A stretch of 61,241 bases of DNA from Bacteroidota bacterium (GTDB lineage Bacteria > Bacteroidota > Ignavibacteria > Ignavibacteriales > Ignavibacteriaceae): positions 1 through 61,241 of the forward strand of contig JADFPP010000010.1 in assembly GCA_022562275.1 (NCBI GenBank), given 5' to 3'. Below, piece by piece: positions 1-61,241 of the stretch (positions are counted from its first letter, which is position 1; the number at the start of each line of letters is the position of its first letter). The notes under the pieces were generated by a model, which worked only from the letters and a program-made list of their open reading frames with translations, had not been told where the DNA came from and searched no databases. Both the position numbers and the translations under genes were made by a program.

Positions 1-2434
1 TAAGTTCTTTACTCTCGAGATTTGTGAGTACTTCTTTTGCCCTATTTGTTACAAACTTTGGGAGTCCGGCCATTTGTCCAACCTGAATACCGTAACTATG
101 ATCCGCTCTTCCGGGATTTACTTTATGAAGAAAGATAACTTTGTCATCGTACTCTCTTACCTCAACTTTATAATTTTTGATCCTCGGATAAATTTCTGCC
201 ATTTCATTTAATTCGTGATAGTGAGTTGCAAAAATGGTTTTAGCAGCAACATCTTTGTTTTCATGAATATATTCTGTAATTGCCCACGCAATAGATATAC
301 CATCGAACGTACTGGTCCCCCGCCCTATTTCATCTAAAAGAATTAAACTTTTGGGCGTTGCATTATTTAATATGTTCGCTGCCTCCTGCATTTCAACAAG
401 GAATGTACTTTCACCTGCGGCTATATTATCACTTGCACCAACCCGTGTAAAAACTCTGTCAACAATTCCAATCTCCGCACTCTCAGCCGGTATAAACGAA
501 CCCATCTGAGCCATTAAAACAATTAAACCCGCCTGTCGAAGAAACACAGATTTTCCTGCCATATTCGGTCCCGTAAGTATTACAATCTGGCAATTATCAT
601 TATCCATTGCACAATCATTAGGAGTGAACTTATCGCCGGGAGGAAGTATTTGCTCAACTACGGGATGCCTTCCTTTGATAATATTCAATCTTGTATCATC
701 AGATATTTTTGGTTTAATATATTTATATGTTTCAGCACAAACCGCAAATGAAATAAAACAATCCAGCATAGCTATGTTTTTTGCATTTTGCTGAATTGCA
801 ATTACCTCGGATGCCGCCATCAACCTGACCTCATTAAAAAGCTGAGATTCCAGTTCAAATATTTTTTCTTCTGCGGTTAATATTTTATCCTCATATTCTT
901 TTAATTCAGGTGTTATATATCTTTCAGAGTTTACAAGAGTTTGTTTTCTTACGTACGATTCCGGAATTTTATTTTTATGTACATTGCTTATTTCAATGTA
1001 ATAGCCGAACACCCTATTATAATTAACCTTTAAAGAAGGGATACCTGTTTTTTCTCTTTCGGTTTTTTGCAGTTTCGCAATCCAATCCTTACCGTGGAAT
1101 TCAATATCTCTTAACTCGTCTAATTCTTCGCTGTGTCCGCTTCTGATTATTCCGCCATCATTAATACTTGCCGGCGGAAAATCTATAATTGAACTTTGAA
1201 TTTTATTAACCAATTCTTCCAATGGATTTAGATTCTCTTTTATACTGCTAAGTGTTTGAACTTTTAATTTCTTTAACAGTTCAATAATAGAAGGAATTTT
1301 TTTTAATGATGACTTTAATGCAACTACTTCCCGCGGGTTTGCTCTTCCGGTACTTATTCGTGCAATTATTCTTTCCAGATCACCAATTTCTTTTAATTCT
1401 GTTATCAGTTTTTCCCGAACAGATTTTTCTTTCAGCAGCTCCTCAACACTATCCTGTCTTTTCTCGATTGATTCCTTATCACGTAAGGGTCGTGAAACCC
1501 ATTTCTTCATCAGTCTTCCACCCATTGCTGTATTTGTTTTATCCAGAATTGAAACGAGTGATCCTTCCCTGCCGCCATCCTGCATTGTAAAAGTTATTTC
1601 AAGATTTCTTCTTGTTGAAGCATCAAGGATCATGTAATCAGAATAACTATAAAGTGATATACTGTTAAGGTGAGCCAGATTAGATTTTTGTGTTTCCTGC
1701 AGATAACTTAATATTACCCCGCCGGCAATTATACCTTCATTAAGATGATCAACACCAAAACCTTTAAGGTTTACTGTTTTAAACTGCATCAGTAAAAGTT
1801 CATTTGCATATTCATAATTAAAAATCCAATCATCTATCTTTGTAACACAAACTGAAGAACTAATTTTATTGATCAATGGAATTAAATAATCTTTATCTTT
1901 CTTTTGTATCAATACTTCGGAAGGATTGATTGATTCGATCTGTTGTGGAAGGTCGGATTCAATAACTTCATAAGCGTAAAATTCCCCGGTGGAAATATCA
2001 GCAAATGAAATTCCGGCGATTTCATTTTTAATATAAAATGCTAATAGATAATTATTCTTTTTATGATCAAGCAATTTATCCGATAGTGTCACCCCGGGAG
2101 TAACTACTTCTACTACTTCCCTTTTAACAATTCCTTTTGCAAACTTAGGGTTTTCCATCTGTTCACATACAGCAACCCTAAACCCGGCACGTATGAGTTT
2201 GGGTAAATAAGTATCAATTGCATGATGAGGAAATCCTGCGAGAGGAACTTCGCCTGCAGCGCCATTTGATCTTTTGGTCAGAGTAATTCCCAAAATTTTT
2301 GATGCGGTTTTTGCATCCTCATCAAAAGTCTCAAAGAAATCACCAACACGAAAAAGGAGGATTGTATCGGGATTCGCTTCCTTGATCTTAAAAAATTGTG
2401 CCATTAAAGGAGTTTGCTGCATACTTTCTTTCAT
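1..2434 (-). CDS. mutS: DNA mismatch repair protein MutS (3' end outside window)
   Basis: MutS is the ATPase that recognises mismatches and small loops and starts mismatch repair. Reading leftward from ATG 2434, the frame stays open for about 811 codons to the window edge. The N-terminal mismatch-recognition domain shows TPLMAQFF and the FRVGDFFETF stretch that holds the mismatch-wedging Phe and Glu. The C-terminal ATPase shows Walker A GPNMAGKS, the LLDEIGRGTS Walker B/signature stretch and ATHYHEL. Full MutS proteins are about 850-870 residues, so only some 50-70 C-terminal residues are missing. The start is supported by alignment of ESMQQTPLMAQ with the usual MutS N-terminus; no strong ribosome binding site is visible. 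It is divergent from the operon at 2968. No damage seen. Confidence 0.97.
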   Translation of the reverse strand, partial: MKESMQQTPLMAQFFKIKEANPDTILLFRVGDFFETFDEDAKTASKILGITLTKRSNGAAGEVPLAGFPHHAIDTYLPKLIRAGFRVAVCEQMENPKFAKGIVKREVVEVVTPGVTLSDKLLDHKKNNYLLAFYIKNEIAGISFADISTGEFYAYEVIESDLPQQIESINPSEVLIQKKDKDYLIPLINKISSSVCVTKIDDWIFNYEYANELLLMQFKTVNLKGFGVDHLNEGIIAGGVILSYLQETQKSNLAHLNSISLYSYSDYMILDASTRRNLEITFTMQDGGREGSLVSILDKTNTAMGGRLMKKWVSRPLRDKESIEKRQDSVEELLKEKSVREKLITELKEIGDLERIIARISTGRANPREVVALKSSLKKIPSIIELLKKLKVQTLSSIKENLNPLEELVNKIQSSIIDFPPASINDGGIIRSGHSEELDELRDIEFHGKDWIAKLQKTEREKTGIPSLKVNYNRVFGYYIEISNVHKNKIPESYVRKQTLVNSERYITPELKEYEDKILTAEEKIFELESQLFNEVRLMAASEVIAIQQNAKNIAMLDCFISFAVCAETYKYIKPKISDDTRLNIIKGRHPVVEQILPPGDKFTPNDCAMDNDNCQIVILTGPNMAGKSVFLRQAGLIVLMAQMGSFIPAESAEIGIVDRVFTRVGASDNIAAGESTFLVEMQEAANILNNATPKSLILLDEIGRGTSTFDGISIAWAITEYIHENKDVAAKTIFATHYHELNEMAEIYPRIKNYKVEVREYDDKVIFLHKVNPGRADHSYGIQVGQMAGLPKFVTNRAKEVLTNLESKEL

Positions 2435-2967
2435 GATGAACAATAAAAATACCCCTAAGTAAATATAAATTCAATTAAATAGAAAAATGAGTCAATAATT
2501 CACAATGCTTCCACATCTGACCAAAACATTTATAGGTTTGAATAAATATTCCTCTTTTGATATAAAATTAAACATCTTTCCAAATCAAAGAACTCAACCC
2601 CCTGCCGCTCTTCTCTTAGCAAGAGAAGGGGGAATTAAAGGGGGATGAGTTATTCTAATTGGTATTACAATGATTAGGTATGGTAGCTCTTATGATTTTT
2701 TTTGTTTTTTCTAATATATTGTCAATTTATTTTAGACAGACCTGAATGTTTCAATTATCCAACAATTATTATTAAGTCGTTTGGAAAGAATATATGAATA
2801 ACATATTCTTTTTTAATATATTTACTCCTCAAAATTATTGCTTTCTCTGAGAATTTCGTTCCGAACAATCATTCTTTATCCGGCCTTTTGTTTCTTAAGA
2901 TGAAGCAATTCTACAGATTTAATTCAAAATTTATAATTAAATTAGTTTAATAATAAATAGGTTTAAC
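2435..2967. other. Intergenic region between divergent mutS and the ligase operon
   Basis: This 533-base AT-rich gap has no convincing gene; a short open frame at 2274-2462 lies mostly antisense to mutS. It holds one copy of a dispersed palindromic repeat (2582-2740). The remainder (2741-2967) is the likely place for the promoter of the operon starting at 2968. I could not pick out a clear -7/-33 pair there. Confidence 0.6.
2582..2740 (+). repeat. Dispersed repeat A, copy 1, with a 61-base palindromic core
   Basis: The core (2591-2651) begins AACTCAACCCCCT and ends AGGGGGATGAGTT, which are inverted copies with one mismatch. A second hairpin sits inside: CTTCTCTT, a 3-base loop, AAGAGAAG. After the core comes about 90 bases of asymmetric sequence ending ATTTATTTTAGACAGA. 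The same layout, with an equal-length core and the same end, recurs in the same orientation at 52451-52606. It encodes no protein; a small non-autonomous element or REP/MITE-like family is inferred. Confidence 0.75.
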
Positions 2968-3927
2968 ATGAAGAAGATAGGAATATTATTCGGACAGGAA
3001 AAATCATTCCCACCGGCATTTGTAGAACGAGTGAACTCAAAAAATGTAGCTTCAATAATTGCAGAATTTGTAAAAATAGAGAAGGTCATCCAGGGAGAAT
3101 CTTGTGGTTATGATGTTATTATAGACAGAATTTCACAGGATGTTCCGTTTTACCGTGCATTCCTGAAAAATGCTGCTGTTAGCGGAACTGCCGTAATAAA
3201 TAACCCTTTCTGGTGGAGCGCTGATGAAAAATTCTTCAATAATTCACTGATGACTAAAATAAATGTTGCTGTGCCTAAAACAGTGTTGCTGCCCTCTAAT
3301 CAACATCCTGATAACACCGAAGAAAATTCATTCAGAAATTTATCATACCCGTTCAATTGGGAAGCAATTTTTGAATACATTGGCTTCCCTGCATTTTTTA
3401 AACCATTTGCCGGCGGTGGATGGAAAAATGTTTACCGGCTGGAAAATGAAGATGATTTTTTTAAATCTTATAATCAAACAGGACAACTTGTAATGATGCT
3501 GCAAGAAGAAATTGATTTTACAGAATACTTTCGCTGCTACTGCCTGGATAGATCGGCTGTTCGTGTAATGAGGTATGAACCTAAAGAACCGCATCATAAA
3601 AGATATGTTCAAAACCCAAAGCAGATTGAAGAAAAGTTATATGCAGAATTAGTAGAGGCAGTTCTTAATATTAACATTGCACTGGGTTATGATTTCAACA
3701 CAGTTGAACTTGCTATCAGGGATGGAATCGCTTATGCAATTGATTTCTGCAATCCTGCTCCTGATGCAGAAGTTAGTTCCATTGGTGAGGAAAATTTTGA
3801 ATGGATAGTCGAAGCCGCTGCAAATATGGCAATAAGAAGAGCAAAGTATCATATAAAGGGACAAAACAATTTAACATGGGGCAGGTTTATCACCCAGTTT
3901 GCCAATAATGAGGAATTAGCATACTAA
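2968..3927 (+). CDS. ATP-grasp ligase (RimK/D-Ala-D-Ala ligase-like)
   Basis: A 319-residue protein of the ATP-grasp superfamily, which uses ATP to activate a carboxylate as acyl phosphate and join it to an amine. Visible hallmarks are the ATP-binding lysine and glycine-rich loop in FFKPFAGGGWKNV (K145, G149-G151), the adenine-contacting LQEEIDF (about 178-184), and the metal-binding acidic/Asn end of the fold in AIDFCNPAPDAE (D259, N262). Substrates cannot be read from sequence. It opens a tight run: 16 bases to a GCS2 ligase, then a glutamine amidotransferase and another ATP-grasp-like protein. That context argues for a small-molecule or peptide amide-ligation pathway rather than cell-wall Ddl. 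Fold assignment is firm, role is inferred. Confidence 0.85.
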   Translation: MKKIGILFGQEKSFPPAFVERVNSKNVASIIAEFVKIEKVIQGESCGYDVIIDRISQDVPFYRAFLKNAAVSGTAVINNPFWWSADEKFFNNSLMTKINVAVPKTVLLPSNQHPDNTEENSFRNLSYPFNWEAIFEYIGFPAFFKPFAGGGWKNVYRLENEDDFFKSYNQTGQLVMMLQEEIDFTEYFRCYCLDRSAVRVMRYEPKEPHHKRYVQNPKQIEEKLYAELVEAVLNINIALGYDFNTVELAIRDGIAYAIDFCNPAPDAEVSSIGEENFEWIVEAAANMAIRRAKYHIKGQNNLTWGRFITQFANNEELAY

Positions 3928-3943
3928 GTAAAAAGAAAAACAC

Positions 3944-5062
3944 ATGACTGAACCGGGGTTGTTTACATTAGGCGTAGAAGAAGAATTTCAGATAGTTGAT
4001 CCTGAAACGGGAGAGCTTCGTTCACGTGTTCAGGAAATTCTGGAAGATGGAAAAGTGATCCTTGCAGAAAGGGTGAAACCTGAGATGCATCAATCTGTTG
4101 TTGAAATGGGAACAGATATTTGCCGGAATATTCACGATGTCCGTGACCAGGTTACGGATTTACGAATGAAATTATCAAAGCTTGCGAAAAAAAACGGCTT
4201 AACAATTGCAGCTGCCGGCACGCATCCGTTTTCACACTGGAAAGATCAGAAAATAACCGATCAGCAGCATTATAAAGAAATCGTTACTGATATGCAGCAG
4301 GTTGCAAGGGCAAACCTGATCTTCGGGCTGCACGTTCATGTTGGTGTTGACGACAGGGAAACTGCACTGCATATTATGAATGCTGCCAGATATTTTCTTC
4401 CGCATATTTTTGCACTTTCAACAAACTCTCCATTCTGGTTAGGAAGAAATACAGGTTTTAAATCTTACCGAAGTAAAGTTTTTGATAGATTTCCAAGAAC
4501 GGGAATTCCTGATTACTTTGGAAGTATAGCTGAATATGACAACTTTGTTAATCTTCTTATTAAAACTAAATGTATTGACAGCGCGAAAAAAATCTGGTGG
4601 GATATAAGAGCTCATCCCGTTTTTAAAACACTCGAATTCCGCGTGTGTGATATTCCCATGCGCATTGATGAAACAGTTTGTCTCACTGCAATTGTTCAGG
4701 CAATAGTTGCAAAACTTCATAAGCTAATTAAACAAAACCTGGGATTCCGCCTGTACAGAAGAGCACTTATTGCCGAGAATAAGTGGAGAGCTGCACGTTA
4801 CGGAATTCAGGGCAGATTAATTGATTTCGGCAAAAAGAAAGAGGTTGAATTTAAGCAGTTGGCAAATGAGCTTTGCGAATTTGTAGATGATGTGGTTGAT
4901 GATTTAAATTCTCGTGAAGAAGTAAATTATATTAGAAAAATTCTTGAAATGGGTACCGGTGCCGACCGGCAGCTTAAAGTGTTTGAAGACACCAACGATT
5001 TAAAAAAAGTTGTTGACTATATTGTTGAAGAAACGCATAGAGGGCTTTCGGTAAAAAAGTAA
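3944..5062 (+). CDS. Carboxylate-amine ligase, GCS2/YbdK family
   Basis: A 372-residue member of the GCS2 family (glutamate-cysteine ligase type 2, YbdK-like), which has a glutamine-synthetase-like fold and forms gamma-glutamyl or similar amide bonds with ATP. Diagnostic motifs are TLGVEEEFQIVDPETGEL at the N-terminus (metal-binding glutamates), GLHVHVG (about 127-133), SPFWLGRNTGFKSYR (about 162-176) and FPRTGIPDYFG. Length is normal for the family. E. coli YbdK has only weak glutamate-cysteine ligase activity, so the true substrates are open. The neighbouring ATP-grasp genes make a two-step ligation, as in glutathione synthesis, a reasonable guess. Spacing is 16 bases upstream and 27 downstream, consistent with one transcript. 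Confidence 0.9.
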   Translation: MTEPGLFTLGVEEEFQIVDPETGELRSRVQEILEDGKVILAERVKPEMHQSVVEMGTDICRNIHDVRDQVTDLRMKLSKLAKKNGLTIAAAGTHPFSHWKDQKITDQQHYKEIVTDMQQVARANLIFGLHVHVGVDDRETALHIMNAARYFLPHIFALSTNSPFWLGRNTGFKSYRSKVFDRFPRTGIPDYFGSIAEYDNFVNLLIKTKCIDSAKKIWWDIRAHPVFKTLEFRVCDIPMRIDETVCLTAIVQAIVAKLHKLIKQNLGFRLYRRALIAENKWRAARYGIQGRLIDFGKKKEVEFKQLANELCEFVDDVVDDLNSREEVNYIRKILEMGTGADRQLKVFEDTNDLKKVVDYIVEETHRGLSVKK

Positions 5063-5089
5063 TTGTAGTGGTAACTAAAATCAATAATT

Positions 5090-5929
5090 ATGGAAAAACA
5101 AAAAATAAAAATAACTACAATTGATTTATATGATAATGAACGCAATGAAGGTATGCGTTGTATTCGTGAAATTATTGTGGATGCACAAAATAAATTTAAG
5201 GATGTTCAGCTAACATATAATGTTTACGAAACAAGGTATAAAGGCGATGTGCCTAATCTTGATTACGATATTTACATCTCCTCAGGTGGTCCGGGAAGTC
5301 CGTTTAATGGTAACGGAACAAAATGGGAAAAAGATTACTTTAATTTGATTGATGCAATTTATAATTACAACAAAAATTACAGCGATAAAAAAAAATATAT
5401 ATTCTTTATCTGTCATTCGTTTCAAATGATGGCAAGATTTTTTGAATTCGGAGAAGTAAGTAAGCGAGACTGGAAATCATTTGGTGTTATGCCTTTTACC
5501 CAAACAAAAGAAGGCGAAAATGATTCCATCCTGAAGGAGTTATCAAATCCGTTTTATGCAGCGGATATCAGGCAGTATCAAGTTACCAATCCGAATAAAA
5601 AAAATATTGAAGAACTTGGAGCAAAGATTTTATCGTTCGAAATGGTGGATGATAACAGGGGGAATAACCCAGCAATTGCTGTTGTAAGGATTAGCAGCGA
5701 GATTGCAGGTGCTCAATTTCATCCTGAAGCAGATCCGGAAAGTATGCTTTACCATTTTAATAAGCCGGAAGAGAAGAAACAAATTATAGCTACATACGGC
5801 AAGCAAAAATATCATCGAATGATAGAAATTTTACAAGAACCAAATGCAATTAGACTCACACGTAAAACTGTAATACCAAATTTTTTAAATCAAGCTATTG
5901 ACGAACTAAGCAAGGTTTTGATACAATAA
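5090..5929 (+). CDS. Class I glutamine amidotransferase-like protein
   Basis: A 279-residue protein with the class I GATase layout: YISSGGPGSP (oxyanion region, about 62-71), nucleophile C108 in FFICHSFQMM, and the His-x-Glu pair H211/E213 in GAQFHPEADPE. The triad is therefore complete. The elbow reads C-H-S-F-Q instead of the more usual C-x-G-H-Q, marking a distinct subfamily. Such enzymes normally hydrolyse glutamine and pass ammonia to a partner, but some cleave gamma-glutamyl bonds of other molecules. Placed between two ligases and only 3 bases from the next gene, it may feed ammonia to one of them or trim a gamma-glutamyl intermediate; both are inference. Confidence 0.82.
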   Translation: MEKQKIKITTIDLYDNERNEGMRCIREIIVDAQNKFKDVQLTYNVYETRYKGDVPNLDYDIYISSGGPGSPFNGNGTKWEKDYFNLIDAIYNYNKNYSDKKKYIFFICHSFQMMARFFEFGEVSKRDWKSFGVMPFTQTKEGENDSILKELSNPFYAADIRQYQVTNPNKKNIEELGAKILSFEMVDDNRGNNPAIAVVRISSEIAGAQFHPEADPESMLYHFNKPEEKKQIIATYGKQKYHRMIEILQEPNAIRLTRKTVIPNFLNQAIDELSKVLIQ

Positions 5930-5932
5930 TTT

Positions 5933-7108
5933 ATGATCCCTCATCTTCGAGAGAAATTTAATTCTGAGTTTAAACAAGAGACCTATAATAATTTCTTAAC
6001 TGATTTAAATTCAATCCTAAAATATCCTGTAGATTTTAGAGTTGCAGAAACACCAATTTTCTTACCTGATAATTTAAAATCCGAAATAATCATAGCATGT
6101 AATGGTTTACTTGAACAGATCCGGAGTGATAATTTTAAAATTAAATCGCAGGAAGCAATCCCAAAAGAATTTGAAGTGCCAAACACCAGTAATCATCCTG
6201 AGTTTCTTCAAATTGATTTTGCAATTTGTAGGAACGCTAATGGTAATTATGCACCAAAGTTAATCGAGCTGCAGGGTTTCCCTTCTGTTTATAGTTATCA
6301 ATTCTATCTTCATAAACTTTTTGATGAGTATTATAACCTCGATAATAATCTTAGTCCGTATTTTAGCTCTCTTGATGATGATACCTATAAACAAAAACTA
6401 AGAAATATAATAGTTGGAGATACCAATCCGGAAAATGTAATCTTATTAGAAATACAACCGGAAAAACAAAAAACAAGAATTGATTTTAGTGCTACTGAAG
6501 AATTATTCGGGATTACAACTGTCAGTATTTCTGATGTAATACAAGAAGGTAAAAAACTATACTATCAAAAAGCTAATAAAAAAATTTCGATTGAACGAAT
6601 ATATAACCGGGTAATTTTTGATGAAGTGGAACGAAACAATGTATCATTTAGCTTTGATTTTAGAGATGAATTAGATGTAAAATGGGTGCCTCATCCAAAT
6701 TGGTTTTATTTGATAAGTAAGTATTCATTGCCAATGTTAAAAGGAGAATGTGTTCCGGATTGTTTCTTTCTGAATAATTTAGATACAGTTCCGGATGATT
6801 TAACCCGGTTTGTACTAAAACCTCTCTTTTCTTTTGCCGGACACGGAGTTGATGTTGATATTACAAAAGAAAAGCTTGAAGCAATTACAGACCCTGAAAA
6901 TTACATACTTCAGCAAAAAATTGAATATGCACCTGTAATTAAAACACCTGATGAATATTCTAAAGTTGAAATAAGGATGATGTTTTTTTGGGATGAAGAA
7001 CCGCTGCTTGTAAATAATCTTGTAAGAATGAGTAAAGGTAAAATGATGGGAGTAGATTTTAATAAAAATAAAACCTGGGTTGGTTCAAGCCTGGCATTAC
7101 ACTATTAA
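5933..7108 (+). CDS. ATP-grasp-like protein, second of the cluster
   Basis: A 391-residue protein without a family I can name with certainty. A C-terminal block looks like ATP-grasp: RFVLKPLFSFAGHGVDVDI (lysine plus glycine-containing loop, about 288-306), then ENYILQQKIEYAPVI and KVEIRMMFFWDEE. The middle contains KLIELQGFPSVYSYQ (about 109-123), a pattern seen in permuted ATP-grasp/glutathionylspermidine-synthase-like proteins. No signal peptide or membrane segment is seen. It starts 3 bases after the amidotransferase stop, so translational coupling is likely. A 117-base gap separates it from the GH13 gene. Best description: ATP-dependent ligase-like, substrate unknown. Confidence 0.6.
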   Translation: MIPHLREKFNSEFKQETYNNFLTDLNSILKYPVDFRVAETPIFLPDNLKSEIIIACNGLLEQIRSDNFKIKSQEAIPKEFEVPNTSNHPEFLQIDFAICRNANGNYAPKLIELQGFPSVYSYQFYLHKLFDEYYNLDNNLSPYFSSLDDDTYKQKLRNIIVGDTNPENVILLEIQPEKQKTRIDFSATEELFGITTVSISDVIQEGKKLYYQKANKKISIERIYNRVIFDEVERNNVSFSFDFRDELDVKWVPHPNWFYLISKYSLPMLKGECVPDCFFLNNLDTVPDDLTRFVLKPLFSFAGHGVDVDITKEKLEAITDPENYILQQKIEYAPVIKTPDEYSKVEIRMMFFWDEEPLLVNNLVRMSKGKMMGVDFNKNKTWVGSSLALHY

Positions 7109-7225
7109 TTTGATCTAATAATAAATGTATTTTAGAAATATCTTTACAATTATTTTTTATAATGAAGTGAATTGCAATAATCTTGAATTTTTCATCTCTA
7201 TTGATTTCAATTTACATTATCAAAT

Positions 7226-10200
7226 ATGATAAAATACGATTTCCACATATCCAAATCTGCCAGGATCAAGTATAAGTTCGATGAATCATTTTATTCATTG
7301 AATGGTAATTTAATTATTGCCAACTCTCAGGCTGCACGTTACATTTCTACCAGGATTAATAATGTTAGAAAAAGTGAAGGCGCATATGATATGTTAGTCA
7401 CTACCGGAGAAATTAATGCATTAGGAGTATTGCACGAAGTTTACCACTATTTACTAAACCAATATGCTGAAAGTGAGAACCCGGGTGTAATCCAAAGAAG
7501 CATTGAATATCTGACCTCAACATTAAAGGAAGAGAGATTAAATAAAGTACTTCTCAGTTTCGTTACTGAATTTCCTCCACTTGATGTATATAAAGGAATT
7601 ATAAAATCAGAAGAATATTTAAAAGGTAAAACGAATAATAAAGCAAACAGAGAAATAATTCTTGAAGAATTAATCGTACTTTACTTCGAAAATAATAATC
7701 CGGCTGCTGACCGGTTAAATGAATTATTTTCAGATAAGAACTTAAAAGAAAATTCCCCTTATACAGAATTAATAAATAAAACTGAAAAGTTTTTTGATAA
7801 TGAAAAACCAACAGGAATTGGGGGTTTGCATTTATTTTCGATGTTTCGCAAACCAATTACCGCTTACCCTTATAACCTGGAAGAACAATTACTGTTTATA
7901 AAAAATGAGTGGGGCTTAATTTTAGATAGCAAACTCCTAAACAAGTTGCTGAAAGGTACTGATCTAATCAAGGAGGATTATAAATTATTTATTAAGCATG
8001 GAGGTGGTGAAAAAGCAACTCCTCCCGTTCCTGATTACAAACACGAAATTGAACAATTGAAAGCGATAGGTAAGAAAAAATCTGAAGATGATCCTATAAT
8101 CCCCTTAACCGAAGCAGAACAATTCACAGAAGATACTCACTGGATGTCTGATGTAGTGATGATAGCAAAAAATATTTTTGTTTGGATGCATCAGTTATCA
8201 GAAAAATACGGATACGAAATAAAAAGATTGGATGAAATTCCCGATCAGGAATTAGATCAACTGGCAGAATGGAATTACACAGCTTTATGGATGATCGGGA
8301 TCTGGGAAAGAAGCAATGCCAGTAAAAAAATTAAACAAAAGATGGGAAATCCCGAAGCCGCTGCGTCTGCATACTCTTTGTACGACTACGAAATTGCCGC
8401 GGAACTCGGCGGTGAAGAAGCATTTAATAATTTTAAACATCGAGCCTGGCTAAGAGGCATTAGATTAGCGAGTGATATGGTGCCCAATCACACAGGAATT
8501 TATTCTAAATGGATGATTGAGAAACCTGAATATTTTATAAGAACTGCTATTCCACCTTTTCATAATTATTCATTCACCGGTGATAATCTTTCCGATAATG
8601 AGAGAGTTGAAATAAGAATTGAAGATAAATATTATACCCACGAAGATGCCGCAGTTGTGTTAGAGAGAAAGGATAATCAAACCGGGGAAAGGGTTTATAT
8701 ATATCACGGTAATGATGGTACAAATATGCCATGGAACGATACTGCACAGTTAAACTTGCTTAACCCTGAAGTAAGAAGCGCACTTATAAACGTTATTAAA
8801 CATGTAGCACAAAAAACACCCATTATCCGCTTTGATGCTGCAATGACTTTAAGTCATAAACATTTTCAACGTTTATGGTATCCGGAACCCGGCTCGGGCG
8901 GAGCTATTCCATCCCGTTCAGATTACTCCATGACGAAAAAGGAGTTTTACAAACAGATACCCGTTGAGTTCTGGAGAGAAGTGGTTGATACTATTAACGA
9001 AGAAATGCCGAATACTTTACTTCTTGCAGAAGCTTTCTGGTTAATGGAAGGATATTTTGTACGCTCACTTGGAATGCACCGTGTTTATAACAGCGCCTTT
9101 ATGCATATGCTGATGAAAGAAGAGAACGATAAATATAGAAAGCTTATAAAAAATACATTGGAATTCAATCCTGAAATCTTAAAACGTTATGTAAATTTTA
9201 TGAGTAACCCGGATGAAGAAACAACTGTTAATCAGTTCGGGAAAGGTGATAAGTACTTTGGAGTGGCAATGATGATGGTAACTTTGCCGGGTCTTCCAAT
9301 GTTTGGACACGGACAGATAGAAGGATTTTCAGAGAAATATGGTATGGAATATAAAAGAGCTTATTACAACGAAGTTGTAGACGAGCATCTGGTTTGGAGA
9401 CATAAAAAAGAAATATTTCCTTTACTAAAGATGAGACACATTTTTAGCCAGGTGGAAAACTTTGAGCTATATGATTTTATTGATGGCAATGGAGAAGTGA
9501 ATGATAATGTTTTTGCCTATAGTAATCATTCGGGAAATGAAAATGCTCTTGTAATATACAACAACTCGTATCAAACTTTTGAAGGTGCAATTAAGTATTC
9601 AAACCCAAAAATGAATAATCGCACAATTCAACCCGGCAGGGACATTGCTTCAATATTTGACTTTAAACTGAACCCCGTTTACTACTATATTTATACAGAC
9701 CATAGAACTCAACTTCAATTCCTGTTATCCGGCAAAGAATTAAATGAGAATGGATTCAAAATAAAAGTGTTTGGCTACCAATACCGAATTTGTCTTAACT
9801 TTAGTGAAGTATATGATATTGATGGCAAATATGAAATACTAAACTTACATTTAAATGGCAGAGGTGTTGTATCTATCGACGATGCCTTATTGGAAATGCA
9901 TATGACCCCACTCCACAGCGCATTGGAAGAATTATTGGCTCCTCCGAATATACGAAAGATCAGGAATTATATTTTTCAATCGGAAGGTAATGTTAAAGTA
10001 AACAAGAAAATTAAAGATCAACCCGTAACAAATTCAATTAAGTACGGAGTATCTGCGCTAATTAATGAAATGAAAAAATATAAATCCGGCATCGCTAATA
10101 ATGGCAAACTTGAGAAATCACTGAATAATACGTTAATAAACACAAGGGAATTTTACAGGCTGTGGAACAGGTATAACAATAGAAAAACAGTTACTAAATG

Positions 10201-10918
10201 GATGATGAATGCAAATTTATATTTGCCGTTGCAAATGGTGAAAAAAAACAATTTGGAGATTTGCGTTTACTTTGCATTCATTATTAGCGACAATATGTTA
10301 AGTAATAAAACTAATGATAAGATCAATAATTTTGATAATTTAATCATTTCAAAACCAATGGTGCAAATTTTCAATAACCAAACAGAAGGAGATGTCGCTC
10401 ATTCCAGTGCACAATTAATTCAAACTCTTATCAGGTTTAATTCTGAATTAAATAATATTAAAATAAAATTCAAGAAGAATAAGAAAGTAGAAAAAGCAAA
10501 AATTAATAAACAACGTGGTACGTTACATCAGCTGCCATTTTCTGAATTGTTAAAAGATGAAAACGTAAGCGGCTTTTTAAAAGTGAATCAATTTGCAGGA
10601 ATAACTTACTTCGACAGGGAAAGATTTGAAAATCTGGTTGAGTGGTTGTTTCAGTTAATTGTTATTAAATCATTCTCTTTATATGAAAAAGAACTTACAA
10701 CGGGTAAAGAGAAAAAGAAGAAATCAAAGAAATCTTTAAACAAACAAGAGTTGGAAAGATTGTTGCTCAATGTTATAAAAAGCTGTTTTGCTTCGGCACA
10801 AAATCTTACCTGGCTTGCTGAAGAATCTGGTTATGACGTGGAAAAATTTAGCAATAGTTTAATAAATCTAAAGAAGAAACCTAAACCCCGGGAAAAGGAA
10901 AAAGTATATGCCAGGTAA
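7226..10918 (+). CDS. Large GH13 (alpha-amylase superfamily) protein
   Basis: A 1230-residue protein whose centre is a GH13 catalytic barrel. Region I is ASDMVPNHTG (about 416-421), region II has the nucleophile Asp in IIRFDAAMTL (about 535), and region III has the acid/base Glu in LLLAEAFW (about 602). Region IV reads FMSNPDEET where the classical motif is N-H-D, so the usual His is Pro. The N-terminal ~270 residues and C-terminal ~400 residues are lysine-rich and resemble no domain I recognise. There is no signal peptide, so it is probably cytoplasmic and more likely a transglycosylase or phosphorylase-type enzyme than a secreted amylase. It overlaps the next gene by 11 bases and follows the ligase genes in the same direction. 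Confidence 0.8.
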   Translation: MIKYDFHISKSARIKYKFDESFYSLNGNLIIANSQAARYISTRINNVRKSEGAYDMLVTTGEINALGVLHEVYHYLLNQYAESENPGVIQRSIEYLTSTLKEERLNKVLLSFVTEFPPLDVYKGIIKSEEYLKGKTNNKANREIILEELIVLYFENNNPAADRLNELFSDKNLKENSPYTELINKTEKFFDNEKPTGIGGLHLFSMFRKPITAYPYNLEEQLLFIKNEWGLILDSKLLNKLLKGTDLIKEDYKLFIKHGGGEKATPPVPDYKHEIEQLKAIGKKKSEDDPIIPLTEAEQFTEDTHWMSDVVMIAKNIFVWMHQLSEKYGYEIKRLDEIPDQELDQLAEWNYTALWMIGIWERSNASKKIKQKMGNPEAAASAYSLYDYEIAAELGGEEAFNNFKHRAWLRGIRLASDMVPNHTGIYSKWMIEKPEYFIRTAIPPFHNYSFTGDNLSDNERVEIRIEDKYYTHEDAAVVLERKDNQTGERVYIYHGNDGTNMPWNDTAQLNLLNPEVRSALINVIKHVAQKTPIIRFDAAMTLSHKHFQRLWYPEPGSGGAIPSRSDYSMTKKEFYKQIPVEFWREVVDTINEEMPNTLLLAEAFWLMEGYFVRSLGMHRVYNSAFMHMLMKEENDKYRKLIKNTLEFNPEILKRYVNFMSNPDEETTVNQFGKGDKYFGVAMMMVTLPGLPMFGHGQIEGFSEKYGMEYKRAYYNEVVDEHLVWRHKKEIFPLLKMRHIFSQVENFELYDFIDGNGEVNDNVFAYSNHSGNENALVIYNNSYQTFEGAIKYSNPKMNNRTIQPGRDIASIFDFKLNPVYYYIYTDHRTQLQFLLSGKELNENGFKIKVFGYQYRICLNFSEVYDIDGKYEILNLHLNGRGVVSIDDALLEMHMTPLHSALEELLAPPNIRKIRNYIFQSEGNVKVNKKIKDQPVTNSIKYGVSALINEMKKYKSGIANNGKLEKSLNNTLINTREFYRLWNRYNNRKTVTKWMMNANLYLPLQMVKKNNLEICVYFAFIISDNMLSNKTNDKINNFDNLIISKPMVQIFNNQTEGDVAHSSAQLIQTLIRFNSELNNIKIKFKKNKKVEKAKINKQRGTLHQLPFSELLKDENVSGFLKVNQFAGITYFDRERFENLVEWLFQLIVIKSFSLYEKELTTGKEKKKKSKKSLNKQELERLLLNVIKSCFASAQNLTWLAEESGYDVEKFSNSLINLKKKPKPREKEKVYAR

Positions 10919-12371
10919 ACTCTTTTTACTAATTATATTTATTGTTTCCTACACAGCAAGTGCACAATTTATTTTGGAAAATGCTTTCCCAAACCTAACA
11001 TTTAACGATCCATTAGATCTTCAGAATTCCGGTGACGGTACCGATAGAATATTTGTAGTAGAGCGGGCAGGAAGAATAAAAGTATTTCCAAATTCTTCGT
11101 CTGTTACTTCATTAAAAACTTATCTTGATATAACCGACAGAGTTGCTTCCGGTGGTGAAAGGGGTTTACTCGGTTTAGCATTCCATCCGGATTATGAAAA
11201 CAATGGTTATTTTTATGTTAACTATACTACAGTTAATCCAAGTACAACAAGAATATCACGCTTCCGGGTTTCATCTGAAAATCCTGATTCCGCAGATAAA
11301 AACAGTGAGGTGATATTATTAACATTCAGCCAGCCGTTCCCAAATCATAATGGTGGCTGGGTTGGTTTCGGACCGGATGACGGTTATCTTTATATAGGTG
11401 TTGGAGACGGCGGAGGCGGCGGGGATACACAAAATAATGCGCAGAATATTGAAACAATTCTCGGAAATATTTTAAGGATTGATGTTGATAATCAGGACAA
11501 CGGTTTGGAATATGCAATTCCCCCCGGTAACCCATTTGCAGACAGCTCAGGAAGTGTTGTAAAAGAAATTTATGCATGGGGTATGCGTAATCCCTGGCGT
11601 AATAGTTTCGATCCTGTTACCGGATGGTTATGGTCTGCTGATGTTGGACAAAATGCCTGGGAAGAAATTGATATTATCGAAAACGGAAAAAATTATGGCT
11701 GGCGCTGTTACGAAGGCAATAATTCATTCAACACCTCAGGCTGTGATTACCCCGAAGAATATATTTTCCCAATCTGGGAATACAACCATGGGCAGGGTTG
11801 TTCGATTACGGGTGGATATGTGTACCGTGGTCCAACCGTACCGGAACTAACAGGAAAATATATTTATGCCGATTACTGTACCAAAACTGTTTGGTCACTC
11901 GAATACGATGGTATTGCACCACCCAATAACCAAACACTATTAACTGCTCCCGGTTCTGTAACTTCTTTTGGTGTAGATGAAAATAATGAATTGTATGTTG
12001 TTACATTTAGCCCCGCTAAAATTTATCGTTTCTCTCCAAGTACAACAGGATTCGAGGACTCGCATTTTCCCTATGAGTATAAACTTGAGCAAAATTATCC
12101 AAATCCATTTAATCCTGAAACTGTAATAAGATTTCAGTTGCCAGCAAACAGTAATGTTCAGTTAAAAGTGTATGATATTTTGGGGCGGGAAGTTACAACT
12201 CTGATTGATAAAGAGTTAGCACAAGGAAAATATGAGGTTACATTTTCCGCCAAAGGCGAAAATGCTTATACACTTACAAGTGGGATATATTTTTATCAAT
12301 TACGAGTCGGCTCCACTACAAGTTCAGGAAAAAATTTCATCCAAACGAAAAAGATGATCCTGATAATGTAA
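10908..12371 (+). CDS. Secreted glucose/sorbosone dehydrogenase-like protein with T9SS sorting domain
   Basis: A 487-residue beta-propeller of the PQQ-dependent sugar dehydrogenase (GSDH) family. An N-terminal signal peptide ends near SYTASAQF. Typical motifs are ERGLLGLAFHPDY, FPNHNGG (the catalytic-His region of soluble glucose dehydrogenase), YIGVGDGGGGGD, WGMRNPWRNSFDP and LWSADVGQNAWEEID. From about residue 395 comes a C-terminal sorting domain with QNYPNPFNPETVIRFQLP and a final FIQTKKMILIM, as used for type IX secretion. The ATG lies inside the end of the GH13 gene with AAGGAAAA upstream, so the two are probably co-transcribed, although one product is cytoplasmic and this one exported. 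Sugar substrate and cofactor are not proven by sequence. Confidence 0.88.
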   Translation: MPGKLFLLIIFIVSYTASAQFILENAFPNLTFNDPLDLQNSGDGTDRIFVVERAGRIKVFPNSSSVTSLKTYLDITDRVASGGERGLLGLAFHPDYENNGYFYVNYTTVNPSTTRISRFRVSSENPDSADKNSEVILLTFSQPFPNHNGGWVGFGPDDGYLYIGVGDGGGGGDTQNNAQNIETILGNILRIDVDNQDNGLEYAIPPGNPFADSSGSVVKEIYAWGMRNPWRNSFDPVTGWLWSADVGQNAWEEIDIIENGKNYGWRCYEGNNSFNTSGCDYPEEYIFPIWEYNHGQGCSITGGYVYRGPTVPELTGKYIYADYCTKTVWSLEYDGIAPPNNQTLLTAPGSVTSFGVDENNELYVVTFSPAKIYRFSPSTTGFEDSHFPYEYKLEQNYPNPFNPETVIRFQLPANSNVQLKVYDILGREVTTLIDKELAQGKYEVTFSAKGENAYTLTSGIYFYQLRVGSTTSSGKNFIQTKKMILIM

Positions 12372-12392
12372 ACTTTTCAATACTGATTTTAT

Positions 12393-12400
12393 TATATTTG
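12393..12400 (+). promoter_or_regulatory. Possible Bacteroidota-type -7 element (TATATTTG)
   Basis: TATATTTG fits the TAnnTTTG -7 consensus known from Bacteroidota. It lies 20 bases before the ATG at 12420, in the gap after the dehydrogenase gene. The -33 side is weak (T-rich only). Use of this consensus in the present organism is inferred. Confidence 0.4.
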
Positions 12401-12419
12401 CATTATAGGATTTGTTACT

Positions 12420-14687
12420 ATGAGTAAAATATTAGCACATATAATAATTCTTTCCTTCTTCACTTTATCAGTATTTGCACAACAGTACTCTAAATCTCAG
12501 CTACAATCTTCCAAGCAAGATCACCATTCAAAAATAAAGTACAATTCTACTTCCGGGGAAAGTTGAGGAGATAATAAAATACTCCCTCTAAACATTAATA
12601 ATCCTTCAGGAACAATTGATACTCTGAGTTACAGGAGATCTTCCCCAGAAAACTGGAACACTAATTTTGGATATTATAATCAAGATGTGATTTTACAATG
12701 GTATGAAGCGCCTGCAGATATAGCAATTTGGGAAATAGGTTTTACTACTGCTGAAAATTTTGACAGCACTTCTGTCAGTGCCACAATAGTAAAACTAAAT
12801 TTAACAAAAGATGAAATTATGAACGCCGGTGAATTAAACTGGGGATATTATCCTTCGGTGGGAGATAGCTTTAATAATATTGCTCCATTTAAAGATGAAG
12901 CTACTGCACCCTGGGTATCTTTCATTTCAGATACTACAGAAATTTTTGGTGATTTTTTTCTAAATTGTTCTGATAGTGATACTACCGACTGTCCCAAATT
13001 TTTACCTGAAGCATCACCAATAGACAGTCCTTTTTATCAGTTTATAAATTTATCCGATGTTTATGGTCAAGTACCGGAGATTTTACAGGGTGATATTTTT
13101 GGAATAGCATTGAAGAATATGAGTACTAATTCAGATTCAAACAGAATTGGAATTTGGTCTCAAGAGAATCCCTCAATTCAAGGTTTTAAGTATTATGAGA
13201 ATGGGCGATTTACACCCATTAGCGGAATAGGATGGTGGACACAAAAGTATGTTTTGGATATTGCAGTAGTAGTAGAATTTATTGATGGACCTCATGTTCG
13301 AATTTATGTAACGCAACTTCACACAACGCTTTCAACCGAACCGAGAGAAGTGCAGGCAATTCTATATGGCAATATAGCCGGAATAGATTCTTTTTCGCTT
13401 ATGTATTCAATTGATTTAGGTCTTTCTTTTACCGAAGTTCCGATGGATAGTATTGGTGATGATACATATATTGGTGAAATACCCGGTCAGATTCCCGGTA
13501 GTGTAATACTCTATTTTGCTAAAGCCATTGATACTGATGGAAGAGAATGGAAATCAGCTCAATATTCATATAAAATATTTAAAAAGGAGAGTGATGTTTT
13601 ATTCCTCTATAACTCTAATGTTTTTTCAATCGCTACCGCAAGTTATTTCTATTTAGGAAATGGAACAGCGGAGCCGGTAGAGCACGATTATTGGTCAACA
13701 GCAACCGATGGAATGCCTGAAATGGACAATCTGCTTGAATTGTATAAATATGTAATTCAAGTTGATGGCTCATTCCCAGAATATGATTTGACTATAAATA
13801 TAAAAAGCTGGCTTGATAACCATACACAGCAAGGGATGTATGGATATTTACTCTCAAGCCAGGATTATGGATGTATTTTATCATCTTGTGCAGATACAAC
13901 TTTTGTACCCGGAACATTTCAAAATGATTATCTTGGAATAAGTGGTTTGAAGCAGGACTTTTCAAATGGTTCTAATCTGCCGATGAATATTGTTCCCGTT
14001 CAAAATGATCCATTAAGCGACTGGGCTTTTATTTATAATAATGATAGTTCAGTTACCTATTGGTATCATCCAAAATTTGAACTTGGTTTTACAAATTGGA
14101 TAGATAAAATTAATTTTGACTCCAGTAGCGGAGCAACTCCGTTTTTCACAGAAGCATTAACGGAATATGTTGTTGCTGTTAGAAACGAATCAACTAACTT
14201 TAAAACTGCATTTCTTACCTATGATTATTTGGGAAGTAATTTTAGAAGTGATACTAGTTCTGTTTTATATCCGGAAGTTACAGATGATCCAAAATATGCC
14301 TGGGGAATAACAGTTAGTAACCAGGCAGCAGAGTTTTTAAAGTGGGCTGGATTGGTTCTAGATGTTGAAGACGATGATAAGAGAACAGATAATAATATTC
14401 CTATTGCATTTAGTTTAAGTCAAAACTATCCCAATCCATTTAATCCTGAAACGGTAATAAGATTTCAGTTACCAACAAATAGTAATGTCCGGTTAACTGT
14501 GTATGATATTTTGGGGCAGGAAGTTGCAACGCTTGTTAATAAAGAATTCACACCGGGAAAATATGAAGTTAAGCTCGACGCTTCAGATTTTTCAAGCGGG
14601 ATATATTTTTATCAATTACGTGCAGAATCTTTAACAAATACAGGAAGTAATTTTGTTCAAACGAAGAAAATGATTCTTTTGAAGTGA
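12420..14687 (+). pseudogene. Secreted T9SS-type protein interrupted by an in-frame TGA
   Basis: ATG 12420 begins a clear signal peptide (MSKILAHIIILSFF, then LSVFAQQ). The frame reads 48 codons to TGA at 12564-12566 and then continues in the same frame, without shift, to TAA at 14687 (755 sense codons in all). The part after the stop has extracellular beta-rich character (PGQIPGSVILYFAKAIDTDG) and a complete C-terminal sorting domain (QNYPNPFNPETVIRFQLP, ending FVQTKKMILLK). That domain is useless without the signal peptide, so the two pieces belong together. Sequence around the stop reads TSGES-stop-GDNK, consistent with GGA to TGA. The nearest restart is GTG 12687, without a convincing ribosome site. 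A recent nonsense mutation or a sequencing error is likely; function unknown. Confidence 0.75.
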
Positions 14688-14945
14688 CTCTCTTCTAACA
14701 TCCTGTGAAGCTTGTGTATCATTAAAGAATTTTCGACAAAGGCACAAAAGTACCAAGAATCTCAAAGTACTTATTATTTGGGAGGCCGCCTCTTATTTTA
14801 AATACCAATATTATTTACTGATCAACAATAAAACTATAACAGTAATAAGATCATTCCACTCTTGTTATCAAGAAGGAATTACAATAATTTAAACTTTGTA
14901 ATTGTTAGTTCTACTATTATTTGAATTATTGACAGCGAGGTTGCT

Positions 14946-16877
14946 ATGAATAAGTTCTTTTTTATTCTAACCATTTTCTTTCTCACTTTTACAATTGCTT
15001 CTTTTGCACAGAAGGATAGGCAGAGCAATTCGGATGCTCCCCACGAATTGAATATTGAACAATGGCTTCAAAAGTTTCCCCATTCATTTACACCTCTTAA
15101 TCCTCCTGGCAACAATCCGGAGTTTATATCAGATTTTCTTAATATAAATATCTCTGATGATCCATTCCCGCAGAATGAGCCTTCTGTAAAAATAAGCAGA
15201 AGCGATCCTAACAGAGTAGTTGCTGCATGGAGAGATTTCCGTACCGGTGTAAATCCCCCGCTAAGACGTGTAGGTTTTAGTTACTCAACAGATGGTGGAG
15301 AGACCTGGTCTGTAAGCAAGCTTCTTCCCCAAATAATTCCAGGGGCATCTTTAAGCAGCGATCCAGTCGTTGGTGTGGACATTTCAGGAAATTTCTATGT
15401 TTATACTGTATCGTTAAATGATAACAACGGCAGAGGAGAACTGTGGGTTTTTAAATCTACAGACGGCGGTGAAACTTTTAATGAGGTTTATCTTATTGCG
15501 AAGGGACCCAATTTTTTTGAAGATAAAGAATGGGCAACTGCTAATTTAGATCCCGCAAGCCCTTATGCAAATAATTTATATGTTAGCTGGACTAGGTTCT
15601 CATCCGGCTCAAATATTCTCTTAACAAAATCTACAGATCAGGGTGTTAACTGGAGCGTCCCTATATCGGTGAGTGATGGATCAGGCGTACAAGGGTCATT
15701 CCCGGCAATTGGTTCAAATGGCGAGGTGTATGTTGTATGGCGTGCCAGTGGAAGAATAATGTTCGATAAATCCACTGATGGAGGGGCAACGTTTGGAACA
15801 GATATAGTTGTAAGCACAGCACCAATTTCCTGGTTCCCTACAATGGCGGTTGACTTAAGCGGCGGAATTAGAGATGGATATATTTATGTTGCATGGAATG
15901 ATGAGCGGAACGGTGATGATGATGTGTTTCTCAGTTATTCTTCAGATGGCGGAGATACCTGGCTGAATCCGCCGGTAAGAGTTAACAATGATCCTGTTGG
16001 TAATGGTAAACTTCAATACTGGCCCGGAGTTTCAATTGGTGAAGACGGAACAATTGCAATTTTATTTTATGATACACGTAACACTCCAAGCAATACTTTC
16101 ATTGAAGCGTATTTAGCCAGGTCAACAGATGGTGGTATGACTTTTACAAATGAACTGCTAAGTTCAGAACCATCACCAACAAGTATTCCCAATGGTGCTG
16201 TACGTTTCGGTGATTATATTAATATTGATTATTATGGAAATCACATTGTTACTGTTTGGACGGATGAACGAGCGGGCGGATTTGATATGGATATTTATAC
16301 TGCTGTAATCAACCCGATCATTCCTGTTGAACTAACTACTTTTAGTGCTAATGTTATAAATGGAAAGACAAAATTAGAATGGCAAACTGCAACTGAGTTA
16401 AATAATCTTGGTTTTGAAATCGAACGCTCTATGAACCGGGAAACCTGGATAACAATTGGTTTTGTTGAAGGACATGGTACTACAACAAAACCACAAAATT
16501 ATTCTTTTACTGACATCGGTATCGGCGGAGCAGTTTATTACAGGTTAAAGCAAGTTGACTATGATGGAAACTTTGAATATTCTAATATAGTTGAAGTGAA
16601 TAGTGTTTCCGTTAATACTATTGAATTATCACAAAATTACCCAAACCCGTTTAATCCGGTTACAACTATAAAATATCAAATCGCAAACGATGGTTTTGTA
16701 AGTTTAATAATTTACAACTCACTCGGTGAAGAGATTAAAAAAATTGTTAATGAAATAAAAACTGCCGGCAGTTACAAGGTTTCATTTAATGGGTCGGAAC
16801 TACCAAGCGGAATGTATGTATATCAACTCAAATCAGGTAATTACATTAAATCAGAAAAAATGATTTTAATGAAGTGA
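14946..16877 (+). CDS. Secreted Asp-box (BNR/sialidase-like) beta-propeller protein with T9SS domain
   Basis: A 643-residue exported protein; signal peptide MNKFFFILTIFFLTFTIASF ending near SFAQ. Residues ~60-460 carry about six Asp-box repeats of the S-x-D-x-G-x-T-W type (STDGGETWS, STDGGETF, STDQGVNWS, STDGGATFG, SSDGGDTWL, STDGGMTF), the beta-propeller signature of sialidases and related folds. Catalytic residues of true sialidases are not evident, so enzymatic activity is uncertain. Next comes a fibronectin-like segment (LEWQTATELNNLGFEIERS to YYRLKQVDYDG), then the sorting domain (QNYPNPFNPVTTIKYQI to KSEKMILMK). GCGAGG precedes the ATG. Probably surface-attached or secreted. The 258-base gap before it holds only a degenerate fragment of repeat family B (about 14735-14770). 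Confidence 0.82.
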   Translation: MNKFFFILTIFFLTFTIASFAQKDRQSNSDAPHELNIEQWLQKFPHSFTPLNPPGNNPEFISDFLNINISDDPFPQNEPSVKISRSDPNRVVAAWRDFRTGVNPPLRRVGFSYSTDGGETWSVSKLLPQIIPGASLSSDPVVGVDISGNFYVYTVSLNDNNGRGELWVFKSTDGGETFNEVYLIAKGPNFFEDKEWATANLDPASPYANNLYVSWTRFSSGSNILLTKSTDQGVNWSVPISVSDGSGVQGSFPAIGSNGEVYVVWRASGRIMFDKSTDGGATFGTDIVVSTAPISWFPTMAVDLSGGIRDGYIYVAWNDERNGDDDVFLSYSSDGGDTWLNPPVRVNNDPVGNGKLQYWPGVSIGEDGTIAILFYDTRNTPSNTFIEAYLARSTDGGMTFTNELLSSEPSPTSIPNGAVRFGDYINIDYYGNHIVTVWTDERAGGFDMDIYTAVINPIIPVELTTFSANVINGKTKLEWQTATELNNLGFEIERSMNRETWITIGFVEGHGTTTKPQNYSFTDIGIGGAVYYRLKQVDYDGNFEYSNIVEVNSVSVNTIELSQNYPNPFNPVTTIKYQIANDGFVSLIIYNSLGEEIKKIVNEIKTAGSYKVSFNGSELPSGMYVYQLKSGNYIKSEKMILMK

Positions 16878-16951
16878 CCCGATTAGGTTTGGGCTGAATT
16901 GATAGGTTACAAAGGATCATTTAAAACTAGTAAAATTATTTTCAACATTAA

Positions 16952-16977
16952 GGCGATCATTTTTGATCGTCTTTTTT
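16952..16977 (+). terminator. Rho-independent terminator between convergent genes
   Basis: Stem GGCGATCA / TGATCGTC (one G-T pair) with a TTTT loop, followed by TTTTTT. It lies 74 bases after the Asp-box protein gene and touches the stop of the convergent FAD oxidoreductase gene. Confidence 0.8.
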
Positions 16978-18526
16978 ATCCAAGATATTGTACAACGGCA
17001 TTCGCACAATTATCTCCATCAATCGCTGCAGACACTATACCGCCTGCATAACCTGCACCTTCGCCTGTTGGAAATAATCCTATGATGTCTTCGTGCATAA
17101 AAGAATCTCTGTTGCGGGGAATTCGTATCGGTGAACTTGTTCTTGATTCAGGTGCAACTATTTGCGCTTCTTCTGTGAAGAAACCTTTCATCTTTTTATT
17201 AAAGACTTTTAATGCAATTTTTAACCGGTGTGTTATAAAATCAGGTAACTCAATATCCAATCTTGCAGAAGTTAATCCGGGAATGTAAGAAGCAGCCGGG
17301 AGAGTTTGCGAGTATTTTCCTTCAATAAAATCGGTTACTCTTTGAGCAGGCGCCGCCTGAGTGTAATTGGCTAAACGAAAAGCTAACTGCTCATTTTCCT
17401 GTTGTAACTTAAGACCGTTAAATGGGTAATTTTCATCATAGTTTTTCAATTCTTTCTCTCCTACACTCACAACCAACCCTGAATTAGCAAATGGCGAATC
17501 TCTTCTTGAGAGAGACATCCCATTAATTACGATTTCGTTTTTGGCAGTTGCAGCCGGTACGATAATACCTCCGGGACACATACAAAACGAATACACTCCC
17601 CTGTAATCAACCGTGCACGATAAATTGTAACTTGCTGGAGGAAGATTTTCATTTTTGGTTTTTGAATGATATTGTATTTCATTAATTAAACTTTGCGGAT
17701 GTTCAATTCTTACACCAATTGCAAACGGTTTCGGCTCAATTTTAATTTTATGCTTGTGTAAAAGATAATATATATCTCTTGCGGAATGTCCTGTGGCTAA
17801 AATAACTGCATCAGCAAAGAACTCTTCATTATCATTAACAACTACCCCGATTAGTTTTTTATCTTTTAGAATAAAGTCGGTTACTTTTGAGTTAAAAATA
17901 ATTTCACCGCCGCAACTAGTTATAGTATTGCTTATACTGGTTACAATTTTTGGTAATATATTCGAACCGATATGAGGGTGTGCGTTTATAAATATATCAT
18001 CAGCAGCACCATGCTGAACCAGCACATTAAATATTTTTTTTACATTCCCTCTTTTTAATGATCGCGTATAAAGTTTCCCATCACTGTAAGTGCCCGCACC
18101 GCCTTCACCAAAACAATAATTTGAATCGGGATTAACAATATGTTCCTGCTGTAAATCTCTTATATCTCTTCTTCTGGATTGAACATCTTTTCCCCGTTCA
18201 ATTATTATGGGTTTAACTCCAAGTTCAATTAAACGGAGTGCGGCAAACATTCCTGCCGGACCGAAGCCGACTATTATAACTTTTCTTTCGCTGCTTACTT
18301 TAATATAGTTAATTCTTTCAATTGTATTTTCTGGTTCTTCGCCAACATAAACTGTAACCAAAACTCTGTAAACAGGTTTCTTACGCGAATCTAAAGATCG
18401 CCGGTCAATTTTAATGCTGGTAATTACATTGGGAGAGATTTTTAGTTTCTTAACGACTTTATTTTTTAAATAAAGATGATCGTTAATATAATCCGGAGGA
18501 ATATTTACTTCTACCTGGTATTTCAT
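16976..18526 (-). CDS. FAD-dependent oxidoreductase, COG2509 type
   Basis: A 516-residue flavoprotein. After an N-terminal ~90-residue domain (VEVNIPPDYIND) comes a Rossmann dinucleotide fold, VIIVGFGPAGMFAALRLIE (about 87-105), then IERGKDVQSRRRD, the YCFGEGGAGTYSDGKL stretch and a second FAD motif AVILATGHSARDIYYLL. The C-terminus keeps GLFPTGEGAGYAGGIVSAA, which closes over FAD. This order matches the uncharacterised FAD-dependent dehydrogenases of COG2509; the substrate is not known. A Cys pair region (CMCPGG) lies mid-protein. It is cytosolic and stands alone, convergent with the preceding gene. No damage seen. Confidence 0.87.
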   Translation of the reverse strand: MKYQVEVNIPPDYINDHLYLKNKVVKKLKISPNVITSIKIDRRSLDSRKKPVYRVLVTVYVGEEPENTIERINYIKVSSERKVIIVGFGPAGMFAALRLIELGVKPIIIERGKDVQSRRRDIRDLQQEHIVNPDSNYCFGEGGAGTYSDGKLYTRSLKRGNVKKIFNVLVQHGAADDIFINAHPHIGSNILPKIVTSISNTITSCGGEIIFNSKVTDFILKDKKLIGVVVNDNEEFFADAVILATGHSARDIYYLLHKHKIKIEPKPFAIGVRIEHPQSLINEIQYHSKTKNENLPPASYNLSCTVDYRGVYSFCMCPGGIIVPAATAKNEIVINGMSLSRRDSPFANSGLVVSVGEKELKNYDENYPFNGLKLQQENEQLAFRLANYTQAAPAQRVTDFIEGKYSQTLPAASYIPGLTSARLDIELPDFITHRLKIALKVFNKKMKGFFTEEAQIVAPESRTSSPIRIPRNRDSFMHEDIIGLFPTGEGAGYAGGIVSAAIDGDNCANAVVQYLG

Positions 18527-18612
18527 TGTGTCCTCTGTTTTTGAGGAAAAGATGATCTTTGTTTATCCTGATTTCATATTACTCAGGATTTTGAATTCGG
18601 TTGTGTTTGTCA

Positions 18613-18652
18613 TCCTAAACCTGCCCGACCGGTAGGCGGGTTCATTTCAGGA
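18613..18652. repeat. REP-like palindrome in the 18527-18722 gap
   Basis: An imperfect palindrome: outer TCCT/AGGA, inner CCTGCC, then CGACCGGTAG, then GGCGGG. It is GC-rich in an AT-rich gap. I recognise it as similar to extragenic palindromes common in Bacteroidota/Ignavibacteria genomes; only one copy occurs in this window. Confidence 0.6.
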
Positions 18653-18722
18653 TTTCTGTATTACTTATTATTTATATTCCAAAACAAATTTGGATTGACA
18701 GATGAGTATTATAATTTAATAT

Positions 18723-19514
18723 TTAATACTGGCTCTTCGTATAGCCTCCATCGACTTGAATTGTGATACCTGTTACATAGCTGGCTTGCTTTGAAGCAAG
18801 AAAAAGTACAACCGATGCAATCTCTTCAGGGGCACTAAGGCGATTGATTGGTATCTGTTTAGCCATATTTGCTAAAGCTTCTTCGTGGGATATACCTTTA
18901 TCTTTTGCCTGTTCAACGGCTAATTCATATAATCTGTTGGTTAACGTAAATCCTGGGGCAACATTATTAATAGTAATTTTATGTCTGGCAACTTCATTAC
19001 TCAATGATTTTGCAAATCCTGTAACACCCGCCCTGAATGAATTAGAAAGCATTAATTTATCAACCGGCTGCTTTACTGAAATGGAAGTAATATTAATTAT
19101 TCTGCCCCACTCATTCTTAATCATTTTAGGAAGCACCAGTTTAGAAAAACGCACAACACTCATAAGAACCTGTTCGAATGCATAGTTCCAATCTTCCTCT
19201 TCCAAATTGTTAAAGTAACCGGTAACCGGTCCGCCGCAATTGTTTACCAATACATCGATCGAACCAAATTCATTAATAACCGCTTTAAAAGTGTTTTCAA
19301 TATCGGAACTCTTGTTGAGATCACAAACACACCAAAGTGGATCTATATTGTACTTATCTTTTAACTCTTTTGAAGTTGCGAGTAAATCACTCCTTGTTCG
19401 TGAACATATTGCTACGTTACATCCTTCAGAAGCAAAACCTTCTGCCACAGATCTTCCTATACCTTTGCTTGACGCTGTAATGAGAGCTGTTTTTCCTTTT
19501 AAACCAAATTGCAT
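18723..19514 (-). CDS. Short-chain dehydrogenase/reductase without the usual YxxxK
   Basis: A 263-residue SDR-fold protein. The cofactor motif TASSKGIGRSVAEGFASEG (TGxxxGxG type, first Gly replaced by Ala) and NNCGGP (NAG-like) are present, as is the C-terminal VTGITIQVDGGYT. Where classical SDRs have Y-x-x-x-K, this one reads LSNSFRAGV, so Tyr appears as Ser and Lys as Arg. The upstream Ser (NITSIS) remains. This S-N-x-x-R type is a recurring SDR branch often labelled 3-oxoacyl-ACP reductase, but its chemistry cannot be assumed. AAGAGG stands 5 bases before the ATG. It follows ackA by 38 bases and is likely co-transcribed with hbd and ackA. Confidence 0.85.
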   Translation of the reverse strand: MQFGLKGKTALITASSKGIGRSVAEGFASEGCNVAICSRTRSDLLATSKELKDKYNIDPLWCVCDLNKSSDIENTFKAVINEFGSIDVLVNNCGGPVTGYFNNLEEEDWNYAFEQVLMSVVRFSKLVLPKMIKNEWGRIINITSISVKQPVDKLMLSNSFRAGVTGFAKSLSNEVARHKITINNVAPGFTLTNRLYELAVEQAKDKGISHEEALANMAKQIPINRLSAPEEIASVVLFLASKQASYVTGITIQVDGGYTKSQY

Positions 19515-19552
19515 TTTTACCTCTTAAAAAAAATAATCTCACTAAATAAATG

Positions 19553-20758
19553 TCAGGCTGATTCCAACATTTCTGAAACGATTTCACTTGTATCCATTGC
19601 TATAACTAATTCTTCATTAGTTTGTAATCTCATTACTTTAATCTTCGAAGTATCAGTTGAGATTATATCTTCATTGTTATTATTCTTTTCTTTATCAATT
19701 GATAATCCCATATACTCCAAGTCCTTACAAACTTCTGCTCTTACTTCAACAGCATTTTCGCCAATTCCACCCGTAAAAACAAATACATCAACACCACCCA
19801 TTGCAGCAGAATAAGCACCAAAATATTTTTTAACTCTATAATTAAAAATATCAAAAGCATAACCTGCTTTTTTATTTTTATCTTTAACTGCAGCAATTAT
19901 CTCTCTCATGTCACTACTCTCACCACTTATTCCTATTAAACCACTATGCTTGTTTAAAAGTGTAGCTGCTTCGTGCAAAGATAATCCTTCCTTCCCCATT
20001 ATGTAAAGAATAAGAGAAGGATCAATATCACCACTTCTTGTTCCCATTAACAATCCTTCAAGAGGAGTGAACCCCATAGATGTATCAACAGATTGACCAT
20101 ATTTTATAGCAGTCATGCTGCAGCCATTTCCAAGATGTGCCGTAATAATTTTAAGATCTTTAACGTCCTTGCCAAGTATCCCGGCTGCTTTACGAGAAAC
20201 ATATAAATGTGATGTTCCGTGAAATCCGTACCTTCTAATTTTATGTTTCTTATATAATTCGTAAGGAATACCATACAGGAATGCTATTGGAGGCATCTTA
20301 ACATGAAAAGCCGTATCGAAAACACCAACCTGGGGAGCATGGGGTAAAATCTTTTTACATGCCTGAATTCCTTTTATATTATGCGGATTGTGTAACGGCG
20401 CAAGTTCAATATTATCCTGCAAAACTTTTATAACATCATCAGTTATTAATACAGATTTTGAAAATGTTTCGCCGCCGTGTACAACACGATGACCGATAGC
20501 TTCGATATCCTCTTTATCATCTATTACACCATGAGTCTTACTTAGCATTACACCAAGCACATATTCAACAGCTATTGTGTGATCGAGGATTTCACCGGCA
20601 ATTTTTATTTCGTCTCCATCGTATCTTTTATGTGTTAGAACTGCACCGGTCATTCCTATTCTTTCAACTAATCCTTTTGCAAGTGCGGTATTAGTTACTG
20701 TATCTATAAACTGATATTTAATAGACGAACTTCCACAATTTAGAACTAAGGTCTTCAT
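19553..20758 (-). CDS. ackA: Acetate kinase
   Basis: A 401-residue acetokinase: acetyl phosphate + ADP to acetate + ATP. The N-terminal phosphate-binding motif LVLNCGSSSIKYQF, the family pattern GHRVVHGGE, FDTAFH, the RRYGFHGTSH motif, the catalytic-region ITAHLGNGCS and the C-terminal FTGGIGENA are all present. The length is normal for acetate kinase and too long for a typical butyrate kinase. It lies between hbd (32 bases upstream) and an SDR gene. No phosphotransacetylase gene is in the window, so the acetyl-phosphate source must be elsewhere. It allows substrate-level ATP formation from acetyl-CoA during fermentation. Confidence 0.97.
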   Translation of the reverse strand: MKTLVLNCGSSSIKYQFIDTVTNTALAKGLVERIGMTGAVLTHKRYDGDEIKIAGEILDHTIAVEYVLGVMLSKTHGVIDDKEDIEAIGHRVVHGGETFSKSVLITDDVIKVLQDNIELAPLHNPHNIKGIQACKKILPHAPQVGVFDTAFHVKMPPIAFLYGIPYELYKKHKIRRYGFHGTSHLYVSRKAAGILGKDVKDLKIITAHLGNGCSMTAIKYGQSVDTSMGFTPLEGLLMGTRSGDIDPSLILYIMGKEGLSLHEAATLLNKHSGLIGISGESSDMREIIAAVKDKNKKAGYAFDIFNYRVKKYFGAYSAAMGGVDVFVFTGGIGENAVEVRAEVCKDLEYMGLSIDKEKNNNNEDIISTDTSKIKVMRLQTNEELVIAMDTSEIVSEMLESA

Positions 20759-20790
20759 TTAATCATTCAATTATTATGTTGTAACCTACA

Positions 20791-21726
20791 TTAATTAATA
20801 ATATTTCCATGTTCATCGTATTTGTAAAATCCTTCACCGGTTTTCTTTCCCAGCTTACGTTCTCTAACTAACTTTCTTAAAATCGGGCAAGCTCTGTATC
20901 TAGGTTCACCCAAAGTTTTCCATAATGTTTCCATCCATGTAAGCACTTCATCCAGCCCCATCATATCCGCCATTTCCAAAGGACCATACTGAAAATTGTA
21001 ACCAAGCTTCATTGCAGTATCGATATCTTTTGCACTCGCAATACCTTCTAATAAAATATGCATTGCCTCATTCAACAGCGGGACTATGGCTCTTGTAGTT
21101 ACAAAGCCCGGATACTCATAAACTTCTACAGGAGTTTTCCCGATGTTTTTAGCAAAAGTTTTTACTTTTTCTACTGTATCTTTTGATGTATGCAGACCTT
21201 TGACAACCTCAACAACAGGAATTTTTGGTACAGGCGTTAAAAAGTGAAGACCAATAACTTTATCCGGTCTGCTTGTTGCTTCGGCAAGTTTTGTTAAGCT
21301 TAAGGTTGATGTATTAGATATAAAAATACAATCAGCTTTTGCTCTCTTATCAATTTCTTTGAAGATTTTCAGTTTTAATTCGAAGTCTTCCTTTACAGCT
21401 TCAACAATTAAATCACCGTCATTAATGTGCTCAAAATTAGTTTCCCAGGTAATTCTGTTTAGGATGACTTTTTTTTCTGAGTTTGTCATAGCCCATCTTT
21501 TTATTTCATTATCAATATATTCAGATAGAGAGTTCTTTGCCTCTTTCAAGCTCTTGTTGTTAAGTTCAACAATCAATACTTCCAAGCCCGATGAAGCCAC
21601 AGTTTGTGCGATACCCTGTCCCATTACTCCGGCACCGATTATTACAACTTTTAATATTGAATCAGTTTCCTTTGGAATTCGTGTATTTTCGAGTAAATCT
21701 TCCAATTTTAAATCTTCATCTGCCAT
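20791..21726 (-). CDS. 3-hydroxyacyl-CoA (3-hydroxybutyryl-CoA) dehydrogenase
   Basis: A 311-residue single-function dehydrogenase of the HBD/FadB type, NAD(P)-dependent: 3-hydroxyacyl-CoA to 3-oxoacyl-CoA. It shows VVIIGAGVMGQGIAQTVASS (Rossmann, about 28-47), DLIVEAVKEDFELK, FISNTSTLS, and GLHFLTPVP with the catalytic His. The C-terminal helical domain has PGFVTTRAIVPLLNEAMHI and GPLEMADMMGLD. An extra ~25 acidic residues precede the Rossmann fold. As the first gene of the hbd-ackA-SDR run, it may serve fatty-acid or amino-acid degradation or a butyryl-type fermentation; the exact chain length is not readable. Confidence 0.92.
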   Translation of the reverse strand: MADEDLKLEDLLENTRIPKETDSILKVVIIGAGVMGQGIAQTVASSGLEVLIVELNNKSLKEAKNSLSEYIDNEIKRWAMTNSEKKVILNRITWETNFEHINDGDLIVEAVKEDFELKLKIFKEIDKRAKADCIFISNTSTLSLTKLAEATSRPDKVIGLHFLTPVPKIPVVEVVKGLHTSKDTVEKVKTFAKNIGKTPVEVYEYPGFVTTRAIVPLLNEAMHILLEGIASAKDIDTAMKLGYNFQYGPLEMADMMGLDEVLTWMETLWKTLGEPRYRACPILRKLVRERKLGKKTGEGFYKYDEHGNIIN

Positions 21727-21863
21727 AATTAATTCCGTTAAGTCTTAAAAATTATTATAATCTTATTAACATATAATAAATTAATTATCCACAAAGTTTT
21801 TATTAACATATTCAAGTTTAATACACCAGTAATTTAAAATAGATAGTAATTTCAGATCTTATC

Positions 21864-22685
21864 TTAGAAGTCCTTTCTCTTAAATAATAAAACAGAAAAA
21901 ACTAAAAATATTATTAAGAATAACAATGATGTTAAAATAGATTGAAAGTTAGTTATTCCTTTTCCTGCTGCCAGATCAATCATTATACTCCCCATCAGTT
22001 CAGCGGTTTGCGGTATTATAAAATATAATCCATCCAAGAATGTTTTAATAATTTCACTGGAGATAAATTCATTCAATTTATCTTTGTATAAAAGTAATAA
22101 TGGACTGAGTATTAAAAAAATGAGATACGCTAACATCATCCCGGGGATTGAACTTTTTGTAATTACTCCAAAAAATAAAATAAGAGCATACAATATTGCA
22201 AATGTATATGTTATTATTAGCGAGAGAGTTAGAAAAGAGGCGTCCCAATAACCGAACTTGATCGAAATTATCAACCAGATACCGAAAACAAATAATAAAA
22301 TATTTAAGAAGACGAAAAGAACAACACCACAGTATTTTCCAATCAGCAGCTGAGTTCTTGATATTGGCTTAGACAGCAACAGATCAATGTTACCTTTCTC
22401 AAGCATTACGGGTATAAAACTGGCACTGGAAAATATTGCGAGAAGCAGACCAAGATTTGCTAAGGGATTAACAATTAACAGTTCAATCGAGCTTACAATT
22501 TCTCCCATAAGCTGCTTTTGTTCCGTTGCTTTTGTAATACCCATCAAAGTCTCAAGATCAACCAATCCAATCACTAACAAAGTTCCCAGAAGCACAAGCA
22601 GAGTGATTGCTGCAAAGAACAAAAAAACTTTCCTTGCTAATGCTTCTGCTAAAGTAAATTTCACTATTGTAAGAATGTTATTCAA
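21864..22685 (-). CDS. ABC-2 type transporter permease
   Basis: A 273-residue integral membrane protein with about six hydrophobic segments, starting with VFLFFAAITLLVLLGTLLVI near residues 20-39. The segment LLLSKPISRTQLLIGKY is typical of ABC-2 permeases of the NosY/GldF-like group. It is the partner of the ATPase gene immediately upstream; the start overlaps that gene by 4 bases (ATGA), implying translational coupling. Substrate unknown. The pair could be an exporter or, as for NosFY/GldFA-like systems, act on surface machinery; sequence alone does not decide. Confidence 0.85.
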   Translation of the reverse strand: MNNILTIVKFTLAEALARKVFLFFAAITLLVLLGTLLVIGLVDLETLMGITKATEQKQLMGEIVSSIELLIVNPLANLGLLLAIFSSASFIPVMLEKGNIDLLLSKPISRTQLLIGKYCGVVLFVFLNILLFVFGIWLIISIKFGYWDASFLTLSLIITYTFAILYALILFFGVITKSSIPGMMLAYLIFLILSPLLLLYKDKLNEFISSEIIKTFLDGLYFIIPQTAELMGSIMIDLAAGKGITNFQSILTSLLFLIIFLVFSVLLFKRKDF

Positions 22686-23620
22686 TTCTCTATCCCCTTC
22701 TCTTCCTGGCTGATAAGAGAGATGAACATCTCTTCAAGCGTGTCCTTTTGTAGAACAATTTCCTTTATCAAAACGCTATCATTTCTCAATTTATCAACAA
22801 GTAAATTCATTGTTCTTATATCATCAACTTTTACAGAATATGAACCACTGTTACTTTTTGTAATGATCATGTTCTTATCAGAATATCTGGTCAGCTCAAA
22901 TTCTTCATCACTAACGGTTATCTTATATTCTTCTTTCTTTTCAGTTAGTTCCCTTACCGTACCTTCGCGTAATAACTTTCCTTTATTTAATATCCCAACT
23001 CTGTCGGTTATCAATTCAACCTCAGAGAGTAAATGGCTGTTTAAGAAAATTGTTTTTGAACGGCTTTTTAATTCCAGGAGTATATCCCGTATTTCCTTTC
23101 TACCAATAGGATCAACACCATCAGTTGGTTCATCTAAAAAGATAAGCTCCGGATCATTTATAAGTGCCTGCGCTAATCCTAAGCGTTGCATCATCCCCTT
23201 TGAATAGGTTTTTACCTTTGCCTTTTTCCACTTTGATAAATTTACAAGCTCAAGCAGTTCATCAATTTTCTTATCAAGTTCCAGCCCATTTATATTGCTT
23301 AACTTACCAAAGTATTTTAAAACTGCTCCGCCGGATAAATAAGGAGGGTATTTATGATTTTCCGGCAGGTAGCCAATTTTCTTTTTCAGATGATAGTCAT
23401 TAATATCCGTATCTAAAAGCCGGGCAGTGCCAAAAGTGGGAAATATTATTTGCAATAAAAGTTTTACAAGTGTTGTTTTACCTGCTCCGTTCGGACCGAG
23501 CATACCAAAAATGGTACCTTTCTCAATAGTGAGGTTTAACTCGTTTAATGCTCTGACTTTCTTATTGCCAAAAGATGTTACATAAACTTTAGATAATGAT
23601 CTGGTTTCTATTGCTGCCAT
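22682..23620 (-). CDS. ABC transporter ATP-binding protein
   Basis: A 312-residue nucleotide-binding subunit. Walker A is GMLGPNGAGKTTLVK (about 39-53), the Q-loop region IGYLPENHKYPPYLSG, the signature YSKGMMQRLGLAQAL, Walker B LIFLDEPTDGVDP and the switch His in FLNSHLLSEVE. The ~90-residue C-terminal extension is common in CcmA/NosF-like ATPases of ABC-2 exporters. It powers the permease encoded 4 bases into its own end. No substrate-binding protein is nearby, consistent with export rather than uptake. Confidence 0.92.
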   Translation of the reverse strand: MAAIETRSLSKVYVTSFGNKKVRALNELNLTIEKGTIFGMLGPNGAGKTTLVKLLLQIIFPTFGTARLLDTDINDYHLKKKIGYLPENHKYPPYLSGGAVLKYFGKLSNINGLELDKKIDELLELVNLSKWKKAKVKTYSKGMMQRLGLAQALINDPELIFLDEPTDGVDPIGRKEIRDILLELKSRSKTIFLNSHLLSEVELITDRVGILNKGKLLREGTVRELTEKKEEYKITVSDEEFELTRYSDKNMIITKSNSGSYSVKVDDIRTMNLLVDKLRNDSVLIKEIVLQKDTLEEMFISLISQEEKGIEN

Positions 23621-23848
23621 TTAAGAGTTTATAATTTGGGATTTATTTGGTTTATACACTATTGAGTTTATTTATTAAAACAATCACTTTTAGGAAATAA
23701 TCGGTGAGTAACCGGAATAATAATGACCTATTTATATTTATCTAATCGTAAAGTTATTGTAAATTTAAAAGTGAAAATAAACTTACGATAGAAAAGATAC
23801 AACCTTATTCACAACAAATACCATTATTAAATAAATAATAACAGCTAC

Positions 23849-26443
23849 GTGCAAGAGATAAAAACAGCGCTAAAAAAATATTTTGGATTTGCTGAATTAA
23901 GACCCGGGCAAGAAGAAATAATTTCATCCATACTTGGCGGCGACCAGGTAATTGCTGTTTTGCCGACCGGGGCAGGTAAATCTTTATGTTATCAAATTCC
24001 GGCACTTATATCGGATAATTTTTCCATTGTAATCTCTCCTCTAATAGCTTTAATGAAAGACCAGGTGGATAGCCTGAATAGAAAAAATGAAGTTGCGGCT
24101 TTTATTAATAGTACCATGAGTATTGGAGAGTCTGAAGAAGTTCTTCGGAAAATTTCTTTTGGTAAAATAAAGATCCTGTACCTGGCTCCGGAAAGATTAG
24201 AGAACAAATCTTTTGCAGAAAGAATAAACAGGTTATCTCCAAATTTCCTTTTTATTGATGAAGCACATTGCATAAGTGAATGGGGTCATAATTTCAGACC
24301 AAGTTATACAAAAATCAATGAGTTTATAGAATTCTGTTTACTAAGTAAAGTATCTGCATTTACTGCAACAGCTACTCCTGAAGTAATTAAAGATATCAGC
24401 ACTCAGTTAAATTTTAAAGATCCAAAAATATTTGTTAAGGGCTTTGAGAGAGATAATCTTTATTTAAATGTTCAGTTAAATGTTAAAAAGAAAAACAAAC
24501 TTCTGGAATTATTAACAGGTATTAAGGGAGCGGCAATTATTTATACATCCTCCAGAAAAAAAGCTGAAGAGGCAGCAGAATTTTTAACTACTAAAGGAAT
24601 TAAATGTGGTTACTATCACGCTGGTTTAAGACCAATTGAAAGAAGAAAAGTACAGGATGATTTTATAAATAATGAGCTCTATGTAATATGTGCTACAAAC
24701 GCTTTTGGAATGGGTATAGATAAAAAAAATATAAGACTCCTCATTCATTATAATATGCCAGCTTCTATAGAAAACTATTACCAGGAAATCGGAAGAGCCG
24801 GACGAGATGGTGTGAATTCTGATGTCTATCTTCTGTATGATGATAAAGATATTAACATTCAGAATTTTTTTATATCAAATTCACATCCAACAAAGGAATT
24901 TATTCAAAGTATTTATAACGCAATAAATGATTATAACCAGGTTGCGATAAACAGTTTGCCCGCTACCGAACTGATTATTAATCAGGAATATATTTCAAAT
25001 TATACCGGTATTAACATAAACAAAGGATTACTTTATGCATCTTTAAAATTTTTAGAAAATGCAGGATATATAAAAAGAGTTTCGGAATTTGAGAAAAAGG
25101 ATACAATACAAATTATTCTGGGTAAAAATAGATTAGAGGAGTTTGTTAGAGGAACACCGGGTGCGGAAATTAAAAACAGTATTTTAATATTACTCAGGGA
25201 ATTCGGAAGTGAAATCCTCAGCGGACATAAACAAATTTCTATTACCCATCTATCAGAGCTGCTGGGTATAGAAAAGGAAAATCTATACGAGTCTTTGACA
25301 ACACTTGATAATCTCGGTGTAATTTCATTTCATCCTTCAATAGAAAAAGAAACTATTATTCTAACTGCTCCTCGCGTAGAAAAAGAAAGGCTTCGATTAA
25401 ATTATAAAAAAATAAACGAAGGTTATCTTAATTCGAAGCAAAAATTGGATAAAATGATTGAATATGTTTTTACAAACGAATGCAGATTTAAGTTTATCCT
25501 AAGTTATTTTGGCGAAGATGTAGAAAACTACAAATGCGGAAGATGCGATAATTGTACCGATACAGATAAAATTCCCGACAAAGCATTTGATTATATATCC
25601 GAATTAATACTAAAAACAATATCAGAAGCTGCAACTGCATTGCCTAAGAATTCAGTTATAAAAATATTAAGAGGCGAAAGAGAAAAAAGCAGTTTTGCCA
25701 ATTTTGAATGTTTCGGCGCTGCTTCAAACTATAGTAAAAACGAAATAAATATAGTATTGCAGAGTTTGATAACAAAAAAACATTTATTTAAAACCATTGG
25801 TAATAATAGTTACATAGAAATTACTAACGAGGGTTCGAATAAAATAGATGGAATCTTAACGAGTGTATATAAATCTGATGACTATGATAATGATCTTGAG
25901 TTGTATCATAAATTGCGGGAGATAAGGAAAAAAACGTCAGAGAAGTTTTTACAGACACAATACCTTCTCTGCCCCGATGAATTATTGAAAAAGATTGTAA
26001 AAATTAAACCGAAAACAAAAACATCTCTTTTAAGCATTGAAGGATTTAGTAATAGAATGTTTAATAAGATAGGAGATGATTTTTTGGAAGAAATAAAAAG
26101 CGAAGAGAAGAAAGATAAGCCAAAACAATACGGCAGGGATTTACCTCAAAATATAAATGAAACATATAATATGCTTTTGAAAAAGTATACCTTAAAAGAA
26201 ATTTCTCAACTACGTAAATTATCCGAACCAGTCATTTCCATGCAGATCGAAACTATACTCGAATATAATCAGGCTATCGAGATAGATTATTTATTCGATT
26301 CTGCAAGTATTAAGAGAATAACAGATGAGATCACAAAGGGCTATTCTTCATTAAAAGAAATAAAAGAAAGGCTGCCGTCCCATATTTCTTATGCACAAAT
26401 AAGAATAATAATTGCAAAAAATAAAATTAGTCTTTCTCTTTAG
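23849..26443 (+). CDS. recQ: ATP-dependent DNA helicase RecQ
   Basis: An 864-residue superfamily 2 helicase, 3'-5', acting in recombination and fork repair. Motifs: LRPGQEEII, Walker A AVLPTGAGKSLCYQIPALI (about 32-50), DEAH box FIDEAHCISEWGHNFRPSY, FTATATPE, TNAFGMGIDK, and the aromatic-rich QEIGRAGRDG. The zinc-binding site is given by CRFKF plus CGRCDNC (four Cys). A winged-helix RQC region, an HRDC-like segment (about 690-750) and a C-terminal helix-turn-helix region (about 770-864) follow, making it longer than E. coli RecQ (609). The start is GTG; the LKKYFGFAELRPGQ alignment supports it, but no good ribosome site is visible. Its 3' end overlaps the convergent lipoprotein gene by 17 bases. 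Confidence 0.95.
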   Translation: MQEIKTALKKYFGFAELRPGQEEIISSILGGDQVIAVLPTGAGKSLCYQIPALISDNFSIVISPLIALMKDQVDSLNRKNEVAAFINSTMSIGESEEVLRKISFGKIKILYLAPERLENKSFAERINRLSPNFLFIDEAHCISEWGHNFRPSYTKINEFIEFCLLSKVSAFTATATPEVIKDISTQLNFKDPKIFVKGFERDNLYLNVQLNVKKKNKLLELLTGIKGAAIIYTSSRKKAEEAAEFLTTKGIKCGYYHAGLRPIERRKVQDDFINNELYVICATNAFGMGIDKKNIRLLIHYNMPASIENYYQEIGRAGRDGVNSDVYLLYDDKDINIQNFFISNSHPTKEFIQSIYNAINDYNQVAINSLPATELIINQEYISNYTGININKGLLYASLKFLENAGYIKRVSEFEKKDTIQIILGKNRLEEFVRGTPGAEIKNSILILLREFGSEILSGHKQISITHLSELLGIEKENLYESLTTLDNLGVISFHPSIEKETIILTAPRVEKERLRLNYKKINEGYLNSKQKLDKMIEYVFTNECRFKFILSYFGEDVENYKCGRCDNCTDTDKIPDKAFDYISELILKTISEAATALPKNSVIKILRGEREKSSFANFECFGAASNYSKNEINIVLQSLITKKHLFKTIGNNSYIEITNEGSNKIDGILTSVYKSDDYDNDLELYHKLREIRKKTSEKFLQTQYLLCPDELLKKIVKIKPKTKTSLLSIEGFSNRMFNKIGDDFLEEIKSEEKKDKPKQYGRDLPQNINETYNMLLKKYTLKEISQLRKLSEPVISMQIETILEYNQAIEIDYLFDSASIKRITDEITKGYSSLKEIKERLPSHISYAQIRIIIAKNKISLSL

Positions 26444-26744
26444 ACTTTAATTTCTCAACATGAAGAATTGCTTTATCGAAAAACTCTTCCCATTTTTCAG
26501 GCGATGAATTATAGTAAGCTACTGTCTTTTTATAGACTGAATCATTGATTCCATACTCAGCAAGTATTAAAGTTTTTAACGAATCGGTTGTAACAGATTT
26601 ATCGGTTATTGTATCTTGTGCAATCAATATACCAACATAAACTTTTATAAATTCGTCTTCAGGTAAAATTTCTTCTTTAGAACAATTTACAATAAACGTT
26701 AGTACTATAATTATAAGAACAGGATTTCTAATAAAATTAAACAC
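26427..26744 (-). CDS. DUF4296-type lipoprotein
   Basis: A 105-residue protein with a lipoprotein signal: hydrophobic NPVLIIIVLTFIV followed by a Cys (NCSKEE). The mature part begins LPEDEFIKVYVGILIAQDT and contains a helical pattern with YGINDSVYKKTVAYYNSSPEKW, which matches DUF4296, a small family typical of Bacteroidota and relatives, without known function. It starts 2 bases after the rhomboid protease stop, so the two form an operon. It overlaps the recQ 3' end tail to tail. Confidence 0.8.
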   Translation of the reverse strand: MFNFIRNPVLIIIVLTFIVNCSKEEILPEDEFIKVYVGILIAQDTITDKSVTTDSLKTLILAEYGINDSVYKKTVAYYNSSPEKWEEFFDKAILHVEKLKSKEKD

Positions 26745-26746
26745 CC

Positions 26747-27661
26747 TTAATTCATTTTTTTACTTGCTTCAAAAAGAATTTTCTTTTCTTTTTCAGTTAA
26801 ATTTTGATATCCTGACATACTGATCTTATCAAGTATTTTATCGATATCTTCTTGAGAGATCTGATCATCATTCCCATCGTTTATATCGTGATATTTTGCA
26901 TCTTGAATATTATCATTTCCCTTTTTAAAGTTTTTACCCAGATTTTTAAACGGATTTGTAAAACTGCTTCTTGATGAAAAAGACCTTTTCCCCATCAGTA
27001 TAGTTTTTACGGGTGATGTGATGGATTTATCTAACATAATGAAAATAAAACCTGTCAAAGCACCGCCAATATGTGCAAGGCGGGCTACATTACTTCCGGC
27101 ACTATTCACAAGCAGTATCTCGAGGATTATTAAAAAGCCAATTAAATATTTTGCCCTTATCGGGAATAAGAAATATAAATAAATCGGACGTTCGGGAAAG
27201 AGCATTCCGAATGAAATAAGAACACCATAAATAGCGCCCGAAGCACCAATAGTATAAGCGGCTGAAGAGGAACCAAACAGTTGAGGTAAGTACAATTGGA
27301 ATATTCCTGCAACAACTCCGCAGGTAAGGTAATAATAAGTAAATTTCTTTGAACCCCATAAATTTTCTATTTCCATCCCGAACATCCACAAAGCAAACAT
27401 ATTAAAAAGGATATGACCAAAACCACCATGCATAAATTGATAGGTAATTAATTGCCAAATTTGAAAGTTAAACATATCTCCGATAGGATTTAAAGCAAAC
27501 CACTTGTTCAAGATATACCTTCCCGGCATTCCTCCTATCATCACTTCATTTAATATTATCTGGCAGAAAAATACAACTGCGTTAATGATTAAAAGATTTT
27601 TAATTACAGGAGGAAAAACACTAAAGCCGCCAAATCCTCTTGGTCTATATGATCCGTTCAA
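26747..27661 (-). CDS. Rhomboid family intramembrane serine protease
   Basis: A 304-residue membrane protease that cuts within transmembrane segments. The catalytic dyad is Ser141 in GASGAIYG and His197 in ARLAHIGGALTGF; HGGFGHILFNMFALW (H83, N87) supplies the oxyanion/L1-side residues. About six membrane helices are followed by a hydrophilic tail of ~90 residues (SRSSFTNPFKNLG onward) facing the cytoplasm. The start is a TTG at 27661 with AGG upstream (AAAGGTAATATT); no ATG lies near. It is 29 bases after pgk and just before the DUF4296 gene, probably one transcription unit. Confidence 0.92.
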   Translation of the reverse strand: MNGSYRPRGFGGFSVFPPVIKNLLIINAVVFFCQIILNEVMIGGMPGRYILNKWFALNPIGDMFNFQIWQLITYQFMHGGFGHILFNMFALWMFGMEIENLWGSKKFTYYYLTCGVVAGIFQLYLPQLFGSSSAAYTIGASGAIYGVLISFGMLFPERPIYLYFLFPIRAKYLIGFLIILEILLVNSAGSNVARLAHIGGALTGFIFIMLDKSITSPVKTILMGKRSFSSRSSFTNPFKNLGKNFKKGNDNIQDAKYHDINDGNDDQISQEDIDKILDKISMSGYQNLTEKEKKILFEASKKMN

Positions 27662-27690
27662 AATATTACCTTTGTTTATTTATTTGTTTA

Positions 27691-28887
27691 TTATACATCA
27701 TCTAATGCAGCAACACCAGGCAGAGTTTTTCCTTCCAGAAATTCAAGTGAAGCACCACCACCTGTGGAAACGTGAGAAACTTTACTCACCAAGCCGGCTT
27801 TACTTATTGCAGCAGCGGAATCGCCGCCGCCAATAACAGTTACCGCTCCATTTTCTGTTGCTTGAGCAAGTGTCTTAGCAATGGAAAAAGTTCCCTTTGC
27901 AAAGTTTTCCATTTCAAACACTCCCATTGGTCCGTTCCAAACTATAGTTTTAGAGATTAACAATTCCTTATCAAATAATTTAATTGTTTCAGGCCCTATA
28001 TCCAATCCCATTTTGCCTACTGGAATATTATCTACAGAAACGGTTTCAAATACTGAATCATTTTTAAATTCTTCAGCCACGATGACATCTACAGGAAGTA
28101 AAAAGTTCGAGTCAGAATTTTCAACTTTTTGCAAAATATCCTTTGCCAAATTTAGTTTTTCTTCTTCTAATAAAGATTTCCCTATCTCTTTTCCCTGCGC
28201 TTTCAAAAATGTAAACGCCATTCCTCCGCCAACAATAAGAGTGTCAACTTTATCCAATAAATTATTTATAACATCAATCTTTCCTGAGATCTTCGCACCA
28301 CCAAGAATAGCGCAATATGGTCTTTCAGGATTTACCAAAGCTGATCCAAGATAATCCAGTTCTTTTTCCATCAGGTAACCGGCAGCACAAGTATCAATAA
28401 ATTTTGTTACACCTTCTGTAGAAGCATGAGCACGATGAGCACTTCCGAAAGCATCATTAATATAAACATCGCCTAATGATGCCAATTCTTTTGCAAACTC
28501 CTCTTCATTTTTTGTTTCGCCTTTATGAAATCTAACATTCTCCAATAAAAGTACATCCCCCTGTTTCATCACACCAACAATTTTTTTTACAGATTCACCA
28601 GTACAATCATCAACAAACAGTACTTCTTTATCAAGCAATACTCCCAATCTTTCTGCAGCAGGTTTCAAACTAAATTTAAGATCCTTCTCACCTTTGGGTC
28701 TTCCAAGATGGCTCATTAAAATAGCTTTACCGCCATCATTAATTATTTTGTTTATAGTGGGAAGCGAAGCTTTTATTCTGGTGTCATCAGTAATATTTTG
28801 ATTTTCATCCAGCGGTATGTTAAAATCCACTCTTAATAAAACTTTTTTATCTTTCAGATTAACATTATCAATTGTTAACTTTTTCAT
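27691..28887 (-). CDS. pgk: Phosphoglycerate kinase
   Basis: A 398-residue glycolytic enzyme: 1,3-bisphosphoglycerate + ADP to 3-phosphoglycerate + ATP. It contains KVLLRVDFNIPLDENQNITD, LMSHLGRPKGE, LLLENVRFHKGE, INDAFGSAHRAHAST, YCAILGGAKISGKID and GGGDSAAAI near the end, all canonical, at normal length. Gap lies 295 bases upstream in the same direction, with an inverted-repeat element between them. The rhomboid gene follows after 29 bases. Confidence 0.98.
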   Translation of the reverse strand: MKKLTIDNVNLKDKKVLLRVDFNIPLDENQNITDDTRIKASLPTINKIINDGGKAILMSHLGRPKGEKDLKFSLKPAAERLGVLLDKEVLFVDDCTGESVKKIVGVMKQGDVLLLENVRFHKGETKNEEEFAKELASLGDVYINDAFGSAHRAHASTEGVTKFIDTCAAGYLMEKELDYLGSALVNPERPYCAILGGAKISGKIDVINNLLDKVDTLIVGGGMAFTFLKAQGKEIGKSLLEEEKLNLAKDILQKVENSDSNFLLPVDVIVAEEFKNDSVFETVSVDNIPVGKMGLDIGPETIKLFDKELLISKTIVWNGPMGVFEMENFAKGTFSIAKTLAQATENGAVTVIGGGDSAAAISKAGLVSKVSHVSTGGGASLEFLEGKTLPGVAALDDV

Positions 28888-29016
28888 TTTTTAATTCCAG
28901 GTTTAATGTTTCTGATAATCCGGATTTCCACAGTTAATATTAAAAAAGGAAGGGAAACCTTTCTATTCAAAAAGAAGAAAATTCATTCACTGTTATGTTA
29001 AATCAATAGAGGATGT

Positions 29017-29143
29017 CTTAAAAGTAACTTGACTTCGAGTTTCTTCGTGTCTTTGTGACTTAGTGGCAGCAAAATTCTTTGTTAATTAGACAAATTTAAA
29101 ACTTTTGCCACTAAGACCCAAAGGATCACAAAGTACTTTTGAG
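29017..29143. repeat. Dispersed repeat B, copy 1: long imperfect inverted repeat between gap and pgk
   Basis: The outer ends CTTAAAAGTA (29017) and TACTTTTGAG (29134-29143) are near-perfect inverted copies. The inner arms CTTTGTGACTTAGTGGCA and TGCCACTAAG...CACAAAG also pair. The whole can fold into one long hairpin. Related arms occur at 57531-57613, and a fragment near 14735-14770. It has no coding capacity and no poly-T run, so a MITE/REP-like element is more likely than a terminator. The rest of the 28888-29182 gap shows nothing else. Confidence 0.65.
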
Positions 29144-29182
29144 ATAACCACAAAAAATTAAATCACAACCTTTATTAAATAG

Positions 29183-30512
<1,330 letters not shown>

Positions 30513-31007
30513 ATGATGTCCCAAAAAATACAAGAAGCTCTTAATAAACAATTAAATGCAGAATTTTTCTCTTCCTATTTTTATTTATCAATGTCTGCTT
30601 ACTTTGAAGCTAAAGATCTGCAGGGATTTGCAAAGTGGTTTAGGCTTCAGGCAGATGAAGAATATGCACACGCAATGAAAATATTTAATTATATCTATCA
30701 GATTGGCGGGGCGGTAAAGTTAGACAAGATTGGGGGACCTAAGACAGAATGGAATTCTATTCTCGAAGTTTTCCTGGATACCTTTGAACATGAGCAAAAG
30801 ATAACAAAAAGTATTAATAATCTTCTTGATCTATCAATCAGTGAAAAAGACCATGCAACAGTTAACTTCCTGCAGTGGTTTGTAAGTGAGCAGGTTGAGG
30901 AAGAAGCCATTGCACAGCAAAATGTAAAAAGAATGGAAATGCTTGGCGACAGCAAAAGCGGTTTGTTTATGCTTGATAAAGAATTGGGCAGCAGGGTTAA
31001 TCAATAG
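30513..31007 (+). CDS. ftnA: Non-haem ferritin
   Basis: A 164-residue iron-storage protein that oxidises Fe(II) and stores it in a 24-subunit shell. Ferroxidase ligands appear in LNAEFFSSYFYLSMS (Glu), ADEEYAHAMKIF (Glu and His) and QWFVSEQVEEE. IGGAVKLDKIGGP is the usual loop. I start it at ATG 30513, which has AGAGG six bases upstream; the frame is open to a TTG at 30489, but that would add eight basic residues not typical of ferritins. It is monocistronic and convergent with nuoF. No terminator was clear in the 125-base gap that follows. Confidence 0.93.
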   Translation: MMSQKIQEALNKQLNAEFFSSYFYLSMSAYFEAKDLQGFAKWFRLQADEEYAHAMKIFNYIYQIGGAVKLDKIGGPKTEWNSILEVFLDTFEHEQKITKSINNLLDLSISEKDHATVNFLQWFVSEQVEEEAIAQQNVKRMEMLGDSKSGLFMLDKELGSRVNQ

Positions 31008-31132
31008 AATATTCACTTAGTCACACAGCCAATTGGAAAGAATTAACTTCTGTTGTGGCAGTTAATAAATTTTAGTTCTCACTTTTTACAGATTCGGTTT
31101 CCTCCCTTTGGTGTTAGACTATTGTGGGATTT

Positions 31133-32455
31133 TTATTTTGTGATATCGGGTAAAGGAAAAGCAGTGTGCCGCATTGAATGAACTTTGTTTTTAACCGGTA
31201 TGGTTATTTTTTTATTTACTCTTTCTTCAAAATAATCTCTGAATCTTGCAATCATATATCTTACAGGCCAGGCAGCAGCTTCGCCCAAAGCACAAATTGT
31301 ATTACCCTCTATATTGTTTGCAATCGAGATTAAAAGATCGAGATCATTTGTTGAGCCTTCACCATTTAAGATTCTATTAATCACCTTTTCCATCCAACCG
31401 GTTCCCTCGCGGCATGGTGTACACAGTCCGCAGGATTCGTGGTGATAAAATTTGGTTATTCTTGCCAACACTTTTACAAGATCGGTGTCTTCATCCATTA
31501 CCATTATTCCTCCGGTTCCGATGGCAGAACCAGCCTCTTTTAATGATTCAGCATCCATTTTAACACCTTCAAGCTGGTCACCTCTAAGCGGCGGCATTGA
31601 AGATCCACCGGGAATAACACATAGAATTTTTTTATCTCCGGGTATTCCCCCAGCATATTTATAAATTATATCTGTCAGCAAGGTTCCTGATGGCAGTTCA
31701 TAAATACCCGGCTTGTTCACATGCCCGCTAACACCAAACAGCAAAGTCCCCGGATGCTTGGGTTCACCAATAGCGGCAAACCACTGCCAGCCCTTTTCAA
31801 TTATTTTGGGAACATTTGCAATTGTTTCAACGTTATTGATTGTAGTTGGATTTCCCCAAAGCCCATTGTGTGCAGGAAAAGGAGGTTTAATTCTGGGATA
31901 GCCTCTTTGCCCCTCAAGAGAATTCATTAAAGCAGACTCTTCTCCGCAAATATAAGCGCCGGCACCTTTGTGAATATAAATATCACAATAAAAATCGGTT
32001 CCGAAAGTTTCTTTCATCTTCTCGCCAACGTAACCTTTTTCGTATGCAGCATCTATTGCTTTCTGCATTAGCTTTATCCATTTGTGATATTCGCCGCGGA
32101 TATAAATGTATGCGACTTTTGCTCCGATTGCATAACAGGTGATAAGTGTACCTTCAATCAATTGATGTGGATTGTGCTCAAAGATCTCTCTGTCTTTAAA
32201 TGAACCCGGCTCACTCTCATCACCATTCACGCAAAGATATTTTGGTTTATCCGTGGTTTTTGGCATAAAGCTCCACTTCAAACCCGCAGAAAAAGCAGCT
32301 CCACCTCTGCCTCTTAAACCAGATTTTTTTACCTGGTCAATTATTTCATCTGTCGTTTGCCCAAATGCTTTTTTTACTGATTTATAGCCATCGTTACTAA
32401 GGTAGACATCAATTTGATGAAAGTTTTCTATATCGGGGAGGACTATCTTTTCCAT
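31133..32455 (-). CDS. nuoF: NADH-quinone oxidoreductase subunit F
   Basis: A 440-residue NADH-binding subunit of complex I. The glycine-rich GLRGRGGAAFSAGLKW binds NADH/FMN, and GAYICGEESALMNSLEG follows. The N3 4Fe-4S ligands are in ESCGLCTPCREGTGW plus the later Cys in GNTICALGEAAAWP. Length and order are standard. It is the last of the six nuo genes here; nuoG to nuoN are not in this window, since downstream there is a convergent ferritin gene. It starts directly after the nuoE stop (no gap). Confidence 0.97.
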   Translation of the reverse strand: MEKIVLPDIENFHQIDVYLSNDGYKSVKKAFGQTTDEIIDQVKKSGLRGRGGAAFSAGLKWSFMPKTTDKPKYLCVNGDESEPGSFKDREIFEHNPHQLIEGTLITCYAIGAKVAYIYIRGEYHKWIKLMQKAIDAAYEKGYVGEKMKETFGTDFYCDIYIHKGAGAYICGEESALMNSLEGQRGYPRIKPPFPAHNGLWGNPTTINNVETIANVPKIIEKGWQWFAAIGEPKHPGTLLFGVSGHVNKPGIYELPSGTLLTDIIYKYAGGIPGDKKILCVIPGGSSMPPLRGDQLEGVKMDAESLKEAGSAIGTGGIMVMDEDTDLVKVLARITKFYHHESCGLCTPCREGTGWMEKVINRILNGEGSTNDLDLLISIANNIEGNTICALGEAAAWPVRYMIARFRDYFEERVNKKITIPVKNKVHSMRHTAFPLPDITK

Positions 32456-32938
32456 TTAATTTGTTTTACTTAAGGATTCCAAAATTTCTTCAACTTTTTC
32501 TTTATTCAGATTCTCATAGTAATCTTCATTCACGGCGATCATAGGAGCAGTACCGCAGCTGCCCATACATTCAACTTCTTCCAATGAAAAATTATGATCT
32601 TCACTAACTTCCAAATTATTAATACCGAGTTTATTTTTAACCTGATCCCAGATTTCATATCCACCGCGAAGCATACAAGATACATTTGTACAAACCTGAA
32701 TATGATATTTTCCCATTTGCTTTTGATGGTACATTGTATAAAATGTAACTACACCCAAAACTTCTTCGAGTGTCATTTCAAGCAAGCCGGCAACTTCCTT
32801 TATTACTTCATCGGAGATGTAACCATTTTGTTCCTGCCCAACATACAATGCTGCCATAACTGCCGGTTTTTTAACCGGATACTTATTGATTTCCTTTTGA
32901 ATTCTATTCAGATTTTCTTCGGTGAATTTAAAGTTCAT
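32456..32938 (-). CDS. nuoE: NADH-quinone oxidoreductase subunit E
   Basis: A 160-residue thioredoxin-like subunit carrying the 2Fe-2S cluster N1a of the NADH dehydrogenase module. Ligands are in QVCTNVSCMLRGG (C-x4-C) and VECMGSCGTAPM (C-x3-C). The N-terminal helical part (YPVKKPAVMAALYVGQEQNG) is typical. It lies 9 bases after nuoD and abuts nuoF. Confidence 0.96.
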   Translation of the reverse strand: MNFKFTEENLNRIQKEINKYPVKKPAVMAALYVGQEQNGYISDEVIKEVAGLLEMTLEEVLGVVTFYTMYHQKQMGKYHIQVCTNVSCMLRGGYEIWDQVKNKLGINNLEVSEDHNFSLEEVECMGSCGTAPMIAVNEDYYENLNKEKVEEILESLSKTN

Positions 32939-32947
32939 ACTCTTCCT

Positions 32948-34198
32948 TTACTTATCAGCCTCGCCCATAATTGGGTCGAGGCTGCCGATTATTACTACTA
33001 CATCCGAGATCATATGCCCAACTACTAATTTTGGAAGTGCCTGCAGATTACAAAAAGAGGGAGAACGAATTTTACACTTCCACGGATGACCTTCACCTTT
33101 ACTTACCAAATAAAAACCTAACTCACCTTTTGATCCTTCTATAGCATGATAAATTTCTCCTGTGGGCGGATTAATACCAAAATTAACAATCATAAAATCA
33201 TTTATAAGTTCTTCCATTTTTGTGTATATCTCTGCCTTCTTAGGAAGAACTTTTTTTGGTTGGTTAAGAAGGATTTCACCTTGCGGCATTTTTTCAAGAA
33301 TTTGCCTGACAATTTTTGCACTTTCTCTTGCTTCATCAGCACGCACAAAATATCTTGCTAAACAATCACCCTCACTATAAACAGGAATATTGAAATCTAT
33401 TTCCTGGTATTTGAGATATGGTTGTGCTCTTCGCAAATCAAATTCTACCCCGCAGGCTCTAATATTTGGTCCTGTAAAGCCAAAATCGATTGCATCTTCT
33501 TTACTAATTACTCCGATGCCGTCTAATCGTTCAATAAATATTCTATTTGTATTAAGTAATTTTTCACACTCGGTAAGGTTATCATTAAATTGATCTAAAA
33601 ACCATTTTACTTTTGCAAGCACTTCGGGTTGTACGTCGTTTGCAACACCTCCAATACGAGTATAACTATTTGTAAATCTGGCACCGCACAACATATCCCA
33701 TATATCAAGAATCTTTTCACGTTCGCGGAAAGTCCAGAGTAGAATAGTTAATGCGCCAACATCCATTGCAAATGTACCAATAGCCACAAGGTGAGAAGTA
33801 ATCCGGGCAAGTTCGGCAACCATCATTCTAATATATTGAGCTCGCGGCGGAGCTTCAATTCCTGCAAGTTTTTCTACGGCTAAAACCCAGGCAACATTGT
33901 TTGCCATCGGCGAAATATAATCGAGACGGTCTGTGTGAGGGATGAATTCATAATAACTCATGTTTTCAGCCAGTTTCTCATATCCTCTATGAAGATAACC
34001 TAATTCGGGTACGCAGGCGATAACTGTTTCACCATCAAGACGAAGCACCAAACGCAAAACGCCATGTGTTGCAGGATGCTGCGGACCCATATTAAGTATC
34101 ATTTCATTTTCAAGTGCATCTTCCACAGTTATGTCTGTTTCAGCATCTAAAAGCGCTTGAATAATTTTCGGATGAACTTCTTTTAATTCGCTATCCAT
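32948..34198 (-). CDS. nuoD: NADH-quinone oxidoreductase subunit D
   Basis: A 416-residue 49-kDa-type subunit that forms the quinone site with NuoB. Signature MILNMGPQHPATHGVLRL near residue 31, then ELGYLHRGYEKLAE (the His-Arg-Gly-x-Glu motif shared with NiFe hydrogenase large subunits) and DRLDYISPMANN. The C-terminus has GEGHPWKCKIRSPSFCNLQAL and GSLDPIMGEADK. Separate from NuoC (not the fused NuoCD form). It follows nuoC by 7 bases. Confidence 0.97.
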   Translation of the reverse strand: MDSELKEVHPKIIQALLDAETDITVEDALENEMILNMGPQHPATHGVLRLVLRLDGETVIACVPELGYLHRGYEKLAENMSYYEFIPHTDRLDYISPMANNVAWVLAVEKLAGIEAPPRAQYIRMMVAELARITSHLVAIGTFAMDVGALTILLWTFREREKILDIWDMLCGARFTNSYTRIGGVANDVQPEVLAKVKWFLDQFNDNLTECEKLLNTNRIFIERLDGIGVISKEDAIDFGFTGPNIRACGVEFDLRRAQPYLKYQEIDFNIPVYSEGDCLARYFVRADEARESAKIVRQILEKMPQGEILLNQPKKVLPKKAEIYTKMEELINDFMIVNFGINPPTGEIYHAIEGSKGELGFYLVSKGEGHPWKCKIRSPSFCNLQALPKLVVGHMISDVVVIIGSLDPIMGEADK

Positions 34199-34205
34199 AG
34201 TTTTC

Positions 34206-34715
34206 TTATTTTTTAGGAAGAGGAATAGAACCAGGAATACCCATTAATGGAAAATCTTTTCTCAAAGGATAATATTCAAAATCTTCCGGCATATACATTC
34301 TTCTTAAATCGGGATGACCTTTAAAATTTATCCCATACATATCATAAGTTTCGCGCTCCTGCCAGTTGGCTGCTTGCCAAACTGATGTTACTGAATCGAT
34401 AGAATATCCTGCCTTTCCTCCAGACTGTTCAGATTCATCAATATTGGTTTTAAATCTTAATCTTAAATTATTTTTGAAAGAATATAGATGATAAACTACC
34501 GTGAATCTTTCTTTTCTCTTTGCCCAATCAATTGCAGTTATATCCTCACAGAGTAAAAATTCCAATTCCGAATCATATTTTAAGAATTTACATAGATCGA
34601 TTACAATCTTTTTTGGAAATTGAATTGTGATTTCTCCGCGGTATTCGGATATATCGAAGTTTGTTTCAGGGAATTGATTTATTAGTTTTTGAGATAAGGA
34701 ATCTGCGGAAATCAT
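34206..34715 (-). CDS. nuoC: NADH-quinone oxidoreductase subunit C
   Basis: A 169-residue 30-kDa-type subunit of the peripheral arm. The family signature is clear: [17 protein letters not shown], then [26 protein letters not shown]. The N-terminal half is less conserved, as usual. It lies 4 bases after nuoB and 7 before nuoD. Confidence 0.95.
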
Positions 34716-34719
34716 ATAA

Positions 34720-35241
34720 TCAATTATTTTGTATTTCGTTTAACTCGGGTAATTCCGCATTTTTAAAATCAGCAGCTTTTGTTCTGCCTATTTTATCCTG
34801 TATTGCAATTAATGCGTTTAGAAGATTATCAGGTCGGGGGGGACAGCCGGCAAGATAGAGATCAACAGGAACAAATTGGTCTATTCCCTGCACTACCGAA
34901 TATGTTCTGTAAATTCCACCTGTTGCAGTGCAAGCACCCATTGCGATTACCCATTTTGGTTCGGGCATCTGATCATAAATTTTTCTTACAACCGGAGCCA
35001 TTTTATATGTAACTGTTCCGGCTACAATCATTAAGTCACATTGCCTTGGTGTAAATCTCATTACTTCAGATCCAAATCGCGCAATATCATATTTGGGATC
35101 AGCAACCGCCATCATCTCAATAGCACAACACGAAATTCCCATAGGCATTGGCCATACTGAACTTTTTCGTGACCAAGCAACCAGTGCATCAATAGTTGTT
35201 GTAAAAAATCCGCTTTCTTTAAATAATGATTCTAATCCCAA
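34720..35241 (-). CDS. nuoB: NADH-quinone oxidoreductase subunit B
   Basis: A 173-residue subunit holding the terminal 4Fe-4S cluster N2. Cluster ligands: the adjacent cysteines in [11 protein letters not shown], plus those in [10 protein letters not shown] and [27 protein letters not shown] is also typical. The start overlaps nuoA by 10 bases. Peripheral-arm protein next to the membrane, passing electrons to quinone. Confidence 0.97.
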
Positions 35242-35600
35242 TTAAATCCCCCTTTCTTATACACATACAGGTAACCTAATTCAAACACAACCAGGAATAT
35301 CATCATCGAAATAAAAACCTGTAAACCGAATTCTCTAAATAGCTCCTTAAATTGCACAGCCCAGGGATAAATAAATATAACTTCCAAATCGAAAATGATA
35401 AATAACATCGCTACCAGGTAATACTTTATTGAAATTCTATTCGTAGCCAAGCCCACCGGTTCCATGCCGCTTTCGTAGGTTGATAGTTTCTCTTTGTTTG
35501 GTCTTTGCGGTCCGAAGATGCGTGATGAAAATACTGTTGCAAATGCAAATCCAAGTGCAAAAATTATTACTAGTAATATAGGAATGTATGTCTCTAACAT
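35232..35600 (-). CDS. nuoA: NADH-quinone oxidoreductase subunit A
   Basis: A 122-residue membrane subunit with three hydrophobic helices (about 5-25, 61-82, 91-112). It keeps the conserved loop YESGMEPVG (with Glu-Ser-Gly) and [16 protein letters not shown], the family hallmark. It opens the nuoABCDEF run, with 121 AT-rich bases before it that probably hold the promoter, although I could not define one. Confidence 0.95.
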
Positions 35601-35721
35601 AAAAATCTTTTAAATTATTGAGTATAAAACTATTCAAAAATTGTACTATTGTCAATTTAAAGTAATATAATATTTAATGAATATATTGTTAAATACCTAT
35701 AATTTATTCTCTTAGGGAAGA

Positions 35722-37338
35722 TTAATAGATGACTCTATAAAGCACTGATGGTGGATTGTTAAAGTAAACTACTACTTCCAGACCGGGATGATTTGAATTT
35801 GGATTTAATAGAACTTGTAATTCACGCCTCAATGATGCTTCAATAGGACTGAAGTAAAAATAATCAACATTATTTTGATGCAGCTTTTCAATGAACTCTT
35901 CGTAACTGTTTGCCATTGGCAGTAAAACGAAATCCATCCCCAAATAGTAAGCTACGTGTGGTTTTCTTGCTGCAATTTTATTTCCTTTTTCTGATTCCGC
36001 GATGTTTTTATTATACCAATCCTGAAGTACCAACAGTTCTTTTGGTCCTGAATTAATTCTGGAACTGTTGAAAGAAACTGAATTTGCAAATGTGATTAAA
36101 ACTAATATTATTGCAATAATGTACCCTATGGCATCTGGAAATTTTTTAATCAACTTGAATCTTTCACTAAAAAAAGGATGTATAGAAACTGCTGCAAAAA
36201 ACGGGATGAGAAAAAGAGAAAATCTTTCACTGTAAAATACCAGAAGTAACAGGGCAAAGAAAAACAGATTCGATAGATAATACCCGGTTTCCTTACTTTT
36301 CCAGTTCTTAAAAGGATTTGAAACTAGTAGTAATATCAAACCTAACATAATGAAGACTCCAGCATACCATCCCATCAACCGTTCCATATCCAGTATGAGA
36401 TGTTCACTGATATTTCCAATTATTGTTGAGATGAATTTAAAAGGATCCCTGCCAATTACATCGAATAATGATGTAAAACTACTGCTTTCTTTAAACCAAA
36501 ATTGATCCCAGGCAATTATCCCTTTTCCATATAATTCATAGGCAAGATTTTTATAGTTTTGGTTGTAAAAAAAGCTTCCCTTTTCATTTAAACAATAAAT
36601 TCCCCAGGGAGTGATTGTTAGTAAAAAGGTAACCAGGTAAAGAGCCGAAGATCTTATTCGTTTTATCCACGGAATATCCCAATAATTTACAAACAGAATT
36701 ATAACAATAAATCCGAGCAGGAACAGTCCGTTATATCGTGTAAGATAAGTTAACCCACCAAGGATGGCGGCAATAACCAGGTTTTTGTAACTAAGCTGCT
36801 TATCCATAAAAAAGAAAAATAAAGCTGCGGTAGCAAGAGCATTGAAAACCATATCTGTTCCGGCGCTGTAGGTATATTGAACAAAGATGGGGTTAACTGC
36901 AAGAATTAATGAAACAAAAAATGAAACAGTTGGAGAGAATATTCTTTTAAGCAGTTCAAATGTTAGAAATATTACAATTGCCGCAGAAACTATCCCAATA
37001 AGAATTCCGGAATAAAAATAATCCGATATAATTAAATTAACCAGTCCAAGTATAATCGCATATATCGGACCTCTGAAAGGATCAATTTGCAGGTTACCAT
37101 TTAAAAAACTTTTTGCCGCTGGAACATAGCTCCAAAAGAAATCTGTTTCTACACCATAATCACCAACCTTGTGGAATTGAAAACTTAGTATTAAAAGAAT
37201 TACAAAGTACGTACCCGCCAATAACAGTCCGAAATAAGAAGATTCTATTAGTCTGGTAAAAGATTCTTTTACGGTAATTTTGTCTTTTTGTAAGGGATTC
37301 TTTTTTTTAATTTTTTTTGCCGATGTATTTTTCGCCAC
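35722..37338 (-). CDS. Membrane glycosyltransferase, GT39/ArnT-like
   Basis: A 538-residue polytopic protein with roughly ten hydrophobic helices after a lysine-rich N-terminus (AKKIKKKNPLQKDK). The first periplasmic loop has the acidic pattern VETDFFWSYVPAAKSFLNG and then FRGPIYAIILGL, like PMT/ArnT-type enzymes that move a sugar from a polyprenyl-phosphate donor. A soluble C-terminal segment (about 440-538) follows. Acceptor unknown: protein, lipid A or another glycan are all possible. It stands alone, 121 bases upstream of nuoA in the same direction; functional linkage to nuo is unlikely. Confidence 0.75.
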   Translation of the reverse strand: MAKNTSAKKIKKKNPLQKDKITVKESFTRLIESSYFGLLLAGTYFVILLILSFQFHKVGDYGVETDFFWSYVPAAKSFLNGNLQIDPFRGPIYAIILGLVNLIISDYFYSGILIGIVSAAIVIFLTFELLKRIFSPTVSFFVSLILAVNPIFVQYTYSAGTDMVFNALATAALFFFFMDKQLSYKNLVIAAILGGLTYLTRYNGLFLLGFIVIILFVNYWDIPWIKRIRSSALYLVTFLLTITPWGIYCLNEKGSFFYNQNYKNLAYELYGKGIIAWDQFWFKESSSFTSLFDVIGRDPFKFISTIIGNISEHLILDMERLMGWYAGVFIMLGLILLLVSNPFKNWKSKETGYYLSNLFFFALLLLVFYSERFSLFLIPFFAAVSIHPFFSERFKLIKKFPDAIGYIIAIILVLITFANSVSFNSSRINSGPKELLVLQDWYNKNIAESEKGNKIAARKPHVAYYLGMDFVLLPMANSYEEFIEKLHQNNVDYFYFSPIEASLRRELQVLLNPNSNHPGLEVVVYFNNPPSVLYRVIY

Positions 37339-37547
37339 TGGAATTTAGAGGAGATATTTGATTTTACTGCATATTAATATAGCTATATTTTATTAAGCAA
37401 TTTATTTTTATGCCTATAAATTAGTTGTTAAATAGAAAAATAAATTCTTTTTCTATTTAAAATTATTCCTTTTTTAGGTTAACATTTCTTAGTAATTTGA
37501 TTTTGATATTCACACTCAGGATGTTTTTTAAAATCTGACAAAAGGTT

Positions 37548-39458
37548 ATGTTGTTGAAGACTTCGTTATTTTTCATTTGCCTTATTTTGTTTTATGTGCC
37601 ACTATGTTTTGCACAGAGTAAAGTTGATACATTGGAACATCTTGCACGAGAACAAACGGGTAATAAATTTTTTTCAAATTTTAATAAAGTCCTTAACACA
37701 TTTTATTTAAATACCGGATTCAATTTATTTGGTCAATATTCAGGATTAACAATAAATTTGAATGAAAATTTCAGATCATCTTTTTTTCGTTCGGCAACGC
37801 AAAGTACACGGGATGAACAATATTTCGGACTTACCGGAAAGTACAAAATAACTAAAGCGTTTGATCTTGGTCTTTCTGCCAGCAGTACTATTCTGTCGGA
37901 TAATAGAAATATTCAGCTAAATCAAGCAACAACAAATTATTTATCTCTGTTTAGTAACATTCATTTTTCCAAAGATATTTCGTTTTCACCTTTTGGCGGA
38001 TATACTTCGAACCAACAATTGGGTGAAACAGACACAGGGCCTATTTATGGCATTGAAGGATTAATGACTAATCTTACGTTCCCTGATTTTAATATTAGTT
38101 CAAATTTTAAATTCAAGAATGAGGATATTTTTCCAAGAAGAAATTTAATACGATATTTTGATTTGTCTTTAGTAAACCCATTTAATAACCAGGTAACAAA
38201 TTTTATTGCAGGAAGCTATTCCAGTACAAGAAAAGATTTTTATTTTCCAGCTGATTCAATCACATCATCTGCATTTGATGTAATAAATAACATAGAAAGC
38301 AGAACAGAAAATATTTTCTATGCCGAAGACAGATTGCGATATAATAATTTTATTAAGAATATTGATCTGGAAATATTAGGTAGTGTTAAATGGCGCACAA
38401 TTGATCGTGATAAAAGATATCAGACAGTAGATGTAAAATCAGGAGCTATATTCAACAAAAAAATTGAAGAATTGATATTGACTTTTGAATCATCATTTAT
38501 TTACAATTCTTCCTTCTTCGATGGAACTTTAAAAATTAACCTGGCAGAAAGAGACGAGAAACATATAACGAAGCCCTTCAATGGTGCTGATGAAATATTT
38601 TTTAATGATCGGTCTGAAATCGAAAGGAAAAAAAATAACAACTCTGTAAGAGCAACAATTTCGTTTTCTGGTAATTTTAAATTCTCAAGATCTGATAGAA
38701 TCATACTAAGTCTCTATCATAATAAACTTCGTTATGATACACCCAGCCAGAATAACGACGACGACAGAGATGAACTCCTCACAATTATCCGGCTCAGCTA
38801 TTTAAAAGATCTCTCACCTTTTTTTCAAATATTTATAAATTCCGAAGCAACAATTAGTCAAGTGGTTTACCTATTTGCAAGCCGCAGCTCAAACAATAAT
38901 GTTAATGATGTGCTGCGTCTATCTGCCGGCGGATATTACAGGGGAGCAAATGTATCTTCATTAAATACCTTTGAAGTGTCGGCAAATTATACCATTTTTG
39001 ATTTTGAAGATCGGATTTCAAACTTAAGAAGTTTTTCATTCAGGCAGTTTACCGCAACCGATTCAAGCAGTATTACCCTGAGTAAAAAATTGGCGTTTGT
39101 AATAACAGGGTATATTAAACTTTCGGAGAATGCAGATTTAAATTGGGGAGAATTTTCTGAAAGACCAGTAAGATTTTTAAGGGAAATATTTGCAGATTTA
39201 AAGATTGTGCATAAATATAATAAATTATTCCTTGGTGCCGGAGTAAGATATTTTTCACTGAACACTTTTAGTTACGATGGGCTTACAAGAGTACCTGATA
39301 CAAAATTTTCTAGCGTTGGCCCTTTAATAGAAATATTATATAATGTGTACAATTCTTTATATCTAAAAATTGACGGTTGGTATGAATTCATCTCGATCAG
39401 TGATACTCCTGATAGAGAAAGAGCAAATTTTACTATGGCAATGAATTGGAATTTTTAA
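37548..39458 (+). CDS. Predicted outer-membrane beta-barrel protein, function unknown
   Basis: A 636-residue protein with a signal peptide (SLFFICLILFYVPLCFAQ). The mature part alternates hydrophobic and polar residues with many aromatic strand ends (FNLFGQYSGLTINLNENF, FDLGLSASSTILSDN, NISSNFKFK), and ends in a strand closing with Phe (ANFTMAMNWNF), as expected for an outer-membrane barrel. No TonB plug or enzymatic motif is visible. AAAAGG precedes the ATG. It may share a transcript with the small kinase gene 54 bases downstream. Function not assigned. Confidence 0.65.
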   Translation: MLLKTSLFFICLILFYVPLCFAQSKVDTLEHLAREQTGNKFFSNFNKVLNTFYLNTGFNLFGQYSGLTINLNENFRSSFFRSATQSTRDEQYFGLTGKYKITKAFDLGLSASSTILSDNRNIQLNQATTNYLSLFSNIHFSKDISFSPFGGYTSNQQLGETDTGPIYGIEGLMTNLTFPDFNISSNFKFKNEDIFPRRNLIRYFDLSLVNPFNNQVTNFIAGSYSSTRKDFYFPADSITSSAFDVINNIESRTENIFYAEDRLRYNNFIKNIDLEILGSVKWRTIDRDKRYQTVDVKSGAIFNKKIEELILTFESSFIYNSSFFDGTLKINLAERDEKHITKPFNGADEIFFNDRSEIERKKNNNSVRATISFSGNFKFSRSDRIILSLYHNKLRYDTPSQNNDDDRDELLTIIRLSYLKDLSPFFQIFINSEATISQVVYLFASRSSNNNVNDVLRLSAGGYYRGANVSSLNTFEVSANYTIFDFEDRISNLRSFSFRQFTATDSSSITLSKKLAFVITGYIKLSENADLNWGEFSERPVRFLREIFADLKIVHKYNKLFLGAGVRYFSLNTFSYDGLTRVPDTKFSSVGPLIEILYNVYNSLYLKIDGWYEFISISDTPDRERANFTMAMNWNF

Positions 39459-39512
39459 AATTGAAAATTTCCAAAATTTTATTATTTTAATCTACACCAT
39501 TTTAGGTAATAA

Positions 39513-39923
39513 TTGGCAGAAGAAAATTACAATGTAGAAATAGAAAGCGACCCTAACAATCTAATTACTGTTGAGGAGTTTGTAAACTATTTCTGTAAAG
39601 ATATTAACTTAACTGATGACCAGCTTGCGAACGTTCTTCTGGCCGTTACAGAAGCTACAACCAATGCTATAATTCACGCAAACAAATGTGATCAAAGTAA
39701 GATGGTAACAATTGATGTAAAGGTAAATGAAACAAAATTGGTTGTAAAGATTAAAGACGAGGGGGAAGGTTTTGATCCCGCCGACATCCCGGATCCAACC
39801 GAGCCTGAAAATCTTTTAAATGAATCCGGACGCGGGGTATATTTGATGCGTGTTTATATGGATAACGTGGAATATAATCGAACACCATCGGGGATGGAAA
39901 TCATTCTTACATTAAATCTCTAG
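39513..39923 (+). CDS. RsbW-like serine kinase/anti-sigma-type ATP-binding protein
   Basis: A 136-residue GHKL-fold protein of the HATPase_c_2 group. N-box VTEATTNAIIHAN (about 49-61), G1 box IKDEGEGFDPADIPD, and G2 box ESGRGVYLMRVYMDNVEY are complete. RsbW/SpoIIAB relatives bind a sigma factor or phosphorylate an antagonist protein; many in this phylum serve phosphatase-driven partner-switching. No cognate antagonist or sigma gene is adjacent. The start is TTG 39513, with TTTAGG seven bases upstream and no ATG nearby. Confidence 0.85.
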   Translation: MAEENYNVEIESDPNNLITVEEFVNYFCKDINLTDDQLANVLLAVTEATTNAIIHANKCDQSKMVTIDVKVNETKLVVKIKDEGEGFDPADIPDPTEPENLLNESGRGVYLMRVYMDNVEYNRTPSGMEIILTLNL

Positions 39924-40028
39924 TCAATTCTTTCTGAATCACATATTCTTAGCACTTAGTTTATTTGTCTTACAAATTTTCTTTATTTTAATAATCGTTA
40001 TTCTTAATATTTTTTAGCGGGAGTTAAA

Positions 40029-40994
40029 ATGAATAAAAAAAAAATAGCATTAATCGGAGGGGGACAAATTGGCGGTGTATTGACACAATTAATTGCACAA
40101 AGGCAGCTTGGCGATGTTGTCTTGTTTGATATTGTTGAAGACCTGCCTCAGGGGAAAACCCTTGATATTGGAGAAGCATCCCGGATAGATGGGTTTGATA
40201 CAAAAGTTTCCGGAACCAATGATTATAAAGATATTGCTGATTCCGACCTTATTTTAATTACCGCAGGTATACCGCGAAAACCCGGTATGAGCCGTGACGA
40301 TCTTCTTACAACAAATTCGAAGATCATGAAATCTGTGGCAGAGGGAGTAAAAGCTAATGCACCTGATGCAATAGTTATAATCATCTCAAATCCACTAGAT
40401 GCAATGGTTACACTTTTTAAGAAAGTCTCCGGATTCCCGCACTACAGAGTTTTGGGACAAGCAGGGGTTTTAGATTCTTCAAGGTTTTCTAGCTTTATTG
40501 CCTGGGAACTTGGAGTATCGGTAAAAGATATCAACACTATGGTATTAGGCGGACATGGAGACACCATGGTCCCGATAGTCCGTTACGCCAATATAAATGG
40601 ACTTCCTGTGATGGAGCTGCTTGAAAGAAAATACGGCGATGCAGTTAAAGCAAAAGAAGTAATGGATGCAATGCTTCAAAGAACAAAAAAAGCGGGTGGT
40701 GAAGTTGTTGGGCTGCTTAAAACAGGTTCAGCATTTTATTCTCCTGCTTCTGCAGCAATTACAATGGCTGAAGCAATCATTTATGATGAAAAGAGATTAT
40801 TACCTGTTTGTGCATTCTTGCAGGGTGAATTTGGAGTGGATGGATATTATGTTGGCGTTCCAGTAATTCTTGGTGGCACCGGAGTAGAAAAAGTTATTGA
40901 ATTTGAACTGAATGAAGATGAGCAGAGTGCTTTTAATAATTCAATTAATGCAGTTAAAACTTTGGTTGGAGATATGGAACGATTGGGATTCTAG
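40029..40994 (+). CDS. mdh: Malate dehydrogenase
   Basis: A 321-residue NAD-dependent enzyme of the LDH-like MDH group: malate to oxaloacetate. The Rossmann motif [15 protein letters not shown] starts near residue 7. The loop [15 protein letters not shown] carries the Arg characteristic of malate rather than lactate specificity, and the catalytic His is in [20 protein letters not shown] and [11 protein letters not shown] are also typical of the Chlorobi/Bacteroidota type. GCGGGAG lies 5-7 bases before the ATG. Convergent with rpmA, with a terminator between. Confidence 0.97.
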
Positions 40995-41042
40995 GGCTTC
41001 TCTTTTTATCTCTCCTCAGAATAGAGAAATAAATATTAAAAC

Positions 41043-41072
41043 AAAAAACCCTCCTTAAGCAGTGGGTTTTTT
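41043..41072. terminator. Bidirectional terminator between mdh and rpmA
   Basis: AAAAAACCC, a 12-base loop, then GGGTTTTTT: a stem flanked by A-runs and T-runs that can end transcription from both sides. It sits 48 bases after mdh and 23 bases from the rpmA stop. Confidence 0.75.
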
Positions 41073-41095
41073 ATTATAAGATATTTAGAAAATGT

Positions 41096-41350
41096 TTATG
41101 CAGGATAAACATTAACAAATTTTCTACCCCCTCTTTTTGTCACAAACTTTACAAATCCATCTGCAACAGCAAACAAAGTATCATCGCCGCCCTTTTGTAC
41201 ATTTACTCCGGGGTGAAATTTTGTACCCCTTTGCCTAACTAAAATATTTCCTGCAATTACACTTTCACCACCAAATCTTTTAACACCCAGATATTGTGGA
41301 TTGCTATCGCGACCATTTCTAGTTGATCCCTGTCCTTTTTTATGAGCCAT
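41096..41350 (-). CDS. rpmA: 50S ribosomal protein L27
   Basis: An 84-residue ribosomal protein of the large subunit, near the peptidyl-transferase centre. It begins [18 protein letters not shown] and has [20 protein letters not shown] and [13 protein letters not shown], all standard. No Firmicutes-type cleaved N-terminal extension. It follows rplU by 13 bases, the common bacterial pair. Confidence 0.98.
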
Positions 41351-41363
41351 TCTTTACTCTCCT

Positions 41364-41672
41364 TCAACCAATCTTTGTAACTTCAATTTTTGTTAACTGC
41401 TGCCTGTGCCCTTTAAATATCCTGTAACCTTTTCTTCGTTTTTTCTTAAACACAATTACTTTGTCGTCTTTTAAGTGTTCCAAAACTTTTGCAGTTACCT
41501 TAGCTCCTTTAACTAAAGGGTTACCTACCTTTATATTCTTGTCATCACTAAGGATTAATACTTCCTTAAAAATAATATTTTTATCAGTATCTTTTGATAA
41601 TCTTGGAACATAATACGTATTATTTTCAAATACCTTAAATTGTTGTCCGGCTATATTTACAACAGCAAACAT
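41364..41672 (-). CDS. rplU: 50S ribosomal protein L21
   Basis: A 102-residue large-subunit protein. MFAVVNIAGQQFKV at the N-terminus and VFKKKRRKGYRIFKGHRQQ near the C-terminus are diagnostic. AGAGG stands about six bases before the ATG. It heads the rplU-rpmA operon; a likely promoter lies at 41701-41731. Confidence 0.98.
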   Translation of the reverse strand: MFAVVNIAGQQFKVFENNTYYVPRLSKDTDKNIIFKEVLILSDDKNIKVGNPLVKGAKVTAKVLEHLKDDKVIVFKKKRRKGYRIFKGHRQQLTKIEVTKIG

Positions 41673-41700
41673 CTACACCTCTTTTTTTAAATTTAGCATA

Positions 41701-41731
41701 CAAATGTAATGAAATAAGAGAAATATATCAA
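41701..41731 (-). promoter_or_regulatory. Bacteroidota-type promoter for rplU-rpmA
   Basis: On the minus strand, TTG (41731-41729) is followed after 20 bases by TACATTTG (41708-41701). This fits the -33 TTG / -7 TAnnTTTG pattern of Bacteroidota sigma factors, about 29 bases before the rplU start codon. Best promoter match in the window, though the rules are borrowed from Bacteroidota. Confidence 0.55.
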
Positions 41732-41779
41732 TTTATGATTTTAATTTTCTGATATGAATTTTTCGATAATTATGCGCAA

Positions 41780-42808
41780 TCATTTATTTAATTCAAAACT
41801 AAACTCACTTCCTTTATTTAGCACACTCTTCACTTCAATTGTGGAATTATGTGCTTCTAAAATGTGTTTAACAATTGCCAACCCCAGGCCTGTTCCCCCT
41901 ACTGAGCGTGAACGTGTTTTATCAACCCTGTAAAATCTTTCAAAAATTCTGCCTACAGATTTTTCAGGTATTCCAATCCCCGTATCCTTAACAATAAATT
42001 TTACAGATTTTTTATCCTCTTCCACAAATACTTCTACGCTTCCCTTTTTGGTATATTTGATTGCGTTTTGGATAATATTAACAAACACCTGTTTTAACTT
42101 TTCTTTATCACCTAATATTTCAAGGTCATCACGGGCTGGATGGTAAATTATTTCTAAATCATTTTCTTCTACAAGTGGAACTATTTCTTCCACTATTCCG
42201 CCTAAATACTTATTAACATTAAAGTATCTATAACTCATTCTCAATTCACCAGATTCTATCATCGAAAGATCGATAAGATCGTTCAAAAGATTACTGAGAG
42301 CAATAGTATGCTGATTTGCTTTCCGAAGAAATTTTTTGTTCACATTTGTATCATCTATGGCGCCTTCTAAAAGTGTTTCGATATAGCCCTGAATAGTAAA
42401 AATTGGTGTTCTTAATTCATGTGAAACATTCGCAATAAATTGTGAACGCATTTTCTGAAGTTTATTAAGATATTCAATATCGTTTTTACTCTTCTGATAC
42501 ATTTGCTTTATTTCTTTTTCCAGGGAATCCAGGTTTTTTGTCAATACTATTTCATCAGTTGAGGAATATTTGTTTGTTGTTATATTGTTAATAATTACTT
42601 TTATCTGACCAAGTTCTTTATTTCTTCCTTTGCCCATTTGAAATAATATTATCAAGCCGGATATGGCAAGTAAAATATAAGCGAAGAGAAGATTTAGATT
42701 ACGCTCTGATAAAAAATAGAAAGTGATAATAACTATTAGTAAAAAAAGAATATATTCTCTTAGATAGATTAAGGAAGATCTAAGGTTGGATTTAATTTCA
42801 TTCAACAC
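41780..42808 (-). CDS. Sensor histidine kinase, PhoR-like
   Basis: A 342-residue membrane kinase. Two close hydrophobic helices (about 18-33 and 40-57) with almost no periplasmic loop; a linker follows, then HisKA with the phospho-acceptor H130 in SQFIANVSHELRTP. ATPase boxes are FVNIIQNAIKYTKKG (N), VKDTGIGIPEKS (G1), FERFYRVDKTRS (F) and GGTGLGLAIVKHI (G2). The short sensor part suggests it senses through the membrane or a partner such as PstS/PhoU in Pho systems. Its start overlaps the response regulator by 11 bases. PhoR is the nearest well-known type, but the stimulus is not shown. Confidence 0.93.
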   Translation of the reverse strand: MLNEIKSNLRSSLIYLREYILFLLIVIITFYFLSERNLNLLFAYILLAISGLIILFQMGKGRNKELGQIKVIINNITTNKYSSTDEIVLTKNLDSLEKEIKQMYQKSKNDIEYLNKLQKMRSQFIANVSHELRTPIFTIQGYIETLLEGAIDDTNVNKKFLRKANQHTIALSNLLNDLIDLSMIESGELRMSYRYFNVNKYLGGIVEEIVPLVEENDLEIIYHPARDDLEILGDKEKLKQVFVNIIQNAIKYTKKGSVEVFVEEDKKSVKFIVKDTGIGIPEKSVGRIFERFYRVDKTRSRSVGGTGLGLAIVKHILEAHNSTIEVKSVLNKGSEFSFELNK

Positions 42809-43487
42809 TTTTAAATTTATATCCCACTCCTTTAATTGTTTCTATTAAATAAAAGTGTTTACCTAATCTTTCGCGTATTTTTCTTATATGAACATCAACA
42901 GTCCGGTCAACTACAAAAACGCCTTCGCCCCAAACTTCTTTTAGCAACACATCCCTGCTGAATACCTTACCCGGATTACCGGCAAGAGAATATAATAGAA
43001 TGAATTCTTTTCGTGGAAAAAATGTTTCAGCACCATCAATATTTACCAAATACTTTTCTTTATCTATCAGCAACGGTCCAATCTTTAACTGCATTAACTC
43101 ACCGGAACCATATCTGTTAATCCTAGTTTTTCGCAGATTGGAATTAACACGGGCAATTAATTTTTTGGGTGAGATTGGTTTTTGAATATAATCGCTCGCT
43201 CCAAGTTCCAGACCTTTTATTTCATCGGTCTCTTCCGATTTAGCAGTTAAAAATATTATCGGCACATCTTTAAAATCTTCTTTTTCTCTTATTTTTTTAT
43301 AAACTTCATATCCATCGAGGTGAGGCATCATAATATCTAAAATAATTAAATCGGGGTTTTCAGATAATTTGTCAAGAGCCTCTAATCCATTATTACCAAC
43401 TATAACCTCTAATCCATTTGCTTCCAGATTGTATTTGAGGAATTCTAAAATGTCCGGTTCATCATCAACCAATAGTATCTTACTCAT
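42798..43487 (-). CDS. Response regulator, OmpR/PhoB family
   Basis: A 229-residue two-domain regulator. The receiver has the acidic pair VDDE near residue 9, phospho-acceptor D51 in LIILDIMMPHLDGYE, and the conserved Lys in PIIFLTAKSEE. The C-terminal winged helix has FSRDVLLKEVWGEGVFVVDRTVDVHI, typical of OmpR/PhoB DNA-binding domains. It is encoded directly before the histidine kinase (overlap) and 3 bases after the oxidoreductase gene. PhoB-like by architecture; target genes unknown. Confidence 0.94.
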   Translation of the reverse strand: MSKILLVDDEPDILEFLKYNLEANGLEVIVGNNGLEALDKLSENPDLIILDIMMPHLDGYEVYKKIREKEDFKDVPIIFLTAKSEETDEIKGLELGASDYIQKPISPKKLIARVNSNLRKTRINRYGSGELMQLKIGPLLIDKEKYLVNIDGAETFFPRKEFILLYSLAGNPGKVFSRDVLLKEVWGEGVFVVDRTVDVHIRKIRERLGKHFYLIETIKGVGYKFKSVE

Positions 43488-43490
43488 CTT

Positions 43491-44495
43491 CTAAGAAATC
43501 TTTACTTCATGATTACTATCTGCTGATTTATACATTGCTTCAATCACTCTTAATCTTTCTACGGCTTGTTCTCCGGATGAAAAGATAGGATTCAACCCCC
43601 TAACGGCTCCAATAAAACTTTTAAGTTCATTCAGGTACGATTTTTTAAATAGGTGAGAAGGACTCTCTGACAAGGTTGGTTTCAGATCAATAATTTGATT
43701 CTCAACTTTTTTATATAAATGTAAAGGTGTTGAAGTAATGCTTCCGTTCGAACCATATACTGATAATTGAAACAAATCTTTTTCCACCGGTAATGCCCAG
43801 CTTGTTTCAATATTAATAAGTTTTGAATTACCGCACCGAATAAAACTTATTGATGTGTCTTCTAATGTTTTTCTACTCTGGTAGAAATTATGAGTTTGTA
43901 CAGTTTTTACATTTGGATAATCCATTAACCATAATGATAAATCTAGTAGAGAAATTCCCAGATCGAGGATTACACCGCCGCCAGCATCCTCCCTTTTCAT
44001 AAACCATTTTTCTTCACTACTCTGTCTTCTAATCCAAACAGCTCTTGTATAAAACGGATCCCCGATTTCCTTTGATTGAATTAGAGATTTTAGCAATAAT
44101 GTATCAGGGCGGAATCTTAAATTCATCCCAACCATCAACTTTTTATTATTTTTCTTTGCTGCTTTAACAATTGCTGTTGCTTCTTTAAATGTTCGTGCAA
44201 TAGGTTTCTCAACTAATAGCTCTTTCTTCGCATTTAAACAATCGATTGCAATTTCTTTGTGTAAAGCGGTAGGAGTTGCCACAATAACTGCATCAACGTC
44301 ACTTTTCGCCAGAAGCTCGCGGTAATCTTTGTAACGTTCAGGGATATTAAACTTTTCAGCAATAGCATTAAGTCTGTTTGTTTTAATTTCTGCAACTGAT
44401 TGAATTATAACAGATTTAATTTTTAATAAATTTGGTAAATGAACAAGTTGAGCGACACCTCCCAATCCAATTATCGCAACTTTAACTTTATTCAT
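43491..44495 (-). CDS. Gfo/Idh/MocA family oxidoreductase
   Basis: A 334-residue NAD(P)-dependent dehydrogenase. VAIIGLGGVAQLVHLPNLL is the Rossmann motif; VIVATPTALHKEIAIDCL and LVEKPIARTFKEA (with the conserved EKP Lys) follow, then GMNLRFRPD. The C-terminal alpha/beta domain includes GGGVILDLGISLLDL. Such enzymes act on sugars or sugar nucleotides; the substrate is not readable. It overlaps dxs by 4 bases (ATGA) and precedes the response regulator by 3 bases, so it belongs to the dxs-oxidoreductase-two-component transcript. Confidence 0.9.
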   Translation of the reverse strand: MNKVKVAIIGLGGVAQLVHLPNLLKIKSVIIQSVAEIKTNRLNAIAEKFNIPERYKDYRELLAKSDVDAVIVATPTALHKEIAIDCLNAKKELLVEKPIARTFKEATAIVKAAKKNNKKLMVGMNLRFRPDTLLLKSLIQSKEIGDPFYTRAVWIRRQSSEEKWFMKREDAGGGVILDLGISLLDLSLWLMDYPNVKTVQTHNFYQSRKTLEDTSISFIRCGNSKLINIETSWALPVEKDLFQLSVYGSNGSITSTPLHLYKKVENQIIDLKPTLSESPSHLFKKSYLNELKSFIGAVRGLNPIFSSGEQAVERLRVIEAMYKSADSNHEVKIS

Positions 44496-46414
44496 AAAAC
44501 AGCAACTCCCTGTTTAACATTTTTACTGCCGCAAAAAACCTTAACTCTTTTCAATATACCTTCAGGATCCATTTCTAAAAGCTGATGCAATTCTTGCTGA
44601 GTTCCATGATCAACAAATTTATCAGGGATCCCTATTCTTAAGAAATCGTTTTTATAATTTTTATCAACAAAATATTCTGATACAGCACTTCCAAATCCAC
44701 CGGGGAGATTGTTTTCTTCAAGCGTAACAACTTTTGTAAACCTGGCAGCAATTTCATCCAATATGTTTGTATCGAGAGGTTTAGCAAATCGCATGTTAAA
44801 TACTGCTGCATTAACATTTTCGTTCCTAAGTAACTCTTCTGCTTTTAGTGAATAATTTACCATAGTTCCTAAGGCTAATAGAGCTACATCTTCGCCTTCA
44901 ACTAATAATTCACTTTTACCAATTTCAATTTTCTCAAATCCATCTTTTAGGGGCAACCCTAATGCAGAGCCCCTTGGATAGCGGATTGTAACAGGTCCAT
45001 TGCAATGTTCAATTGCGGTATAAAGCATATCGCGCAATTCGGATTCATCTTTTGGAGCCATAATTATCATGCCTGGTATCAACCTTAAATAACCGAGATC
45101 TAAAACACCGTGATGAGTTGGACCATCAGCACCAACTAATCCTGCTCTATCCAAAACAAAAACAACATGTAATTTCTGAAGACTTACATCGTGTATAATT
45201 TGATCGAATCCTCTTTGCAGGAATGTTGAATAAATAGCAACGACAGGAATAATCCCCTGTGTTGCTAATCCCGCAGAAAAAGTGACTGCATGTGCCTCCG
45301 CAATACCAACATCAAAATACCTAACAGGGTGTTTCTCTTTAATAATATTCAAACCTGTGCCATCGGGCATTGCGGCTGTAATTCCAACAACGTTTTTGTT
45401 TTTGTTCATGATTTCCGCAAGTGCTTCACCAAATATTTTTGTGTATGAAGGATTTGTGCTGGATTTTTTTATAGCTTTACCGGTCAGTTTATCAAAGGGA
45501 GAAGATGCATGAAGTTTTTGGGAGTGACCCTCAGCCGGCTCATATCCCTTACCTTTTTGAGTAATGGTATGAACTAAAATGGGGCCTTTCAAATCTTTAA
45601 CCTGATTAAATATTTTTATAAGCTGGTGTAAGTTATGCCCGTTAATAGGTCCGAAATATCTAAATCCTAAAGCTTCAAACAACATACCCGGAGTAATAAA
45701 AGACTTTATTCCGGTTTCAAGCCTTGCCGCAATTTTTCTAAGCCGGTCTCCAAAATTGTCAAGCTTTCCTGTTAGATCCCATATATGTCCTTTTAATTTA
45801 TTATAATCCGGGTGCGCTATCATCTCAGTAAAATAGTTTGATAATTGCCAAACATTCGGAGCAATAGACATCTGGTTATCATTTAAGACAACAATAAGAT
45901 CGGATTTGTTTAAACCAGAGTTATTCATTGCTTCATAAGCAATTCCACCGGTCATTGCTCCATCGCCGGTGATGGATATCACTTTCCTGTTCTCTTTTTT
46001 CATATCCCTTGCCAGCGCCATACCCAATGCTGCAGAAATTGATGTGGATGCATGACCCGCACCAAATGTATCGTATTCACTCTCATTTCTTTTCAGGAAC
46101 CCGCTTATGCCGCCTAATTTTCTTATTCTCTTTAACGCTTCCCTTCTTCCGGTAATTATTTTATGCGGATAGGCTTGGTGGCCGGTATCCCAAACTACAA
46201 GATCATACGGTGTGTTAAAAACTTTATGTACTGCTACTGTTAGTTCTACAGCACCCAATCCGCCGCCAAAATGCCCTCCAATTTCAGATATAGTATCAAT
46301 CATATATTCACGTATGTCGGAGCACAATATTTTAAGATCAGCAAGTTCCAGATTTTTTAAATCTGCAGGTAAATCAACTTTGGATAAAACCGGATATTTC
46401 TTTTCATCTATCAT
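44492..46414 (-). CDS. dxs: 1-deoxy-D-xylulose-5-phosphate synthase
   Basis: A 640-residue thiamine-diphosphate enzyme of the MEP isoprenoid pathway: pyruvate + glyceraldehyde 3-phosphate to DXP + CO2. VVWDTGHQAYPHKIITGRR, the ThDP-binding GDGAMTGGIAYEAMNNSG with NDNQMSI, and FVLDRAGLVGADGPTHHG (transketolase-type second domain) are canonical, and length is normal. GGAGA precedes the ATG. It is 22 bases after xseB, an association seen in many bacteria. Confidence 0.98.
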   Translation of the reverse strand: MIDEKKYPVLSKVDLPADLKNLELADLKILCSDIREYMIDTISEIGGHFGGGLGAVELTVAVHKVFNTPYDLVVWDTGHQAYPHKIITGRREALKRIRKLGGISGFLKRNESEYDTFGAGHASTSISAALGMALARDMKKENRKVISITGDGAMTGGIAYEAMNNSGLNKSDLIVVLNDNQMSIAPNVWQLSNYFTEMIAHPDYNKLKGHIWDLTGKLDNFGDRLRKIAARLETGIKSFITPGMLFEALGFRYFGPINGHNLHQLIKIFNQVKDLKGPILVHTITQKGKGYEPAEGHSQKLHASSPFDKLTGKAIKKSSTNPSYTKIFGEALAEIMNKNKNVVGITAAMPDGTGLNIIKEKHPVRYFDVGIAEAHAVTFSAGLATQGIIPVVAIYSTFLQRGFDQIIHDVSLQKLHVVFVLDRAGLVGADGPTHHGVLDLGYLRLIPGMIIMAPKDESELRDMLYTAIEHCNGPVTIRYPRGSALGLPLKDGFEKIEIGKSELLVEGEDVALLALGTMVNYSLKAEELLRNENVNAAVFNMRFAKPLDTNILDEIAARFTKVVTLEENNLPGGFGSAVSEYFVDKNYKNDFLRIGIPDKFVDHGTQQELHQLLEMDPEGILKRVKVFCGSKNVKQGVAVL

Positions 46415-46436
46415 ATAAAATTTCTCCGTCTAATAT

Positions 46437-46679
46437 TTAATCTTCAACAAATTCATCATCTTCATCTAATGCAATATCTGATAACTCACTTTTTAATTTT
46501 GAAATTTTTAATTCGGCTTTTTTAAGATTAGTTATACAGGTTTTGGATAACTTTATGCCTTCTTCAAAAAGCAATATTGCATCATCAAGACCAATTTCTT
46601 TACTTTCTAATAAATTACTTATTTTTTCCAGTCTTGAAAGGTCTTCCTCAAAATTATTTTTTATTTTTTTCTTACCCAT
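46437..46679 (-). CDS. xseB: Exodeoxyribonuclease VII small subunit
   Basis: An 80-residue, mostly helical and charged protein: NFEEDLSRLEKISNLLESKE, then ISLDDA-like IGLDDAILLFEEGIKLSK and a final acidic tail (ALDEDDEFVED). This matches XseB, which forms the exonuclease VII complex with XseA and degrades single-stranded DNA. It follows xseA by 22 bases. Confidence 0.93.
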   Translation of the reverse strand: MGKKKIKNNFEEDLSRLEKISNLLESKEIGLDDAILLFEEGIKLSKTCITNLKKAELKISKLKSELSDIALDEDDEFVED

Positions 46680-46701
46680 TAAATATAAATATAATTTAAA
46701 A

Positions 46702-47892
46702 CTATGTTCGCACTTTTATATTGCCATCACTGAATATCAGTTGAGCACTTTTTTTACTTTCAAATTCTGATGCGCTAATAACATACTTAGAGTTCTGTTT
46801 AACCAAAACAAATCCCCTTTCCAGTGTTTTTTTAATATTATATGTTTCAAGCACTTTCGAAAAAACTGATATTTTACTTTTGTAAGTCAGAATTTTAATT
46901 TCCGCATCGTTCAATATTCTGGAAATTAAAAAATCGATCTGTTGCTGCTGTCTTCTGACTAAATCCTTCGGATATCCAAAAGCATAGGAATTAACAATCG
47001 AATGTACCTTCCCACTTAAATCATTAATCATATTCTTCATCAGTCGAGTAGTATTATAGGCAAATTCAGAAATAAAGGCAAAAATTTCATTCATATTCGG
47101 TGTCGCCAATTCCATCGCAATCGATGGTGTAGGAGCACGCAGATCAGCCACAAAATCTGAAATTGTAAAATCAATTTCATGTCCAACTCCAGTAATTACT
47201 GGAATTATCGAATCATAAATTGCATGGGCTACTATCTCTTCGTTAAATGCCCATAAATCCTCAATTGAACCTCCGCCTCTGCTAACAATTATCACATCAA
47301 TATCCTTTACCTTATTCAATTGTTTTAAACTCTGAACAATAGATTCTGCAGCTCCGCCGCCCTGCATTATTGCCGGTGCAATTATTAATTCCACCAACGG
47401 ATAACGTCTTTCGGCAACACTTATCATATCTTTAAATGCTGCACCGTCTATAGCAGTAACTAATCCTATTTTTTGGGGGAATGATGGAATTGGTTTTTTA
47501 TGCTCCTCATCGAACAACCTTAGTTCCTCAAGTTTCTGCTTCAGTTTCTCAAATGTCTCCTGCAGTTCACCCATACCCGCAGGTTTCATTGAGCGCACAT
47601 CAATTTGATAATTACCGCGCGGTGGATAGACTGTTATCCTTCCGTTAACGATAACTTTCATACCATCTTGAGGTTTAACTGAAACATAATTATTGAATCC
47701 CTTCCACATTGTACAATTGATAACAGCATCAGCATCTTTAAGATTGAAGTACCAGTGCCCGGATACATGTGCCTTAAAATTTGATACCTCTCCTATTACA
47801 GATATTCGCGAAAAATTCTTTTCTATGGAGAGTTTAATTTGATTTGTTAAATCAGAGACTGATAATATTTGAGATTCGAATTCATCCAGCAT
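46702..47892 (-). CDS. xseA: Exodeoxyribonuclease VII large subunit
   Basis: A 396-residue nuclease subunit. The N-terminal OB fold (SVIGEVSNFKAHVSGHWYF to MKVIVNGRITVYPPRGNYQ) binds single-stranded DNA. The catalytic core shows IGLVTAIDGAAFKDM, VIIVSRGGGSIEDLWAFNEE and VITGVGHEIDFTISDFVADLRAPTPS in pieces, all standard; the C-terminal half is helical. Slightly shorter than the E. coli protein (456). It heads xseA-xseB-dxs; the TonB receptor gene ends 35 bases upstream. Confidence 0.96.
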   Translation of the reverse strand: MLDEFESQILSVSDLTNQIKLSIEKNFSRISVIGEVSNFKAHVSGHWYFNLKDADAVINCTMWKGFNNYVSVKPQDGMKVIVNGRITVYPPRGNYQIDVRSMKPAGMGELQETFEKLKQKLEELRLFDEEHKKPIPSFPQKIGLVTAIDGAAFKDMISVAERRYPLVELIIAPAIMQGGGAAESIVQSLKQLNKVKDIDVIIVSRGGGSIEDLWAFNEEIVAHAIYDSIIPVITGVGHEIDFTISDFVADLRAPTPSIAMELATPNMNEIFAFISEFAYNTTRLMKNMINDLSGKVHSIVNSYAFGYPKDLVRRQQQQIDFLISRILNDAEIKILTYKSKISVFSKVLETYNIKKTLERGFVLVKQNSKYVISASEFESKKSAQLIFSDGNIKVRT

Positions 47893-47927
47893 AATGAAAT
47901 ATAAGTTAATTATAATTACAAAGAAAA

Positions 47928-50459
47928 TTAAAACTTAACGCTAAATCCGAGTGTTGGAAGTATTGGAAACATTGTAGTTGGCTCCCTTGCTAATACTAAG
48001 TTTTGTGTTACAAAATAATCGTAATTGAGAATATTTGAGCGGTTATAAACATTTATTACGTCGAGATAAAAAACCCAATCGAGCCCCCAATAATCTGCAA
48101 AGGCATTTAATCTTATATCGAGCCGGTGATATTCAGGTCTACGCCCGTTAAGTTTCATGTTTCCGAAATCAATATCATAAATCACCTCCTCTTCTCCGTT
48201 TGCATTTGCGGTTCCCCTTCTGGTTGCTATTACTGGAGTTTCGGGTATTCCATCTAAATTTCTGTCTTCAAGAACAATCCTTGGTTTTATTCCAATTGGT
48301 TCGCTTATAGGAAAGCCGGAACCATACTGCCATCTAACGCCAATCTCTAACCAGTTGTTAACCCTGTAATCCAAGACAACGTTTACAGTATTCCGCTGAT
48401 CGAATCTGAAAGGAAACTTTACACCATTTTCGTAACGATTGGCAAAAGCAAATGCGTAGGAAATCCAGCCGGATAATCGGCTGTTATTAAGAACATTTCT
48501 CTTCGCCAATAAAATTTCAAACCCGTATGCTTCACCGTTCGAACCATTAATTGGAATTTGAGTCGAAGAATCTCCCTGCACAGTGGCAGGTAAACTCCAG
48601 CCGGAAGGATACTTCGGATTTTTACCAGGAATTTCCTCGGTTACAAATAAATTTCCGCCAACAACATTTGGAATATATAAATCCGTAAAATCTTTATAAT
48701 AACCTTCAAGCCGAATATTCCATTCACTCGAAAGCCATCGTTCGATACCTGCCACATAATGAACGGCTTTTTCAGCATTTAGCTTTGTTGTGAATTCATC
48801 TGCAAGATCATAAAGAATGCCTTGATCACGCAGTTTTTCATATCCCGGTGATTGATAATAAATTCCCCAGTTAGCTCTTAAAGTTGTTATGTCATCAATA
48901 GCATATGAAAATGATAATCTCGGTGCAATGTATGCTTTGTCTAAAATATCATAATAATCAAATCTTAAACTTGGTTGAAAAAAAAAGTCCTCAGTTATTT
49001 TATAATTATCCTGAAGATAAGCACGGTATCGGTTGTAAAATTTAACATCTTTCAAATCGGTTAAAACGGAACGGAAGTGTGGATTGGCAGCAAAGATCGC
49101 ATCTAATTGGGGGTCGAGATCAAAATTGAAATTGATGACAGTTTCCATAAAATCTGCACCAACTCCTGCATCAATTATATGATCACCAACGAGATACGAT
49201 ATTTTATCATCAACCGAATATTTTGAATAGGAAAAAATTCCATCAAAACTTAAGCCCAAAAGATATGGGGCAAGTGTATCCGGTATTGAATCGTCAAAAC
49301 TACTTCTGTTTAAAGAGGGATCAAGAATTTGAGAATCAAAATCCGTTGTGCCGCTATTTTTATAATAAGAAACAACAAATTTATTCAGAAAATTTTTATT
49401 AGGAGAGTAATACCATGAGATACCTACCAGATCATTTCGTGTAACGTTAAATACACCGATACTGTCGGGAGTGTTTCTTTGCTCACCACTTACAACATCA
49501 ACACCGTCACGCGAAATAATTCCACTAAGCAAAATCTTGTGCCCCGCATACGGTCCGATCACTAATTTTCCCTGGAAATCATGGAAGTTTGGAAGGGTTG
49601 TATTATCATCTACCAAACCGGCACTTTTAACAAACGGTTCAATAATCAAATCGTAATAAGTTCTTCGTGAATTAAACAACCAGCTTCCCCGAAGACCAAA
49701 GGGATTCCTTCCCTCCAAAACAAGATTTGCTGCTACTATCGATGCATTTAAACTACCGCTAACATCTCTGGAAGCATTACCTTCACGGTTTGTTACATCT
49801 AAAACGGCAGATAATCTATCTCCGTATTTTGCCGGAAAACCACCGGTTATTAAATTCACATCTGAAACTACATCAGGATTGAACATACTTACAACGCCGT
49901 ACAATCGGTATGGATTAAACACCTCAATGTCATCAATAATAATAAGATTCTGATCCGGCCCGCTGCCACGAATAATTAGCTGTGATGAAAAATCGTTTGG
50001 CGCAAGTACACCTGGTAAAGATTGTAGTGTACGCAACACATCTTCCACTGCACCAGCCATAATTTTTGCGCTCCTGGGCTGCAAATCTATCAGGCTTGTT
50101 CTTGTATCCCTCTTGTCCTGCATCCTCATACCTGTTACTTTAACTTCTTCAACTTCTATAACTTTCCTTTTAAGTTCAACATTAAGTTCAAAAGTTCTGC
50201 CTGCTGTAATTATAATATCAAATGTTCTTGTTTCCCAACCGATGGCAGAGAATTTTACTTTGTAATCCGAAGCTTGAATACCTCGAATATAATAGTAGCC
50301 GGTTGTATCGGCTGCAGCACCATAACCAGCATCCAGCAGAATTACATTTACTAAAGGAATTGGAAATTCACCATCAGATACCTTTCCTTCTAGATTGCCT
50401 GTTTGTGCAAAAGAAAGATCAGTAATTATCAGAATCAATATAAATGTTGTTAGTTTCAT
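47928..50459 (-). CDS. TonB-dependent receptor with carboxypeptidase-regulatory-like domain
   Basis: An 843-residue outer-membrane receptor. A signal peptide (LTTFILILIITDLSFAQ) is followed by a CarboxypepD_reg-like domain (about 20-105, GNLEGKVSDGEFPIPLVNV). The plug domain contains LQSLPGVLAPNDFSSQLIIR and NLIIIDDIEVFNPYRLYG. The rest is a large beta-barrel ending TLGFSVKF with a terminal Phe. It takes up or exports an unknown ligand using energy from TonB-ExbBD, which are not encoded here. No SusD partner is adjacent, so a SusCD polysaccharide role is not supported. It is 74 bases downstream of a small outer-membrane-like protein gene in the same direction. Confidence 0.9.
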   Translation of the reverse strand: MKLTTFILILIITDLSFAQTGNLEGKVSDGEFPIPLVNVILLDAGYGAAADTTGYYYIRGIQASDYKVKFSAIGWETRTFDIIITAGRTFELNVELKRKVIEVEEVKVTGMRMQDKRDTRTSLIDLQPRSAKIMAGAVEDVLRTLQSLPGVLAPNDFSSQLIIRGSGPDQNLIIIDDIEVFNPYRLYGVVSMFNPDVVSDVNLITGGFPAKYGDRLSAVLDVTNREGNASRDVSGSLNASIVAANLVLEGRNPFGLRGSWLFNSRRTYYDLIIEPFVKSAGLVDDNTTLPNFHDFQGKLVIGPYAGHKILLSGIISRDGVDVVSGEQRNTPDSIGVFNVTRNDLVGISWYYSPNKNFLNKFVVSYYKNSGTTDFDSQILDPSLNRSSFDDSIPDTLAPYLLGLSFDGIFSYSKYSVDDKISYLVGDHIIDAGVGADFMETVINFNFDLDPQLDAIFAANPHFRSVLTDLKDVKFYNRYRAYLQDNYKITEDFFFQPSLRFDYYDILDKAYIAPRLSFSYAIDDITTLRANWGIYYQSPGYEKLRDQGILYDLADEFTTKLNAEKAVHYVAGIERWLSSEWNIRLEGYYKDFTDLYIPNVVGGNLFVTEEIPGKNPKYPSGWSLPATVQGDSSTQIPINGSNGEAYGFEILLAKRNVLNNSRLSGWISYAFAFANRYENGVKFPFRFDQRNTVNVVLDYRVNNWLEIGVRWQYGSGFPISEPIGIKPRIVLEDRNLDGIPETPVIATRRGTANANGEEEVIYDIDFGNMKLNGRRPEYHRLDIRLNAFADYWGLDWVFYLDVINVYNRSNILNYDYFVTQNLVLAREPTTMFPILPTLGFSVKF

Positions 50460-50533
50460 TAATTATAGTTATAAAATCTTACGATGAAATTCTATATAAA
50501 AATTTTCCCTTTACTTATATGAATGCTAAATAA

Positions 50534-51358
50534 TTAATTGAGATAAAACGAAAAGAAGCTTGAATACAATCCTGCTGAAAGCTCATAAAAATTACCCGAA
50601 GCATCACCCGGTTTTATATTATACCTAAACCTAGTATAAAAAGTAAAAGTATCTACTATAGTAAATAATCCTGCTGTAGCTTCTATACCAACACCTGTAT
50701 TACCGAAAAAATTGGTGTATATGGACACACCCGGTGATAAATATTCGAATGGAGGAAGATCAAATAAATGTTTGTACCCTGCCCGTAAAATATTTTTTTC
50801 ATCTGCATCAAAAATGAAAGAATATTCCAGTGAAATATAATCCGAAGGATAGTGTAAACTTTTTGATCTGATTGAAAGTATTGGTATTTCTTTCGTTAAA
50901 CTGAAAAAACTCTTCCCCTCCTGTATAACCCATGTCGGATGAGGTAAAAGAAATATTGCTGCGCCAAACATACATAACTGCACAATGCCCGATCCACCCA
51001 CAATCTCCGGTTCATACGGCAGATCAAAATCAAATACCTCACTAGTAATTTTATTGCCTGATTTATCCTCTGTTATAATAACAAAGTATACAATTTTATC
51101 GGCAAAATTTATTCCTGTAAGCTCTATATCTGTAATATGCCTTTCACTAAAATTCTCAGATACCACGTATTCATACCTGTCATCAAGAATAACTTTACTT
51201 TTAGATATATCGCTTGTGAAGAAAGAAAGAATAAATTTATGCGGCGGCTCCGGTTTAACATAAGCATCAATAAGGTATACTTCAATTGAATCAACCTCAG
51301 TTTGTGCGATAATTGAGTTTACTGTTAAACCAATAATCAGAATAAATATAAATTTCAT
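50534..51358 (-). CDS. Secreted/outer-membrane-like protein, function unknown
   Basis: A 274-residue protein beginning MKFIFILIIGLTVNSIIAQ, a signal peptide. The frame extends three codons upstream to a TTG (51367), but the ATG at 51358 gives a better signal peptide. The first half has a beta-sandwich look (HKFILSFFTSDISKSKVILD). The second half has amphipathic strands ending ELSAGLYSSFFSFYLN, suggesting a small outer-membrane barrel or anchor. No named family recognised. Its position just upstream of the TonB receptor suggests a shared surface role. Confidence 0.6.
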   Translation of the reverse strand: MKFIFILIIGLTVNSIIAQTEVDSIEVYLIDAYVKPEPPHKFILSFFTSDISKSKVILDDRYEYVVSENFSERHITDIELTGINFADKIVYFVIITEDKSGNKITSEVFDFDLPYEPEIVGGSGIVQLCMFGAAIFLLPHPTWVIQEGKSFFSLTKEIPILSIRSKSLHYPSDYISLEYSFIFDADEKNILRAGYKHLFDLPPFEYLSPGVSIYTNFFGNTGVGIEATAGLFTIVDTFTFYTRFRYNIKPGDASGNFYELSAGLYSSFFSFYLN

Positions 51359-51559
51359 GTTTGCCAAGTTAATTATTCTATATCATTAGTAATAATTTTA
51401 TACTGTTAGATGATGTATCACAGAGTAATTCATTTTTTTGTCTTTACATACTTTAATTACTAATTTTCATTGAAACACATTTAATTTGTTATGAAGCAAA
51501 AACCTATTAAAGAAAACTAAATTCATCTGAAAAAAAATTAAAGAAACAATGCGAACACA

Positions 51560-52357
51560 ATGAAATACGAAGGAGTTCTGACAAAAATGAAAACGAAAAT
51601 CGGCTCCCCAATTCAGTACTACCTTTCATTTGAGAATGACGAGATAAATGTAAATTCTCTACTAAACAATACAGTTCAGATAACGTTTCTAAGACACCAA
51701 TGTCTTAATTGTGGTGAATGTAAAAAAATTTATCGTCAAGGATCTTGTTACGATTGTTTTTTTAAAATGCCTCAGATGGGAGAATGGGTAATACGTCCTG
51801 AACTATCCACTGCTCACCTGGGTATTGAAGACCGTGATCTGGAATATGAAAAAGAGGTACAATTAAAACCACACATTGTGTATCTGGCTTTGTCAAGTAA
51901 TGTTAAGGTTGGGGTAACGAGAAAAACACAGGTCCCCACACGCTGGATTGATCAGGGGGCAAGTTCAGCTTTAGAAATATTGGAAGCTCCTAACAGGTAC
52001 CTTGCCGGAATTACAGAAGTTGCATTAAAAAAACATATTTCCGACAAGACGAATTGGCGGAAGATGCTCAAAAATGAAATCGCTGATATTGACCTGATTG
52101 CTTTACGTGATGAACTGGCTGGATACATTCCCGAAGAAGTAATTCCCTATTTTAAAGAAAGTGATACTAAAGTTGTTGAACTGGAGTATCCTGTGCTTCA
52201 ATATCCGGAGAAAGTAAAGAGTTTAAATTTAAGTAAGACACCCAGTTTTGAGGGCATCCTGAAGGGTATTAAAGGGCAGTACTTAATTTTTGAAGATAGC
52301 ACTGTCTTTAATGTACGAAGTAATGAAGGAAATGTAGTTTCTTTCTCTACAGCCTAA
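51560..52357 (+). CDS. DUF2797 protein with Cys4 zinc site
   Basis: A 265-residue protein of the DUF2797 type. Four cysteines, CLNCGEC and CYDC (about 53-74), form a probable zinc site. Then comes IVYLALSSNVKVGVTRKTQ with PTRWIDQGAS, a pattern resembling GIY-YIG-like folds. It has no signal peptide. It is monocistronic, ahead of repeat A copy 2. Whether it cuts nucleic acid is unproven. Confidence 0.8.
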   Translation: MKYEGVLTKMKTKIGSPIQYYLSFENDEINVNSLLNNTVQITFLRHQCLNCGECKKIYRQGSCYDCFFKMPQMGEWVIRPELSTAHLGIEDRDLEYEKEVQLKPHIVYLALSSNVKVGVTRKTQVPTRWIDQGASSALEILEAPNRYLAGITEVALKKHISDKTNWRKMLKNEIADIDLIALRDELAGYIPEEVIPYFKESDTKVVELEYPVLQYPEKVKSLNLSKTPSFEGILKGIKGQYLIFEDSTVFNVRSNEGNVVSFSTA

Positions 52358-52450
52358 AAATAATTAAACCGAAATTATAAAAGGTATTTTTAAAACAATT
52401 TTATGTTCTAATAAAGATTTATCATTTGAGACCAAATTAGGCGTTTTACT

Positions 52451-52606
52451 AAATCAAAGAACTCAACCCCCTATCCCCATTCTCTTTGAAAGAGAAGAGG
52501 GAATTAAAGGGGGATGAGTTATTGTAATAGATATAGCGATGATAAGTATTTGTAATCTATATTATTTTTGTTCCAGTTAATTTATTAATAATTTATTTTA
52601 GACAGA
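52451..52606 (+). repeat. Dispersed repeat A, copy 2
   Basis: Same layout and orientation as 2582-2740: AAATCAAAGAACTCAACCCC start, 61-base palindromic core (52460-52520) with an inner TTCTCTTTGAAAGAGAA hairpin, and the same ATTTATTTTAGACAGA end. It ends 25 bases before the TfoX-domain gene, so it may supply part of that gene's leader or promoter. The rest of the 52358-52631 gap shows nothing else. Confidence 0.75.
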
Positions 52607-52631
52607 TATGATAAAAGGAGAATATTAGCAA

Positions 52632-52985
52632 ATGGCATACAATGAATATTTAGCCGGTCGTATCAGAAAAGTTATTATTAATGAAAAAATTTCCTTTGAG
52701 GAAAAAAAGATGATGGGAGGTTTAACGTTTGTGGTCGATGATAAAATATGCGTTGGTGTCTCTAAGGATGATCTGATGGCACGTATCGATCCTGATAAAT
52801 ACAGTAAAGCATTGGAAAAAAAGAGTTGTCGGGAAATGGATTTTACCGGCAGACCGATGAAAGGATTTGTTTTTATAGAACCTGATGGAACTGATCTTAA
52901 TAAAGATCTTGAATACTGGATTAAGCTGGCAATGGAATATAACCCTAAAGCAAAATCTAGTAAGAAAAAGAAGAAAAAATCATAA
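52632..52985 (+). CDS. TfoX N-terminal-domain protein
   Basis: A 117-residue protein: EKKMMGGLTFVVDDKICVGV, DDLMARIDPDKY and FTGRPMKGFVFI match the TfoX/Sxy N-terminal domain. The C-terminal DNA-competence half of TfoX is absent, as in the many stand-alone proteins of this family, and a lysine-rich tail (KSSKKKKKKS) ends it. AAAGGAG lies 12 bases before the ATG. Role unknown; competence regulation should not be assumed. Confidence 0.85.
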   Translation: MAYNEYLAGRIRKVIINEKISFEEKKMMGGLTFVVDDKICVGVSKDDLMARIDPDKYSKALEKKSCREMDFTGRPMKGFVFIEPDGTDLNKDLEYWIKLAMEYNPKAKSSKKKKKKS

Positions 52986-53020
52986 TTGATCTTACTAAGC
53001 ACGGAAAGTCACTAATTATA

Positions 53021-54913
53021 ATGATAAAAAAACACATACAACTTTTACTTATCGTATTAACAGTTACGTTAATTTCATATTCGTGCAGTTCTCATAAACT
53101 TATAAAAACAGAACAAGATGGCATCCCTAACCACCCACGAATTATACTATTGGAAGGAGACGAGAAAGAATTACTAAAAAGAATTGCTGAGAGTGATGAT
53201 TTAAGTAAAATAAATATGTTAGTAATTTCAATCGCAGATGGTTATGTAAACTCAGAATCAATTAAGAGAAAATTAATCGGTAAACGTTTACTCCAGGTTT
53301 CCCGTGCATATTTAAAAAGGATTTTGTTTCTCTCTTATAGTTACAGAGTAACAAATGATGAAGAATATCTCATACAGGCAGAAAAGGAGATGCTTGCTGC
53401 ATCTTCCTTTTCAGATTGGAACCCCTCACACTTTTTAGACGTAGCTGAAATGACCACGGCACTTGCAATCGGATATGACTGGTTATATAATGACCTTGAT
53501 AAAAATTCAAGACAAATCATTAAAGATGCTATTGTTAACAAGGGTTTATTGCCATCTATGGAAAATGATCAGTGGTGGTTAAAGGCTACCAATAATTGGA
53601 ATCAAATATGTAACGCAGGTATGGTTTTAGGGGCATTAGCAGTTTATGAAGATGAACCGGAATTGGCAACAGAAATCATTAAAAGAGCGGAGACATCTAT
53701 ACAGTTGCCATTGAATGAGTATGAGCCGGATGGTGTATACCCTGAGGGACCTGGATATTGGGGATATGGAACAACGTTCAATGTGATGTTGTTTGATGCG
53801 ATTGCAAATATTTCCAGATTTGCACAAGGATTTAAAGCAAGTGAAGGATTCTTAAAAAGTGGAGGATATATTTTGCATGTTTGTGGACCCAAAGGATATT
53901 TCAACTATTCTGACGGCAGTACTAATTGTGGATTTTTGCCCGTAATCACCTGGTTTTCTGCAAAATTGGATAATAACAATTTACTTTGGAATCAACGAAA
54001 ACATTTTGATAAATTGATTAATAGACAATCATCCATGAACTATCAGGGAATTGATTTTAGTTTTTTACCATTTCTACTTATTTGGGGTAGTAAGCTCAGC
54101 AGTTTTTATACTGATGAACCATTACTAAACTCCTGGATTGGAGAAGGAGTAAATCCTATTGGTATACACCGAACTTCCTGGAAAGAAGATGCAATATTTA
54201 TTGCAATTAAGGGTGGCTCTCCGTCTTTAAGTCATGGACACATGGATATTGGCTCATTCGTAATGGATGCTGATGGAGTCCGCTGGGCAATGGATTTAGG
54301 GGCACATAATTATTATGCTCTTGAATCTAAGGGAATAAATATCTGGGGTGTAAAACAAAATTCCCAACGCTGGAATGTTTTCCGGTACACTAACTTATCT
54401 CACAATACATTAACAGTAAACAACCAATTACAGCAAGTTGATGGAGATGCGAAAATTATAAAAAGCTCAACCGATGAAAACTTTCGTTATACCGTGGTTG
54501 ATATTTCGACGGCTTACAAAGGTCAGTTAAAATCAGTTATTAGGGGAATTTCCATTATAGATAACAAATATGTGATGATCAGAGATGAACTTGTAAATAT
54601 AGATACTACCGGTAAGTTACGATGGAGTATGGTTACTCATGAAAATATTAAGATTATTGATAATAATTCTGCTGTAATAAGGAAAGGAAATAAGTCTCTA
54701 AAGTTTCATGTTGTGAGTCCAAAAAATGTAGAAATAAGAACGTATTCTACTGATCCACCAAACGATTTTGAGGATAAGAATCCTGGAACAAAAATGATTG
54801 GTTTTGAAATGGATCTGGAACCAAATCAGGAGGTTGAATTGATAGTTCTACTTGTGCCGGAAGGTACAGATATGCCAAATAAAATTAACTTGGATAAAAT
54901 TAACGATTGGTGA
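53021..54913 (+). CDS. Heparinase II/III family lipoprotein (polysaccharide lyase-like)
   Basis: A 630-residue protein with a lipoprotein signal (LLLIVLTVTLISYSCSS). An (alpha/alpha) toroid domain (about 60-370) contains ATNNWNQICNAGMVLGALA and YPEGPGYWGYGT. The beta-sandwich domain follows, with GGSPSLSHGHMDIGSFVMD, a conserved His-rich heparinase II/III signature, and LSHNTLTVN. Such enzymes split uronic-acid-containing glycans such as heparin-like chains or alginate; the substrate is not readable. It probably acts on the cell surface or in the periplasm. No SusCD or sulfatase neighbours, so it is an isolated lyase. Confidence 0.87.
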   Translation: MIKKHIQLLLIVLTVTLISYSCSSHKLIKTEQDGIPNHPRIILLEGDEKELLKRIAESDDLSKINMLVISIADGYVNSESIKRKLIGKRLLQVSRAYLKRILFLSYSYRVTNDEEYLIQAEKEMLAASSFSDWNPSHFLDVAEMTTALAIGYDWLYNDLDKNSRQIIKDAIVNKGLLPSMENDQWWLKATNNWNQICNAGMVLGALAVYEDEPELATEIIKRAETSIQLPLNEYEPDGVYPEGPGYWGYGTTFNVMLFDAIANISRFAQGFKASEGFLKSGGYILHVCGPKGYFNYSDGSTNCGFLPVITWFSAKLDNNNLLWNQRKHFDKLINRQSSMNYQGIDFSFLPFLLIWGSKLSSFYTDEPLLNSWIGEGVNPIGIHRTSWKEDAIFIAIKGGSPSLSHGHMDIGSFVMDADGVRWAMDLGAHNYYALESKGINIWGVKQNSQRWNVFRYTNLSHNTLTVNNQLQQVDGDAKIIKSSTDENFRYTVVDISTAYKGQLKSVIRGISIIDNKYVMIRDELVNIDTTGKLRWSMVTHENIKIIDNNSAVIRKGNKSLKFHVVSPKNVEIRTYSTDPPNDFEDKNPGTKMIGFEMDLEPNQEVELIVLLVPEGTDMPNKINLDKINDW

Positions 54914-55038
54914 AAAGGGAATTGTATTAGTTAAAATGCTCTATCCGTATAAAATATTAGCTATGGATTTTGATAGTAGCAAAAAATAATATTTGTAATT
55001 GAAGGCGTTTCTCTACACAAATGCGAATTGGCTTATTT

Positions 55039-55120
55039 GACTAACATCATATAATTGCTATTATTCGTTTTATGAGTTAAATTTCTGTTAAAACGTATTG
55101 CGTTTATTGAGATGTTATGC
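55039..55120 (+). repeat. attC-like inverted repeat upstream of the lone gene
   Basis: TAACATC (55042-55048) is the exact inverse of GATGTTA (55111-55117). The outer seven-mers GACTAAC and GTTATGC have the TAAC/GTTA cores of integron attC R boxes. The 82-base length suits attC. Inner pairing is imperfect. Listed because a second such site follows the gene in the same orientation. Confidence 0.35.
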
Positions 55121-55147
55121 ACAAGGTAAACAGAAAAAAGAGAAAGT

Positions 55148-56260
55148 ATGAATAAAAACGAATTTAAACTGAAACTTTCAAGTATTAACTCAGCAATAAG
55201 TGTAACTGGAAAAAAATATAGTTCCATTCAAGTATATGGAGACAGTATTGAATTTGTAAGAGAAAATAAAACTAAATCTGAGAGCATTTCAATTACTGAA
55301 TTATTTGAATTATTCACAAAAGAAAATTCCATTAATACAACTATTGCGAAATTGTATATTTCTGGCAGAGTACAATCTCCTGCTGTTGCAATTTTGAATG
55401 AATTGAAATCAAGAGCGACTAATAATACTTCAAAAAAAATAATTACTGATTTTCAAGAAAAACCAATTATCGAAAATAAAAAACAGAAACAATCTAATAA
55501 CAAAATTAAGGATGAAACTCGATTTTTTATAGCATTATCAGAACTTATAGGAAAAGATTATTTACTTTCTAAAAGTATCGGTAAACCAGTAAATTCATCA
55601 CATTTTTTCTTGTCAAATAATTTTGAGAGTTATAATTTTAATATGGAAGTAAATGAATGCTATTGGAAAATCCTAACAGACTTGAAATCAAACAAACAAT
55701 TTAGTTCTGATAGTTTATCTCATCATATTGATGGTATAATTTATAATCATCCTTTATTGAAAAGTAGAATTGTTGAATTTGATGAAGAACAGCATTTTAC
55801 ACCAGCAAGAATGGATACAATAAAATATCTCAAAGAAATTTTACCGAATAATTATTTTTCTAAATTCACGGAGATTTGTAGAGACAAAAACTATTTGAAT
55901 GATTATGTATTAAAAAAACATAGGATTAAAAATAAATTAGAAAATGTTCCAAAATCATTTATTGAATTTGTAAAGTGGTTAGAGCAATCAAATGAAAAAT
56001 CATCTGGTTACATTTGCAATAAAAATGGTTTTGAGTTTTTATGTGGTCGCATTGCTCAAAGAGCATATTACGATTGTTTGAGGGATACAGCACATTTATC
56101 TGATAGAAACAAAGGATTTGAAAGTCCATTTCGTTTTTCTAAAAAGTCATTTGAAGATATAGAAAAAGTTGATTTTTCATCAATATCAAATGAACGAATT
56201 AAAGAAATAATAATTGAAATATTGAATAATGACTACGGAGTAAAAATACCCAGTGCATAA
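55148..56260 (+). CDS. Unknown protein, possible nuclease, candidate gene-cassette cargo
   Basis: A 370-residue, lysine/asparagine-rich soluble protein; no signal peptide or membrane segment. I do not recognise the family. The first ~140 residues end in a charged linker (KKQKQSNNKIKDE). The centre has HHIDGIIYNHPLLKSRI followed by VEFDEEQHFTPAR (about 191-218): an Asp, then an E-x-D-x-x-Q group after ~15 residues, recalling PD-(D/E)XK-type nucleases. Later blocks are CGRIAQRAYYDCLRDTAH and FESPFRFSKKSFE. Base composition looks even more AT-rich than the neighbours. The stop codon lies inside the GCATAAC box of the following attC-like repeat, as is common for integron cassettes. Transfer is inferred. 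Confidence 0.55.
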   Translation: MNKNEFKLKLSSINSAISVTGKKYSSIQVYGDSIEFVRENKTKSESISITELFELFTKENSINTTIAKLYISGRVQSPAVAILNELKSRATNNTSKKIITDFQEKPIIENKKQKQSNNKIKDETRFFIALSELIGKDYLLSKSIGKPVNSSHFFLSNNFESYNFNMEVNECYWKILTDLKSNKQFSSDSLSHHIDGIIYNHPLLKSRIVEFDEEQHFTPARMDTIKYLKEILPNNYFSKFTEICRDKNYLNDYVLKKHRIKNKLENVPKSFIEFVKWLEQSNEKSSGYICNKNGFEFLCGRIAQRAYYDCLRDTAHLSDRNKGFESPFRFSKKSFEDIEKVDFSSISNERIKEIIIEILNNDYGVKIPSA

Positions 56261-56386
56261 CACGCAATATAAAAAATTGGGCAGATAGTGGTAAATATGA
56301 ATGAATTAGCAATAAATATACGGTGTGGTAAATTGAAAGATTGGTGTTCCAAAATGCCCAACTTTTCATATTGCCAACCGTTAACC
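56255..56386 (+). repeat. attC-like inverted repeat downstream of the lone gene
   Basis: A 132-base structure with three nested pairs: GCATAAC (56255) with GTTAACC (56380; first four and last bases match), GCAATAT (56264) with ATATTGC (56368), and TTGGGCA (56277) with TGCCCAA (56355). Pairs two and three are perfect; spacers of 6 bases on each side separate them, leaving a 71-base loop. R''-L''/L'-R' boxes with spacers and a variable loop are the attC design. GCATAAC is also the exact inverse of the GTTATGC box before the gene. No T-run follows, so it is not a simple terminator. Confidence 0.45.
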
Positions 56387-57514
56387 AAGAGCCCTCTCAA
56401 CATCCTCAATCAAATCCTCAACATCCTCAATACCAACGGAGAAACGAACGAGTCCATCAGTTAATCCAAACTTTTCTCTGTCCTCTTTTGGAACCGTTGC
56501 GTGTGTCATGCTTGCAGGGTGGGAGATAAGACTTTCAACTCCGCCCAAACTTTCTGCAAGTGTAAATACCTTAACATTATTTAAAACCTTTTTTGCTTTT
56601 TCAAGCGAGCCGAAATCTGCAGAAACCATTCCCCCAAAACCGCTCATTTGCTGCTTTGCAAGTTCGTGCTGAGGATGAGATTTTAATCCGGGATAGATAA
56701 CTATTTTCGCCATATCAGATGCAACAAGAAAATCTGCAAAAGTTCTTGCATTTTCATCATGCTGTTTCATTCTTACAGCAAGTGTTTTTGTTGCACGTAA
56801 TATCAGCCAGCAATCAAATGGAGAAGGAACACCACCGACAGCATTTTGAATGTACGTGATTCTTTCATTAACCTTTTCATTACTTGTAATTAGAATACCG
56901 CCGATTACATCGCTATGTCCGTTTAAATATTTTGTTGTGCTGTGAAGAACAATATCAATTCCAAACTTTAGAGGATTTTGAAAATACGGACTCATAAAAG
57001 TATTATCACAAATACTTAGCAGATTATTTTTCTTTGCGATCGCTGCAACTCCTTTAAGGTCGGTTAAAACAAGCATCGGGTTGGTGGGAGTTTCAACAAA
57101 AACCATTTTTGTATTTTCTTTTATTGCTTTTTCAATATTGGAAAGATCACTTGTATCCACCCAGGAGAATTCTAAACCATAATTTGTCATATTCTGTTCA
57201 AACAGTCTGTAAGTACCGCCGTAAACATTATCTGAAACTATAATATGATCACCTTCTTTAACTAAGCTCATTAAAGCATGTGTTGCGGCTAATCCTGATG
57301 CAAAAGCAATTCCGTACTTTCCCTTTTCAAGTGCTGCAATGTTAGCTTCCATTGCTTCCCGGGTTTTGTTTTGTGTTCTTCCATACTCGTAACCTTTATG
57401 TTTACCCAATTCATCCTGCTCATAAGTGGATGTTTGATATAAAGGTGTGATCACTGCTCCTGTTACAGGATCGGATGTTTGTCCTGCATGTATTGCATCT
57501 GTTGAAAAGCCCAT
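56381..57514 (-). CDS. Cystathionine gamma-lyase/gamma-synthase (PLP, Cys/Met metabolism)
   Basis: A 377-residue PLP enzyme of the Cys/Met-metabolism family. It begins FSTDAIHAGQTSDPVTGAV and has YEYGRTQNKTREAMEANIAA, FVETPTNPML, and the PLP lysine K195 in HSTTKYLNGHSDVIGG; SLGGVESLISHPASMTH is the C-terminal substrate motif. Gamma-lyase and gamma-synthase cannot be separated by motif alone. Directly downstream of a cystathionine beta-synthase gene, gamma-lyase activity (cystathionine to cysteine) is the likelier role, completing reverse transsulfuration. Its stop touches the attC-like repeat. Confidence 0.93.
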   Translation of the reverse strand: MGFSTDAIHAGQTSDPVTGAVITPLYQTSTYEQDELGKHKGYEYGRTQNKTREAMEANIAALEKGKYGIAFASGLAATHALMSLVKEGDHIIVSDNVYGGTYRLFEQNMTNYGLEFSWVDTSDLSNIEKAIKENTKMVFVETPTNPMLVLTDLKGVAAIAKKNNLLSICDNTFMSPYFQNPLKFGIDIVLHSTTKYLNGHSDVIGGILITSNEKVNERITYIQNAVGGVPSPFDCWLILRATKTLAVRMKQHDENARTFADFLVASDMAKIVIYPGLKSHPQHELAKQQMSGFGGMVSADFGSLEKAKKVLNNVKVFTLAESLGGVESLISHPASMTHATVPKEDREKFGLTDGLVRFSVGIEDVEDLIEDVERALG

Positions 57515-57530
57515 AATTTTTCCTTTTTTT

Positions 57531-57613
57531 CTTCGTGAAACTCAGTGCTCTAAGTGTCTTCGTGGTGAGAAATGCTTTACCACTAAGTCACAAAAGACAC
57601 TAAGAACCACTTA
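57531..57613. repeat. Dispersed repeat B, copy 2, inside the transsulfuration gene pair
   Basis: The arms CTAAGTGTCTTCGTGGTGA and TTACCACTAAGTCACAAAAG plus GACACTAAG are related to each other and to the arms at 29017-29143. It fills the 100-base gap between the two genes. As a hairpin in a shared transcript it could lower expression of the downstream gene; that is inference. Confidence 0.55.
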
Positions 57614-57614
57614 G

Positions 57615-58982
57615 TTATTCTTTTGCATCAAAATGAATTAAATCGTAACGTGTGATAATATCTGTTATCAATCCAAAATCACTTACTAATATTGCTGCAT
57701 TTTCTTTTAACACGATTTTCACTTCCGAAATATCCGTCTTCGCATCCAAAGTAGGACAGCACTCTTCCATAACTTCTTTTACAGTTCCATCAATTAAACC
57801 GGGATCATTAACAAGTTTTTTCATTAACTTATTTTCAATTACACATCCAATCGCTTTTCTTCCCACCATTACCGGAATATGAGAGAAACCTTTTTCATTA
57901 ATTAATTGAACTACATCTTTAATTTTCACATCATCTTTAACATACGTTATATCCCCAATGCCACGCCCTTTTTTCGCATCTGATATATCTCGTAAAGTTT
58001 TAATTTCAGAATCAAGCAACCGGTTCATCTTTAACCATTCCAAATTATGACCTTTGGATAAATATCTTTCACCGGTATCGCAAACAATAAATACAACAAC
58101 ATCATCTTCGGATAAATCTTTTGCAATTTCTAATGCAACATGAACTATAGTACCGGTACTTGCTCCGCAAAAAATTCCCTCTTCACGCGTAAGTTTTCTT
58201 GCAGCACCGAATGAGATCTTATCACTTACATTAATAATTTTATCAATGTACTGGAAATGCACATTCTCCGGCAAACAATCCTGACCAATTCCTTCAACTA
58301 AGTAAGGAGTTCCCTTTATTATTTCTCCTGTTTCTTTGTAATGTTTAAAGATCGAACCAAATGGATCGGCACCAATAACTTGAATATCAGGGTTTTTCTC
58401 TTTTAGAAATCTGCCTATACCACTTATAGTTCCACCTGTTCCAATGCTTGAGACAAAATAAGTTATTTTACCATCAGTCTGTTTCCAAATTTCCGGGCCT
58501 GTTGTTTTGTAATGTATTTCAGGGTTGGCTGGATTGGAATACTGATAAGCGAATATGGAGTTCGGTGTTTCTTTGTGAATACGTTCAGCTACATTCATAT
58601 AATATTCCGGATCATCGGGTTCCACCATATTTGAAACAACGATCACCTCCCCGCCGAAGGCTTTTAAATAATTGATCTTTTCAGAGCTAACTTTATCGGT
58701 AACAACAAATATTGATTTATAATCTTTTACAGCAGCAATAAGTGCGAGCCCGATTCCTGTGTTGCCGCTTGTAGCTTCTATTATTGTGCCGCCGGGTTTT
58801 AGCTCACCGTTAGCCTCAGCGGCTGTTATCATCGCAATGCCAATACGATCCTTAACGCTTCCACCGGGGTTTGCCGACTCTAGTTTAGCAAAAATTTGCG
58901 GTTTTAATCCTTTATTGATCTTGTTAATTCTGATAAGTGGTGTATTTCCTATTTGATCAATAATGCTGCTTTTATATTCCAA
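57615..58982 (-). CDS. cbs: Cystathionine beta-synthase with C-terminal CBS domain pair
   Basis: A 455-residue PLP enzyme: serine + homocysteine to cystathionine. The N-terminal catalytic domain (about 1-320) has IGNTPLIRINKINKG, PLP lysine K44 in ESANPGGSVKDRIG, EATSGNTGIGLALI and SSIGTGGTISGIGRFL. Unlike cysteine synthase (about 310 residues), it carries two CBS repeats at about 335-455 (GDITYVKDDVKIKDVV to FGLITDIITRYDLI), the regulatory module seen in eukaryotic and actinobacterial CBS enzymes. No N-terminal haem domain. Genes for this and the gamma-lyase form a likely operon. Confidence 0.92.
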   Translation of the reverse strand: MEYKSSIIDQIGNTPLIRINKINKGLKPQIFAKLESANPGGSVKDRIGIAMITAAEANGELKPGGTIIEATSGNTGIGLALIAAVKDYKSIFVVTDKVSSEKINYLKAFGGEVIVVSNMVEPDDPEYYMNVAERIHKETPNSIFAYQYSNPANPEIHYKTTGPEIWKQTDGKITYFVSSIGTGGTISGIGRFLKEKNPDIQVIGADPFGSIFKHYKETGEIIKGTPYLVEGIGQDCLPENVHFQYIDKIINVSDKISFGAARKLTREEGIFCGASTGTIVHVALEIAKDLSEDDVVVFIVCDTGERYLSKGHNLEWLKMNRLLDSEIKTLRDISDAKKGRGIGDITYVKDDVKIKDVVQLINEKGFSHIPVMVGRKAIGCVIENKLMKKLVNDPGLIDGTVKEVMEECCPTLDAKTDISEVKIVLKENAAILVSDFGLITDIITRYDLIHFDAKE

Positions 58983-59078
58983 TAATTACTCCTAACAACA
59001 ATTTATAAACCCCAAAATAATTTTTGCCTAATTATAAGCAATAGTTATTAATGATGAAAGATATTTGTAATAAGTGTT

Positions 59079-59424
59079 GAATAATTTACGAGCATTACAT
59101 CTAATTATCTAATCACATTTAAAGGCACCACTGAAGAAATGAAATTGGGAAACGATTTATGTTTTCTGATTTGGAATAAAATGTATTGCGTTGCCGGACT
59201 TGAGCCACCGCTAACAGTTTCATTTAAAGTTCAGCCGGAAGAATTTATTGAACTAACAAACAAAAACGGTATTATTCCTCCTCCTTATCTTGCAAGATAT
59301 AAGTGAATACTGGTTGAGAATGTAAACAGTTTAACAAAAAAAAGAATGGGAACACTATATCAGACAATCTTATGAACTTATTAAATCAAAACTTCCCAAA
59401 AAGATACTAATCCAATTGGAGTAA
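59079..59424 (+). pseudogene. Decayed MmcQ/YjbR-family gene
   Basis: The 504-base gap after cbs contains the remains of a small MmcQ/YjbR-like protein. From 59118 the frame reads FKGTTEEMKLGNDLCFLIWN, KMYCVAGLEPPLTVSFKVQP, EEFIELTNKNGIIPPPYLAR, then YK-stop at a TGA (59313-59315) where TGG (Trp) is expected. It goes on ILVENVNSLTKK, then an extra A in an 8-A run shifts the frame, after which EWEHYIRQSYELIKSKLPKK follows to TAA 59424. The N-terminal start is also out of frame (NLRALHL near 59080). At least two lesions, so not expressed as a whole protein. MmcQ/YjbR proteins are DNA-binding-like and of unknown role. Confidence 0.75.
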
Positions 59425-59486
59425 CTAATAATCAATTATTAAAGATTTATTACCGGGCTGTAATCTTTATCACGCTTACACATTAA

Positions 59487-60395
59487 TTATCTATTATTTA
59501 ATCCTTTTATCCAATCCAAAATAATTTTCATCGCATCAGGTGAAAATGTTTCCTCAATCTTCCCATATTCCAATGGCAATCCTGTTTCTGCTGTTTGGAA
59601 TAAATGATTTAACCCCTGTAATTCCACCGTTTTGAAATTTTGATTGCCGCCTTCCTTTAGTGCCTTTTCAATTGCGGATAGATTCTCCTTCGGCGGAACC
59701 TGAAGATCTTTCTCCCCGATGATTGCTAGGACAGGACACTTAACTTTTGTTAACATTGGATAAGGATCGTATCTAATAAAGAAAGTAAACCATGGACTCA
59801 GTAATGTTTTTATTTTATTCTCCAGAAATGTCTCTTTATCTTTTATCCCTTCCTTTTCTTTATCACTCATCTTATTATAGTGTTCTTCGAATAATTTCCG
59901 CAGAGTGCTATCAGCAATAATACTATCTTTTTCAATTAGGATAACGTCATATATTTCCCTTGATAGCTTCAGGTTTTCTTTTAACTCTTCCTCATCCATT
60001 TCATTTGCTTTGTTAATGAGTTCTGTTTGAAGCATCAGTATTTCATCTCCGGGTAAACCGGGTCCGGCCATTAATACTATAAACGCAACATCTTCAGATT
60101 CTACTGCTACCATCGAAGCAATAATACCACCTTCACTGTGTCCTGCTAAACCAATTTGCTTTGGATTTATACCACTTCTGGATTTTAGATATTCAACCGC
60201 TGAAAGTACATCGCCAGCAAAATCTTCACTGTTTGCTGATGAAAAATCTCCGGTGGACTCACCTACTCCTCTGTCATCAAAGCGAAGAACTGCAATTCCG
60301 TTTCTTGTAAGATAATCCGCTAAAACTAAAAACGCGAAATATACATTAGTAAATATTACAAAAGGTTTTGCTAATGTAATTTGGAAAATGGGTAC
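59487..60395 (-). pseudogene. Alpha/beta hydrolase, 5' end lost at the composition junction
   Basis: Reading left from about 60395, the frame gives FLVLADYLTRNGIAVLRFDD, RGVGESTGDF, LSAVEYLKSRSGINPKQ, then IGLAGHSEGGIIA (nucleophile Ser). It goes on through the Asp/His parts (CPVLAIIGEKDLQVPP and LQGLNHLFQ) to the stop at 59487. The first available ATG (60113) lies after the nucleophile motif, so it cannot be the true start. Upstream of about 60333 the translation no longer looks like the family (the usual VVLITGSG-type strand is absent), and GC-rich DNA follows. An in-frame stop occurs at 60450-60452. The remnant is the C-terminal two-thirds of an alpha/beta hydrolase (X-Pro dipeptidyl-type/DUF3887-neighbour class). 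Confidence 0.8.
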
Positions 60396-61241
60396 GACCG
60401 ATTTTACCGGGGGCGTGGGCCGAGGGTTGCTGGCGGGGCAGGTCCGGGGTCACTCGCATCCCAGAATCAGGTCGATTTCAGGCTTCTCACAACATCGTAC
60501 TGATAGGGCAGATCGATGGGGTTTTCGGCTCGTGCGAGATAGTGCCGGTGCATCGGGGCGTAGGCTGCATACGCGTCACGCAACGCTGGAATCGCGTCGT
60601 CCGAGAAGTCGACCCTGATATCGATCGGGAAGGGTTCGCCCGGCGCGGCGAGCATCAAGCAGGCGGACCGCTCTGCCAGGTGTGTGCCGCCTATCTCTTT
60701 CTGCCCCCCGGCCCCTTTTCCGCCTTCGAGCGCTGAGATCAATTGCTCGGCCAGCGACCTGCCCTGGCTACCGGCCTCGAACCCGGCAACCATCGCTTCG
60801 AGGACGTTCTCGCCAGCCAGAAAATTGCCGACGGCGACGCAGTTCTCGCCACTGACGTATCCGCTGAACGGTTTCGTGTTCGCACCCGAGTGGACCAGCG
60901 CATTGCCATCGGGCGTGAGCAGCGCCACTTGCCGGAACTCGGGGTGCGGGTCGTTCGCGACGGCCTGGTCGAGCGCGCCGGCAGGGTCGGCACCACCTTT
61001 CAGCAGTTCCATCAGTTCTACGCCAATGGCGGGATTTGTCGACGCCTGCGATGTTGCAACTCCCACGCCGGGCAGAATCTGCGGACAGGTCGCGCCAACT
61101 GCGAGGGAGTAGGTTCCGATTCCGATTCCGAGTTCGCCGTTCGACGGGTCCCGCCCAAGAATTGTGAAAGTCATTCCGCTATTTTAGGTGCGGGGCATCG
61201 ACGCGGCGTCGAACGACCGTCAATGTTGGCCGGGGCCGCGC
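60390..61241. other. GC-rich foreign block at the window end
   Basis: Base composition changes abruptly near 60390-60410 from AT-rich to strongly GC-rich and stays so to the window end, with codon usage to match in the DUF1028 gene. Apart from that gene, 60396-60466 and 61175-61241 hold nothing recognisable. No transposase, integrase, tRNA or direct repeat marks the border. A chimeric contig join is the simplest explanation; recent transfer is the alternative. Confidence 0.8.
60467..61174 (-). CDS. DUF1028 protein (Ntn-hydrolase-like), GC-rich
   Basis: A 235-residue protein starting MTFTILGRDPSNGELGIGIG, with VGATCPQILPGVGVATSQAS, ALVHSGANTKPFSGYVSG, NCVAVGNFLAGENVL and LEGGKGAGGQKEIGGTHLA (uses of Gly-rich turns). 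This matches DUF1028, a family of proteins thought to have an Ntn-hydrolase-like fold with no settled function. It is complete. Third positions are dominated by G and C, unlike any other gene in the window, and point to a high-GC bacterium, perhaps a proteobacterium. Its context here should not be used to infer function. Confidence 0.88.
   Translation of the reverse strand: MTFTILGRDPSNGELGIGIGTYSLAVGATCPQILPGVGVATSQASTNPAIGVELMELLKGGADPAGALDQAVANDPHPEFRQVALLTPDGNALVHSGANTKPFSGYVSGENCVAVGNFLAGENVLEAMVAGFEAGSQGRSLAEQLISALEGGKGAGGQKEIGGTHLAERSACLMLAAPGEPFPIDIRVDFSDDAIPALRDAYAAYAPMHRHYLARAENPIDLPYQYDVVRSLKST

Follow-up and report, generated by a model that had tools for sequence, protein, structure and literature searches.

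Contig C77, which is the whole window analysed here (61,241 bases, in a 148-contig genome of 3.40 Mb with completeness 100 and contamination 2.72), is very probably an inter-genome chimeric contig, an assembly artefact of an ordinary kind, to judge from its sequence. The contig breaks within a hydrolase gene and ends in a tail of foreign composition and kinship, a further part of that gene lies at the end of contig C23, and the corresponding gene order is found in one relative. The tail was most likely joined on during assembly, because the gene that it cuts off resumes at the end of a different contig of this genome. That two genomes were artificially joined had been proposed in the first-pass annotation, and this is supported by the gene part on C23, by the gene order in the relative (genome G002), and by the kinship of the tail; the location of the other part of the hydrolase gene is new. 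Chimeric contigs that combine species are known to arise in metagenome assembly (PMC3100316; PMC9661791).

Composition at the border

The GC content of C77 changes abruptly near its right end: it is 0.344 for positions 1-60335, 0.25 for 60336-60395, and 0.636 for 60404-61241. The shift from AT-rich to GC-rich sequence that had been placed near 60390-60410 is thereby borne out, as adjoining 400-base stretches near the border differ by up to 0.26, with the peak at 60406, while the maximum elsewhere in C77 is 0.18. Windows of 800 bases before the border have a mean GC of 0.344 (sd 0.033, maximum 0.436), compared with 0.631 for the tail. The GC-rich foreign tail (60404..61241, ~840 bases) carries a DUF1028 family gene of Dehalococcoidia type (60467..61174, minus strand) and runs to the contig end, which lies 67 bases past this gene. 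Foreign codon use had also been noted for the DUF1028 gene, and its GC3 of 0.72 indeed stands apart: 36 ORFs of 200 aa or longer, picked mechanically from the sequence before the border, average 0.276 and reach 0.334 at most.

Between the two sides lies an AT-rich filler of ~68 nt (60336..60403), which fits neither the hydrolase side nor the tail side. It contains an imperfect 12-nt inverted repeat that is weakly unusual, since comparable hairpins are present in 7 of 800 75-nt blocks of C77. The filler has no 16-base match in the other stretches of its own genome that were compared, and a DNA search of the own genome with the border and the tail returned the self-match, with no second copy of either.

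The interrupted hydrolase gene

The last native gene of C77 encodes the C-terminal part (~282 aa) of an alpha/beta hydrolase (59487..60335, minus strand; Hydrolase_4, E 6e-14), cut at its upstream end. When these 282 aa were searched in 59 genomes, own genome included, hits with E <= 0.001 were obtained in 50, many being weak or partial. Loci were fetched for the 19 best foreign matches, which share 52-61% identity with the query and sit within open frames of 474-600 aa (474-511 aa in 16 of the 19). Homology on C77 starts at ~60332, and none is found upstream in the window. In all 19 relatives the matching stretch is immediately preceded by HKP or HRP, and C77 breaks at the point where HKP would meet FLVLADYL. 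These results agree with the earlier description of a truncated hydrolase whose homology stops near 60333. The remnant keeps an open frame.

Downstream of the hydrolase, a PLP enzyme with a CBS domain is encoded at 57615..58982 (minus strand; PALP, E 8.6e-78; CBS, E 2.9e-8), for which the name cysK is our own reading. This cysK-type gene is a native neighbour of the hydrolase, as the same order is found in locus L011 of the same-genus genome G002, at 81% identity. A short YjbR-like ORF (59139-59306, 55 aa, E 3.4e-4) lies between the two genes; it scores 21.6 bits against a Pfam cut-off of 30.1 and is perhaps a decayed gene.

Continuation on contig C23

The missing part was sought in the own genome with the N-terminal 204 aa of the L011 hydrolase. 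A single match was found, at positions 3-326 of C23 (minus strand), which covers residues 12-116 and lies 2 bases from the contig end. On this 7951-base contig the hydrolase frame is open for 113 aa and runs off the left end, so that C23 stops within the gene, without foreign DNA. The genes next to it are those for a formyltransferase (fmt) and then peptide deformylase (def). A native continuation of C77 is thus located elsewhere in the same assembly.

In L011, cysK, the C-terminal part of the hydrolase, its N-terminal part and fmt are contiguous and on one strand. The 18 other fetched loci, taken with 1.5-kb flanks, contain both hydrolase parts and neither cysK nor fmt, so that cysK and fmt stand beside the hydrolase in 1 of 19. 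A search for fmt found it in 59 of 59 genomes, the match in the same-genus G003 being no more than weak; among the places listed for these genomes, only G002 has fmt adjoining the hydrolase, apart from the break described here. The order cysK-hydrolase-fmt in G002 agrees with both flanks of the break, and C77 should therefore continue into C23, not into the tail. Measured on the relatives, the gap between the gene parts on C77 and C23 is 255-270 nt by all 19, and 264 nt in 16 of them, where the nearer copy was taken for the three relatives that carry the N-terminal part twice. These comparisons make it most likely that C77 is followed by C23 in the actual genome, with ~264 nt between them, and that the tail is misplaced.

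The two hydrolase parts would also fit a real and recent insertion of Dehalococcoidia DNA into this strain's hydrolase gene, with C23 located beyond the insert. This is an improbable reading, however, as C23 ends inside the gene without foreign DNA, ~264 nt of the gene would have to be missing in addition, and the remnant on C77 retains its open frame. A variant in which the capture was very recent and strain-specific, with ~264 nt of the gene lost and the insert present in part of the population only, is just as improbable. Hallmarks of insertion are also lacking on the visible side: no tRNA gene is present in 55000-61241, no direct repeat within 60150-60520, and no recombinase among six window-end proteins scanned with Pfam. 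The first-pass annotation had likewise seen no mobile-element hallmarks at the border, and on the visible side this holds for tRNA genes, direct repeats and recombinases; the far border of an insert would lie past the contig end.

At its other end, C23 (locus L038) carries an integron integrase gene (7171-7950) that is cut by the right contig end and scores 303 bits with TIGR02249 against a cut-off of 265. The ORFs at 4612-6904 adjoin it, and the region may represent a chromosomal integron of this lineage.

Origin of the tail

The tail gene matches the DUF1028 family (PF06267) at E 2.5e-49, with 168.2 bits against a gathering score of 26.2, over model positions 1-193 of 193. A literature search on DUF1028 gave no paper. 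Across 84,980 species genomes, a pattern scan, which detects close relatives alone and is the one search that covered phyla beyond Dehalococcoidia and the own order, returned 89 stretches, two of which encode relatives of the tail protein, both from Dehalococcoidia. Among 393 genomes from the class of one scan match, 45 contain a match to the tail protein, and among 250 genomes from the order of the best match, 57 do; the best identity is 66% in each case. The searches of Dehalococcoidia (Chloroflexota), the own order and the pattern scan found no relative more than 66% identical, and the donor species of the tail was not found in these genomes. DUF1028 itself is common in the own order, with a match in 35 of 59 genomes (own included), and in this respect a real insertion would have brought in a family that the lineage already possesses. 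With the listed copies of relatives the tail protein shares 27-39% identity, and with the genome's own ordinary copy on contig C32 it shares 31%.

A tree was computed from 34 proteins, namely the tail protein and 33 chosen rows, which represent Dehalococcoidia and the own order only; loci L075-L086 were left out, and L036 and L037 duplicate the genes of L004 and L003. The tail protein groups with 13 other rows, all derived from the Dehalococcoidia searches, in a 14-row set (support 100/98). Eight own-order copies, including that of C32, form a separate set (99/97). The remaining 11 Dehalococcoidia rows group on the own-order side of the tree, which indicates that the DUF1028 family does not simply track the species tree. 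Within the 14-row set, the tail's closest attachment is weakly supported (86/43), and a long-branch warning was raised. By its sequence, the tail gene is placed with Dehalococcoidia out of the groups sampled here. A taxonomic assignment of 60467-61174 had been suggested earlier as a check on the join, and it places this stretch in the Dehalococcoidia set, apart from the C32 copy. By GC, GC3 and the DUF1028 tree, the two sides of the border are of different lineages. A native island of deviating composition, or a gene acquired long ago and since fixed in this lineage, would fit the presence of DUF1028 in relatives and is hardly credible, as G002 has cysK-hydrolase-fmt without the tail gene, the tail protein is only 27-39% identical to the listed copies of relatives and lies apart from them in the tree, and its GC3 is 0.72 against at most 0.334 in the rest of C77.

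How the join may have arisen

For a chimeric contig, everything up to 60335 would be native to the genome. The assembly of its genuine continuation would have halted within the hydrolase gene, leaving the rest of that gene to form the left end of C23, and C77 would then have been extended at its open end, via the short filler, into ~840 bases from a Dehalococcoidia-like organism. This donor would be an unsequenced organism, presumably from the same sample. The genome appears to be a metagenome bin, and the join was probably made by assembly or by a chimeric read, not by a cell. On the other hand, a simple overlap join does not account for the filler, and the supporting gene order comes from one genome (G002); both points count against a chimeric origin.

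Other GC-rich contig ends

Contig ends in the rest of the genome were surveyed for GC-rich sequence, defined as a 250-base window with GC of at least 0.52 in the fetched stretch, a threshold that was chosen after a first look. The survey comprised 140 contig starts, 134 of them readable, and 60 right ends; it excluded C77, C142-C148 and the majority of right ends. A GC-rich window is present at 6 of 134 readable starts (C7, C65, C103, C118, C131, and C137) and at 2 of 60 right ends (C29 and C86). For terminal 250-base windows the frequency is 4/194, compared with 2/1088 for interior windows when C7 is omitted (both in C86; Fisher p 0.006) and 6/1096 when it is included (p 0.05), and these windows are not independent. 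The excess is modest and suggestive only, and a modest excess is also what leaves some room for a real insertion in C77. The eight ends may be further chimeric ends, and each could be native or acquired.

The pieces found at these ends include an amidase end, a HAD-type phosphatase, PKD repeats, DUF502, and two glutaredoxins. Ribosomal RNA was considered as a cause and rejected, since nine loci (the eight ends and C23) gave no Rfam match at gathering score. A linker shared among eight GC-step joins (C77 and seven others) was also rejected, as only AT-rich matches of 11 to 12 bases were found, none with C77. The amidase piece at the left end of C103 has no second copy in the own genome; it is 48-62% identical to 12 own-order relatives and up to 64% identical among the Dehalococcoidia matches listed. 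In C7 (L045), positions 1-2450 have a GC of 0.40-0.65 over ~2.4 kb, followed by a sharp drop, and contain DUF502 and PKD-repeat genes; this may be a composite foreign end resembling the C77 tail. The right end of C86 (L260) has GC-rich patches at 1-800 and 1300-1900 amid AT-rich sequence, without an Rfam match, and these may be acquired genes.

Significance and comparison with known systems

The join matters for data hygiene and not for biology. Taken at face value, the gene call at 60467-61174 would falsely attribute to this lineage the horizontal gain of a Dehalococcoidia-type DUF1028 gene, and the hydrolase on C77 would falsely appear to be a pseudogene. The same scrutiny is merited by other contig ends of this genome.

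Compared with the DUF1028 family (PF06267), the tail gene is a typical full-length member with nothing unusual in the gene itself; it differs in that it would be a Dehalococcoidia-type copy in the wrong contig. As in an inter-genome translocation misassembly, C77 appears to unite two unrelated genomes on one contig. In contrast to the standard form of such an error, its join includes the ~68-nt filler, and its maker may have been either the assembler or a chimeric read.
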